From positions 1 through 48,582 of the forward strand of contig JAAZHX010000162.1 in the NCBI GenBank assembly GCA_012510495.1: a stretch of DNA of 48,582 bases. The letters run 5' to 3'. The position numbers and the translations under genes were made by a program. Position 1 is the stretch's first letter. Every line of letters begins with the position of its first letter. Positions 1 through 48,582 of this stretch are shown piece after piece. The notes beneath the pieces were generated by a model. That model saw nothing but the letters and a program-made list of their open reading frames with translations. It was not told the origin of the DNA and made no database searches. The stretch comes from Smithella sp. Lineage in GTDB: Bacteria > Desulfobacterota > Syntrophia > Syntrophales > Smithellaceae.

Positions 1-650
1 ATCCCGACGGTTATTTTGCGGCGCCGCCGACCCGGGTCAACGCCGGCGGCGTGGACCTCAACCGCAATTTTCCGACCCGGGACTGGAATCGCAAAGCGCA
101 TCGCCAGTGGCGGACCAAAGGCCATAAAAATCGGCGCTACTATCCCGGCGCGAAAGCGGGTTCCGAGCCGGAGACGCTCTTTCAGGCCGCCCTGATCAAA
201 CGATTTCAGCCCCGGAAAATTCTCAGCGTTCACTCTCCGCTCAATTTTTTCGATTATGACGGACCTTCTTCCGACCTCGATTCGTTCGAACAATGGATGG
301 AAACCATTTCGAGGGAAGCCAATCACCCGCTGAAAAAATTCGGCTACTACCCGGGTTCGCTGGGAAATTATGCGGGGCATGAACGAAATATCTTCACCCT
401 GACGCTGGAATTGCCCTCATCCGACCCGAAGCAGGGCCCCGCGTATTTTCAACAATTTTTTCCGGCTTTTTTGAAATTCATCCGCCTGCCGGCTGACGGA
501 AGGCCTCTTTTTACAAGAGTCGTGAAACATGGTAAAGCGCAAGCGGCCCTCACGAAGGTTTTGGGACGGATGTTTTGGAATGCAGGAGACGGCATGGATA
601 ACGGGAAACAGAATTTTGATCAGGATGCGGCGGTAAACGCCTTCCGGTAG
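1..650 (+). CDS. M14-family zinc carboxypeptidase, 5'-truncated by window edge
   Basis: The reading frame is open to the left edge (from base 3), so the N-terminus lies outside the window; the GTG at 51 is internal. Visible motifs fit the carboxypeptidase A / murein-peptide amidase (MpaA) family: PDG at the first residues, VDLNRNFP holding the substrate-binding Asn-Arg pair, SVHSP with the third zinc-ligand histidine, and TLELP with the catalytic glutamate. The first HxxE zinc pair would lie upstream and cannot be checked. The likely role is trimming of cell-wall peptides or small peptides. The last 31 bases overlap a convergent small ORF on the other strand. Family assignment is firm; the substrate is inferred. 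Confidence 0.8.
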   Translation, partial: PDGYFAAPPTRVNAGGVDLNRNFPTRDWNRKAHRQWRTKGHKNRRYYPGAKAGSEPETLFQAALIKRFQPRKILSVHSPLNFFDYDGPSSDLDSFEQWMETISREANHPLKKFGYYPGSLGNYAGHERNIFTLTLELPSSDPKQGPAYFQQFFPAFLKFIRLPADGRPLFTRVVKHGKAQAALTKVLGRMFWNAGDGMDNGKQNFDQDAAVNAFR

Positions 651-868
651 TCGCGAATTTCATAATAGGCGACGGCCAAAAAAAAGAGGTGCCGGGCGGA
701 AAGTTCTTCTCCTTTATCCGGTGACGGCTGGAGCATTTTGATGATTTCGTGATGTTCCTTTTTTTGTGCGTGGCGGCCAAGCGCCAGTTCATTGAAGAAG
801 CCGAATCCGCAGAGGAAAAAAGACAATCCTAAAAGGGCGGAAAGGGGAAGCAATCTTAAGTGTTTCAT
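620..868 (-). CDS. Small exported hypothetical protein with TPR-like C-terminus
   Basis: An 82-residue ORF starts with a basic residue pair, then a hydrophobic stretch (residues 5-25, LLPLSALLGLSFFLCGFGFF) that looks like a signal peptide or anchor. The C-terminal half (HLFFLAVAYYEIRDYRKA) resembles a single tetratricopeptide helix pair. There is only a weak purine-rich ribosome site upstream. It overlaps the 3' end of the M14 peptidase gene by 31 bases, and its stop falls early for a TPR protein, so it may be a genuine small protein or the remnant of a longer one. No function is assigned. Confidence 0.45.
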   Translation of the reverse strand: MKHLRLLPLSALLGLSFFLCGFGFFNELALGRHAQKKEHHEIIKMLQPSPDKGEELSARHLFFLAVAYYEIRDYRKAFTAAS

Positions 869-950
869 AAACTTTTCTCTTTTACTTCGTGTTGGTGTTT
901 TATAAAAAAATATGCTCTTATACCAACATCAAGTCAAGGAGAAACGCATT

Positions 951-2309
951 TTGAAAAAAAGCAAGACCAGCTTCTTCTGCCAGCACTGCGGCTATATGTC
1001 ACCCAAGTGGCTGGGCAAGTGTCCGTCCTGCAACGGCTGGAACTGCTTTGCCGAAGAACTGGTGACGGATCCGGATTCGGGCGGCCGTCCCGATCTGGTT
1101 TTCGGAGGCAAGCCCCTTCCCATTTTTGATATTCCGGCCGAGGAAGGAAAGCGGATCGTCACCGGCATGGCGGAAATCGATCGGGTGCTGGGCGGCGGAA
1201 TCGTGGCCGGTTCAGCCATTCTCATCGGCGGCGAACCGGGCATCGGCAAATCGACGCTGATGCTGCAGGTGATGAAAAATCTTGCTGCGGCCGGGCGGAA
1301 AGTGCTCTATGTTTCCGGCGAGGAGTCCGCCTCCCAGATCAAGCTCCGCGCCGACCGGATCGGCGCGCAGGCCCGGGATTTGCTGGTGCTGGTGGAAGTG
1401 TCGCTCGAAAAAATTCTGGAGCAGATCCGGAAAGTTGAACCGGCCGTTGTGGTGATCGATTCCGTTCAGACCGTTTATTCCGGCGATCTGATGTCCGCGC
1501 CGGGAAGTGTGGGACAGGTTCGCGAAGCCTCCTCCCGTTTGATTCTTGCCGCCAAGAAAAGCGCCGTTCCATTGTTTCTGGTCGGCCATGTAACGAAAGA
1601 CGGAGCCATCGCCGGGCCCAAAGTGCTGGAGCACATGGTGGATACCGTACTGTATTTTGAGGGCGATTCCGGGCACGCCTACCGGATTGTCCGCAGCATA
1701 AAAAATCGCTTCGGACCCGCCAACGAAATCGGCGTTTTTGAAATGCGCGACCGCGGGTTGACGGAAGTGCCCAATCCTTCCGCCTTTTTTCTGGCGGAAC
1801 GGCCGGAAAACGCTCCCGGATCGGTGGTGCTGGCGAGCCTCGAAGGCACCCGTCCGATTCTGGTGGAAATTCAGGCGCTGGTGAGCGCCTCGAATTTAGG
1901 CATGCCCAGGCGAACGGCCATCGGGGTGGATCACAACCGCGTATCGCTTCTGGTGGCGGTGCTGGATAAAATCTGCGGCCTGCACCTGGGGGGATCGGAC
2001 ATTTTTCTGAACGTTGCGGGAGGCGTGCGTGTGGAAGAGCCGGCCGTGGATCTGGCCGTTGTCTCGGCCATGGCGTCCAGTTTTCTGGACCGGCCGGTGG
2101 ACACCAGGACGGTGGTTCTGGGCGAAGTCGGGCTCACGGGCGAGGTGCGGGCGATCTCTCAAATTGATATACGGGTGAAGGAAGCGGCCCGTCTGGGTTT
2201 TAACCGGTGCATCGTGCCCGAAACCAATATCGCTTCTCTGACCAAAACGGCAAAAATGGAAATCCGGACCATCCATTCGCTGAAAGAACTGCTGGAAACT
2301 CTTTTTTGA
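951..2309 (+). CDS. radA: DNA repair protein RadA
   Basis: RadA is a RecA-like ATPase that promotes branch migration of recombination intermediates. Domains in order: a C4 zinc finger (C10, C13, C24, C27), a Walker A loop GEPGIGKST near residues 93-101, a Walker B segment VVVIDSVQT, the RadA signature KNRFG, and a Lon-protease-like C-terminal domain. I place the start at the TTG at 951, since AAGGAG lies nine bases upstream and the protein then begins KKSKTSFFCQ as usual for RadA. An in-frame ATG at 912 would add 13 untypical residues. The 452-residue length fits the family (about 455-460). It is followed by the groESL promoter. Confidence 0.96.
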   Translation: MKKSKTSFFCQHCGYMSPKWLGKCPSCNGWNCFAEELVTDPDSGGRPDLVFGGKPLPIFDIPAEEGKRIVTGMAEIDRVLGGGIVAGSAILIGGEPGIGKSTLMLQVMKNLAAAGRKVLYVSGEESASQIKLRADRIGAQARDLLVLVEVSLEKILEQIRKVEPAVVVIDSVQTVYSGDLMSAPGSVGQVREASSRLILAAKKSAVPLFLVGHVTKDGAIAGPKVLEHMVDTVLYFEGDSGHAYRIVRSIKNRFGPANEIGVFEMRDRGLTEVPNPSAFFLAERPENAPGSVVLASLEGTRPILVEIQALVSASNLGMPRRTAIGVDHNRVSLLVAVLDKICGLHLGGSDIFLNVAGGVRVEEPAVDLAVVSAMASSFLDRPVDTRTVVLGEVGLTGEVRAISQIDIRVKEAARLGFNRCIVPETNIASLTKTAKMEIRTIHSLKELLETLF

Positions 2310-2350
2310 GGACTTCGTAAAAAATTCCTTGAAAATAGCATCCTCATGCC

Positions 2351-2378
2351 TTGACAGAAACGAAATCGTGTATAAAAT
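2351..2378 (+). promoter_or_regulatory. Sigma-70-type promoter of groES-groEL
   Basis: TTGACA at 2351-2356 is followed after 16 bases by TAAAAT at 2373-2378, about 60 bases before groES. The -35 is a perfect consensus. No CIRCE inverted repeat (HrcA site) was seen between radA and groES. Confidence 0.65.
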
Positions 2379-2440
2379 ATCGCCGCTAAATCGGTATTTT
2401 AAAATTTAATATTTTCAAGGAAGAAAGGAGAAAGAACGGT

Positions 2441-2731
2441 ATGAAAATCAGACCCTTACAGGATCGAATCATTGTAAAGCGTTTGGAAGAGGAGGAAAAA
2501 ACCAAAGGCGGCATTATCATTCCTGATACAGCCAAGGAAAAGCCCATCGAAGGTAAAGTGACCGCCGTGGGTAAAGGCAAAAAGACGGAAGACGGCAAAC
2601 TGATCCCCCTGGATGTCAAAGTCGGCGACAAGGTCCTCTTCAGCAAATACGGCGGAACCGATATTAAAATCGACGGCGTAGAGTACCTGATTATGAGAGA
2701 AGACGACATTCTGGGTGTTATTGAAAAATAA
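2441..2731 (+). CDS. groES: Co-chaperonin GroES
   Basis: This is the 10-kDa lid of the GroEL folding chamber. The 96-residue protein shows the full family pattern: [14 protein letters not shown] at the N-terminus, the mobile loop with [14 protein letters not shown], and the C-terminal strand [14 protein letters not shown] at 2425-2430 supports the ATG at 2441. It sits 25 bases before groEL in the usual two-gene operon behind a consensus sigma-70 promoter. Confidence 0.98.
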
Positions 2732-2741
2732 GAAAATATAA

Positions 2742-4397
<1,656 letters not shown>

Positions 4398-4445
4398 GAA
4401 GAAGGCCGAAGGTTGAAGATTGAAGGCTAAAGATTAAAAGATTAA

Positions 4446-4479
4446 AGTCCCTTGTCCGATCGGACAAGGGACTTTTTTT
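4446..4479. terminator. Perfect-palindrome intrinsic terminator after groEL, probably bidirectional
   Basis: A perfect inverted repeat with 14-base arms (AGTCCCTTGTCCGA and its complement) meets without a spacer, and a run of seven T follows on the plus strand. On the minus strand only a shorter T run follows, so it ends groESL well and probably also the mtfA transcript arriving from the right. The 40 bases before it (about 4404-4443) are AG-rich low-complexity sequence with repeated GAAG/AAAG words. Confidence 0.88.
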
Positions 4480-4486
4480 GTTGCAT

Positions 4487-4834
4487 TTATTTTTGTTGCA
4501 GCAGTTTTTCTCTGATTTGGTTGGACAGAGCGTACCAGCGCTGCACGCTGTTTTCCAGACGGTAGTAGTGCAGGATATAGGCGGCTGAAAGGATCAGCAG
4601 CGCCGCGGTGAGCAGAATATACGGTGCCGTAAAATGGAGGAGCGTCCATCCGAAGGCCAGGAGGAAGAAAAGACAGACAAACATCATTGTGATCAGATGA
4701 GCCAGGCGTTCCTGCTGCGCCCAGGAGATCTGCCGGTCGTGATAAACCTGCAGTTCGGCAAGCGTTTCTTTCCCCGGATGGCCCGACAGCAATTTTCTGA
4801 CGCAGGCCTCATGCCGCTTCATATAGTCGATCAT
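4487..4834 (-). CDS. Small two-helix membrane protein of unknown function
   Basis: A 115-residue protein when started at the ATG at 4834, which has GGGGAG seven bases upstream; the longer in-frame version would begin inside mtfA. It has a charged N-terminal helix, then two membrane segments (LITMMFVCLFFLLAFGWTLL and ILLTAALLILSAAYILHYY) separated by a short turn, and a charged C-terminal helix. I do not recognise the family. It lies 52 bases downstream of mtfA on the same strand and both probably end at the palindromic terminator. Confidence 0.65.
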   Translation of the reverse strand: MIDYMKRHEACVRKLLSGHPGKETLAELQVYHDRQISWAQQERLAHLITMMFVCLFFLLAFGWTLLHFTAPYILLTAALLILSAAYILHYYRLENSVQRWYALSNQIREKLLQQK

Positions 4835-4886
4835 TTCATTTCTCCCCTTTTCGGCGTCCGGCGCTTTTCTGAAGCCCGGTTCGGTT

Positions 4887-5690
4887 TTATTCTTCCCGGG
4901 TCGCTGCATATCGGCCTGCGCGAGCGGCGGGGTCCTGCCGGTAGTAATTTTTTAAAACCCGGTACAGCTCCGGCAAAGACCTCCTCATACGCAGCGGCTG
5001 GTCGAAAAAATGTTCCGTGGCGACGGCGAAAAATTCGGCTTCATCTTTTGCAGCATACTCGTCCAGAAATGTTCTTTTCCCTCTTTCCACATCTTTTAAG
5101 AGCTTCCGGTACTCGCGTGAACAGGTTTTGGCCCAGTCGCGGTATTCCGCGCGGTCTCTCAGCCTCGGCGTGCCGTCCGCGACGCCGTCCTGCATATCCA
5201 GTTTATGGGCGAACTCATGATAAACCACATTGTAGCCGGATCCGGCATAACGGATGCTGTCCACTACGGCATCCCAGACCAGGAGGAGCGGACCATGTTC
5301 GAAAGCCTGTCCGCTGATGGGGCCCGGGGCCTCCAGCGGCGCCAGGACGTTTTCAAAAAAACCGATTTTTTGTTCAGGAAGGACCCGTTCGGTAGGATAG
5401 ACCAGAATGGTTTCTACATTTTTGTAGTGCTGGTCGGGGAGGTTCAATATCAGCAGACAGGCCATGGCGGCAATGACAACGCGAATGTCGTCCGTGAGCG
5501 CAAGGCCGTCGCATCCTTCCCAGTTTTTTTCAGCCACGAACACGGCGATCCGTTCACGAAGACGCCTTTGTTCGTCTCCATCAAGCATTTTATAATGCGC
5601 CATGCCCGCGTGGAGGATGGCTTCCCATTGGGAAGGAAAAGGCGTCTCGAGGATTTTCCGCCGTCGTTTTTTCGCAAACCAGTCAAACAT
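4887..5690 (-). CDS. mtfA: MtfA-type zinc peptidase (M90, Mlc titration factor)
   Basis: The 267-residue product matches MtfA in length (E. coli about 265) and in its signature HEFAHKLDMQDG, in which HExxH binds zinc. Other family features are the N-terminal MFDWFAKKRRRK and the later EFFAVATEHFFDQP helix. In enterobacteria MtfA binds the glucose repressor Mlc and has aminopeptidase activity; whether that partner exists here cannot be told from the window. GAGGAG upstream supports the ATG at 5690. It is the first gene of a minus-strand pair with the small membrane protein. Confidence 0.9.
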   Translation of the reverse strand: MFDWFAKKRRRKILETPFPSQWEAILHAGMAHYKMLDGDEQRRLRERIAVFVAEKNWEGCDGLALTDDIRVVIAAMACLLILNLPDQHYKNVETILVYPTERVLPEQKIGFFENVLAPLEAPGPISGQAFEHGPLLLVWDAVVDSIRYAGSGYNVVYHEFAHKLDMQDGVADGTPRLRDRAEYRDWAKTCSREYRKLLKDVERGKRTFLDEYAAKDEAEFFAVATEHFFDQPLRMRRSLPELYRVLKNYYRQDPAARAGRYAATREE

Positions 5691-5803
5691 CCTGACTCCT
5701 CATTTTATGTATCTCTATCATAAAAACACAGATATGAAAAACAGCGGTTTCCAGTTGAACCAAATGCCGGACGGCGGTATAGGGTCACGAGAAAGGGAGT
5801 CCC

Positions 5804-6172
5804 ATGTATCACCTGCTGGCGGATATGGTCATCGTCGTTCATTTTTTGTTTATCCTTTTCGTCGTGGCGGGCGGCCTGCTGACCCTTCATCGGCCGCGGG
5901 CGGCCTGGCTGCATCTTCCCGCCGCCTGCTGGGGGGCCTTCATCGAGTTTGCCGGCTGGATTTGTCCGCTGACTCCTCTGGAGAATCATCTGCGTCGGCT
6001 GGGCGGTGAAGCGTCCTACACGGGGGACTTCGTCACTCGATATCTGATCCCGGTGATTTATCCGGCGGGACTTTCCGCCTTTACCCAGTATATTCTGGGC
6101 GGACTGGTTATAGCCGTAAACCTGATGATCTACGGCTATATTTTCCGCCGGCGTTTCTTGAGCAGGGCGTAA
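5804..6172 (+). CDS. DUF2784 membrane protein
   Basis: A 122-residue integral membrane protein with the DUF2784 pattern: an N-terminal helix beginning YHLLADMVIVVHFLFILFVV, a central GAFIEFAGWICPLTPLENHLR, a GDFVTRYLIPVIYP segment, and a last helix ending in basic residues. Three or four membrane segments are expected. The function of the family is unknown. GGGAG lies just upstream of the ATG. It is divergent from mtfA and stands 72 bases ahead of the BASS transporter gene, possibly in one transcript. Confidence 0.85.
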   Translation: MYHLLADMVIVVHFLFILFVVAGGLLTLHRPRAAWLHLPAACWGAFIEFAGWICPLTPLENHLRRLGGEASYTGDFVTRYLIPVIYPAGLSAFTQYILGGLVIAVNLMIYGYIFRRRFLSRA

Positions 6173-6244
6173 TCAGATAGTTCGTGGCGGATATGAAGTT
6201 GTAAAAATGTTGATAAGACAAGCGCCATCTGGTATCGCAGGCTC

Positions 6245-7171
6245 ATGCAAACTCCGTTTCGTCTTCATGATTTCATACTGGTTGTCGTGGTGCTCCTGTC
6301 CATGGCCATCGCGATTCTTTTTCCCGGTTTCGGCGCCCGTTTTCAGACGCTTCCCGTTTACTGCCTGATGATCAATTTTTTTTTGAGCTACCTGTCCATC
6401 GATCTGGCGGATGTCTGGAAAACGCTTCGGGGCAACATCCGGGAAATTTTTGCTTTTACCGCCATCAAGCTCGCCTTGTTGCCGGTGGTCCTTTACGGCG
6501 TTTTTTACGCGGTCGCTCCGGATTACGCGCTGGCCGCCCTGCTTTTGACGGGTGTTTCCACCGGCGTGGTTTCGCCGATGATATCGAATATGGTCAAAGG
6601 CAATTCATCGCTGGTTCTGGTGGTGGTTGTCATCACCTCGGCGCTGGCACCGTTTACGCTGCCGGCGCTGGTCAAGGTCGTCATTGCCAAAGACGCGGCG
6701 ATTTCTTTTCTGGCCATGTTTAAAATGCTGGCGATGGTGATTTTTATTCCCATTCTGATCGTGGAAATTATTCGATACCTGCTGCCGCGGCTGGTTGCGC
6801 CGATTCTGAAGATTCAGTTTCCCGTCTCGTTGTTGATGTTTGCCCTGATTAACCTCGGGGTATTTTACCGCTGGGCGCCGTTTTTCAGGGAAGAACCGTC
6901 CGTGATAATCATAGCGACCGTCGTCGTGTTTGTCCTGGCCGCGATTTACTGCGCCGTTGGAATATTTTTCTTCCGGAAGGGTCCTTTGCATAATCACCTG
7001 GCCGGGGCGGTCATGCTGGGGAACATCAACAACGTGCTTGTGATCGTCTTCTCTTCCGAATTTTTCGGCCCCGTCGAGTCGCTGGTTGCCGCCATGTATA
7101 TGATTCCGTTTTTCGTTATTGTGATTCCCCTGCGCTATTACCGCTATAGAAAAACCAGGTACTTAAAATAA
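6245..7171 (+). CDS. BASS-family (bile acid:sodium symporter-like) transporter
   Basis: A 308-residue protein with eight to ten hydrophobic segments. The middle part (GVSTGVVSPMISNMVKGNSSLVL..APFTLPALV) has the layout of the BASS/SBF core, where a conserved Asn-Ser/Thr region and a Pro-broken helix form the sodium and substrate site. It is a secondary transporter in the inner membrane; the substrate is unknown. It shares only the transport core with the second BASS gene at 38667-40037, which carries an extra N-terminal domain. No strong ribosome site is seen before the ATG at 6245, so the start is less certain. Confidence 0.75.
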   Translation: MQTPFRLHDFILVVVVLLSMAIAILFPGFGARFQTLPVYCLMINFFLSYLSIDLADVWKTLRGNIREIFAFTAIKLALLPVVLYGVFYAVAPDYALAALLLTGVSTGVVSPMISNMVKGNSSLVLVVVVITSALAPFTLPALVKVVIAKDAAISFLAMFKMLAMVIFIPILIVEIIRYLLPRLVAPILKIQFPVSLLMFALINLGVFYRWAPFFREEPSVIIIATVVVFVLAAIYCAVGIFFFRKGPLHNHLAGAVMLGNINNVLVIVFSSEFFGPVESLVAAMYMIPFFVIVIPLRYYRYRKTRYLK

Positions 7172-7479
7172 GCGGCGCGCGGGTCATGCTTTTGAACAGA
7201 TGAGGCCCGACGTTTTTCATGAAAACCGGTTCGGGGCGCATCGGATATAACCGCGGGATATTGGCCGTCCGGAGCCGCCCGTGACTGCCGTTGCATTACG
7301 CCTTCTCTTGAGCCGCGGGGAAATCAAGATGCCCCGCAGGCCATTCAAAAATAATTTGCTTTTTTTGCTATTTTCGACTAGGGGAGCCTATTTGCTGTGA
7401 ATAGGCGGTTTTGTCTGCAAAGTGAAAACCGGCCCATGACAATGGGGATGATGAAAATAAAAACAGAAGGAGACGGTGC
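7172..7479. other. Intergenic region before pckG with two small hairpins
   Basis: There is no credible gene. Two stem-loops are visible: GCGGGG (7315-7320) with CCCCGC (7332-7337), and GCCTATT (7386-7392) with AATAGGC (7400-7406) around a seven-base loop. The second is followed by GGTTTTG only, so it is a weak terminator at best. They may end the transporter transcript or lie in the pckG leader. I found no riboswitch that I recognise. Confidence 0.4.
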
Positions 7480-9291
7480 ATGAACGACAGCAGTATGACC
7501 AAAAACAAGGAGCTCGTCCAGTGGGTAGATGACATGGCCAAAATGTGTAAACCGGAAAAAATTTACTGGTGCGACGGTTCCCAGAATGAATATGATTCCA
7601 TCATCAGGATAGTGGTCGATTCCGGACTTGCGATTCCGCTCAATAAAGACAAGCGTCCGAACTGCTTTCTTTTCCGATCCGATCCTTCCGACGTTGCGCG
7701 CGTGGAAGACCGCACCTACATTGCGGCGAAGACGAAGGACGAAGCGGGTCCCACCAACAACTGGATCGATCCGGGCGAATTAAAGAAAACGATGAAGGGC
7801 CTTTACGACGGCTGCATGAAAGGCCGAACCATGTATGTCATTCCGTTCAGTATGGGGCCGGTGGGATCTCCCATTGCCCAGATCGGCATTGAAATTACCG
7901 ATTCGCCTTACGTCGTCGTGAATATGCACATCATGACCCGCGTGGGCCGGAGAGTTCTGGAAGTTCTGGGCGAAGACGGTGTGTTTATTCCCTGTCTCCA
8001 TTCGGTGGGCAAACCTCTGGCCGAAGGAGAATCCGACGGCCCCGATTGGCCCTGCGCGCCGATTGAGAAAAAATTTATTTCCCACTTTCCGGAAGAAAAA
8101 ATGATCTGGTCCTATGGCTCCGGCTACGGCGGCAACGCGCTTCTGGGGAAGAAGTGCTTCGCGCTGCGCATTGCGTCGGTGATGGCCAGAGAGCAGGGAT
8201 GGATGGCCGAGCATATGCTGATCCTCGGCATCACCAATCCCGAAGGCGAGAAAAAATATATTGCCGGGGCCTTTCCTTCCGCCTGCGGCAAGACCAACCT
8301 GGCCATGCTGATCCCCACCATCCCCGGCTGGAAAGTGGAAACAGTGGGCGACGACATTGCCTGGATGAAGTTCGGCGCTGACGGCAGGCTGTATGCCATC
8401 AACCCCGAAGCCGGTTTCTTCGGCGTTGCTCCCGGCACGTCGCTGGATTCCAATTACAACGCCACGAAAGCGATTGAAAAGAACACGATCTTTACCAACG
8501 TCGCCCTGACAAAAGATCAGGATGTGTGGTGGGAAGGCATCGGTTATGACGCGCCTGCCGGTAAAATCATCGACTGGACCGGCAAGGAGTGGACCAAAGG
8601 CAGCGGCAAAGTTGCCGCTCATGCCAACGCCCGTTTCACGGCCCCGGCCAGGCAGTGCCCCGCGATCGATCCCGACTGGGAAAATCCGAATGGTGTGCCC
8701 ATCAGCGCGTTTTTATTCGGCGGCCGCCGCCCCTCCACCATTCCGCTGGTGCATCAATCGTTCAACTGGAATCACGGCGTATTCCTCGGATCGATTGTCG
8801 GCTCCGAAATCACCGCCGCGGCCATTTCCGCCAACATCGGTCAGGTTCGCCGCGACCCATTCGCCATGCTGCCTTTCTGCGGCTACAACATGGGGGATTA
8901 TTTCCGGCACTGGATCAGTATCGGAACGAAAACATCCGCGGATAAACTGCCGAAGATTTTTTATGTCAACTGGTTCCGCAAGGCAGCGAACGGCGAGTGG
9001 CTGTGGCCCGGCTACGGCGAAAACAGCCGTTTGCTGAAGTGGGTTTTCGAGCGGTGCGCCGGAACGGGCACAGCCAATGAAACAGCGATCGGATACATGC
9101 CGACACAAGACGCGATCGATACGACCGGCCTGAATGTCAGCGCAGCGGATATGAGAGAGCTGCTGGATGTCAACAAAGACGATTGGAAGAAGGAAGTCGC
9201 CGACATTCGCGAACACTACGCCAAATTCGGCGATCGGCTGCCCGTGGAATTAAAAAACGAGCTCGACGCCCTGGAAAAACGCCTGAACTAG
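7480..9291 (+). CDS. pckG: Phosphoenolpyruvate carboxykinase (GTP)
   Basis: It interconverts oxaloacetate and PEP with GTP/GDP, linking the C4 acid pool to gluconeogenesis. The 603-residue length and the motifs are those of the GTP-dependent class: the kinase-1 loop [13 protein letters not shown] near residue 270, the metal-binding [10 protein letters not shown], the stretch [14 protein letters not shown], and [11 protein letters not shown]. An AAGGAG site precedes the ATG. It is flanked by hairpins on both sides and is probably monocistronic. In an anaerobe living on short-chain acids this enzyme would feed biosynthesis. Confidence 0.97.
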
Positions 9292-9304
9292 ACCATCAAC
9301 ATTT

Positions 9305-9344
9305 CTTGCCCCTTCCCTTCCCGTGGTGGAGGGGGAGGGGCAAG
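9305..9344 (+). terminator. GC-rich hairpin after pckG, likely terminator
   Basis: CTTGCCCC (9305-9312) pairs with GGGGCAAG (9337-9344), and further C/G pairs extend inward. No clean T run follows (only CATTCATTTT about 10 bases on), so termination efficiency is uncertain. Confidence 0.6.
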
Positions 9345-9660
9345 CGAACGGTCATTCATTTTAAAATACCCTCCGACGACATTTGATAAACTCGTCAAAA
9401 GTGGATTTCGGCCCCGTCTCGTCATGCCGATGAACGAGGTTGTGGCAGAAGGGCAGCGGGCATCATACAAAAAGAGGCGTTTTTCAAAGCGGCCAGGGTT
9501 GCCCAACTCACGAATCCTTCTTCCCCATTGAAACAAAAGAATCTTTTCAGTATATTCTTCACGTAAAGGCATCGCAATTTCCGAAAAGTTTTCATGATTC
9601 AGGAAACCTTGTTCACGTGATCTATGGCATTGATGATTTCAGTCCGCAGAAGGAGGAGCT
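9345..9660. other. Intergenic region before the alcohol dehydrogenase gene, no gene seen
   Basis: Short ORFs cross this stretch in several frames but none has a ribosome site or a recognisable motif. Part of it (about 9385-9440) has the look of a dispersed intergenic repeat remnant. An AAGGAGGAG site just before 9661 belongs to the next gene. No clear promoter was found. Confidence 0.35.
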
Positions 9661-10818
9661 ATGAACAATTTCACATTTTACAATCCGACGAAGATTCTTT
9701 TTGGGGAGGGAAGGATCAGGGATATCGCCGGTGAAATCCCGGAGGGATCCGGAGTGATGATGACCTATGGGGGAGGCAGCATCAGGCGCAACGGCGTTTA
9801 TGATGAGGTTATGACGGCTCTTCAGGGTTGCGCGGTGGAGGAGTTCGGCGGCATAGAACCGAATCCGACGTATGAAACCCTCATGCGCTGCGTGGAGCTT
9901 GTTCGCAAAAGCAAAATTGATTTCCTGCTGGCCGTCGGCGGCGGTTCCGTGATCGACGGCACAAAATTTATCGCTGCCGCCGTCCCTTACGATGGCGAGC
10001 CCTGGGAAATAGTCGCACACTATGGCAAGCCGGTAAAAAGTTCGATACCTTTCGGAACGGTTTTGACGCTTCCGGCAACCGGTTCGGAGATGAACAACGG
10101 GGCCGTCATTACGAATCGCGCGTTAAACGCCAAGCTTCCCTTTATGCATCCTTCGCTGTTTCCCCGGTTTTCCGTGCTCGATCCCGCGAAGACCTATACG
10201 CTGCCGCCGGGTCAAATCGGCAACGGCGTGGTGGATACGTTTGTCCATGTCATGGAACAGTACCTGACCTATCCGGTTGACGGCAAGGTACAGGACCGTT
10301 TTGCCGAAGGTCTGCTGCTGACCCTGATTGAAGAAGGGCCGAAAGCGCTGGCCGAGCCGGAGAATTACAATGTGCGCGCCAATCTGATGTGGTGCGCCAC
10401 ACTGGGGCTCAACGGACTCATCAGCGTCGGCGTTCCGCAGGACTGGGCAACGCATATGATCGGTCACGAAATTACGGCGTTGCGGGGACTGGATCACGGC
10501 CGGACGCTGGCTGTCGTATTGCCGGTCATGATGAAGGCGCGGTCCGAAGAGAAAAAAGCAAAACTTCTGCAGTATGCCGAACGTGTGTGGGGCGTCAGGG
10601 AAGGCGATGATGCTTCGCGCATCGATGCCGCCATCGAAAAAACGCGCGATTTTTTTGAAAGCATGCAGGTACCGACGCGCCTTTGCGATTATGGCATCGG
10701 CGCGGATATTGTTGGGGAGGTTGTCGAACAGTTGAAAGCGCATGGCATGATCAAGCTTGGTGAAAAGAGGGATGTGACGCCCCAACAGGTTGAGACCATG
10801 TTGAAGGAGTGCCTGTAG
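9661..10818 (+). CDS. Iron-containing alcohol dehydrogenase, YqhD/butanol-dehydrogenase type
   Basis: A 385-residue member of the group III, iron- or zinc-dependent alcohol dehydrogenases that reduce aldehydes, mostly with NADPH. It begins NNFTFYNPTKILFGEG like YqhD (387 residues). The nucleotide-binding glycines are in AVGGGSVIDGTKF. Metal ligands are visible as the Asp and His of VVDTFVHVMEQY, the His of HMIGHEITA and the His of GLDHGRTLA. The likely role is disposal of reducing power or detoxification of aldehydes. AAGGAGGAG lies right before the ATG. A VOC-family gene follows 49 bases downstream, probably in the same transcript. Confidence 0.92.
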   Translation: MNNFTFYNPTKILFGEGRIRDIAGEIPEGSGVMMTYGGGSIRRNGVYDEVMTALQGCAVEEFGGIEPNPTYETLMRCVELVRKSKIDFLLAVGGGSVIDGTKFIAAAVPYDGEPWEIVAHYGKPVKSSIPFGTVLTLPATGSEMNNGAVITNRALNAKLPFMHPSLFPRFSVLDPAKTYTLPPGQIGNGVVDTFVHVMEQYLTYPVDGKVQDRFAEGLLLTLIEEGPKALAEPENYNVRANLMWCATLGLNGLISVGVPQDWATHMIGHEITALRGLDHGRTLAVVLPVMMKARSEEKKAKLLQYAERVWGVREGDDASRIDAAIEKTRDFFESMQVPTRLCDYGIGADIVGEVVEQLKAHGMIKLGEKRDVTPQQVETMLKECL

Positions 10819-10867
10819 GGGAATCGAAACATTTGCCTGCATGAAAACAGCATAAAAGGATGAGGAT

Positions 10868-11239
10868 ATGCAATTTACTTTTGCCCACAACAATTTCAAT
10901 GTGCTGGATCTGGAGAAAAGTCTGGCTTTTTACAGGGAAGCCCTGCAACTGAAAGAGATTCGACGCTATGAGCCGCCGGACGGCAGTTTCATTCTGGTCT
11001 ATCTGGGAGACGGCCGGACGCCTCATTCACTGGAATTGACCTGGATGAAAGACCGCACACAGCCCTATGATCTGGGAGACAATGAATTTCATCTGGCCTT
11101 CCGGGTGGATGACTTTGCCGCCGCCCATGCGCTGCATGAAACAATGGGTTGTATCTGTTTTGAAAACAAAGCAATGGGAATTTATTTCATCAACGATCCG
11201 GATGATTACTGGCTTGAAATCATTCCCCCAAAGCGGTGA
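10868..11239 (+). CDS. VOC (glyoxalase I-like) protein
   Basis: A 123-residue vicinal-oxygen-chelate protein. The N-terminal half has HNNFNVLDLEKSLAFYREAL with the first metal-ligand histidine; the second half has FHLAFRVDDFAAAHALHE and ends DPDDYWLEIIPPKR with the last glutamate. The order matches lactoylglutathione lyase (GloA), which detoxifies methylglyoxal, though other VOC enzymes share the layout. It follows the aldehyde-reducing alcohol dehydrogenase, so aldehyde handling is a fair inference. An AGGATGAGG site precedes the ATG. It converges with dctM, whose stop is 12 bases away. Confidence 0.85.
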   Translation: MQFTFAHNNFNVLDLEKSLAFYREALQLKEIRRYEPPDGSFILVYLGDGRTPHSLELTWMKDRTQPYDLGDNEFHLAFRVDDFAAAHALHETMGCICFENKAMGIYFINDPDDYWLEIIPPKR

Positions 11240-11250
11240 TGGCGCATTTC

Positions 11251-12552
11251 CTATCTCAGCATCTGCGGCAGGAAGGTCGCAATCTGCGGAAAGATTATCA
11301 ATAAGACCGCCAGCGCAATCATCGCGTAGAGCATGTGCAGAGAGCCTTTGAAGACAATGTGAAGCGGCACGTCGCGGGCCACGCCTGCCACCACGTAGGC
11401 ATTGATGCCGACCGGCGGTGTGATTACGCCCATTTCTGCAACGACGACGATGATCACCCCGAACCAGATCGGGTCAAACCCCAGGGTGAGGACGACCGGA
11501 TAAAAAATGGGGATCGTCAGCATGATCATGGCCAGTGAATCCATCAGGCAGCCGAGGAATAAATAGATGATAATGATGAAGCCCATGATTGCCATCGGAG
11601 GGAGCTGCAGGCCGGAAACGAAAGTCCCGATGTCCGCCGGAATGCGGGTCACGGCCAGAAAATGACCAAAAACCGTGGCGCCGGCAACCACGACAAAAAT
11701 CATGCAGGAGATGCGTGTCGTGTCGTAAAGCGCGTTTTGAAACCCTTTCCAGCTTACATGACGTCCGATGAGCGCGATTATGATTGTGCCAAAAGCGCCC
11801 ACTCCCGCCGCTTCCGTCGGCGTGAAAAAACCGGCAAACAGACCTCCCATCACCAGTATGAATAAGAGCATTGTTTCGATAAGCCCTGATAATGATTTAA
11901 TTTTTTCTTTCAGTGAACTTCTGGGACCCCGCGGTCCAATTTCAGGACGAAAGTATGTCCAAAGTAAAATGGAAATGACAAAAAAACAGGAAAGCAAAAT
12001 CCCCGGAATAACGCCGGCCATGAAGAGTTCGCCGATGGACTGCTCGGTCATGATGCCGTAAATAATAAAGATCGTGCTGGGAGGAATAAGGATGCCCAGG
12101 CTGCCTCCGGCTGCGACTACGCCGGTGGCCAGCGCCGGGTCGTACTTGTATTTTTTCATTTCCGGAAGCGCCACGGAGGCCATTGTGGCAGCCGTCGCGC
12201 TGGTGGAGCCGCAGACGGCGGAGAAGCCCGCGCAGGCGCCGATCGTGGCAATGGCCAGGCCGCCCGGCAGGTGACCGAAAAATTTATGTGCCGCATTGAA
12301 CAGACGGCCGCTGATGCCCGAATGAAAGGCAACCTGACCCATGAGGACGAACAAGGGGATCACCGTCAGATTATACGAACTGAACGTGGAATAAAAATCG
12401 CGAATCACCAGGTTGGAGGCGGCGCTCCAGGAAACCAGCGCGCCAAATCCCAGGTAGCCGACCAGGGCCATGACAAATCCCACGGGCATCCGCAAAAACA
12501 TCAGGAGAATCAGCGCGGCAAAGCCGATCAGTCCGGCCGTAGTGGGAGTCAT
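11251..12552 (-). CDS. dctM: TRAP transporter large permease DctM
   Basis: The 433-residue membrane protein has about twelve hydrophobic segments and the DctM/TRAP-M hallmarks: LMFLRMPVGFVMALVGYLGF near the N-terminus, GSTSATAATMASVALPEM, GILIPPSTIFIIYGI, and VITPPVGINAYVVAG near the C-terminus. It forms the ion-driven translocation channel of a tripartite periplasmic transporter for carboxylate-type substrates. Its start overlaps the dctQ stop by four bases (ATGA), which indicates translational coupling. Confidence 0.95.
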   Translation of the reverse strand: MTPTTAGLIGFAALILLMFLRMPVGFVMALVGYLGFGALVSWSAASNLVIRDFYSTFSSYNLTVIPLFVLMGQVAFHSGISGRLFNAAHKFFGHLPGGLAIATIGACAGFSAVCGSTSATAATMASVALPEMKKYKYDPALATGVVAAGGSLGILIPPSTIFIIYGIMTEQSIGELFMAGVIPGILLSCFFVISILLWTYFRPEIGPRGPRSSLKEKIKSLSGLIETMLLFILVMGGLFAGFFTPTEAAGVGAFGTIIIALIGRHVSWKGFQNALYDTTRISCMIFVVVAGATVFGHFLAVTRIPADIGTFVSGLQLPPMAIMGFIIIIYLFLGCLMDSLAMIMLTIPIFYPVVLTLGFDPIWFGVIIVVVAEMGVITPPVGINAYVVAGVARDVPLHIVFKGSLHMLYAMIALAVLLIIFPQIATFLPQMLR

Positions 12553-13037
12553 GCGTCAAGCGTCCTTTGCGCGGATTTGATGAAGTCGGCGACCAGCAGC
12601 AGGGACAGCAGAGCGCAACCGGCGGCGATGCCGAGGATGAAGGGATAGGGCGGTATCTGCAGCGTGAGGGAGACTTCGCCGCTTTTCCTGATGTCCAGCG
12701 CGTAGAGAACCGCCTGGCAGGCGATGACGCCGAAAAACAGCGCGCCGATCAGGTTGCAGAGGCTTACAATGGCCAGCTGTGCGCGCTGAGGCAGTTTTTC
12801 CACCAGGATCTCCACGGCGATATGCCCTTTTTCCATGGAGGTGAACGCCAGGGCAAAGGACACGACGATGGTTCCCAGAAATCCCACCAGTTCATAAGCG
12901 CCGGGGATGGGCTTGCCCAGCAGGCGTAAAAAAACATCCGCCGCGGACAACAGCATCATGGCGATAACGGCTGCGCAGGACAGAAGGTTGAACCCTCTGC
13001 CTGCGCGCGTCAGATATTTTACCGGACTGAGCATCAA
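12549..13037 (-). CDS. dctQ: TRAP transporter small permease DctQ
   Basis: A 162-residue protein with four membrane segments and the DctQ pattern: RAGRGFNLLSCAAVIAMM, DVFLRLLGKPIPGAYELVGF, and AFTSMEKGHIAVEILVEKLP. It is the small membrane subunit that pairs with DctM. It lies eight bases after dctP and overlaps dctM by four bases, so the three genes form a tight dctP-dctQ-dctM operon. Confidence 0.93.
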   Translation of the reverse strand: MMLSPVKYLTRAGRGFNLLSCAAVIAMMLLSAADVFLRLLGKPIPGAYELVGFLGTIVVSFALAFTSMEKGHIAVEILVEKLPQRAQLAIVSLCNLIGALFFGVIACQAVLYALDIRKSGEVSLTLQIPPYPFILGIAAGCALLSLLLVADFIKSAQRTLDA

Positions 13038-13045
13038 TCGGCCTC

Positions 13046-14074
13046 TTATTTTTTAGCCCCGGAGTATTTTTTAATCAAAAGCTCCACTTCGGCGACAGCC
13101 TGCCTGCCCGGCAAACCTTTGCTTTCGGCACTCTGGATGTAACTTTCGGCCACCGGTTTGACGACCGCCTTCCACCGGGCCTGCTCTGCCGCAGACAGCT
13201 TGATGACTTTGTTGCCCAGCTCGGCGGAGAATTTGTATCCTTCATCATCCGCATCGTCCCAGGCCTTGCCGGCCACGGTAATCCATTCCTGGCTTACGTC
13301 GTCAAACACTTTCTGCACGTCACGGGGCAGGGAATCCCATTTTTTTCTGTTCATGACGACGAACATGGCGGTGGTGTAACCAATATTGGCGCAGTCGGTC
13401 GTGTATTTGATGACCTGCGCCTGTTTCCACCCCTTTAAGGTTTCCATGGGGGCCAGCGTGCCCTGCACAACGCCTTTTTGCAGCGCTTCATAGGTGCCGC
13501 CTTGCGGCATGGCCACGGAGACGCCGCCCAGCATTTCCACGATTTTGGCGGAAAGCCCGGTGGATCTGATTTTCATGCCTTTGATGTCCGCCATCGTCCG
13601 GACGGGCTTCTGGGTATGCAGCAGCCCCGGGCCGTGTGCGTGTAGGTACAGAACTTTGACGTCGTCGAGTTCTTTGGGCTTCATCTTTTTCGCGAAGTCA
13701 TTGGCCACCAGGGTGGCAACCATACCGCTGGGATAGCCCATCGGCAGATCGAGCGCTTCCAGAAGCGGAAGACGGCCGCGGGTATAGGCAAAACAGGACA
13801 TACCGATGTCGGAAATTCCCTTCACGACGCCGTCGAAACACTGATCGGCCGGGGTCAGCGAACCGCCGGCGAAAATGTTGATCTTTACTTTGCCCCCGGT
13901 TCGTTTTTCGATTTCCTTCGCCCAGGCGTCGCCGGCTTTCGCCTGCGCGTGGGTCGCCGGGAAAAAGATGCTGTAGGTCAGGGTTGTCTGCGCCAGAACG
14001 CCGGAACTGTGCCCCAGAACAAATAATATGGCACACAGCAGTGAAATAGTTACTGAAAAGATTCTCTTTTTCAT
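13046..14074 (-). CDS. dctP: TRAP transporter substrate-binding protein DctP
   Basis: A periplasmic solute-binding protein of 342 residues when started at the ATG at 14074, which has GGAGG nine bases upstream; an in-frame upstream ATG has none. A signal peptide (about residues 1-28, ending VLAQ) precedes the mature domain. The segment GMKIRSTGLSAKIVEMLGG holds the conserved Arg that clamps the substrate carboxylate, followed by MPQGGTYEALQKGVVQG, typical of DctP. The ligand is probably an organic acid, not identifiable from sequence. It is transcribed from a consensus promoter after a structured leader. Confidence 0.94.
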   Translation of the reverse strand: MKKRIFSVTISLLCAILFVLGHSSGVLAQTTLTYSIFFPATHAQAKAGDAWAKEIEKRTGGKVKINIFAGGSLTPADQCFDGVVKGISDIGMSCFAYTRGRLPLLEALDLPMGYPSGMVATLVANDFAKKMKPKELDDVKVLYLHAHGPGLLHTQKPVRTMADIKGMKIRSTGLSAKIVEMLGGVSVAMPQGGTYEALQKGVVQGTLAPMETLKGWKQAQVIKYTTDCANIGYTTAMFVVMNRKKWDSLPRDVQKVFDDVSQEWITVAGKAWDDADDEGYKFSAELGNKVIKLSAAEQARWKAVVKPVAESYIQSAESKGLPGRQAVAEVELLIKKYSGAKK

Positions 14075-14160
14075 TTGGTTTGTTCCTCCAAATTTTTTGT
14101 TTTTCAAAACAAAAAAACATGTTCCAAGTGTTGCAGTTGATGCTGGTTTTGGATTTTCGC

Positions 14161-14216
14161 TGATGCTTTCAGAAAAGCCTGCTTACCTCGTGAAGGACCA
14201 GGGCAAGCAGGCATCA
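14161..14216 (-). promoter_or_regulatory. Stem-loop in the dctP leader
   Basis: In the roughly 220-base untranslated leader between the promoter at 14299-14327 and dctP, GCCTGCTT (14177-14184) pairs with AAGCAGGC (14205-14212). An outer pair, TGATGC (14161-14166) and GCATCA (14211-14216), overlaps it by two bases, so the two could compete. No known riboswitch class was recognised. Confidence 0.4.
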
Positions 14217-14298
14217 ATACATGTAGGTATAGTAAGGCGAGGATTTAATTGTGGAAAACATATGCATACCGGTTCCTGTAACGATGTATTATTGTGAG

Positions 14299-14327
14299 CT
14301 AATATGTGATTTAACCGGCTGTGTCAA
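14299..14327 (-). promoter_or_regulatory. Sigma-70-type promoter for dctPQM
   Basis: On the minus strand a perfect TTGACA (14327-14322) and TATTAG (14304-14299) are 17 bases apart. It lies just past the stop of the small coiled-coil gene and points into the dctP leader. Confidence 0.7.
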
Positions 14328-14352
14328 GATGTATTTATCTGCGGAGCTGAAT

Positions 14353-14649
14353 TCAGCTTTGCTTTTTTTCATCTTTCAACCGGTCCAACTCATCTTTGTA
14401 GCGTTCGGCCTGCGCTTTGGCCGATTCAATTTCTTCCCTGGCTTTCTCCAATTCTTCATTTTGCCGCTGTCTTTCTTCCCGTGTTTTGTCCTGAATATCA
14501 TCAAAACCGACATAGACGGCCAGAGCGCCTCCCAGAAAAAGAAAGATGGGCAACGCGCCCCGAAGAATGGCCAGGAAATCAGGCCACCAGAAAATCAGGC
14601 TGATCAGTCCGATGGCCGCGGCAACGATGCCTCCCAGCAGCAAAGACAT
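14353..14649 (-). CDS. Small membrane protein with C-terminal coiled coil
   Basis: A 98-residue protein: two membrane segments (about residues 4-21 and 30-48, with a FWWPDFLAILRG turn between) followed by a highly charged helix (residues 52-96, DKTREERQRQNEELEKA...) that should form a coiled coil in the cytoplasm. GGAGGG precedes the ATG. I do not recognise the family. It is upstream of dctP on the same strand but separated by a promoter, so it is probably an independent unit, divergent from hisI. Confidence 0.75.
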   Translation of the reverse strand: MSLLLGGIVAAAIGLISLIFWWPDFLAILRGALPIFLFLGGALAVYVGFDDIQDKTREERQRQNEELEKAREEIESAKAQAERYKDELDRLKDEKKQS

Positions 14650-14767
14650 AGCTAATCCCTCCGGGTAAACAAATTTGAATCGTTTTCGTCCACTTTCACG
14701 GCTTTTTTATCATGAATAAAAAAGTTAGGCAAGCCGGAAATAGATGAGCGGTAAGACAAGATTTTAC

Positions 14768-14796
14768 TTGATTTAATGGCATTCATCCATTAGATA
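14768..14796 (+). promoter_or_regulatory. Candidate promoter of the histidine operon
   Basis: TTGATT (14768-14773) and TAGATA (14791-14796) are separated by 17 bases, about 50 bases before hisI. No histidine-rich leader peptide or attenuator was seen. Confidence 0.5.
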
Positions 14797-14846
14797 AAAT
14801 AATTTCATAAAGGTGGCAGATTAATGCACCCACAGGGAAGGGACTG

Positions 14847-15221
14847 ATGATAGAGCCAAACTTTAATAAAACGGACGGATTGATTCCGGCCATTGTACAG
14901 GACGCTGAAACAAAGGACATTTTAATGCTGGCCTACATGAACCGAGCCTCCTGGGAGGCGACGCTGCAATCCGGGAAGGCGACTTTCTGGAGTCGTTCCC
15001 GGCAAAAACTGTGGCTGAAAGGCGAAAGCTCCGGCCATGTTCAGATGGTCAAGGATATTTTTATCGATTGCGATGAAGACACTTTGCTGCTTCAGGTGGA
15101 ACAAGTGGGCGGGGCGGCCTGCCACACGGGGCATCGTTCATGTTTTTTCCGCAGGCGCGAAGGCGGCGATTTCGTTGTAGTCGGCAAGAGGGTTTTTGAT
15201 CCCGGGGAAGTGTACAAATGA
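14847..15221 (+). CDS. hisI: Phosphoribosyl-AMP cyclohydrolase HisI
   Basis: It hydrolyses the purine ring of phosphoribosyl-AMP, the third step of histidine synthesis. The 124-residue single-domain form (no fused HisE) has [26 protein letters not shown], the metal-binding [13 protein letters not shown] and the [12 protein letters not shown] zinc motif. Its stop overlaps the hisG start in ATGA, so the two are coupled. It is the first gene of a long plus-strand cluster. Confidence 0.96.
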
Positions 15222-16090
15222 ATGTTTTGAAATTGGGCATCCCGAAAGGGAGTTTGGAAAAAAATACTGTTGATTTGTTTCAGAAAGCCGGTTGGCGGAT
15301 TACCTATGACAGCCGCAGCTATTTTCCGGATATTGACGATCCGGACATTTCCTGCGCGCTGATCCGGGCTCAGGAAATGTCCCGCTACATCGAAAGCGGC
15401 CATCTGGATCTGGGTCTGACCGGCATCGACTGGATTATGGAAAACAATTCCGATGTGGTGGGGGTGCAGGATCTGATCTACTCCAAGGTTTCCACGCGTC
15501 AGGCGCGCTGGGTGCTGGTGGTGCGGGACGATTCGCCGATCCGTTCCATCGAGGACATGGAAGGCAGGCGCATCTCGACGGAGCTGGTCAACTTCACCAG
15601 AAAATATTTCGCCGAAAAGAAGATCGGGGTCAGTGTGGAGTTTTCCTGGGGCGCGACCGAGGCGAAAGTCGTCGATGGTCTGGTGGACGCTGTCGTGGAA
15701 GTTACGGAAACGGGATCTACCATCCGGGCCAACAAGCTCAGGATCGTGCAAGAGCTGATGAAAACCAACACCCGGCTGATCGCCAACCGCGCGGCTTGGA
15801 ACGATCCCTGGAAGAGAAAAAAAATCGAGCAGATCCGGACGCTCCTGACCGGGTCGCTTCTGGCGATGGGCAAGGTTGGCATCAAACTGAATGTTTCCAA
15901 AACCGATCTGGATCGTGTCATGAAGCTTTTGCCGTCGCTGAAAGCCCCGACCATTTCCAGTCTCTATTCCGAGGAATGGTTCGCCATTGAATCCGTCGTC
16001 GATACGGGAGTGGTGCGGGATTTGATCCCACGGCTTTTGGAAGCGGGAGCGCAGGGCATCATCGAGTATCCCTTGAATAAAGTCATCTAA
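15218..16090 (+). CDS. hisG: ATP phosphoribosyltransferase HisG (long form)
   Basis: It condenses ATP with PRPP, the committed step of histidine synthesis. The 290-residue length and the C-terminal regulatory segment ([21 protein letters not shown]) show the long, hexameric form that is feedback-inhibited by histidine and needs no HisZ. The PRPP loop is in the segment [18 protein letters not shown]. It overlaps hisI by four bases and precedes hisB by 14. Confidence 0.96.
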
Positions 16091-16104
16091 TCCGGAGGGC
16101 AGCC

Positions 16105-16692
16105 ATGGCCAGAAAGGCAAAGATCGTCCGTAAAACAACAGAAACCGATATCACGCTGAAAATTGATTTGGATCAATCCGCCGGCAGCAGGATCGATACC
16201 ACCATTCCCTTTTTGAACCACATGCTGGAGCTGTTTGCCCGCCACGGTCAGTTCAAGCTGTTTGTCAAGAGCAAAGGCGACACGGAAATCGACGATCATC
16301 ATCTGGTGGAAGACCTGGGGATTTGTCTGGGACAGGCGCTGGGACAGGCGCTGGGTAAAAAGATGGGCATTCAGCGCTACGGTTCGGCGTCCGTTCCGAT
16401 GGACGAGAGTCTGTGCCGCGTGGACATGGACATCTGCGGCCGTCCCTATCTGATTTACAAGGTCCGGTATGAACGCAGAAAAATCGGCGGATTTGATCCC
16501 GCGCTGGTCAAAGAGTTTTTCAAGGCCTTCACGGATCACAGCGGCATTACCCTGCATATTACCCTGGAATACGGCAGCAACAGTCATCATATCATCGAGG
16601 CTGTCTTCAAGGCGTTTGCCCGGTCGCTCAGGCAGGCGGTGAACATCCATCCGGAAATTTCAGGCGTTCTGTCCACCAAAGGAACGCTTTGA
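16105..16692 (+). CDS. hisB: Imidazoleglycerol-phosphate dehydratase HisB
   Basis: It removes water from imidazole glycerol phosphate. The 195-residue monofunctional form carries the manganese-binding pairs: DTTIPFLNHMLELFARHG, DDHHLVEDLGI, DHSGITLHI and SNSHHIIEAVFKAFARSL. CCGGAGG precedes the ATG. The usual hisH gene is not next to it; a lipoprotein-like gene sits between hisB and hisA instead. Confidence 0.97.
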   Translation: MARKAKIVRKTTETDITLKIDLDQSAGSRIDTTIPFLNHMLELFARHGQFKLFVKSKGDTEIDDHHLVEDLGICLGQALGQALGKKMGIQRYGSASVPMDESLCRVDMDICGRPYLIYKVRYERRKIGGFDPALVKEFFKAFTDHSGITLHITLEYGSNSHHIIEAVFKAFARSLRQAVNIHPEISGVLSTKGTL

Positions 16693-16711
16693 AGGAAAGA
16701 TCAGGCGTCTT

Positions 16712-17398
16712 GTGTTGCAAAACAGATTTCCGATAAAAAGCGTCGGTTGCACCCTGTGGCTTTTGGGCCTCTTCATTTTTTTCTCCGGCGTCCTTCATGC
16801 GCAGGAAGAGCCGGGGTCCGTCGAAAAAAACGTGACGCGCATCGCGGTCATTCCTTTTCAGGCGGTGCTGCCGGAAGAACCATCTTCCACTGTTCAATGC
16901 CCGATTTGCGGCAGCGTAAATTCCAGCGGAAGTATTGCCAAAGGAACAGAAAGAATGCTTGAAGAAATGGTGACCGATAAACTGAGGGACTACAAGAACG
17001 TGGACATCATTCCCCGGGAAAAAGTGGCGGGTGTTTATCGGCTGGTATCGACGGTTCTCCGCAAACAGCCTTTGCTGCAGACTTTCCGGGAAACCGGAAG
17101 CGAACTGAACGCCGATATCCTGGTGGCGGGGTTTGTCTATCGCTGCCGGGAAAGAGTGGGCTACGATTATTCCGTGGAACGCCCCGCGGCGGTGGCTTTT
17201 GAAATTCATCTGGTTGCCGTCGGCGACGGCCGCCTCCTCTGGCGGGGTATTTTTGACAAAACGCAAAAATCTCTGATGGAAGATGTTTTTCAGGCGCCTT
17301 CCTTCTTCAAGGGCGGTGCAAAGTGGCTGACGGCGCGCCAGTTGACAAAGCTGGGAGTTGACGATATTTTCAAGACCTTTCCCGGCTTTGAACGCTGA
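16712..17398 (+). CDS. Exported protein of unknown function, TolB-N/CsgG-like pattern
   Basis: About 228 residues, starting at GTG 16712 (TTG 16715 is an alternative; AAGGA is some 15 bases upstream). A signal peptide covers about residues 1-30 (LWLLGLFIFFSGVLHAQ). The mature part begins RIAVIPFQAV, contains a CPICGS motif, then ERMLEEMVTDKLRDY..VDIIPREKV and NADILVAGFVYRCRE, a layout seen in periplasmic proteins related to TolB N-terminal, FlgT or CsgG domains. It is not a histidine enzyme, yet sits between hisB and hisA on the same strand. A role in the envelope is inferred. Confidence 0.6.
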   Translation: MLQNRFPIKSVGCTLWLLGLFIFFSGVLHAQEEPGSVEKNVTRIAVIPFQAVLPEEPSSTVQCPICGSVNSSGSIAKGTERMLEEMVTDKLRDYKNVDIIPREKVAGVYRLVSTVLRKQPLLQTFRETGSELNADILVAGFVYRCRERVGYDYSVERPAAVAFEIHLVAVGDGRLLWRGIFDKTQKSLMEDVFQAPSFFKGGAKWLTARQLTKLGVDDIFKTFPGFER

Positions 17399-17473
17399 CG
17401 GCAAAAAGCTTCGGATGCATGCGGTGTCCCGCTCGATATTTGATCTACCGGTTCTGCGAAGGAGTCCGACAAG

Positions 17474-18205
17474 GTGTTAATTATTCCGGCGGTCGATGTA
17501 AAAAACGGCCAATGCGTACGGCTGGCGCAGGGCGATTTTAACAGGGTAACGGTTTACGCCGAAAATCCAGTGGACATGGCCAGGCTCTGGGTTCAAAAAG
17601 GAGCGCAAAGGATTCATCTGGTGGATCTGGACGGCTCCGTCGCCGGGTTGCCCAAAAACGCACCGGTTCTTGTCGAAATTGCGAAATCCGTTCCGGTGCC
17701 GGTGGAAGTTGGTGGCGGCATCCGCAGCATGGAAACCGTCAACTACTATTTGGAAAACGGCGTGTCAAGCGTGATTCTGGGGACGTCGGCCATTCAGGAT
17801 GAAGCGTTTGTCCGGACGGCCGCCCGGACCCATCGGGGGAAAATTATCCTGGGGATCGACGCGCTTGCGGGTAAGGTGGCCGTCCGCGGCTGGACGGAAA
17901 AGACCGGCCAAAATGCCATCGAACTGGCCGAGCGTTATGTCCATGACGGAATCCAGGCCATTGTTTATACGGATATTTCACGCGACGGCATGGAGACGGG
18001 CGTCAATGTGGAGCAGACCCGGGCCCTGGCGAAAGCCGTCAACATTCCGGTCATCGCGTCGGGCGGGGTGGCTTCACTTGCCGATATCGACGCCCTGCTC
18101 GCCGTCCAGGACTGTTCTTTTTACGGTGTGATTGTCGGCCGCGCGCTTTACACGGGCGCCATCGCTCTGGAAGACGCGATCGCGAGGACACAGCAGGTTT
18201 CATAA
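17474..18205 (+). CDS. hisA: ProFAR isomerase HisA
   Basis: It opens the sugar ring of ProFAR in histidine synthesis. This is a 243-residue (beta/alpha)8 barrel starting at GTG 17474, with AAGGAG ten bases upstream. The N-terminal IIPAVDVKNGQCVRL carries the catalytic Asp; VDLDGSVAG, EVGGGIRS, YTDISRDGMETG (second Asp) and IASGGVAS complete the phosphate and substrate sites. The two-fold internal repeat of HisA/HisF is visible. hinT follows 21 bases downstream. hisF and hisH are not in the window. Confidence 0.95.
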   Translation: MLIIPAVDVKNGQCVRLAQGDFNRVTVYAENPVDMARLWVQKGAQRIHLVDLDGSVAGLPKNAPVLVEIAKSVPVPVEVGGGIRSMETVNYYLENGVSSVILGTSAIQDEAFVRTAARTHRGKIILGIDALAGKVAVRGWTEKTGQNAIELAERYVHDGIQAIVYTDISRDGMETGVNVEQTRALAKAVNIPVIASGGVASLADIDALLAVQDCSFYGVIVGRALYTGAIALEDAIARTQQVS

Positions 18206-18226
18206 AATCGGAAGGAGGAAAAACAG

Positions 18227-18568
18227 GTGGCAGAGTGCATATTTTGTAAAATCATCAAGGGAGACATTCCTTCCAAAAAAGTTTACGAAGACGACGCTGT
18301 CCTGGCTTTTGACGATATCAGCCCCATGGCTCCGGTGCATGTCGTCATCATTCCCAAAAAACATATTGCGACCTTTCTGGAGATCGATCCAAATGAGGAT
18401 ATTATAGGAAGATTGATGGCCGCCGCACAGCAGGTTGCTAAAATGAAACAGGTGGCCGACAGCGGATTCCGTCTGGCGATCAACTGCAACGCCGACGGGG
18501 GGCAGGTCGTCTTTCATCTGCACATGCATCTGCTGGGAGGCAGAAAACTGGAAGATCAGCTGGGATAA
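18227..18568 (+). CDS. hinT: HIT-family purine nucleoside phosphoramidase (HinT type)
   Basis: The 113-residue protein starts at GTG 18227 behind GGAGG. AECIFCKIIKGDIPSKKVYEDD and ALAFDDISPMAPVH are classic HinT, with the first zinc-type cysteines present, and the histidine triad HLHMHLLGG is near the C-terminus. Family members hydrolyse AMP-lysine or other adenosine phosphoramidates. It lies in the his-dnaG cluster with short gaps on both sides. Confidence 0.94.
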   Translation: MAECIFCKIIKGDIPSKKVYEDDAVLAFDDISPMAPVHVVIIPKKHIATFLEIDPNEDIIGRLMAAAQQVAKMKQVADSGFRLAINCNADGGQVVFHLHMHLLGGRKLEDQLG

Positions 18569-18585
18569 GACTGAGGTAAATGCTT

Positions 18586-19032
18586 ATGGATATTCAGACC
18601 AGATTAAACGAAGACATGGTAACGGCGGCGAAGGCCAAAGACAAAATCCGGTTGTCGGCGATTCGCCTGCTGAAAACAGCGCTCCACAACAAGGAAATAG
18701 ACCTGATGCGGCCGCTCAACGAGACGGAAACGATGCAGATCCTGTCCGGGCTGGTCAAGCAGCGGAAAGATTCCATCGAACAGTTCGCCAAAGGGGGCAG
18801 GCCCGATCTGGTGGAAAAGGAGGAAGCGGAACTGAAAATCCTGCAGGATTTCATGCCCGCGCAAATGTCGGATGAAGAAGTGGAAGTGCTCATTAAAAAG
18901 GCGATTGCCGACGTGGGCGCCGTGTCCGTCAAGGATATGGGCAAAGTGATGAAGGCGCTGATGCCGCAGATTACCGGCAAGGCGGACGGGAAGACCGCCG
19001 GTGAAAAGGTGAAAGCGCTTCTGTCGCAATAA
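18586..19032 (+). CDS. yqeY: YqeY/GatB-like domain protein
   Basis: A 148-residue helical protein of the YqeY family, which shares the tail domain of the GatB amidotransferase subunit and is often found just ahead of dnaG. Typical segments are IQTRLNEDMVTAAKAKDKIRLSAIRLLKTAL near the N-terminus and DMGKVMKALMPQITGKADGK near the end. The ATG at 18586 has GAGG nine bases upstream; an ATG six bases earlier is too close to that site. The biochemical role is not settled; tRNA-related binding has been suggested for the domain. Confidence 0.9.
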   Translation: MDIQTRLNEDMVTAAKAKDKIRLSAIRLLKTALHNKEIDLMRPLNETETMQILSGLVKQRKDSIEQFAKGGRPDLVEKEEAELKILQDFMPAQMSDEEVEVLIKKAIADVGAVSVKDMGKVMKALMPQITGKADGKTAGEKVKALLSQ

Positions 19033-19085
19033 AACGCGTTCCCGGCGACAGGGACTAAAAAACAAAACTGGCCAGGCGATCATTC

Positions 19086-20858
19086 GTGCGTTTTGATGAA
19101 AGCAAAATTGAAGAAATTAAAAGCAGGGCGGATATTGTCGAGCTTGCCTCCGAATATCTGACACTGAAAAAGGCAGGCCGGAATTATCTGGGGCTTTGTC
19201 CTTTTCATCAGGAAAAGACCCCTTCGTTTACGGTCAATCGCGAAAAACAGATTTTCTACTGTTTCGGCTGCGGGGAAGGCGGCAATGTCATTACGCTGCT
19301 GATGAAAATCGCCAATAAGAGCTTCCCCGAGGCCATTAAATATCTGGCGGAAAAAACGGGCGTCCTGCTGCCGGTTCGGACCTTCTGCGGCGACGGACGT
19401 GAAAAAGAATCCCTGCGCGAGGAGTTGCTTCATTCAAATGCAAGGGCGGCGCAGTACTTCGCCCGTCAGCTGTCCTCTTTTGCAGGCAAAGCAACCCGCG
19501 ACTATCTGCAAAAGCGAGCCGTCACCGAGGAAACCGTCCGGCAATTCAGGCTTGGGTATGCGCCGGATACATGGCGCTCCCTGGCGGATGATCTGGAAGG
19601 CGGCGGTTTGTCCCTGAAAATGGCCGAACAGGCCGGTCTGGTCATTGCCGGAAAAGACGGAGGCTTCTATGACCGTTTCCGTGGCCGCCTGATCTTTCCC
19701 ATTGAAAATGTTTTCGGCGAAATCGTCGCCTTTGGCGGCCGGATCATCGGAGAAGGGGAGCCCAAATATCTCAACTCGCCGGAATCGCCGGTCTATAGCA
19801 AGGGGAAAAATTTATACGGACTCAACAAGGCCAAAGAGGCGATCCGCCGGAAGGGTTTTTGTCTGATCGTGGAGGGCTATTTTGACGTCATTTCCCTGTG
19901 GAACGTGGGGGTGTGCAACGTCGTGGCCACACTGGGCACGGCGTTGACCCGCGATCATCTGGAACTCCTGCGGCGCTACACACAGGATGTTGTCGCGCTG
20001 TTTGATCCGGATCCGGCCGGACGCAGGGCGCTGGACCGGTCGCTGGAGCTTTTCCTGGGTGCCAATATGCGCGCCCGGGCTTTACTTCTTCCCGACGGCT
20101 GCGATCCGGATGATTTTGTGAAAAAGCACAGCCCGGAGAAGCTGGAGGAATTGATCGCCCTTGCGCCGGCGGTCAGTGATTATTACATTGATTCCGTTCT
20201 GGGAGACGGCAAAACGTTTGAAGAAAACCGCGATTTGGTGAAAACCGCGATGGAATTTGTGGGGAAAATCAACAACAAAATCGAAAAGAATCTTTTTATC
20301 AAGCGTATTGCGGAAAAATCAGGCATTGACCAGGCCTTGCTGAAAAGAGAAATCCATCGTAAGTCGGCATCCGTTCCATCCGCCGCAGGAGTGAGAGAGG
20401 CGTCCGGCGGGATGGCTGTGAATCCGCTGGAATTCAATCTGATCCGGCTGATGCTGGAGTACCCGCAGAAGGCGCTTTTGGTGGACGATGAAAAAGTTAT
20501 GGATTATTTTCTGGATCCTGCGTTGAAGGAGCTGGGAACAAAGATTGTTCAAACCTATAAACTGCTGGGATTCGTCGATGTCAATGTTTTGTTGCCGTTG
20601 GACGAAGACAAGCCGCTGCGGGAGCATATTTACAAAATAAGCATGGAAGCGCCTCCAACCGACGACGACATGGTGGAGCGCAATTTTGTCGATAACATAC
20701 GGAGAATCCGTGCAAAATGGTATAAAGAACAAAAGCGCCGGGTTCAGCATCAGTTAAGACAGGCACAGGAAAGCGGCAATTCGGATCTCATCCGGGAGCT
20801 GACGTTTCAGAAACAGAATTTGATGAAGGAAGAACATCAATATTTGAACAGATCATGA
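19086..20858 (+). CDS. dnaG: DNA primase DnaG
   Basis: It makes RNA primers for chromosome replication. The 590-residue protein has the CHC2 zinc site (C38, H41, C59, C62), the RNA-polymerase domain, and the TOPRIM core with [10 protein letters not shown] and ALFDPDPAG, then a C-terminal DnaB-interaction region. Start is GTG 19086 with the normal N-terminus ([21 protein letters not shown]). The ribosome site is poor, in keeping with low primase expression. Its end overlaps the region just before rpoD, the classic dnaG-rpoD macromolecular-synthesis arrangement. Confidence 0.96.
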
Positions 20859-20875
20859 CATGCGGGGGCATCCAA

Positions 20876-22624
20876 ATGGCGAAAGAAATACAATCCGATG
20901 AATTTAAAAAGCTGCTTTCCCTGGGGGAAGAAAAGGGGTTTTTAACCTATGACGACGTGAATGACCTGCTGCCGCCTGATGTGAATTCATCGGAGCAAAT
21001 CGATGACATTATTATGCTGTTTGGAGAAAAAAACATTGACATCATCGATGTGGAGCAGGGGGAAAAGCTGGTGGTGAAAAAACCGGCGAAGGATGCTATT
21101 TCGTCCAAATTTACGGAAGCCCTTGCGTTGGTTCCCAGCCCGGGCAAAACCGGAGACCCGGTCAAAATGTATTTGCGGGAAATGGGGCTGGTCTCGCTCT
21201 TGAGCCGCGAAGGCGAAGTAGAGATCGCCAAGAAAATCGAAGAGGGCGCCCGGGAAACCATGTGGGCGATTTTCAGTCTGGCCGTTTCCATCGACGAAGT
21301 GTTCAGGATTGGCGAAAAGCTGGAATCCGGAGAAATCCGCGTCAAAAATATAGTGGATAACATTGAGGGCGAGGAAGGGTTTATGGAGGAGGACGATCAC
21401 AAAGAAAGAGTGCTCCTACTGATTGCCCGGGTTCAACACTTCAGCGTCCGCAATAAGGTTCTGCGGGAGAAGCTCAAATCCAAAACCATAAAGCCCAGGC
21501 AGCGGGAGACTCTGACCGCGGAACTGGTAAAAAATACAAAATACATCATCACCCTTTGCCGGAAAATCCGTTTCAGCAAGAAGCAGATGAGCCGTTTTAT
21601 CGCCCGGCTGAAATTCTTCACGGACGAGATTGAACGTTCCGAACGCGTGATCAACCATTTCAAGAAAGAGTCGGGTTTGAATATCACGCAAATGGAGAAG
21701 GCTTGGTCCAGGATGAAGAAATCCAAGCAGGACGAGCGGCAAGCGGCGAAAGAAGCAAAAGTGTCCATTGAGTGGCTGCACCGGAGCCGCGCGGCTGTTA
21801 CCGAAGCGCAAAAACGATTGAGGTCCATTACCCGGGAGGTGGGAATCCCGGCCGCCGCGCTGAAGATGGTTGTCTATTCCATCGAAGACGGAGAAGCCAA
21901 GGCGGAAATCGCCAAGCGGAAACTGGTCGAAGCCAACTTAAGGCTGGTCGTCAGCATCGCCAAAAAATACACCAATCGCGGTCTGCAGTTTCTGGATTTG
22001 ATTCAGGAAGGCAATATCGGGCTTATGAAAGCGGTTGATAAATTCGAATACCAGCGGGGTTACAAGTTTTCCACCTACGCGACCTGGTGGATTCGTCAGG
22101 CCATCACGCGCGCCATTGCCGATCAGGCCCGCACGATCCGCATTCCCGTCCATATGATTGAAACGATCAACAAACTGATTCGGACGTCGCGCTACCTCGT
22201 GCAGGAATTGGGACGCGAACCGACCCCGGAAGAAATCGCCAACAAAATGGAATATCCGCTGGAAAAAGTGCGCAAGGTGTTGAAAATCGCCAAGGAGCCG
22301 ATTTCCCTGGAAACGCCGATCGGCGAAGAGGAAGACAGCCATCTGGGAGATTTTATCGAAGACAAAAAGATCATGTCTCCCTCAGAGGCCACCATCAGCA
22401 TGGATCTGGCGGACCAGACGCGTAAAATACTGTCCACGCTGACGCCGCGTGAAGAAAAAGTTCTGCGAATGCGTTTCGGAATCAGCGACCGGCTGGGAAC
22501 GGCGGTTCTGGGCGAAGCGATGCTGGAGGAGACGGTGGTCTCCGGGGTTGAAGAGCCGGAAGTCGTTGAAAGGGAGCCGTTGAAAAAAGCAAAGCATTCA
22601 CCCCGGAAACGGACGGGAAAATAA
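20876..22624 (+). CDS. rpoD: Primary sigma factor RpoD with anomalous C-terminus
   Basis: The 582-residue protein (ATG 20876) has normal regions 1.1-3: [20 protein letters not shown] (1.2), [19 protein letters not shown] and [20 protein letters not shown] (2.1-2.4), [14 protein letters not shown] (3.0), and the start of region 4 ([15 protein letters not shown]). After I536 the sequence departs from every sigma-70 I know. The usual region 4.2 helix-turn-helix (TLEEVG...TRERIRQIE) is missing, and 46 unrelated residues follow, ending [10 protein letters not shown]. Neither other frame restores the motif convincingly. Either the gene is mutated or misassembled at its end, or the -35 reader is really altered. 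Confidence 0.88.
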
Positions 22625-22626
22625 TA

Positions 22627-22653
22627 TTGACAAGTGCCGGGATTGGGTATATT
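22627..22653 (+). promoter_or_regulatory. Promoter of the tRNA gene
   Basis: A perfect TTGACA (22627-22632) lies right after the rpoD stop, with TATATT at 22648-22653 (15-base spacer; TATTTC two bases later would give 17). It stands about 50 bases upstream of the tRNA. Confidence 0.55.
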
Positions 22654-22704
22654 TCAACGCACCTTGATGCAGGTTAAAAAAATTGCGCAAATGCTAAAAA
22701 TGGC

Positions 22705-22780
22705 GGGCCTATAGCTCAATTGGTAGAGCCACCGGCTCATAACCGGTAGGTCCCTGGTTCGATCCCAGGTGGGCCCACCA
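22705..22780 (+). tRNA. tRNA with CAT anticodon (elongator Met, or Ile2)
   Basis: A full cloverleaf of 76 bases with encoded CCA. The acceptor arm GGGCCTA pairs with TGGGCCC, the D-arm is GCTC/GAGC, the anticodon stem CCGG/CCGG encloses CTCATAA with anticodon CAT, and the T-arm has CCTGG/CCAGG around TTCGATC. It is not an initiator, because the first acceptor pair is G-C and the GGG/CCC anticodon-stem pairs are absent. Elongator Met is preferred; a lysidine-modified Ile2 cannot be excluded. Confidence 0.93.
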
Positions 22781-22937
22781 AATTTTATGAATGGAAGCTT
22801 TAAGGATGGCTGGGAAAAAGCGACTTTTACAAGCAAGGAGTTGTTGCGACAAAACGGTAGAGGCAAAAGCCGTGATCAGAAATGTTCGATTCTTCTATCG
22901 CGGCGCCCAAAACCAGCTCCATTCACCGATGATCTGA

Positions 22938-22968
22938 AAATGCACCCCTCAAAAGGTGCATTTTTTTT
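22938..22968 (+). terminator. Intrinsic terminator after the tRNA
   Basis: AAATGCACC (22938-22946) pairs with GGTGCATTT (22955-22963) around an eight-base loop, and eight T follow. It ends the tRNA transcript, and any rpoD read-through, before the zinc-ribbon gene. The roughly 150 bases between the tRNA and this hairpin hold no credible gene. Confidence 0.85.
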
Positions 22969-23019
22969 GACGTCGGGGAATCATCAAGAGATGAAAAATA
23001 AAAAAAGAAGGAGAACAGG

Positions 23020-23739
23020 GTGAAAGAACAATTGCTGCTGTTGATCGGGTTGCAGGAGTGTGATTCTCAATTGGTCAAGCTTGCCGCTAAAAAGATCAGG
23101 CTGCCGGAAAAAATCCAAGCGATGGGAAATGACTTTCAGGCCTATCGGGAAAGCATCGCGCAAAACAAGCAAAAACAGGAAGAACTCAAAGCCCGGCGTG
23201 CGGAATATGAAGCCGCCATCGCAAAGATCGGCGACGGGATGGTCAAAACAAAAGAAAAGCTCCTCGAAGTCAAAAACAACAAAGAATATCAGGCCATGCT
23301 CAAGGAGATTGAAACGGCGGAGAAAACCCGCGGTGAGATGGAAACCCGGATCATCGCCCTGATGGAAAACATGGATCAGCTTTCCGTTCTGGTCAAAAAG
23401 GATGATGAGGCCCTGGAGGAGGAAACCCGCAAACACGAACAGGAAAAGAAAATCATCGAAGATGACTTGAGCGCCGTAGACGCCGATACGGCAAGCTGGA
23501 CAGAAAAACGGGCCGAATTGCAAAAGCAAATCACTGCGGACCTTCTGAACCGGTATGAAAGAGTAAAAAAACGTAATAACGGCCTTGGTGTGATTCCCGT
23601 CTGGAAAGCGGTTTGCAGCGGCTGCCACATGAATATTCCGCCGCAGCTTTACAACGAATTGCAGCGTTCCAACGATCTTTTAAGCTGCCCGAACTGCAAC
23701 CGGATCATGTATTTTAAAAATCAGGAAAAGTCCGAATAG
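23020..23739 (+). CDS. Coiled-coil protein with C4 zinc ribbon (DUF164/CT398-like)
   Basis: A 239-residue protein starting at GTG 23020 behind AAGGAG. Residues about 1-175 form a long antiparallel coiled coil rich in Lys/Glu, with the family segment KEKLLEVKNNKEYQAMLKEIE. The C-terminus is a zinc ribbon: CSGC (about residues 202-205) and CPNC (about 226-229), with PPQLYNELQR between. In chlamydia the homologue binds flagellar and secretion regulators; in most bacteria the role is unknown. It is commonly next to an RNase HI gene, as here, with six bases between them. Confidence 0.88.
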   Translation: MKEQLLLLIGLQECDSQLVKLAAKKIRLPEKIQAMGNDFQAYRESIAQNKQKQEELKARRAEYEAAIAKIGDGMVKTKEKLLEVKNNKEYQAMLKEIETAEKTRGEMETRIIALMENMDQLSVLVKKDDEALEEETRKHEQEKKIIEDDLSAVDADTASWTEKRAELQKQITADLLNRYERVKKRNNGLGVIPVWKAVCSGCHMNIPPQLYNELQRSNDLLSCPNCNRIMYFKNQEKSE

Positions 23740-23745
23740 CTTTCT

Positions 23746-24159
23746 ATGGAACAAAAACCGGTCAAATTATTCAGCGACGGCGCCTGCCGGGGAAATCCCG
23801 GTCCGGGAGGCGGCGGGGCGGTGATTACCGATGAAAAAGATAATATTCTGTGGGAGGGCAAGGAATATTTAGGCTACTGCACCAATAATATCGCGGAATA
23901 TAAAGCGCTGATCCTGGGTTTGAAAGGCGCTCTGACCGGCGGCTGGAAAAATGTTGAAATTTATCTGGATTCGGAGCTCCTGGCCAACCAGATCAACGGT
24001 TCCTATAAAGTAAAAAACGAGAACCTGAAAATATTGATGCAGGACGTCCGGAAGCTGCTTTCTTCCCTTGAATCCGTCAGGGTCCGGCATGTTCCGCGCT
24101 GCCGCAATGCGACAGCCGACCGGCTGGCCAATCTGGCCATTGACGAGCATGAAAATTGA
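23746..24159 (+). CDS. Ribonuclease HI family protein
   Basis: A 137-residue RNase H fold enzyme that cleaves RNA in RNA-DNA hybrids. The catalytic acids are visible: Asp in KLFSDGACRGNPGPGG, Glu in NNIAEYKALILGL, Asp in EIYLDSELLANQINGSYKV, and the final Asp in RNATADRLANLA. It lacks the basic protrusion of E. coli RnhA and so belongs to the compact RNase-HI-like group. It follows the zinc-ribbon gene by six bases and precedes rnpB. Confidence 0.92.
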   Translation: MEQKPVKLFSDGACRGNPGPGGGGAVITDEKDNILWEGKEYLGYCTNNIAEYKALILGLKGALTGGWKNVEIYLDSELLANQINGSYKVKNENLKILMQDVRKLLSSLESVRVRHVPRCRNATADRLANLAIDEHEN

Positions 24160-24224
24160 CCAAAGGCTGACCTTCTGAAGGGGGCGCTAGACTGAAGGCG
24201 TCGAATATCTTCTTAGATGTGTCC

Positions 24225-24253
24225 TTGAAAGAAATACAAATCAATTGTAGGAT
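24225..24253 (+). promoter_or_regulatory. Promoter of rnpB
   Basis: TTGAAA (24225-24230) and TAGGAT (24248-24253), 17 bases apart, would start transcription near 24260, just before the first paired base of RNase P RNA. Confidence 0.6.
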
Positions 24254-24265
24254 ATATCCCAGGCC

Positions 24266-24639
24266 GGAGAAAATCGGATGATCGCGGGCAGAGTTTGCTC
24301 TGCCGGAGGAAAGTCCGAGCTCCACAGGGCAGGATGGTCGCTAACGGCGACCGGGGGCGACCCCAGGGAAAGTGCCACAGAAAATATACCGCCCGGGCGC
24401 AAGCCCGAAGGTAAGGGTGAAATGGCGAGGTAAGAGCTCACCGCTTTTCCGGTGACGGGAAAGGCATGGCAAACCCCATCCGGAGCAAGACCAAATAGGA
24501 GAACGTTTAAGGGCGGCCCGTCTGATGTTCTCGGGTAGTGTCGCTAGAGACGGCAGGCAACTGCCGTCCCAGATGAATGATCATCGCCGCGGCGAGGGTA
24601 ACCGAATCGCGGAACAGAACTCGGCTTATGATTTTCTCC
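24266..24639 (+). ncRNA. rnpB: RNase P RNA, bacterial class A
   Basis: This is the catalytic RNA that matures tRNA 5' ends. The universal core GGAGGAAAGTCCGAGCTCC is near the 5' end, AGAACTCGGCTTAT near the 3' end, and the body has the expected helices, including the ACAGAAA and GGCAAACCCC stretches. The ends are set by helix P1: GGAGAAAATC (24266-24275) pairs exactly with GATTTTCTCC (24630-24639). The RNA ends only 36 bases before the AT-rich R-M island, and no clear T-rich terminator is left, which suggests that the island was inserted at its 3' end. Confidence 0.96.
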
Positions 24640-24675
24640 GCGCCTGCTTTTCATGACGAAATGAGAAAGGATATT

Positions 24676-26013
24676 ATGAAAACATCATTGGATATATTTT
24701 TAAATGAGCTGATTGAAAACACAGGTGTTCAAATTAACAAAGCGTTGTCAGTCGAAAGTTGGCGACACATAATAGCAAAAATCAACGAATATTTTTATAC
24801 AACTTATCCTGGAATCGGGCAAACACAGGCTTTAGATAATGTATTTGAATATTTCTCTGAATTTCATAAATTTTGGGAGCAATATCACGAAAAAATTATT
24901 GATCCCAAAATTGATGAACAAAAATGTATTAAGGTAAGTGAGATATTAAACGGTATCTATTTGGGTAATAAAAAAGTATTTTATGACTTGTACAACACAT
25001 ATACTTTGGCGCCCAACGAGATATGTAAAATAAGATACTTCGCAGCTAATCAAGATTTTCGCGGCACAAGAGATTTCGAGGCTTTATTTAAAAAATATAC
25101 CGATGATCCCACTATTTTTGACATTAATAAAATCAACAAAGGCCCTGAAGATTTTTTAAAAAACATAGGAATAACATCACTCTCACAAAGCGATAAGCGA
25201 ATAAAATATGCTGTTACAGCATCCCAAATTCTTATAGACAAAAAGATTGAACCTTATGATCTTTTTGATTATTTCGATAAAGATTTGCTTAAAATAAGAA
25301 ATTTCTTAATCTCTACCAAAGGATCTGGATTTGGCAATAAAAAGACGGATATGTTTATTAGAGACATGATTGTATTAGACGTTTGGAAACAGGCAAAAAA
25401 TTTTGACAAAATTGATGTCGCCAGTGATATCAATACAATTAAAGTGGCATTACGCACAGGCATAATTAAAACCTCAATCCCTTTAGTATCAAGTTTTCTT
25501 GACATATTTTGCTATCAGTACGGCCTCATAGATAAAATAAGTGCACTAGCGTGGCGAAAAGTGTGGGAAAAATGGAATGCAGCACACCCTGAATCTTGTA
25601 TTGAAAGCCCAAGTTTAATGGATTATTTCGTTTACAGGATAATTGGGAAAGAATTTTGTAAAGAGTCACTGTGTGTGTTCCAATGTGAAAGTGGTGGACA
25701 TGAATTTAAGTGGCATTCCGGGAGAAACAAAACATGTCAAATATGTAAAGACAAGAAGGCATTTGTTATAAAAAAAGTTTTGCCATGTGCCGATATTGAT
25801 GGAAATATTGTTATTAGTAAAAATGAATTTGTTGCGGGTCATAATGCTGTTTTGAAAGGCATTACAAAATGCCCTTTTGCGAGTGTTTGTGATCCTCAGT
25901 CGTCTAATTTTAATAAACTTAATTCTCCAAAATCAATCAGTATTCTTGGACAAACAGGCTGGGAAAGTGCGAGGGCTAAAAAAAACGAAGGTGGCGGCGG
26001 ATTAATGTCTTAA
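24676..26013 (+). CDS. Unknown R-M-associated protein with helix-hairpin-helix-like centre and Cys-rich C-terminus
   Basis: A 445-residue protein from ATG 24676 (AAAGGA just upstream). Not recognised with confidence. Around residues 225-265, FLISTKGSGFGNKKTDMFIRDM followed by an Asp-containing segment recalls the helix-hairpin-helix plus Lys/Asp layout of DNA glycosylases such as OGG1/AGOG. The last 100 residues contain clustered cysteines (CESGGHEF, CQICKDK, CPFASVC), as in a zinc or iron-sulfur site, and end GWESARAKKNEGGGGLMS. As first gene of an operon with a methylase and a MutH-like nuclease, it may be a repair, control or restriction subunit. Confidence 0.55.
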   Translation: MKTSLDIFLNELIENTGVQINKALSVESWRHIIAKINEYFYTTYPGIGQTQALDNVFEYFSEFHKFWEQYHEKIIDPKIDEQKCIKVSEILNGIYLGNKKVFYDLYNTYTLAPNEICKIRYFAANQDFRGTRDFEALFKKYTDDPTIFDINKINKGPEDFLKNIGITSLSQSDKRIKYAVTASQILIDKKIEPYDLFDYFDKDLLKIRNFLISTKGSGFGNKKTDMFIRDMIVLDVWKQAKNFDKIDVASDINTIKVALRTGIIKTSIPLVSSFLDIFCYQYGLIDKISALAWRKVWEKWNAAHPESCIESPSLMDYFVYRIIGKEFCKESLCVFQCESGGHEFKWHSGRNKTCQICKDKKAFVIKKVLPCADIDGNIVISKNEFVAGHNAVLKGITKCPFASVCDPQSSNFNKLNSPKSISILGQTGWESARAKKNEGGGGLMS

Positions 26014-26078
26014 CGAAAACGTGTAGTCCGTATGTCAAAAATAATTTAACATTTAAGCTATATAAAGGAACGCATGTT

Positions 26079-26972
26079 ATGAAATATTTTCCTTCTAGGA
26101 AAAAGAAAGAGCCTCCGATTATGATACGAGAAGAAAGTTCAGAATATTCACCAAATAAGTGTGTTCTCCGAGATGATGAGAATAATGTTTGGTTATATCA
26201 CGCAAATTGTATTGAATTTATGGACATGCTTATAGGGAAATATCCTAACGGTAAATTTGATATGATTTTCGCAGATCCTCCTTACTTCTTATCAAACGGT
26301 GGTATCACCTGCCATAATGGGAAAATGGTGAAGGTAGATAAAGGGGAATGGGATAAATCAAGTGGCCCAAAATTAAATCATGAATTTAACTTATCATGGT
26401 TATCAAGGTCTCAGAAGATCTTAAACCCGAATGGTACTATTTGGGTTTCTGGTACACATCACGTTATTCATTCAGTTGGTTATGCCATGCAACAATTAGG
26501 AATGAAAATTCTTAATGATATTACTTGGGAAAAACCTAACCCTCCTCCTAATTTATCATGTCGATATTTTACTCACGCCACAGAAACAATTATTTGGGCG
26601 GCTAAAAATGAAAAATCAAAACACTGTTTTAATTATGAAAAGATGCGTGAAATAAATGCCGGCAAACAAATGAAAAGTGTATGGTCTTTTAAAACTCCAA
26701 ATGGTGATGAAAAAACTTTTGGAAAACACCCAACACAAAAACCTGTTGCGCTTTTGGAAAGAATAATCGTTGCTTCAACTAATGAAGATGATTTAATTTA
26801 CGACCCGTTTTCAGGTAGTTCTACAACTGGTGTTGCTGCGATAAATACTCTAAGGAAATTTGTCGGTACTGAACTAGAATTAGATTTTATTGGTTTATCA
26901 ATTTCAAGATTGAAACGTGCAGTAGCAACAAGGCAAACATCGCTGAATTTTGCTATTAGTGAGGTTATGTGA
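26079..26972 (+). CDS. Type II DNA adenine methyltransferase, DpnA-like (beta class)
   Basis: A 297-residue N6-adenine methylase. Motif IV DPPYF lies at residues 66-70, followed by SNGGITCHNGKMVKVDKGEWDKS, which resembles the second methylase (DpnA type) of DpnII-like systems. The AdoMet site (YDPFSGSSTTGVAA) comes late, which is the beta-class order, preceded by the HPTQKPVALLERI motif. Its stop overlaps the start of the MutH-like gene by one base. GATC specificity is inferred from this resemblance and from the neighbour, not shown. Confidence 0.9.
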   Translation: MKYFPSRKKKEPPIMIREESSEYSPNKCVLRDDENNVWLYHANCIEFMDMLIGKYPNGKFDMIFADPPYFLSNGGITCHNGKMVKVDKGEWDKSSGPKLNHEFNLSWLSRSQKILNPNGTIWVSGTHHVIHSVGYAMQQLGMKILNDITWEKPNPPPNLSCRYFTHATETIIWAAKNEKSKHCFNYEKMREINAGKQMKSVWSFKTPNGDEKTFGKHPTQKPVALLERIIVASTNEDDLIYDPFSGSSTTGVAAINTLRKFVGTELELDFIGLSISRLKRAVATRQTSLNFAISEVM

Positions 26973-27586
26973 TGGAAAGAGACATCGCAATTAAAAAACT
27001 TGAAGAACTAGAAGGATCTGACCTAGTGCCATTGGCAAGCAAATATGATGTGACAATATGGAAAGAAAATAAAAAGAACAAAGGATGGGCAGGACATGTG
27101 CTCGAACGGTATTTAGGATTGCCGATTAATTCAGCACAGTCTCCAAATTTCGGCTCGTGGGAGCTTAAAATCGTACCTCTTAAAAAATTAGCCAATGAGA
27201 GAATTGCAGTTAAAGAAACAATGGCTATTACAATGATTGATCCATACAATGTTGCGCATACGCCCTTTGAGCAAAGTCACCTCCTTGTAAAATTGAAAAA
27301 AGTTGTTGTTTGCGCCCGCCTTTTTGAATCACAAAAAGAAGAAAGAACTCTTTTGGTACGAGTAGCTTCGTTTGACCTTTCTGATAAGATTATCTATGAA
27401 CAAGTGAGAAGGGACTATGAAGAAACAAGAAATTGTATCATTAAAAAAGGATTTGAATATCTGACAGGTTCAATGGGAACGCTGGTTCAACCACGAACCA
27501 AAGGCGCTGGTCATGGAAGCACTAGCAGAGCTTTCTATGCAAGAACATCATTTGTTGCAAAGATACTCGGTATCGAAAAAAGATAA
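26972..27586 (+). CDS. MutH/Sau3AI-like restriction endonuclease, one catalytic acid changed
   Basis: A 204-residue protein that lines up by eye with MutH: KGWAGHVLE (E45 corresponds to MutH E56), then NFGSWELK (E64 and K66 correspond to E77 and K79), TPFEQSHLLVKLKK, and a C-terminal FYARTSFVAKILGI. MutH and Sau3AI cut GATC, which fits a DpnA-like partner methylase. The oddity is N59 where MutH has the metal-binding Asp (D70), and the loop to ELK is two residues shorter. It may be a variant active site or a dead enzyme. The ATG at 26972 overlaps the methylase stop. Confidence 0.78.
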   Translation: MERDIAIKKLEELEGSDLVPLASKYDVTIWKENKKNKGWAGHVLERYLGLPINSAQSPNFGSWELKIVPLKKLANERIAVKETMAITMIDPYNVAHTPFEQSHLLVKLKKVVVCARLFESQKEERTLLVRVASFDLSDKIIYEQVRRDYEETRNCIIKKGFEYLTGSMGTLVQPRTKGAGHGSTSRAFYARTSFVAKILGIEKR

Positions 27587-27660
27587 AATGAACCGCCCTC
27601 CGCACCCGTTCTTATATTGCAGTGAATTCGGTTTCCGTGTACGCAGCGCTCTTCCGGTTG

Positions 27661-27870
27661 CTAGGCCTGAAGGATGTTCATCAACCGTTTGATCAAATCC
27701 AGCCCCTGCTCCGTAAAGACGGCCACCAGGATCAAAAAGAGGATGAAAACCGTAATCAGCTCTGAATTGCGGACTCTGGGGTATTTTCTTTTTACAACAA
27801 AAAGGAGAATGGCGCCCGCCGCCAGCGCCACCAGGTGCAGAAAAGGGAAAAGCTTAAGAAAAGTATCCAT
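27661..27870 (-). CDS. Small two-helix membrane protein
   Basis: A 69-residue protein from the ATG at 27870, which has AAGGAG six bases upstream; the longer in-frame start lacks a site. Two hydrophobic segments (LFPFLHLVALAAGAILLFVV and ELITVFILFLILVAVFT) flank a short basic turn RKYPRVR. No family recognised. It stands alone between the R-M island and the terminator of the Cache gene. Confidence 0.6.
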   Translation of the reverse strand: MDTFLKLFPFLHLVALAAGAILLFVVKRKYPRVRNSELITVFILFLILVAVFTEQGLDLIKRLMNILQA

Positions 27871-27937
27871 ACGGATCTCCTTGTGAGCAGAATTGCCCAG
27901 CAACCTTTATAAAAAACCGTGATCGTCCAATCCATAA

Positions 27938-27965
27938 AAAAGGCCGAATCGAAATTCGGCCTTTT
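27938..27965 (-). terminator. Intrinsic terminator of the atpE-Cache transcript
   Basis: Perfect 12-base arms (AAAAGGCCGAAT and its complement, 27938-27949 and 27954-27965) enclose a CGAA/TTCG tetraloop. On the minus strand a run of T follows, and the hairpin lies 20 bases beyond the Cache protein stop. Confidence 0.9.
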
Positions 27966-27985
27966 GGTTTATGAGTGAACGTTAC

Positions 27986-29299
27986 TTATTTGTCGTCATC
28001 GTCGTCGTCATGCAGTCCCGCCAGATCTCCTTCCGAGCCTTCCGGAACTTCCGACTGAATGGAGCGGGAGATTCCGCGCACCAGGATCAGCATGATGAAG
28101 AACAGGATCACCATGGCCACAATGAGCACCAGAATGACCGTTGCCGTCCAGGCCTTGGATTCCTTCTCGATATTCTGAGAGACCTTTAAGGCCGCTTCGT
28201 TGTATTTCTCGACTTCCACGCCCAGACAGACCCATCCGAAACCGGCGGGGGCGGGAATGTTTGACGCGTAAAATTTGATCGGCGCATAGGCGACGAACTT
28301 GGTCATGCCAAATAATTTATACGTCTTGAAGCCTGTTTTACCCTCTGCCGTCTCTTTCGCCAGGGCCGTTAAATTGGGATCCAGAAAACCGGCCTGGATA
28401 ATGTTCAGGGCGTCGGCGCCCTTGTCCGTCAGTTCTTTAACGTTTTGCTGCGTGATGGTTGGAACAGGCGTTCCGTCCGGATTCAGCCCCACGATATGAA
28501 AATCGTTCGGATGAGAGATGGCATTGCCGCGGTAATCGAACATGTAGGCGTAATTGCCGGATGAGGCATCCGTTTCAAACACTCGTTCCGCCTGAGTGGG
28601 GATCAGCTGGTCGGTGATCTGACCCAGATGACGGTAGTCGAGGGACAGCACGATGACCCCCGCGAAACCATCATGATTGAACACCGGTGTTGCAAAGCGC
28701 ACGACGCCGTTGAACCGCTCCCCCTTGTTGAAGGCCGCTTTGTTCACATACCAGCCGGTGACCGGAGATACGTAGGCTTCGCCCCGGCGCAGATTTCTTG
28801 CATTGGCAAAATAATCCTCGCTTTTGTAGGCGGTATTGTCCGGCTTGCTTACGTCAGCCAGTTGTCCCGCCGGTGTTGCCTGGCCGTCCACAATTTTAAT
28901 TCTTTCATAGCCGTTTTTGTCAATCAGGGCAATTTCCTTGTACAGCGGCGCCAGCACCTGCTGGACCTTGCCGTCCTTCTTGATCCAGAGCGGCGCTTTG
29001 TTTTCAGCAACAAACTGCTTATAGGCCGCCTCCGTCGAGGGAATAATGGTTGCAACCTGCAAATCTTTTTTGCTTTCCATCAGGAGGTTGGCAACCTGAT
29101 TTGCCGTGTTGATGGCCCTTGCCTTAATATCTTCCTGAGACTTGACATCCAGTACGTTAACGGCTCTTTCTTTTATGGTAACCCCCAGTTTGAACATGCC
29201 GTTAGCGATTAAAAACGCCATCAGTGATAAGGGGATTACAATCAGCAGGAAGAATACGCCTGCAACAGGTAATGACTTCTTATCTTTAGTTTCTGACAT
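27986..29299 (-). CDS. Cache-domain membrane protein without output domain
   Basis: A 437-residue protein: one membrane helix (about 13-35), a long extracytoplasmic part of double-Cache type (segments such as DKNGYERIKI, EDYFANARNLRRGEAYVSPVTGW, GVIVLSLDYRHLG, YMFDYRGNAISHP), and a second membrane helix (about 385-410). After it come only some 25 residues, RGISRSIQ like the start of a HAMP helix, then a tail ending in six Asp and Lys. Histidine kinase, methyl-accepting and cyclase domains are all absent. It may sense a ligand for another protein. A terminator follows at once, so the short C-terminus is not a frame break inside a longer gene. Confidence 0.82.
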   Translation of the reverse strand: MSETKDKKSLPVAGVFFLLIVIPLSLMAFLIANGMFKLGVTIKERAVNVLDVKSQEDIKARAINTANQVANLLMESKKDLQVATIIPSTEAAYKQFVAENKAPLWIKKDGKVQQVLAPLYKEIALIDKNGYERIKIVDGQATPAGQLADVSKPDNTAYKSEDYFANARNLRRGEAYVSPVTGWYVNKAAFNKGERFNGVVRFATPVFNHDGFAGVIVLSLDYRHLGQITDQLIPTQAERVFETDASSGNYAYMFDYRGNAISHPNDFHIVGLNPDGTPVPTITQQNVKELTDKGADALNIIQAGFLDPNLTALAKETAEGKTGFKTYKLFGMTKFVAYAPIKFYASNIPAPAGFGWVCLGVEVEKYNEAALKVSQNIEKESKAWTATVILVLIVAMVILFFIMLILVRGISRSIQSEVPEGSEGDLAGLHDDDDDDK

Positions 29300-29312
29300 T
29301 ATGATTTCCCCC

Positions 29313-29324
29313 TAACCTAGGTTA
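29313..29324. repeat. 12-base perfect palindrome between atpE and the Cache gene
   Basis: TAACCTAGGTTA lies in the 51-base gap between the atpE stop and the start of the Cache gene. It could be an operator or a small mRNA stem. No other copy was noticed. Confidence 0.4.
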
Positions 29325-29350
29325 ATTTTGTGGTGAACTTCTTTGCAACA

Positions 29351-29728
29351 TTAACCCAAAAAGAAAGGCTTGAAGGGGTTTGCGTACAATAAGATCAGAG
29401 CGATGACCAGCGCGTAAATGGCGATCGATTCCGCCATGGCCATACCGACGAGCATGACCATCATGATCTTGCCCTGGACGCCGGGGTTTCTTCCCACCGC
29501 CTGACAGGCGCCGTTTGCCGCGTCGCCGATGCCTGCGCCCGCGCCGATGGCGCCGAGACCGATGGCCAGACCCGAGCCGATCATGGCGCCGACCACAAAG
29601 ATCACCTTAATGTAAGACTCGCCGCCGACCGGAATCGCATCCGCCGCAAAGGCAAATTGGTTCGCCAGCATTACGGCCGCTGCCGATATGATGACCGTTA
29701 AAATTGTTTTTCCATGTTTGTGTGACAT
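29351..29728 (-). CDS. atpE: F0F1 ATP synthase subunit c, orphan copy with leader-like N-terminus
   Basis: A 125-residue rotor-ring proteolipid. Residues 1-29 (TVIISAAAVMLANQFAFAADA) look like a cleavable signal, giving a mature c subunit of normal size. Helix 1 is Gly/Ala-rich, the polar loop is RNP (80-82), and the ion-carrying E100 sits in AMAESIAIYALVIALILLYANPF. S101 and Y105 match sodium-type rings, but the sodium-ligand Gln is I67 and the Thr is I102, so the coupling ion is ambiguous. No other ATP-synthase genes adjoin; the Cache gene follows. AAGGAG precedes the ATG. Confidence 0.93.
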   Translation of the reverse strand: MSHKHGKTILTVIISAAAVMLANQFAFAADAIPVGGESYIKVIFVVGAMIGSGLAIGLGAIGAGAGIGDAANGACQAVGRNPGVQGKIMMVMLVGMAMAESIAIYALVIALILLYANPFKPFFLG

Positions 29729-29837
29729 TATTGGACTCCTTTCATAACCAGTAATTTATTGTGTTTCTTTTTCGCGCTCCATAGCACATTATCGTGGTTG
29801 CGCAAAGAAGAATTAACATCAATCGGTTCGACGCTAA

Positions 29838-29853
29838 TGCAGGAGATGTGCCA
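29838..29853 (-). promoter_or_regulatory. Sigma-54 (RpoN) promoter for atpE-Cache
   Basis: On the minus strand the sequence reads TGGCACATCTCCTGCA: the -24 box TGGCAC is perfect, GG and GC are at the required spacing, and the -12 box is CTGCA (consensus TTGCA). Transcription would start near 29827, about 100 bases before atpE. An NtrC-type activator gene lies on the divergent side. Confidence 0.72.
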
Positions 29854-30031
29854 CGGCCTTCATGCAAGCTGCTTTCCGGCATCGAACCGCCGCTGCCTGC
29901 CACTTCGGGCAGACGGCTCAATTTGTTGAGATTCCTGTTACTTTGCTTTCGGCGTCGGGTGTGGAAAAATGAAAAGAGAGAATGCTTTTTGATTTCCTGA
30001 GCGTCGCGGGATACAGAAGAAACAAACGACA

Positions 30032-30074
30032 CGTTTAATGTTTTGTTCAATGGTTTGTCATAAAACATTAAACG
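30032..30074. promoter_or_regulatory. 13-base inverted repeat in the divergent intergenic region, candidate activator site
   Basis: CGTTTAATGTTTT (30032-30044) and its exact complement (30062-30074) are 17 bases apart. It sits about 210-250 bases upstream of the start expected from the sigma-54 promoter at 29838-29853, a normal distance for an enhancer bound by an NtrC-type dimer. The rest of the 507-base gap (29729-30235) has no credible gene; a 108-residue ORF there lacks any feature. Confidence 0.55.
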
Positions 30075-30235
30075 GACGCCGGCGGGGGAGGGAGCTTCCG
30101 GGTGCGAAAATCCGCGGGAAAAACGTTTTTGATATTTCAGTTGAAATTTTGACTCAATGTCGTTACGATGCCGCGAACCTGTGTCAAGTTATGGGATATC
30201 AAGAAGTCATTATCAATGGATCATAGAGGGTCATT

Positions 30236-30409
30236 ATGCAGGAACTGTTAACCGTAATTACTTATCCGATTGTCTGGCTGATTTGTTCTTACCTTTTAAA
30301 AATTGAAAGCGGTTTGGCGAAATTGCTGATTTCGGTCACGGCGGCGGTTCTGGTTTATGTTTTATTCGGCATGTGGCAGTCTCAAAAAGAAAAGCATAAG
30401 GAAAATTAA
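30236..30409 (+). CDS. 57-residue membrane protein ahead of the sensor kinase
   Basis: The ATG at 30236 follows AGAGGG. The product begins MQELLTVITYPIVWLICSYL, has a first hydrophobic segment, a short amphipathic link (KIESGLAKLL), a second segment (ISVTAAVLVYVLFGMW) and a charged tail QSQKEKHKEN. It ends seven bases before the kinase start, so the two are probably co-translated. It may be an accessory to the kinase. No family recognised. Confidence 0.6.
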   Translation: MQELLTVITYPIVWLICSYLLKIESGLAKLLISVTAAVLVYVLFGMWQSQKEKHKEN

Positions 30410-30415
30410 GATTCA

Positions 30416-32986
30416 GTGGCCTTGCTGAGAAACTCATACCGATTTCTGCGTCAAGCGTTCAGTCTGCGCATCTGGTTGACCAGCCTCGTTGTTATCCTCC
30501 TGATTCTTCTGCTGGCTTTGACCGTGAACAACGCGCGGGAAAAGGAGATGGCGGATTTGTTCGGCCGCCAGCAGCTGGCGTCGGCTCAAAACGCCTCCGC
30601 CCGGATGACGGAAATTCTTTCACAGGTCGAAAGAAACGTCACTCTGTTTTCCTATTTTGATCCCAGCGGGAAAATTCTGTCCTTCCGGGACCACCGGAAA
30701 ATCGAAACCCTTTATTCCGTCTGGGGAAAGACTATCGACGCCGTGCTGATGTTTGACGCCCGGGAGCGCACCCTGCGCGTCCTGCCGCGGGACACGCCGT
30801 CCCGCGTCAACCTGCTCCCCCATTTCCGGAAATTGAAAGGCCAAAAAAAGCCGTATTTGAATTTGGCTTTGTCCCGGGCGGATTCCGGGGCCTCGCCGTC
30901 CCAAAAGCAGGACTGGTATTTGATATGGGGATATCCCATCTGGCGTGAGGGCGATATTTTTGACGGCGCGTGGATGGTGTCCTTTTCCCTGGCCGCGCTG
31001 GTTCATTCCGGAGAAAGGCAAATTCAGGAAAACCGGCTGGGTGATCTGTGGCTGATCAATGACCGGGGGCAGATCATCATGCATCCTCATTCGCCCGCCA
31101 TCGGCAGAAACATCAGCGATCTCGTTCATGACAGTCGGGGAAACGTGATGACCCTCTCGCCCGCAGGCGGCAGATTCATCGACGCGAGGGTTTTGCAGCG
31201 AGGCGACTCTCTGCAAAGAAGCGTCATTGCCTACTATCCGTTTCAGATTGCCGGAAACAACTGGTTCGTGATGGTCAGCGCTCCTTACGCCGACGTCGTC
31301 GCGCCCGTGCGCACGACATTTCTTTACACCCTGTTCAGCGCGTTTCTGCTGATGCTGATTCTGGTGGTTGCCGGCATTTTCTATGCATTCCGTGAGGGAA
31401 GGCGGTTGCGGATGCGCGAGGTGCAGGAGCGGCTGAAGGAGCGTGAAACCTGGCAGGAAAAGCTGCTTCGGGAAAAGAAAACGATCGAGGGCATCATCGA
31501 AGGATCGCCCATCCCCAGCTTCGTGATCAACAAAAAGCATCAGGTGATTCTGTGGAACAGGGCCTGTGTGGAGCTGACGGGGCAATCGGCTGAAGAGACG
31601 CTGGGAACGGACGGGCATTACCGGGCATTTTATCCCGTCAAAAGGCCCATGGTTGCCGATTTGATCATCGACGCCGACATTGACGCGCTCAACAAGTACT
31701 ACAGCGCCAAAAAAGTCAAAAAATCACAGAAGGTGCTTGGCGCCTATGAAGCCTATGATTATTATGAAAACCTCGGCGGCCGCAGCCGGTATATGTATTT
31801 TCTCGCGGCGCCGATTTATGACGAGGACGGGAATATCATCGCGGCGATCGAAACCCTTCAGGATGTCTCGCGCGAGCAGGAGCTGACGCGCAGCCTGCAG
31901 GAATACGCCGAGACGCTGCAGAATGAGCTGGCGGAAAACATCGAACTGAGGAAAGAGATCGAAGGCCTGCTGAACTACATGCAATCCATCGTCAGAAGCC
32001 TGCCGGATAAAATTTACGAGCTGGACAAAAACGGCATCATTACCTTCATCAGCTGGGGGCTGAAAAAGCCCAAAAGCGAGCTGCGTGGAAAGCATTTCCT
32101 GGAATTTGTCGCGCCGGAAAACGCCGACTTTGTCGTTTCCAAATGGGAGGACGCCAAACGGGGAAACTACACCCCCTACGAAATTGAAACCATAGCCCAG
32201 GACGGCCGCAAGGTCAATTTAATGATCACGACGTCCCCGGTGATCGGGACCGAAAATTACATTCTGGTGCAAAGAGACATCACCGAGTTTAAAAATCTGG
32301 AGAAGAAACTATACAACAGCCAGAAGCTTGCGGCGCTGGGTCAGCTTTCCGCCGGCATTGCCCATGAAATCCGCAACCCGCTTTCGTCCATCAAGATGAG
32401 CCTGCAGATTCTGGAAAAGCGCATCAAACCGGAAGGCAATGATCTGAAACGGTTTAAAATCGCCGAAAAGGAAGTCGAGCACCTGGAAGAGCTGGTGAAC
32501 AACGTTCTGGTGTTCGCCAAGCCGATGGAGCCCAAAATCGAGTCGGCCGATCTGACGAAAATCCTGGAACAGGCGGTTGCTCTTTCCGAGCAGATTATCC
32601 AGGACAAAAAAATCGAAATTACCCTGGAGACCGGGGACGCTTCCGCGGTGAACGTGGATGTGGCCATGATTACGGACACTTTTGTCAATATCATCCGCAA
32701 CGCGGTGGAGGCGATGGAGGACGGCGGTCACATTCACATTTACGCCCGCAGCATCGGGTCGAGGCCGCCCTCCGTGCTGGTGGTCGTGGAAGACAACGGC
32801 TGCGGCATCGACGACGCGGATATGCCTCACCTGTATAATCCATTTTTCACGAAGAAAAAATACGGGACAGGCCTCGGCCTGTCGCAGGTTCTGAAGATTG
32901 TGGAAGTGCATCAGGGGAAGCTGGAGATTATCAGCGAGAAAGACAGGGGCACGAAAGTGTGCGTAACCTTGCCCTGCAGTAAATAA
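30416..32986 (+). CDS. Cache-PAS-PAS sensor histidine kinase
   Basis: An 856-residue membrane kinase, started at GTG 30416 (AAGGA about 13 bases upstream). Order: membrane helix (about 18-40), extracytoplasmic Cache-type domain (about 45-295), second membrane helix (about 302-325), PAS 1 (about 360-480), a linker coiled coil, PAS 2 (about 525-640), HisKA with AHEIRNPLSSIK (phosphorylated His near 650), and HATPase with N box IIRNAVEAM, DNGCGID, FFTKK and GTGLGLS. It is followed 80 bases later by an NtrC-type regulator and is the obvious partner. Confidence 0.93.
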   Translation: MALLRNSYRFLRQAFSLRIWLTSLVVILLILLLALTVNNAREKEMADLFGRQQLASAQNASARMTEILSQVERNVTLFSYFDPSGKILSFRDHRKIETLYSVWGKTIDAVLMFDARERTLRVLPRDTPSRVNLLPHFRKLKGQKKPYLNLALSRADSGASPSQKQDWYLIWGYPIWREGDIFDGAWMVSFSLAALVHSGERQIQENRLGDLWLINDRGQIIMHPHSPAIGRNISDLVHDSRGNVMTLSPAGGRFIDARVLQRGDSLQRSVIAYYPFQIAGNNWFVMVSAPYADVVAPVRTTFLYTLFSAFLLMLILVVAGIFYAFREGRRLRMREVQERLKERETWQEKLLREKKTIEGIIEGSPIPSFVINKKHQVILWNRACVELTGQSAEETLGTDGHYRAFYPVKRPMVADLIIDADIDALNKYYSAKKVKKSQKVLGAYEAYDYYENLGGRSRYMYFLAAPIYDEDGNIIAAIETLQDVSREQELTRSLQEYAETLQNELAENIELRKEIEGLLNYMQSIVRSLPDKIYELDKNGIITFISWGLKKPKSELRGKHFLEFVAPENADFVVSKWEDAKRGNYTPYEIETIAQDGRKVNLMITTSPVIGTENYILVQRDITEFKNLEKKLYNSQKLAALGQLSAGIAHEIRNPLSSIKMSLQILEKRIKPEGNDLKRFKIAEKEVEHLEELVNNVLVFAKPMEPKIESADLTKILEQAVALSEQIIQDKKIEITLETGDASAVNVDVAMITDTFVNIIRNAVEAMEDGGHIHIYARSIGSRPPSVLVVVEDNGCGIDDADMPHLYNPFFTKKKYGTGLGLSQVLKIVEVHQGKLEIISEKDRGTKVCVTLPCSK

Positions 32987-33066
32987 CTGGTTGTTTTTAA
33001 GGGCGGAAAGACTGAAGCGCCCGGGAGAAAGCGCAGGCCGTCGCCCCAACGGCAAAGGGAATGACT

Positions 33067-34452
33067 ATGGCGAGTATTCTGGTGATTGATGACGATGCAT
33101 CCATTGCGGAAACGCTGGATTTGTATTTAACCGAAGAAGGATACAGCGTCCGGACAGCGCTGACCGGCACCGACGGCCTGAACAAATACGTCCAGGAGCC
33201 TTCGGATGTGGTCATACTGGACATCCGTCTGCCCGACGTGGACGGGTTTACCGTTCTGGAGGATCTCAAGGAAGAAAATGAAAACGTCAAGGTGATCATG
33301 ATCACCGCTTTCCACGACATGGAAACGACCATCAACGCCATGAAGGGCGGCGCCTTTGATTATATTCACAAACCGGTCAATGTGGATGAGCTGGATCTGG
33401 CGATCAAAAAAGCCCTGAAGTCCCTGGAGATGGAGAAAAAAATCGACGGACTGCTGATGGAGCCGTCGCGCAATTTCCGGGTGGGAGACATTATCGGCAC
33501 GGGCAACGAAATGCGGGAAATTTTCAAGACGATCGGCGCCGTTTCCCAGAGCCGAACGACGGTGCTGATTCAGGGAGAAAGCGGCACCGGCAAGGAATTG
33601 ATCGCGAAAGTGATTCACAACAACACCTCTCCGGACGAACCGTTTATCGCCGTGAACTGCTCCGCCATTGTGGAGACCCTGCTGGAATCGGAACTGTTCG
33701 GCCACGAAAAGGGGTCCTTCACCGGCGCGATCGCGCGCAAGCTGGGCAAATTCGAGCTGGCCCGGTTCGGCTCGGTGTTCCTCGACGAAATCAGCGAAAT
33801 GTCGGTGAACCTGCAAGCGAAACTTTTGCGCGTTTTGCAGGAGATGGAATTCGAACGGGTCGGGGGCAAGGACAGGGTGAAAGTCAACGCCCGGATCATC
33901 ACCGCCACGAACAAAGATTTGCGGGCGATGGTCAAGGAGGGAAAATTCCGGGATGACCTGTATTACCGCTTGAATATTGTGTCCATCCATCTGCCGCCGC
34001 TACGCGACCGGCGCCAGGATATCCCGCCGCTGATTGACTACCTGCTTTCCAAAATCAATCTGGACCTGCATAAAAAAATCATCGGCGTTTCCGGTGAAAT
34101 GATGGAAAAGTTTATGAGCTACCCCTGGCCGGGAAATGTCCGGGAACTGGAAAATCTGCTGGTCCGGGCGTGCGTTATTGCCAAAGGCCAGGTGCTGGGT
34201 GTCGGAGATTTCCCGGAGCTGGGCAATGATTATGAGGAGACCCCGGATCAGAAAGATACAACCGAAGGGGTGTTCACGCCGGAAGAGCCGGGCAAGTTTC
34301 TGACGCTGGATCAGGTGGAAGAACGCTACATTCGCAAGATCATCAGGGAAACCAGTAAGAACAAGGGGGAGATCTGCGAGACACTCGGCATTTCCCGCCC
34401 TACGTTCGAGCGCAAGCTGGACAAATACGGCATCACGTTTGAACGGGACTGA
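33067..34452 (+). CDS. NtrC-family sigma-54-dependent response regulator
   Basis: 461 residues from the ATG at 33067; AAAGGGA lies six bases upstream, too close to the ATG at 33061. The receiver domain has the acid pair IDDD and phosphorylation site D52 in VILDIRLPDVDG. The AAA+ domain has Walker A GESGTGKE and the sigma-54 contact loop as GSFTGA (a common variant of GAFTGA), then VFLDEISEMS. The C-terminal Fis-type helix-turn-helix is NKGEICETLGISRPTFERKLDKYGI. It should activate sigma-54 promoters; the one upstream of atpE is the nearest candidate. Confidence 0.94.
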   Translation: MASILVIDDDASIAETLDLYLTEEGYSVRTALTGTDGLNKYVQEPSDVVILDIRLPDVDGFTVLEDLKEENENVKVIMITAFHDMETTINAMKGGAFDYIHKPVNVDELDLAIKKALKSLEMEKKIDGLLMEPSRNFRVGDIIGTGNEMREIFKTIGAVSQSRTTVLIQGESGTGKELIAKVIHNNTSPDEPFIAVNCSAIVETLLESELFGHEKGSFTGAIARKLGKFELARFGSVFLDEISEMSVNLQAKLLRVLQEMEFERVGGKDRVKVNARIITATNKDLRAMVKEGKFRDDLYYRLNIVSIHLPPLRDRRQDIPPLIDYLLSKINLDLHKKIIGVSGEMMEKFMSYPWPGNVRELENLLVRACVIAKGQVLGVGDFPELGNDYEETPDQKDTTEGVFTPEEPGKFLTLDQVEERYIRKIIRETSKNKGEICETLGISRPTFERKLDKYGITFERD

Positions 34453-34583
34453 CCCGCACCCTGTGGTGATGCAGGTTTCCCTGTAATCCCTGCTGCAGGA
34501 TGCCGGTGCGCAGCTTTCGCCCCGGCGGCCACCCGCCTTCCCCTGCCAGGGTCCGCTTGAAAATCCCCCGTCCGCGCGGCGCT

Positions 34584-37550
34584 TTACAGACCGTATTCGG
34601 CGCGTTCAATCAGCTCCAGTTGCATATCGCGGTTTAAGGTGACGAAGTACGCATTGTAGCCCGAAATCCGCACCATTAAGTCGCGGTAGGCGTCGGGGTT
34701 TGCCATGGCGGCGCGCATGGTTTTGCTGGAAACGACATTGAACTGTATCTGCATTCCGCCGAGTTCCGTATAGGCTTTTGCATAGGAGTAAAGGTGGTCG
34801 ACCGCATCGGCTTGGGTATCGTTTGCGGACGGCGTTACCTTGACGTTGAAAGCGATATTGTTGTTCATGTTGATAGGTTTCAACTGAGCGACGTCTTTGA
34901 TGTTGTCCAAAAGGCTTTTCGACGCGTGAGCCTGCGGGGTAAGCCCGGGGGTAAAGGGTTTGCCGGCCAGACGTCCCGAGGGGAGAGCGCCCGTAAGCGT
35001 GCCGAAAGCGACGTGGTTGGACATCGACCAGAAACCGGTAGTGTAGTGTCCACCGCGAAAGTTGACATGTTCCCACATCGTATCACGAACAAATTTTGTA
35101 ACGCGGTTGGCCATGGCCACCGCCTCGCTGCTGCCCGAGCCGAACAGAGGCACGGATTTCAGCAGATGGCTGCGCATCACGTCGCAGCCCTTGAAGTTTT
35201 TGGATACGGCGTCACAGATTTCTTGCAGGGTGTATTTTTTTTGTTCATACACGAGTAATTTTACGGCCATGAGCGAATCCACGATATCGGCCAGGCCGAT
35301 GCAGGCGATGCCCGATGAATTATACAGCGCCCCGCCCTTGGTGCAGTCCAAACCCTTTTCGATGCAGCCGTCGATCATAGCCGACATCATGGGAGTGGGG
35401 CGCAAAACGCTGTGTGCTTCACCGAGATAGTAGTTGTACCGGCAGGCCAAATCGGCAAGAAACTTCAGCTGTGCGCAGAACGCGCCGAAGAAATCTTCAA
35501 AGGTTGCGAAGCTCTCGGGCCCGCCCGTTTCCGGCCCCAGGCTCCAGCGCATGAGCGGGTGATGGCCGTTGAACAGGGCCATTTCGAGCGCGGCAACCAT
35601 GTTGAACATCATGCAGTTGGTGTGGCCAAGATGCTTTCCCGAGATGGTCGGTTCGACGCAGCCCGTAGCCGACCAGTCGCGCAGGTGTTCGGGCAGGTAC
35701 CGGAGGTCCGCCAGCGAGGCCATCACCGCCTCGTCATTGTGGATGGACGGCGTTGCCGTCGTGTTGACGTTCACTTCGCACAGGCGCCGGAGATAGGCGG
35801 CGCTGTTTTTCTTGTGGTTGTAACGCGCATTGATGTTAGGGTCGCGGATCGCCAGCATTTCGGTGACCTTCAACAGGATGTAGGCCATATCGTTTACGGC
35901 ATCCTCGCCGTCGGGTTTGACGCCGCCCAGAGTGATCGCCTGATCGGAGGAACTGCCGCCAAACAGATAGTTGCCGATATCGGGGATCAGCGGCAGATGA
36001 TCGGTGCATCTCATATAGAAGCAGCCGACGATTTCGATCGCGTGATGAAGGTAGGCCTCTTTTTCCTCCGGGGTTTTCAGTTTGGAAAAATCGGCCTCGA
36101 AATAGGGCTGAAGCCACTGGTCCAGACGGCCGATGGAAAAGCCCGCGTTAGTGCTTTCCATGTGGACGGCAATCCAATGAATCCAAATGGCGTTGATCGC
36201 TTCGTCCAGCGTGCGCGCCGGAAATTCGGGGGAGCGGGCGACGACTTGCGCAAGATGTTCAAGCTCCTTTTTCCGTTGGGGATCGTTTTCGGCCAGGGCC
36301 TCTGTTTTGCACTGTTCGGCAAGCCGGCGGGCGTACGCGATAATGCCCTCGTAGCAAAGGATCATGGCATTCAGCTCGTCCTTTTTCTGCCGGCTCGCCG
36401 CTTGATCTTTTGTCAGCTCGGCTTTGATCTCGAAAATGATGCCGTTCAGACCTTTTTTGAGCAACTTGGGATAATCCAGAATGGTGTGCGAAAGAGCAAC
36501 GGTTTTCCAGAGAAAAATAACGGCCCAGCGTTCGTCCAGCTGTTGACATACCGGGTTGTTGTATTTGGCGCGCACCCATTCGCGGAAATTCCGTTGCGTC
36601 CAGAACGGGAAGACGTTTTCATTCAATTCCTCGATTTCCCGGGGTGAAAGGGCATCGTACGGGTTTAACATTCTGTCGGATACGGTCAGCAGCTCGCCCC
36701 ACATAATCGTGCCCGCGCCGTCGGGATAGATCGGCACGCCGATTTCTTTTGTGGTGGTGGTGCCGGCGATCAGGTCATCCTTGCGGATAATGGGCTTTCG
36801 GTTTTCCATAAGGTGTTTATAGGCATAGCCCTGGCGGAGTTCGGGCACCCACGGCGTTCCGTCCGTCCTGGTTTCGAAGCCGTTTTCGCGGAAAAAGTTA
36901 GTTAATAACACGGCTCGCTCGTTACAGATCGCGGGCTTCTGGGTGAAGTGGATGTCCAAAAACCGTTTCAGCCTGGGGAAATCCTCGATGCTGTACTTCG
37001 AAAGGTAGGGGTCAAAGCCGAGATGCCTGACGCCTTGGTCAACTTCGACGGCTTTCAGGTACTCCCGCTTCGGTTTCGGGAGAGACTTGTCGCCCGCGGC
37101 GATCTTTTCGCCGAACGCTTTCGCCTCGGCTTTTTGTTTGGCCATTTGTCTGATCTGGGTCTTTTTCATCAAAACGGAAATTAATAAATTGAAAAATTCC
37201 AGATAGGACATATTTCCCGAACTGGACATTTCGTTTTTGAGCAAGAGGTTCAATACTTCGCTCGGAGGAAGATTTGCCATTCGGGCGAGCACTTTGGTGT
37301 CTTTCAGCCGGAGTTCGGTATCCACGCCCTGTGTGCCGCTTTTGACGCGAGCCTTCCCGTCTTTAAACCATATGCTTTGCGACACCTTTCCGTCTTCCGT
37401 GCAAAGACCAATCGAAAAATTATTCCAGCCGTCGGCGGTGCGCAGATACTTTTTGCAGGACGGGAGATTCCCGAAACAAAACGCCATCAATAGCAGAGCG
37501 GCTTTGGTGACGGCATTTGCCGCGCCGCCGGGTTTCCTTTGTTGTTTCAT
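34584..37550 (-). CDS. Glycyl radical enzyme with N-terminal SCP2-like domain
   Basis: A 988-residue protein from the ATG at 37550, nine bases after AAGGAGG. Residues 180-988 are a pyruvate-formate-lyase-type barrel with the thiyl cysteine C631 in SATGCVEPTISGKH (as in diol/choline-lyase-like members, with E633 as possible base) and the glycyl radical G964 in VRISGYNAYF. Unusually, residues about 41-130 (FSIGLCTEDGKVSQSIWFKDGKARV..., LNLLLKNEMSSSGNMSYLEFF) read like a sterol-carrier SCP2 domain, preceded by a hydrophobic stretch. The substrate is unknown; a hydrophobic one is inferred. The activase gene is 14 bases upstream. Confidence 0.88.
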   Translation of the reverse strand: MKQQRKPGGAANAVTKAALLLMAFCFGNLPSCKKYLRTADGWNNFSIGLCTEDGKVSQSIWFKDGKARVKSGTQGVDTELRLKDTKVLARMANLPPSEVLNLLLKNEMSSSGNMSYLEFFNLLISVLMKKTQIRQMAKQKAEAKAFGEKIAAGDKSLPKPKREYLKAVEVDQGVRHLGFDPYLSKYSIEDFPRLKRFLDIHFTQKPAICNERAVLLTNFFRENGFETRTDGTPWVPELRQGYAYKHLMENRKPIIRKDDLIAGTTTTKEIGVPIYPDGAGTIMWGELLTVSDRMLNPYDALSPREIEELNENVFPFWTQRNFREWVRAKYNNPVCQQLDERWAVIFLWKTVALSHTILDYPKLLKKGLNGIIFEIKAELTKDQAASRQKKDELNAMILCYEGIIAYARRLAEQCKTEALAENDPQRKKELEHLAQVVARSPEFPARTLDEAINAIWIHWIAVHMESTNAGFSIGRLDQWLQPYFEADFSKLKTPEEKEAYLHHAIEIVGCFYMRCTDHLPLIPDIGNYLFGGSSSDQAITLGGVKPDGEDAVNDMAYILLKVTEMLAIRDPNINARYNHKKNSAAYLRRLCEVNVNTTATPSIHNDEAVMASLADLRYLPEHLRDWSATGCVEPTISGKHLGHTNCMMFNMVAALEMALFNGHHPLMRWSLGPETGGPESFATFEDFFGAFCAQLKFLADLACRYNYYLGEAHSVLRPTPMMSAMIDGCIEKGLDCTKGGALYNSSGIACIGLADIVDSLMAVKLLVYEQKKYTLQEICDAVSKNFKGCDVMRSHLLKSVPLFGSGSSEAVAMANRVTKFVRDTMWEHVNFRGGHYTTGFWSMSNHVAFGTLTGALPSGRLAGKPFTPGLTPQAHASKSLLDNIKDVAQLKPINMNNNIAFNVKVTPSANDTQADAVDHLYSYAKAYTELGGMQIQFNVVSSKTMRAAMANPDAYRDLMVRISGYNAYFVTLNRDMQLELIERAEYGL

Positions 37551-37564
37551 CAGAGTCTTCCTCC

Positions 37565-38479
37565 TTACACAATGATATGGTGATTGCGAAACAGATTTTT
37601 GCAATGCTCGATTTTCCCTGGCGATTGCCAGTGATTGACGTTTTGCAAAAGAGGCTGTTCGGGCAGACCGAGTCTGGCGTTTTTGGGATACCAGGTAGGA
37701 TTATAGGGCAAAAGCTTCGATTGTTTGATTCCCAAAGAGGACAGGAAGCGGGCCATGGCTGTCAGGTTTTCGTCGGTATCGGTTATATCCGGAACGAGCG
37801 GGATACGGGGCAAAAGTTCAAATTTGCCCGGGGCGGCGTCCGCGTGCAGGGCCTGGAAATGCTCCAGGATCGTTTTGTTGCCCGCCTGGCAGAATTTCTT
37901 GTGATCCGCGTCGTCAAAAATTTTAAGATCGAAATAGATAACATCGATATAGGGAAGCATCCATTTTTCAAATTTGGCAAAATCAAAAAGTCCGCAGGTT
38001 TCAACGAGCGTGTGAATGCCGTTAGCCTTGCAGGCGGAAAGTAAACTCCCCGCGTATTCCGGAAACAGGGCGGGTTCACCGCCCGAGAGGGTAACGCCGC
38101 CGCCCGAAACATCAAAGAAGGTCTTGTCGGACAGTATTTTCGCCAGCAGCTCTTCAACGGCACAGGCGTCTCCGACGCGCGTCAGCGCTTTTGCGGGGCA
38201 GACCTCCACGCATTGGAAACACAGGTTGCATTTTGCGCGGTTAATGTAGAAGGGGTTGGCGATATCGAGCGCGCCGCAGTCGCAAACCTGGCGGCAGTTT
38301 CCACAATCCAGACAGTCCGGCGCCGAATAGGAAATTTCAACCGCCGTTTTCTTGCTTTCGGGGTTATGGCACCAGACGCAGTCCAGCGGGCAGCCCTTGA
38401 AAAACACGACGGTCCGTATGCCGTGGCCGTCATCCAGGGAATTTCCTTTAATTTCCGTTATCAACGGATTTAACTTCAT
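37565..38479 (-). CDS. Glycyl radical enzyme activase (radical SAM)
   Basis: A 304-residue activating enzyme that uses AdoMet and an iron-sulfur cluster to install the glycyl radical. The radical SAM motif is CPLDCVWCHNP near residue 30, followed by a ferredoxin-like insert with two four-Cys sets (CLDCGNCRQVCDC and CNLCFQCVEVCP), then SGGEPALFPEY. This two-extra-cluster form activates enzymes such as PflD, glycerol dehydratase and CutC types. The start at ATG 38479 gives the standard N-terminus; an upstream TTG is possible. It precedes the glycyl radical enzyme by 14 bases. Confidence 0.93.
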   Translation of the reverse strand: MKLNPLITEIKGNSLDDGHGIRTVVFFKGCPLDCVWCHNPESKKTAVEISYSAPDCLDCGNCRQVCDCGALDIANPFYINRAKCNLCFQCVEVCPAKALTRVGDACAVEELLAKILSDKTFFDVSGGGVTLSGGEPALFPEYAGSLLSACKANGIHTLVETCGLFDFAKFEKWMLPYIDVIYFDLKIFDDADHKKFCQAGNKTILEHFQALHADAAPGKFELLPRIPLVPDITDTDENLTAMARFLSSLGIKQSKLLPYNPTWYPKNARLGLPEQPLLQNVNHWQSPGKIEHCKNLFRNHHIIV

Positions 38480-38601
38480 CACGCGCACCGAAATCAACCG
38501 GAGTCCGGCCCCCGCTCAAATCTTTTTCCGATCCGGATATTTCCGGTAAGAATCGGTAATCTTAATGAATGTTTCATGAACCGTGTGGCGCAAAACCGGG
38601 T

Positions 38602-38653
38602 GGCCGGCGGTGAGGGAATGGACGGAGACGCCCCGCCTCCCTGACCGCCGGCC
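38602..38653 (-). terminator. Long GC-rich hairpin after the BASS transporter gene
   Basis: Sixteen-base arms with one mismatch (38602-38617 and 38638-38653, GGCCGGCGGT... type) enclose a 20-base loop. On the minus strand ACCCGGTTTTG follows, a poor T run. It may end the transporter transcript or attenuate read-through into the activase gene. Confidence 0.55.
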
Positions 38654-38666
38654 GGAAAAGAAACCG

Positions 38667-40037
38667 TTATTGTTCCACCTGCATCTTCCTGAAGACGGCG
38701 ATTGCCAGAGTTCCCACAAGATACATGGCGATACCGTAAAAGGCCGTCGTTACGAACATGGCGCTGTAGAAATCTCCCATGATGTCCTGTATCAGAAGCG
38801 ATATCGCCATCGAGAGCGAGGCGTTTCTGATCAAGGCTTGAAAAGATATGGCGCGGTTCTGGCTGTTGTTGGCCCGAATCAGCTTTGCGCCGAGCATTCC
38901 CAGAATCAGAGCGCAAACGGCAAGTATCAATACGGCCAGTGCGCCGCCGCTGTAACGACCAAACTCTTTAAATACCGCCATGTTGCTTATGATTCCGGCA
39001 ACAATCAGGAACAGGAGCGCCACCAGACCGAGGATGGAAAACACTTTCGTGGATTTTTGAGCGGCATTGGGCCATTTTGCACGGACCGACATGCCGATCA
39101 CCAGGGGAATGATGACCAGAACAACGATGGTCTGGACAATCAATCCCACGGGAATCACCACATTAGGAACGTTCGAACAATACAGGCTCAAAAGGAGCGG
39201 GGTAAAAACCAGGGCCATGACCGTTGACACGGACGTCAGAGAAATGGAAAGGGCCAGATCCCCCTTCGTCAATTGAGTCAGAAGGTTTGAAGTGACGCCG
39301 CCGGGCGAGGACATGGCCAGAACCATTCCCACGAATATAAAAGGCATGGTTTCGTAGAAACCCATCAGCCGTCCGATTAAAACAGCGACGAGAGGCAGAA
39401 TGCCGTACTGAATCAAAAGCCCCGTAATAATGCCCAAAGGTTTTGTAAAAACGGCCACAAAGTCTTTCACCGAAAGCGTAAGCCCCATTCCCACCATTAC
39501 CAGGAAAAGCAGCAGGATGATGGATATTTTGAAGATCTTATCGAAGGTAAGCTGATAGGGCCGATCGACGAGTCTGGCAAAGGAAATGTCGCGGCCGTCG
39601 ATATTTTCAGTCAACATTTCAATCTTGAAGGCCATCTTGTCCTGCAGCATTTTTTCCAGGCCTGCGTATTGAGGATCAGCCCCCGCTTCGGGAAGAACGA
39701 GGACAAATATCTCTCCTGATAATTTCCTTATCAGGTAAACCTGGGTGTCTTCCCTGACATCATCGCCTTTTTGTGGTTTAAGGAGCCTGAGGTTTCCTTC
39801 AAACGTCAGGGTTTGGGATTGCGACCAGTCGAGTTTAGCCGTTTGCTCCTTCATCTTTGCCGGCAGGGTCGCGTCCCCCTTTCCGCGCACGGCATCGGAT
39901 ATCACCTTGTAAAGCCTTTCCCCCTCGGGAACCTCAGACGCCAGGGCACAGAATGTCGTCAGAAAAAACAGGGAAAGAAAAACAAAAAGAAATGAAAGAC
40001 ACAAACCTGCCGATTTCAGACTATCTGTCTTGAACAT
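38667..40037 (-). CDS. BASS-type transporter with N-terminal extracytoplasmic domain
   Basis: A 456-residue protein. Residues 1-34 form a signal or first helix (LCLSFLFVFLSLFFLTTFCALA); about 35-165 form a soluble domain of unknown type (SEVPEGERLYKVISDAVRGKGDATLPAKMK...); the rest is a BASS/SBF core with about nine helices and the family stretch VLAMSSPGGVTSNLLTQLTKGDLALSISLTSVSTVMALVFTPLL. Normal BASS proteins lack the soluble domain. It should import an organic anion with sodium. It has its own promoter and lies upstream of the activase and glycyl radical enzyme on the same strand. Confidence 0.85.
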   Translation of the reverse strand: MFKTDSLKSAGLCLSFLFVFLSLFFLTTFCALASEVPEGERLYKVISDAVRGKGDATLPAKMKEQTAKLDWSQSQTLTFEGNLRLLKPQKGDDVREDTQVYLIRKLSGEIFVLVLPEAGADPQYAGLEKMLQDKMAFKIEMLTENIDGRDISFARLVDRPYQLTFDKIFKISIILLLFLVMVGMGLTLSVKDFVAVFTKPLGIITGLLIQYGILPLVAVLIGRLMGFYETMPFIFVGMVLAMSSPGGVTSNLLTQLTKGDLALSISLTSVSTVMALVFTPLLLSLYCSNVPNVVIPVGLIVQTIVVLVIIPLVIGMSVRAKWPNAAQKSTKVFSILGLVALLFLIVAGIISNMAVFKEFGRYSGGALAVLILAVCALILGMLGAKLIRANNSQNRAISFQALIRNASLSMAISLLIQDIMGDFYSAMFVTTAFYGIAMYLVGTLAIAVFRKMQVEQ

Positions 40038-40088
40038 AACTCCCTCCTTCTTTGGTTTTTTTATGACGAGAAAATACCTTTGAGCGGA

Positions 40089-40117
40089 AGTATAGGGAAG
40101 GTATTCCTGCCTGTCAA
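40089..40117 (-). promoter_or_regulatory. Consensus sigma-70 promoter for the BASS gene
   Basis: On the minus strand TTGACA (40117-40112) and TATACT (40094-40089) are 17 bases apart, about 50 bases before the ATG, which has AAGGAGGGAG upstream. Confidence 0.82.
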
Positions 40118-40490
40118 GAAAATCATGGCCGGCAAAAGGCCGGCAAAAAGATATTCTGACTGCTGTCGGATTCCGTTAACCGCCTTGATAAGAAAATCCT
40201 TTTTCCCTGTTGTGTGATTTAGCGGATCCGTTGCTTAAATCCGGACGCTCTGGATGTGTCTCTCCATACTGAGTCAGGCGAATAAATTATTGACTTGACT
40301 AAAGGATTGGCCTATTGTCCGCCGCTATCCGGGCGAGGACGACTTATCCCTGCGCGGCGGTTTTGACGAAGATTTTGCTTTTGGGCTTACTCATCGCTTG
40401 CCTACGCGGGACGGATCTTTAATTCAATGAAAGCGATTTCACTCTTCAACAGACCACATTGTCTATAGAGGAGCTGATCTGTCCATTTCA
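40118..40490. other. Boundary region between chromosome and cassette array
   Basis: No credible gene. GGCCGGCAAAA occurs twice in tandem near 40127-40148. A plus-strand promoter-like pair TTGACT (40290-40295) and TATTGT (40313-40318), 17 bases apart, leads into no recognisable gene. The stretch ends at the first attC of the array. Confidence 0.35.
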
Positions 40491-40550
40491 ATTCAACGTG
40501 CAGATCAGCGGCGCGGCGCAGCCACGTCCGCCTGGATGCTATGGTTGGAT
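40491..40550 (-). repeat. attC site 1 (distal end of array)
   Basis: Read on the minus strand, both cores are perfect: ATCCAAC (40550-40544) and GTTGAAT (40497-40491). Between them imperfect GC-rich arms (GCATCCAGGCGG with CCGCTGATCTGC) form the hairpin. The last residues of the methyltransferase gene at 40505 are encoded inside it. Confidence 0.75.
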
Positions 40551-41269
40551 GTTTTCCGTCCTCCAAACAGGGCCAGCTCAAAGGTTTTAAAGAAGCAGTC
40601 AACGTCTTGAAAACCAATGTCACGAAGCCATTGGCACTGTTCTTCGACGGCGGCTGGAATATTTTCCTTCTTGTCCTGAAAGAATGCATCTTCGATCTCT
40701 TGCATGGTTACGTTCAACTTGGCATTCTCGTGAAAACGCCGAATATAGTCGAGAAAGAAGCTGTCGAAAAGTTCATTTACTGAAGGGGTAGCTGAACTGA
40801 CCTGATCGAGGTTCAGGAAAATCCCGCCATTTCTGAGAATACAAAAGATCTCGGCGTACAACTCCATCTTTCTCTCATCCGGCTGATGATGAATGGCAAA
40901 CCCCGAGACGATGATATCAAAAGGCTTTTCTGACTCGATACCCTTAGCCCAGTCCGACATTGCAAAATCCGCGTTGATGACTTTTGCACGCTGATTATCG
41001 CCGATTTTTATCCGTAATTTTTCCAGCATAGGATCGGAGAAATCGGCAAATATCACACGTGCTTCAGTATACTCTTCAAGGAGCATGCGGCCGAGAATTC
41101 CATCTCCACAACCCAGGTCCAGAATTCTGGATGGCTGAGGGCACCAGGCGTTTATAATCTTACTGATAACTTCCAGCTGGAGCTTTGCGCCAGGAATAGC
41201 TCCTCGAACCCCTTCCACAAAGGTCTCTGCAATCTCCCTGGTTTGCCACTTGCTGTGCTGTTCATTCAT
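40505..41269 (-). CDS. Class I SAM-dependent methyltransferase (cassette gene)
   Basis: A 254-residue methyltransferase. The AdoMet site is RILDLGCGDGILGRMLLEEY (about residues 48-67), the acidic loop end is VIFADFSDPML, motif II/III is PFDIIVSGFAIHH, and the post-motif NGGIFLNLDQVSS follows. The acceptor substrate is unknown. AAGGAAC precedes the ATG. The C-terminal residues QADVAAPRR are read from the attC site, so the original protein may have ended earlier. This is the last cassette of the array. Confidence 0.85.
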   Translation of the reverse strand: MNEQHSKWQTREIAETFVEGVRGAIPGAKLQLEVISKIINAWCPQPSRILDLGCGDGILGRMLLEEYTEARVIFADFSDPMLEKLRIKIGDNQRAKVINADFAMSDWAKGIESEKPFDIIVSGFAIHHQPDERKMELYAEIFCILRNGGIFLNLDQVSSATPSVNELFDSFFLDYIRRFHENAKLNVTMQEIEDAFFQDKKENIPAAVEEQCQWLRDIGFQDVDCFFKTFELALFGGRKTSNHSIQADVAAPRR

Positions 41270-41282
41270 CTTTGTTCCTTAA

Positions 41283-41341
41283 ATTCAACGCTGTTAATCA
41301 GCCGCGCGCTTCTTGCGTCGGCTGAATTAACCTTGTTCGAC
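41283..41341 (-). repeat. attC site 2
   Basis: On the minus strand the cores are GTCGAAC (41341-41335) and GTTGAAT (41289-41283). The inner arms GTTAATTCAGCCG and CGGCTGATTAAC pair with one extra unpaired T, the extrahelical base typical of attC. The stop codon of the preceding gene lies inside it. Confidence 0.85.
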
Positions 41342-42271
41342 AGCTTTTTCTAAAAGTTCAAAGGTGATCCCGTGTTCCAAAAATACGGGATGCTCGGGTG
41401 CGAATCCCGGTACAGTTTGAAACCCGACTGTTCTGAAAAAGCTCGCCGATGTGTTTCTCGCTACAGTATGAATCCGACGGTACATTCTAATTGATGCGAT
41501 GCGACATAGTTCAGTAACAAGACCGCGACCAATACCTTTCCGTTGATGACTGGAAGTTACTGCCAAATGTCTCAGTTCAATCTCATTCTTGGCTGTCTGT
41601 ACAGCGACCAATCCGCCAATGATCAGCCCATTTTCTTTGGCCGCTAACTCAAGTTTCTCGCCGACTATCTTGAAGTTATTCCTGATATCACGGGGAAAGC
41701 CGAGAGGCTGCCACAGGACACGCCAGAGGAGGTCATCAACCTCTGCGGCGTCAGCCGCTGTTTTTACGACCTCCAGTGTTGCCATACTCAATTTTTGTCC
41801 GTCTCGTGGATGAAACTTCTTCTTCCCAGACGAGTACTCCAATAACTCTCCTCCGCCAATATCAAGAATGCACTCGTCAAGAACCTTATAGCCCAAATGC
41901 TCATAAAATCGCCTTGACGGCAGAGATATGCTCAGACTTAGTTCTGAAATCTTCTGCTCCATCGCTATTTGCTCAAGCTGGGTCATTATGACTTTTCCGT
42001 AGCCTTGCCGCTGATGATCGGGACGTACAAAAACGCCTATTATCTCGGAGACCATCAAGGAGCCGGTTGCCAGAATAGAGCTATCTCGTTCGGATATAAG
42101 AACCAAGATTTCTCCAACTGAGCTTCGCTCGACAATCTTCTTTTCCGAATGGTGCTCTTTAAAAAAAGCAACCGCACGAGGTGGATATATACCAGAATAT
42201 GAAGCATCGATAGTCTCACAAATCATGCGATGAAGAGCATGCAAATCAGTCATAGCGAATGCGCGAATCAT
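41327..42271 (-). CDS. Tandem GNAT acetyltransferase (cassette gene)
   Basis: A 314-residue protein with two GNAT domains. The first has VFVRPDHQRQGYGKVIMTQLE and FYEHLGYKVLD; the second has LAVTSSHQRKGIGRGLVTELC and FFRTVGFQTV. Each RxxGxG/A loop binds acetyl-CoA. The start MIRAFAMTDL (ATG 42271) is typical of GNATs; an ATG 18 bases upstream lies in the attC of the next cassette and is less likely. Acetyltransferases are frequent integron passengers, often for drugs or proteins; the acceptor here is unknown. Confidence 0.85.
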   Translation of the reverse strand: MIRAFAMTDLHALHRMICETIDASYSGIYPPRAVAFFKEHHSEKKIVERSSVGEILVLISERDSSILATGSLMVSEIIGVFVRPDHQRQGYGKVIMTQLEQIAMEQKISELSLSISLPSRRFYEHLGYKVLDECILDIGGGELLEYSSGKKKFHPRDGQKLSMATLEVVKTAADAAEVDDLLWRVLWQPLGFPRDIRNNFKIVGEKLELAAKENGLIIGGLVAVQTAKNEIELRHLAVTSSHQRKGIGRGLVTELCRIASIRMYRRIHTVARNTSASFFRTVGFQTVPGFAPEHPVFLEHGITFELLEKAVEQG

Positions 42272-42287
42272 GATTGTGTCTTCTTCC

Positions 42288-42343
42288 ATAGCTCGGCATC
42301 AGCCGCCGAGGTACGAGGGTCGGCTGCATGCCGTTGGTTAGGC
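42288..42343 (-). repeat. attC site 3, with decayed R' core
   Basis: On the minus strand the first core GCCTAAC (42343-42337) is perfect. The inner arms GGCATGCAGCCG and CGGCTGATGCC pair with one extrahelical G. The expected GTTRRRY at the far end is GAGCTAT, which no longer matches, so excision of the GNAT cassette may be impaired. Confidence 0.75.
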
Positions 42344-42389
42344 ATGATTGGATTTTCTCCACTTTCTGAGTCGCCCCGTAATCCCCTCA

Positions 42390-43136
42390 TCACCGCGTCA
42401 TCAGTGCGAACACGCCCCAGCCCAGGTATTCACGCGTGTAAGCGGCGTAGCGCTCGGGCGCCGAGGTTAGTTTGGCTCGAACCTCTTTCGCGAACTCGTC
42501 GTCGGGATTGGCTTCAAGCCACCGGCGCATGGTGAGCCACTGGGCCGCCTCGTATCTGTCCCAACTGTCTTGGTTTGCTAAAACCATTTCCACGACGTCG
42601 TAGCCCAAGCGGCCGAAAGACGCGAGAAGTTCCGGAAGCAGGAGAAAGTCGGAGATTTTGCCGGCATCACACCCCCTGGCAACATCTTCCGTCGGCGGCA
42701 ACTGCCGCCAGTAGGGCTCGCCGATGAGGAGGATCCCCCCGGGGTGGAGGCTCCGCGCCAGAAGCTCGATGGTGCCGACGACTCCCCCGCCGATCCAGGT
42801 GGCGCCGACACAGGCTGCCACACCGACCTTCTCGTCCGAGACATAACCGGCGGCATCGCCATGGATGAACTTGACTCGATCGGCGACGCCGAGTTCTTCG
42901 GCGCGGAGTTTCGCTTGTGCGGTGAACAACGGGCTCATGTCGATGCCGGTGCCGATGACTCCGTAATCGCGCGCCCAGGTGCACAGCATCTCCCCCGAAC
43001 CGCTGCCGAGGTCAAGCACCCGGGTCCCCGCTTCCAGACGCAGCGCCGCGCCGAGAGTGGCGAACTTTTCGGGTGTGAACGGGTTATGGATGCGGTGAGC
43101 GCTTTCGGTGACGTTGAAGATCCGTGGAATATCCAA
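42390..43136 (-). CDS. Class I SAM-dependent methyltransferase (cassette gene)
   Basis: A 248-residue methyltransferase starting at TTG 43136 with GGAGG nine bases upstream. Motif I is RVLDLGSGSGEMLCTWA (about 39-55), followed by GTGIDMSPLF, VKFIHGDAAGYV and HPGGILLIGEPYWRQL. The C-terminus (WLEANPDDEFAKEVR..YLGWGVFALMTR) is typical of small-molecule methyltransferases, often annotated as UbiE/Coq5-like. The acceptor is unknown. GC content looks higher than in the neighbouring cassettes, as expected for genes of mixed origin in an array. Confidence 0.87.
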   Translation of the reverse strand: MDIPRIFNVTESAHRIHNPFTPEKFATLGAALRLEAGTRVLDLGSGSGEMLCTWARDYGVIGTGIDMSPLFTAQAKLRAEELGVADRVKFIHGDAAGYVSDEKVGVAACVGATWIGGGVVGTIELLARSLHPGGILLIGEPYWRQLPPTEDVARGCDAGKISDFLLLPELLASFGRLGYDVVEMVLANQDSWDRYEAAQWLTMRRWLEANPDDEFAKEVRAKLTSAPERYAAYTREYLGWGVFALMTR

Positions 43137-43177
43137 TGAAGAAAACCTCCTTTCGGGTGTGAATAGATTCGGTCACT

Positions 43178-43236
43178 GCCTAACAACAACATCAGCCGGA
43201 GCGAAGCGATCGGCTGTATTGGCTGGCTGGTTCGAC
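43178..43236 (-). repeat. attC site 4
   Basis: On the minus strand the cores are GTCGAAC (43236-43230) and GTTAGGC (43184-43178, perfect). The central stem CAGCCG/CGGCTG encloses GAGCGAAGCGAT. Its centre is nearly identical to attC 5 at 44143-44197. Confidence 0.85.
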
Positions 43237-43240
43237 AAAT

Positions 43241-44116
43241 TCAGTATCTCTCGATCTCTCCAAAAAGATTACAGAACTTTGAGGCACCATACAAATCGGG
43301 GAACAGGGTTAAATGGTTAATGTTCATCCTGTTCAGTGATTTGAGACAAACCTCCCTGTCCACTGTGGGAATATGAATCTTTATGAGAGTGTATCCCTTA
43401 CCATCGTCTTTAAAGTTGGTTCGAACCCACGACAGCACGTCTATATCAGTAGGAAATCGGCTAAACAACCCTCCCTGATTTACTAACCGCTGATTTTCAT
43501 CGGAAAAAGGCTTAATGAATTCAACTTCTGGCCTAATGGGCATTTCCAATCTATGAAGATATAGTGCATTTTTTACTTTCTTTTTCCCTGATTCAATTTC
43601 TTCCTTTTCCTTTTCACGTTCTTCTTCTGCCTCGCGGTGAATCTTTTTGACCCTCTTCTCTACAGATGGTCTATGAAGTGCATAAACGGCCCTCGCTTTG
43701 GTCTGCTTTTCGCCCATTCCTATAAATGCGAAATAGGCTGCGACAAAGGGAGAGTTTGTCCAGTCAAGCAAAGGCGTAGCAAGTCCATAATGCTGCCCCA
43801 GCGCCCACCAGTCGTTCTCAGCCTCAAGTCTTGGCGGATTTGGGCCTCTGCGCCCTCTCACCGCATATTGAAACTGCTCTAGGTGCTGTTGGATGAAATT
43901 CCTGGTCTTAGTTCTTTTCACTCTTGCTTTCTTTCTGAGCCGATCAAGAGTCGACTCTAAGGGCCAATTGTCGCATCTCTGACCTCGCCAGATATATGTC
44001 TGGTATTCAAGCATTTCTTTTTGGACGTAGTTAAAAAAATAGCGCCAAGAAAGAAGTCGCACTTCTACAAACCCGTCAATAACTGGAGTCTCCTCCCATT
44101 GCTTTCTTCCTGCCAT
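43241..44116 (-). CDS. FRG-domain protein (cassette gene)
   Basis: A 291-residue protein. The FRG domain (named for its Phe/Trp-Arg-Gly motif) is seen in IWRGQRCDNWPLESTLDR (about 42-59) and WWALGQHYGLATPLLDWTNSPFVAAYFAF (about 103-131), the conserved block of the family. A charged Glu/Lys-rich helix (REAEEEREKEKEEIESGKK) follows, then a C-terminal domain. FRG proteins are uncharacterised but often sit on phages and mobile or defence-type islands. The ribosome site is weak. It is followed five bases later by attC 4. Confidence 0.85.
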   Translation of the reverse strand: MAGRKQWEETPVIDGFVEVRLLSWRYFFNYVQKEMLEYQTYIWRGQRCDNWPLESTLDRLRKKARVKRTKTRNFIQQHLEQFQYAVRGRRGPNPPRLEAENDWWALGQHYGLATPLLDWTNSPFVAAYFAFIGMGEKQTKARAVYALHRPSVEKRVKKIHREAEEEREKEKEEIESGKKKVKNALYLHRLEMPIRPEVEFIKPFSDENQRLVNQGGLFSRFPTDIDVLSWVRTNFKDDGKGYTLIKIHIPTVDREVCLKSLNRMNINHLTLFPDLYGASKFCNLFGEIERY

Positions 44117-44142
44117 TTTATCTTACCTTATGTTCACCTCAT

Positions 44143-44197
44143 GTCGAACGGCGAGATCAGCCGGAGCTTAGCGATCGGCTGGATTGACTGGTTGGTC
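44143..44197 (-). repeat. attC site 5
   Basis: On the minus strand the cores are GACCAAC (44197-44191) and GTTCGAC (44149-44143), each one base from consensus. The central stem CAGCCG/CGGCTG with a GAGCTTAGCGAT loop differs from attC 4 by only two bases over about 26. Confidence 0.78.
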
Positions 44198-44198
44198 C

Positions 44199-44477
44199 TT
44201 ATTTTGTTTCTTCAACTAATGTTCCACTGATGAACTTGTGAATAATGCTTGAAACATAAGTCTGATAGGGTAGTCCTTCCCTTACCGCCTTTCGCTGTAA
44301 TTCAAGAAGATCACTTTCGGAAATTCGTATGTTCAGTCTCTTGTCTTTTCGCAAGGTATTCCGTGCATACGTGGCCAGTTCCTTCTTTCTTTTTGCAAGG
44401 TTTGTGACGGGAATCCATTCGCCCTTTTCGAAGCTGTCCAATACATCTTTTTCTTCTTTTGTCAATTTGCCCTTCAT
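44199..44477 (-). CDS. Antitoxin of a BrnT-like TA pair, ribbon-helix-helix type
   Basis: A 92-residue protein; the ATG at 44477 has GGAG seven bases upstream, better than the ATG six bases before. The segment KDKRLNIRISESDLLELQRKAVREGLPYQTYVSSIIHKFISG is a CopG/Arc-like ribbon-helix-helix DNA-binding fold. The N-terminal part would bind and neutralise the toxin. The gene overlaps the end of the toxin gene. Such proteins repress their own operon. Confidence 0.82.
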   Translation of the reverse strand: MKGKLTKEEKDVLDSFEKGEWIPVTNLAKRKKELATYARNTLRKDKRLNIRISESDLLELQRKAVREGLPYQTYVSSIIHKFISGTLVEETK

Positions 44478-44479
44478 AA

Positions 44480-44752
44480 TCATTCTCCAATATATTTCTG
44501 GGTTGCCTTCCTGCTTGGAATAATCGTCTTTAGAAACAACTCTTCCTCATTTTCAACATAGGGGACAAGATAAGCGGAATTGCCAATACCAACAATCATA
44601 ATCCGCTGCCCGGGATATTCCTGTTGGTTAGGATGAAGATAGTCGTCCAGTATGTCGCCTCTCTCAATAAAGAAAACTACGTCCTCAAAACAGACGCCCC
44701 TGGATTCTTTAAGTACAAGGTTCTTTTCGGTATTCCGGTTTATACTCTTCAC
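44480..44752 (-). CDS. BrnT-like toxin (type II TA)
   Basis: A 90-residue protein with the RelE-fold pattern of BrnT relatives: NTEKNLVLKESRGVCFEDVVFFIERGDILDD, then HPNQQEYPGQRIMIVGIGNSAYLVPYVENEEELFLKTIIPSRKATQKY. Members act as ribosome-linked or free RNases. The toxin gene comes first and overlaps the antitoxin start, as in brnTA. TA pairs are common in sedentary integrons, where they are thought to stabilise the array. Confidence 0.8.
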   Translation of the reverse strand: MKSINRNTEKNLVLKESRGVCFEDVVFFIERGDILDDYLHPNQQEYPGQRIMIVGIGNSAYLVPYVENEEELFLKTIIPSRKATQKYIGE

Positions 44753-44815
44753 GAGCGGAGACTATTACATTGTGTGCATTTTGGCAATACAGTGATTTAT
44801 TGATTGATTAAGGCC

Positions 44816-44822
44816 GTTAGCG
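44816..44822 (-). repeat. Truncated attC (R'' core only) behind the 105-residue cassette gene
   Basis: On the minus strand CGCTAAC (44822-44816) follows the sequence CGCCGC, as at the gene-side end of many attC sites, but the rest of the palindrome is missing and AT-rich sequence of the TA cassette begins within four bases. I read this as a deletion joint. Confidence 0.45.
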
Positions 44823-44862
44823 GCGGCGAGTAGCCATCCACTGGACTGCTGGTTTGGCTTCC

Positions 44863-45180
44863 TCAGCGCCAAAATCGTCCGCTTGAGTAAATCCCTCCAT
44901 TTGGGTGCGGTCGCTCGGTGAACTCCCCTCTTGGCAAACCGATGAATTCCTGCGCTCTCTTATCCTCAAGAAACTTGGAGAAGCCGTTTCGCCGCAGTGC
45001 ATGCTCATCTTCATCACGCGTGGGGAACGGCATCTCATCGAACACTCCGCACGTGTCGCCATAGAACACGACAAGCACATCGTCTTCTAGTTTGATCACG
45101 ACCGCCCGGTTCCGCTGGAGGAACTCGACGATCTTGAACCATGGGTTTTCTGCAATTTCTTCTGGTATATCTGTATGCAT
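44863..45180 (-). CDS. Hypothetical cassette protein, 105 residues
   Basis: A small acidic protein (MHTDIPEEIAENPWFKIVEFLQRN, DVLVVFYGDTCGVFDEMPF, GFSKFLEDKRAQEFIGLPRG, ending HPNGGIYSSGRFWR). I recall similar short proteins from integron cassettes, but their function is not known. GGAGACGAA precedes the ATG. No membrane segment or catalytic motif is evident. Confidence 0.75.
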   Translation of the reverse strand: MHTDIPEEIAENPWFKIVEFLQRNRAVVIKLEDDVLVVFYGDTCGVFDEMPFPTRDEDEHALRRNGFSKFLEDKRAQEFIGLPRGEFTERPHPNGGIYSSGRFWR

Positions 45181-45190
45181 TTCGTCTCCA

Positions 45191-45248
45191 GGCCAACGTA
45201 CGGGTCAGTGGGCCCCGCGTAGCCGGGGTACGCTAAAGTCGGTTGTCC
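45191..45248 (-). repeat. attC site 6 (degenerate cores)
   Basis: The outer CAAC/GTTG pair (45194-45197 and 45241-45244) and the inner hairpin CCCCG/CGGGG are clear, with cores GGACAAC and GTTGGCC on the minus strand, each off consensus. Position between two genes and length (58 bases) fit an attC. Confidence 0.6.
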
Positions 45249-45253
45249 AGCTA

Positions 45254-45751
45254 TTACCACCCGAAGAACCCTCTGTTAGCCACGAGGCAAGTAATGATCA
45301 GGGCGCCGGGGATGCCCGCCACTAGTAACATGGCTGGTCCCACATGCTTCAGCCTGGCCATGTTATTGACAATTTCCCACCGATATAACATCCAACGCTG
45401 GGAAAGCACCAAAAAGGTCACGTAAATCCAGATAACGCCTTGTGCAATACCGGCCACAAAGCCGACCGGGTGCTGCAGGAGGATACCAGCAGATGCGAGA
45501 AGTATGAGAGCGCCTTGCACGACCACATCGGCGACCGCCTCCCCTTGCGACATGGCTCCCATGGTTCTCTCCACGGGATCCCGGCTTTTTCGCGAGTCTT
45601 CCTGCAGACGAAGACGCAATGCCGCGTCCCAATTGAGCAGAGATAGCGCTTGACCAAAAATAGTGAACACGCCGCCGCCGACAAACAGCATGGCAAGTAC
45701 TGCCCAGATTCCTATGGGAAACTGCCCAAATTGATGTGTCAGAACATACAT
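45254..45751 (-). CDS. Four-helix membrane protein (cassette gene)
   Basis: 165 residues from the ATG at 45751, which has AAAGGG eight bases upstream. Hydrophobic segments are GIWAVLAMLFVGGGVFTIFG, VVVQGALILLASAGILLQ, GFVAGIAQGVIWIYVTFLVL and AMLLVAGIPGALIITCLV. A cytoplasmic-looking charged loop (LRLRLQEDSRKSRDPVERTMG) separates the first two. No family recognised. Membrane proteins of unknown role are frequent cassette passengers. Confidence 0.75.
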   Translation of the reverse strand: MYVLTHQFGQFPIGIWAVLAMLFVGGGVFTIFGQALSLLNWDAALRLRLQEDSRKSRDPVERTMGAMSQGEAVADVVVQGALILLASAGILLQHPVGFVAGIAQGVIWIYVTFLVLSQRWMLYRWEIVNNMARLKHVGPAMLLVAGIPGALIITCLVANRGFFGW

Positions 45752-45771
45752 ATATTTCACCCTTTCTGCTT

Positions 45772-45836
45772 GCATAACGAAGAGCTAAGGCGGAGCGGCC
45801 CAGCGGGCCGCGATCGGCTTTAGCTCCTTGTTGGCC
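45772..45836 (-). repeat. attC site 7
   Basis: On the minus strand the cores are GGCCAAC (45836-45830) and GTTATGC (45778-45772). The arms GAGCTAAAGCC and GGCTTAGCTC pair with one mismatch, and an inner GCGGCCC/GGGCCGC hairpin caps them. Confidence 0.78.
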
Positions 45837-45840
45837 GATC

Positions 45841-46263
45841 CTATGTCCGATTCAGGATGAAGACTGCGGTTAGCAGAGCAATCTTTCCGGAAAGATTCAT
45901 CGTTGTTCTGTCGAACGGGAATCCGTTTTTGTACTCCGTGTTTTCAGGCGGCTTGTGTTTGAATATCATGGCCGCCTCGCATCGCACTCTGTTCGCGGCG
46001 GGCACTCCGCCAAAGGAGAAGCAGAGTGCATTACCTGTGCGAACGTGCTTCTTCCAGTCATTGTACTTCTCGTGATTCGCGATCCTGTCATGCACATTAT
46101 CCGCCTCGCCAATGTAGATCAACTTGTTGAGGGAAACGGTCTTCTCCTGGGTATTGTGGGTGCATTCATAGACGCAGTAGATGCCCGACTGTGAAGGGAT
46201 GCCTTCCTTGTTCTGATCACGCCAATAACCATCGAACTCGATTTTGTAGGTCTGTTCTGCCAT
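45841..46263 (-). CDS. GIY-YIG-type nuclease-like protein (cassette gene)
   Basis: A 140-residue protein. SGIYCVYECTHN (about 26-37) and KLIYIGEADNVHDRIANHEKYNDWKKH (about 47-73) form the GIY-YIG half-motifs, with the catalytic Arg in DRIANH and a later Glu in RCEAAMIFKHKPPEN. The fold is a small single-strand-cutting nuclease, seen in UvrC and homing enzymes. AAAGGAG precedes the ATG. As a lone domain its target is unknown; a DNA-processing or defence role is inferred. Confidence 0.82.
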   Translation of the reverse strand: MAEQTYKIEFDGYWRDQNKEGIPSQSGIYCVYECTHNTQEKTVSLNKLIYIGEADNVHDRIANHEKYNDWKKHVRTGNALCFSFGGVPAANRVRCEAAMIFKHKPPENTEYKNGFPFDRTTMNLSGKIALLTAVFILNRT

Positions 46264-46289
46264 AGCTTTCTCCTTTCGTTTGATTTATT

Positions 46290-46312
46290 AACCAACGCTG
46301 CAAATCAGCCGC
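46290..46312 (-). repeat. Half attC (R'-L' side only) after the R-M cassette
   Basis: On the minus strand CGGCTGATTTGCAGC leads into the core GTTGGTT (46296-46290), exactly like the right half of attC 2. The mirror-image half (core plus CAGCCG arm) is missing; the endonuclease stop codon lies there instead. Confidence 0.6.
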
Positions 46313-46314
46313 TC

Positions 46315-47445
46315 TCATTCTTCCTCAGCATCTTCTTCATCAGGCTCTTCGTAGTTGAATTCAACTTTGCTTTGGCGGACAATCTCCTCCATCATTGCGC
46401 TGAGGTAGCCTTGAGCAACGCCATTTCGAAAACGTTCTTGAAGTGTCGGAATGTTAATTACTTCTTCAATGCAAGCCATGTATTTGTCAACAATGGCCTT
46501 GATGGAATACTGGCGCTCTGCGCCCTCTTTGAGTTTCTTTAAGAGGTCGTCGATATTGTCCGTTGACTTGATTACAAAGGTAATCGGATATCGCTCAATC
46601 TTATCTATGTCGAGAAAATATTTCCTCACGTCCAGTGTCTCGGTCACTTGAAAGAACCTGCCAAGTGGTTTCATCACGAAATCGATACCGCCGTCATTCG
46701 CATTCGTTCGGCCAGTTTTATAGAGAACTAAGGGAGATTTCTCCAGTTCATCCAGTTGAAAACCGAAATATACGATCTGGTCGTGATAAAAATACTTTAG
46801 GATGGAATAACTCACGATTTCAAAAATTCGGGCGTCCACATTTGGAGCAAGGAGTCCCAAGACAAAATCTTCGACCTCTGCGCCTTTCTTCTTCGTAACC
46901 TCCCTTAGTTTGAGACAGGTTTTGATGAATTCCTCAAACGATGCCTGCTTCATCTCCGAGTAAGCGTCTATTATCTCGACAATCGAAAGAGCGAGATTGA
47001 AAGACTTCCGACCGAGCGATGAAACAATTAGTTTCTCGTTAATCCAATATCGTTTTGTCTCTGCAACACGGAGGATTGGCTGTGCATCAACCTGCGGAAA
47101 AAACTTCCTGAACTCCTCGTTAAGACGATGGTTGAGGGCATGGTTTTGGAGTTTACGTCCAAAAGGTAATTCGCGTTGCCTCTTGAACAATCTGGTGAAC
47201 TGGGCACCTTCGTACTTTGAATAGTCGCCCTTCTTCTCAAACCCATGGTGGATATAGTCCTCAGCCAATACATAAATTGCATAGAGATTGGCGAAGCTAC
47301 TTCTCGCCTTTGAGCCGCGTGTCGCAGAAACAGTCTTGAGGTTGATATATTGAAGCAATGGACTTTTTTCAAAGAGGTCTTCGGCAGCCTCGCCGAAGTG
47401 CTTGGCGAGAATTTTCCTGATTACTGGTGTGAAGTCGTGTTCCAT
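46315..47445 (-). CDS. Probable type II restriction endonuclease
   Basis: A 376-residue protein paired with a YhdJ-like methylase and overlapping its end by 25 bases. I see no named family, but residues 251-269 (DGGIDFVMKPLGRFFQVTE) have the layout of a PD-(D/E)xK core: D255, a short turn, then Q266 in QVT, with E209 in the preceding helix as possible extra acid. The N-terminal 190 residues look helical and the tail is very acidic (EEPDEEDAEEE). Pairing with the methylase makes a restriction role likely; ATGCAT specificity is a guess from the partner. Confidence 0.68.
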   Translation of the reverse strand: MEHDFTPVIRKILAKHFGEAAEDLFEKSPLLQYINLKTVSATRGSKARSSFANLYAIYVLAEDYIHHGFEKKGDYSKYEGAQFTRLFKRQRELPFGRKLQNHALNHRLNEEFRKFFPQVDAQPILRVAETKRYWINEKLIVSSLGRKSFNLALSIVEIIDAYSEMKQASFEEFIKTCLKLREVTKKKGAEVEDFVLGLLAPNVDARIFEIVSYSILKYFYHDQIVYFGFQLDELEKSPLVLYKTGRTNANDGGIDFVMKPLGRFFQVTETLDVRKYFLDIDKIERYPITFVIKSTDNIDDLLKKLKEGAERQYSIKAIVDKYMACIEEVINIPTLQERFRNGVAQGYLSAMMEEIVRQSKVEFNYEEPDEEDAEEE

Positions 47446-48311
47446 TGAGGTCGCCTTTCAAAGATCTTTAATTGCTGCTGGGCAGAGGAATCCTGTTGTT
47501 CATATGTCCTGGGTTCCCGTCGTAGGGCTTCACCATTGTATATTTCCTGAATATTCACGCGGCGAAGTCCGATTTTAATGTACTCCTCCTCAATTTCGAT
47601 GCCGATGGAATCGCGTCCCAGAACCTGAGCAACGTATGAAGTGGTAAACGTACCGGAGAATGGGTCAAGAACTATGTCTCCGGGCTTTGAACTCGCCCTA
47701 ACGATTCTGTCTAAGAGAGCTGTCGGCTTTTGTGTTGGGTGATTTTCGTATTCGTCCATTCGATACCTAACTCTTGGGATGTGCCAGACATTTCCCGGCA
47801 CTTTTTTCGTATTATACATGGTTGGCACAGGTTTTCGGTAATCGATCAATTTCCGAGTTGCTCCGGTCCGTGCTTCGACAAGAATGTCATCAGAGTTGAA
47901 GGTGTAATTGTTTTTATTCTTGACGCAGAACAGGATTGGTTCATATAGCGAACCAAAGTAATTGCGAGCCTGTACCCCTGAACTGTCATATGCCCATACG
48001 ATGCGGGACAGGATGTTGAGGCGTTGACGGAGAAAGATATCGAAGAAAGGCATATTCTGAGTAGCTGTCATCACGTAAAGGCTACCATTGGGCTTGAGTT
48101 TTGAGACGCATAGTTCAAGCCATTGATACGACCATGATAGATATGCCTCGTCGGACGGCCAACGATCCTTGCGACCGTTAAAGTTCTTGCCGATGTTGTA
48201 AGGGGGGTCGGCAAAGACCAAATCGATCGAACGATCAGGGATTTGGGTAGTAAGGGCATCGATGGCATCGCCCCAGATGATTGCATGTCCATTTTTTTCA
48301 AAGAGTTTCAT
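47421..48311 (-). CDS. DNA adenine methyltransferase, YhdJ/AvaIII-like
   Basis: A 296-residue beta-class N6-adenine methylase. VFADPPYNIGKNF puts motif IV (DPPY) at 35-38; SRIVWAYDSSGVQARNYFGSLYEPILF, VPGNVWHIPRVRYRMDEYENHPTQKP and DPFSGTFTTSYVAQ follow closely the E. coli YhdJ sequence, which methylates ATGCAT. The same site is recognised by AvaIII/NsiI-type systems, so ATGCAT is the inferred target. It is the first gene of the R-M cassette. No ribosome site is obvious before the ATG. Confidence 0.92.
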   Translation of the reverse strand: MKLFEKNGHAIIWGDAIDALTTQIPDRSIDLVFADPPYNIGKNFNGRKDRWPSDEAYLSWSYQWLELCVSKLKPNGSLYVMTATQNMPFFDIFLRQRLNILSRIVWAYDSSGVQARNYFGSLYEPILFCVKNKNNYTFNSDDILVEARTGATRKLIDYRKPVPTMYNTKKVPGNVWHIPRVRYRMDEYENHPTQKPTALLDRIVRASSKPGDIVLDPFSGTFTTSYVAQVLGRDSIGIEIEEEYIKIGLRRVNIQEIYNGEALRREPRTYEQQDSSAQQQLKIFERRPQWNTTSHQ

Positions 48312-48358
48312 ATTGCTACCTTATCAGATTGATCTCATGTCTTCTATTATTTTATCTA

Positions 48359-48417
48359 GGCGAACGATTGAACTCAGCAGAGCTGGTCACAGCGTCCGCT
48401 GCAGTGATTGGTTCGCT
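48359..48417 (-). repeat. attC site 8
   Basis: On the minus strand the cores are AGCGAAC (48417-48411) and GTTCGCC (48365-48359). Inner bases pair as CAGCG/CGCTG around two bases, with further imperfect pairs outward. It starts four bases after the stop of the partial gene at the right edge. Confidence 0.7.
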
Positions 48418-48420
48418 GAT

Positions 48421-48582
48421 TTATCCATTCATTTTATCAACTCCCATGCATCCCTGTGAGGTGGTCTGGCCTCTTCGGACAGGGAACAGGGTTTTATAAG
48501 TGTGAAGCTGCTCCGGGTTAATGGTCATGCCGCAGCCTGTTTCTGCGTTTGTGATTTGAAGTAAACCATACTTGGTGTCTTC
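48421..48582 (-). CDS. Partial cassette gene, 3' end only
   Basis: A frame open to the right edge gives the last 53 residues of a protein: it runs EDTKYGLLQITNAETG, then MTINPEQLHTYKTLFP, and ends CMGVDKMNG before TAA. It stops four bases before attC 8, as the array architecture predicts. No family recognised; the rest lies outside the window. Confidence 0.6.
   Translation of the reverse strand, partial: EDTKYGLLQITNAETGCGMTINPEQLHTYKTLFPVRRGQTTSQGCMGVDKMNG

Follow-up and report, generated by a model that had tools for sequence, protein, structure and literature searches.

The right-hand end of the DNA examined here raises the question whether the closely spaced genes and palindromes found there constitute an integron cassette array and, if so, where its integrase is located. 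The whole stretch of 48,582 nucleotides, called the window below, is the complete contig C132 of the bin G000 (2.80 Mb, 332 contigs, 100% complete, 6.56% contaminated). Its last 8 kb, from 40491 to 48582, are occupied by ORFs on the - strand with short palindromes between them, and we consider it almost certain that this region is a chromosomal integron cassette array.

A preliminary description of the window had assigned it to a deltaproteobacterium. In a panel of six genomes, Smithella sp. Gw_SlDig_bin_149 has the most similar DnaG (65% identity) and the other five reach 32-41%, which agrees with this assignment in the old sense of the name. The best reading that this small panel offers is a Smithella-like host. 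Two other regions of the window can be mentioned. The gene for a GTP-type PEP carboxykinase at 7480-9291 is closest to Spirochaetes and Clostridia (up to 77%, vs 65% for Smithella/Syntrophaceae) and has probably been horizontally moved. At 24266-26972, the start of a 478-aa ORF lies within the RNase P RNA match, and a DNA-methyltransferase-like ORF comes next; the two may be a second restriction-modification pair that has been inserted at rnpB.

attC sites and gene content of the array

The attC sites were identified using covariance models built without any sequence from the window. From the family, 19 loci positive for the integron integrase model TIGR02249 were fetched, and 18 attC-like sites picked by eye in 10 of them gave model R1, the row L057:112-168 being left out of its seed alignment as it was aligned one base off. 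Model R2 was built from these loci as well, using 46 matches that include a few weak ones (up to E=0.46), none of which was removed. In the named structure of the 18 R1 seed sites, double changes that keep the pairing occur in 12 of 18 pairs and 90.4% of the cells are paired, against at most 37.4% with the partners slid, counts that are partly so by construction because the sites were hand-chosen. Another option considered was a pattern-plus-fold scan for RYYYAAC...GTTRRRY, but its strict form missed many sites and its loose form gave many chance matches, and the covariance models were used instead.

In the window, five sites reach E<0.01 with R1, lying on a single strand between 41283 and 48417, and a sixth, at the far end of the array, stays above this threshold (Table 1). 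R2 finds seven sites at E<0.05, again on one strand and all within 40491-48417. The next-best match in the rest of the window has E=0.94 with R1 and 1.5 with R2.

Table 1. Genes, attC sites and insertion sequence of the array, with the matches on which each assignment is based.
Feature	Position	Strand	Evidence
attC, final site (integrase-distal end)	40491..40550	-	R2 19.6 bits, E=0.027; R1 E=0.43
SAM methyltransferase gene MT1	40505..41269	-	Methyltransf_25 61 bits, over cut-off
attC	41283..41341	-	R2 23.0 bits, E=0.0047; R1 E=0.0078
Double GNAT acetyltransferase-domain gene	41327..42289	-	Acetyltransf_1, two stretches
attC half-site, one end absent	42298..42343	-	R2 partial 42298-42329, 10.1 bits, E=4.1; sequence
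SAM methyltransferase gene MT2 (widely shared cassette)	42390..43136	-	Methyltransf_31 41 bits
attC	43178..43236	-	R2 45.6 bits, E=3e-8
FRG-domain gene, candidate defence protein	43241..44116	-	Pfam FRG 86.7 bits; PADLOC PDC-S15 304 bits
attC	44143..44197	-	R2 60.1 bits, E=1.4e-11
Two-gene cassette, CopG-like (44199-44483) and BrnT-like (44480-44752)	44199..44752	-	Pfam below cut-off
Degenerate attC	44806..44859	-	R2 22.5 bits, E=0.0058; R1 without match
ORF, 105 aa, function not assigned	44863..45180	-	Pfam, NCBIfam, PADLOC: no match
Candidate long attC, 91 nt, between two ORFs	45191..45281	-	Perfectly complementary 7-base ends; R1/R2 no match
ORF, 173 aa, function not assigned	45254..45775	-	Pfam, NCBIfam, PADLOC: no match
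attC	45772..45836	-	R2 53.7 bits, E=4e-10
GIY-YIG-like gene	45841..46263	-	Pfam 22.5 bits, just under cut-off 22.6
attC half-site	46288..46314	-	Sequence; partial repeat of 41286 site; R1/R2 no match
Type II restriction enzyme gene	46315..47445	-	PADLOC REase_II 507 bits
Adenine DNA methyltransferase gene, partner of restriction enzyme	47421..48311	-	NF008572 454 bits, over cut-off; PADLOC MTase_II 439 bits
attC of further cassette, cassette cut by insertion sequence	48359..48417	-	R2 31.9 bits, E=4e-5
3' end of multi-copy IS3-type element; contig end inside	48457..48582	-	Identical stretches on C295, C282, C26, C188, C139

The ten gene/attC junctions of the preliminary description, all in a single orientation, are present between 40491 and 48417, the cassette genes being on the - strand throughout. 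Its two truncated attC sites are likewise found, as the half-sites of Table 1, while its count of eight attC palindromes has to be modified. Six supported sites (those starting at 40491, 41283, 43178, 44143, 45772 and 48359) have both the AAC/GTT cores and complementary end boxes; the site at 44806 is supported by R2 but is degenerate, with the AAC core missing at its left end, and the candidate at 45191 is not supported. The lengths of 55-65 bases given there hold approximately for the supported sites (54-65 nt) and not for this last candidate. When folded as single-stranded DNA, three of eight sites give z<=-1.9, two lie between -1.1 and -1.5, and three fold no better than shuffles; folding energy alone is a poor discriminator of attC and counts as weak evidence. 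On the basis of the model structure and the cores, the sites are predicted to act as attC.

We count nine cassettes in the array, each made up of one gene or a gene pair and an attC (some of these decayed), and part of a tenth, all of them reading away from the expected integrase side. If the known integron mechanism applies, the cassettes would have been added singly by IntI acting on folded single-stranded attC. What they carry is typical accessory cargo: an FRG candidate defence protein, a type II restriction-modification pair, two methyltransferases, a double GNAT protein, and the CopG-like and BrnT-like genes as a probable toxin-antitoxin pair. For the restriction enzyme there is neither a Pfam table entry nor an NCBIfam or solved-structure match, and among 51 family genomes it is found in one, that is, in none other than G000. 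Judged by their family names, several of the cargo genes are candidates for a role in defence.

The G+C content of the cassettes ranges from 0.41 to 0.63, compared to 0.515 in the left 40 kb of the window, and no Rfam family matches the array at gathering score. A chimeric assembly join may be present near 40.4 kb. The symporter adjoining the array gives matches of 45-47% in six members of the genus and one partial match of 34%, so sparse that the chromosomal flank of the array is not comparable across relatives.

The integrase side

We now turn to the location of the integrase, which the preliminary description expected, from the orientation of the array, just past the right edge. The orientation argument holds. 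Among the related intI loci, 15 have some attC match, and in 12 of these attC lies upstream of intI, on the intI strand in model orientation; the same layout places the integrase side of the array at the right. The loci L051, L052 and L053 deviate from it, and four of the 19 loci have no attC match. In L051 and L052, attC is on the other side of intI and in the opposite orientation.

The integrase itself, in contrast, is not where it was expected. The contig ends 126 bases into the IS3-type element and holds no integrase or attI, the integrase side lying beyond the assembled end; the window gives no IntI match, and the N-terminal parts of nine related IntI proteins have no similar stretch in it. 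Nor does the bin contain an intact intI, its top TIGR02249 match having 87.5 bits vs a cut-off of 265. As assembled, the array is thus a CALIN, that is, an attC cluster without integrase: at least two attC lie less than 4 kb apart, the widest gap between supported sites being 2.5 kb (45836-48359), and no intI is nearby, as seen over the 165 bases between the last attC and the contig end.

From 48457 onwards, the window shares an identical sequence with five other contigs (C295, C282, C26, C188 and, over 45 bases, C139), located at their ends or close to them, and the flanks that precede this shared element are unrelated among the contigs. A related copy, L093, has the C-terminal end of a transposase there, with the domains HTH_21, rve and rve_3, a combination that we take to denote the IS3 family; the same C-terminal motif can be read in the window on the - strand. 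Integron surroundings are seen at four of the six copies: attC is ca 40 bases from the element in the window, ca 105 in C295 and ca 135 in C139, and in C188 an intI remnant lies ca 0.5 kb away. In the stretches fetched around the element in C282 and C26 there is no attC. These four copies are at 48457-48582 of the window, C139:1-45, C295:22645-22773 and C188:4241-4361, and in three arrays the element reads in the cassette direction. A join of the window and C188 across one copy of the element was considered and rejected, as both border the same end of it.

Since the contig end on the integrase side falls in a repeat, the array could belong to a complete, working chromosomal integron, with integrase and attI beyond the insertion sequence and lost only through the repeat-broken assembly. 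Consistent with this, TIGR02249 is over its cut-off in 30 of the 51 family genomes, and draft genomes are described, in the accessible text of PMC9024848, as inflating the number of integrase-less arrays. However, the bin is rated 100% complete and yet has no intact intI. Also, attC sites are found at E<=0.01 in at least 49 of the 51 genomes (with up to 110 candidates scored per genome), and of the 21 genomes without intI over the cut-off, at least 19 have attC and at least 18 have four or more, including G014 (ca 10 contigs) and G015 (ca 30 contigs). A complete integron is therefore possible but somewhat doubtful.

Further evidence against it comes from two intI remnants in the bin, which point to decay in this lineage. 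The first, C133:1694-2035, is 64-72% identical to the nine related IntI over 99-110 residues; it has one in-frame stop, lacks the catalytic part, and is adjoined by two attC. The second, C188:3646-3765, was compared using N-terminal residues restored from the reading frame and matches all nine IntI N-termini tested, seven of them directly (39-45 residues, 51-59%) and those of L056 and L064 inside longer, weaker alignments. In addition, the region that precedes intI on its upstream side in L056 and L062 is matched by C188:3864-4022, and the genes engB and hdrA adjoin the remnant, their order being that seen behind the intact intI in G045. Because of this shared order, C188 looks like the orthologous integron platform after decay. 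The two decayed platforms in the bin are separate, one at C188 (L068) 3646-4022 by engB/hdrA and the other at C133 (L019) 362-2035 by two attC. A second group of IntI in the family (L049-L054, L063, L065-L067) is 36-41% identical to the C133 remnant.

IntI-like matches were also obtained on C231 and C299 (L017 and L018), 3.2-kb contigs in which a tyrosine recombinase overlaps or abuts a transposase-like ORF. They were rejected as integrases, with the integron-specific stretch (model positions 178 to ca 241) unmatched and the transposase-like ORFs alongside; these elements are possibly IS91-like.

On balance, we lean towards the integrase having been lost rather than merely unassembled. The loss is no more than probable, because the bin is fragmented and 6.56% contaminated, and an intact copy of intI may reside in unbinned sequence. 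With less certainty, we infer that the host's own integrases have decayed, which would leave the array frozen or dependent for any movement on an integrase supplied from outside. One can speculate that in this family cassettes outlive integrases, with many lineages retaining arrays although they lack an intact intI and a few cassettes, above all MT2, still circulating across genera, and that, since IS3-type copies are upstream of three separate arrays in this genome (window, C139 and C295) and read in the cassette direction, an insertion sequence now serves as promoter in place of the decayed platform. We consider this scenario quite unlikely.

Single cassettes in related genomes

The preliminary description had proposed a comparison of cassette content between related strains or bins. 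The array DNA was searched in the 51 family genomes at E<=1e-20, five candidates being scored in each, and at least 28 of them, G000 included, give matches. Outside the array itself, the matches listed are single cassettes or pieces. The MT2 cassette has long matches in at least 18 other family genomes, at 82-92% DNA identity, and two more short pieces of its end occur in G025. The toxin-antitoxin cassette is present in at least nine family genomes (73-81%), with a 177-base piece in G035, and the GNAT cassette in at least one other, G010 (L214), at 81% DNA identity and with attC at both ends. A 95-base piece of the array is among the matches listed for G038.

In total, 27 recurrence loci were examined (17 with MT2, nine with the toxin-antitoxin pair and one with GNAT), a split copy in G040 and the short pieces being left out. 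In none of the 27 do two cassettes that are neighbours in the window occur together. Two weak extra matches at these loci, an FRG protein at 28% and a methyltransferase piece at 35%, were set aside as distant relatives rather than window neighbours. Within 200 bases, attC is found at both ends in nine loci, at one end in four and at neither in 14, one of the latter (L205) being cut by a contig end. The toxin-antitoxin pair stays together in eight of its nine related loci. The array beside the intact intI of G045 carries the MT2 cassette as well, with 88.8% identity over 904 bases and ends inside attC on both sides.

The cassettes thus recur one by one, the order not being kept, and MT2, toxin-antitoxin and GNAT occur separately and independently in other arrays, as mobile cassettes do. 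It is also important to note that the identity of MT2 does not track the genus: the copy in G008, a member of another genus, is 92% identical, while those in G045 and G039, which share the genus, reach 89% and 82%, respectively, a pattern that favours its lateral spread. Two outcomes had been named beforehand as speaking against an integron. The first, that covariance models score no palindrome as attC, did not occur: the models score the sites. The second was the lack of an integrase in the genome combined with the same gene order in distant relatives, and here the first half is what we find, as far as the bin goes, while the second is not, none of the 27 loci keeping a window neighbour.

Finally, one might read the region as a defence island in which unrelated palindromes (terminators or REP-like repeats, for instance) separate the genes, given the resemblance of several of these to defence genes and the sites that fold no better than shuffles. 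This is extremely improbable, as the attC models of the relatives match sites at gene junctions only and on one strand, the same type of site adjoins verified intI in relatives, and homology to other genomes extends over one cassette at a time, with attC on at least one side in 13 of 27 cases.

Relation to known integrons

The cassette array is a further example of a well-known gene-shuffling system and leaves the integron concept unchanged. What it adds is that the Smithella-like family joins the lineages with near-universal integron arrays, and that the single cassettes shared across genera, clean cases of their kind, can help to follow how cassettes flow and integrases decay in anaerobic communities.

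Integrons of such bacteria had been called little described. For the Deltaproteobacteria or Desulfobacterota in general this does not apply, with an intI clade (PMC2426708), an attC model (PMC8352920) and Desulfobacterota integrons (PMC8618304) in print, as far as the accessible text of these papers goes. For Smithella or Syntrophus it does, in that no description of their integrons was found in the open-access literature; the accessible text of PMC2669170 mentions Syntrophus as ribotypes. The literature considered here also includes PMC12772301.

Judged by the same portions of text, the array shares with the three cases above the broad host group, the integrases and the short attC, and differs from them in that those name Geobacter, while the present host belongs to a Smithella-like family. 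The CALINs from metagenome bins, to the extent that PMC9668308 could be consulted, are similar in that attC clusters with spacings below 4 kb occur in fragmented bins and lack intI; here, the host is bacterial and two intI remnants are present in the same bin. Xanthomonas, in the accessible part of PMC12444791, is alike in its chromosomal integrons with inactivated intI, CALINs away from the platform and cassette transfer between species. It belongs to another phylum, however, and in the present case the platform remnants are found on other contigs than the array, which is capped by an IS3-type element.
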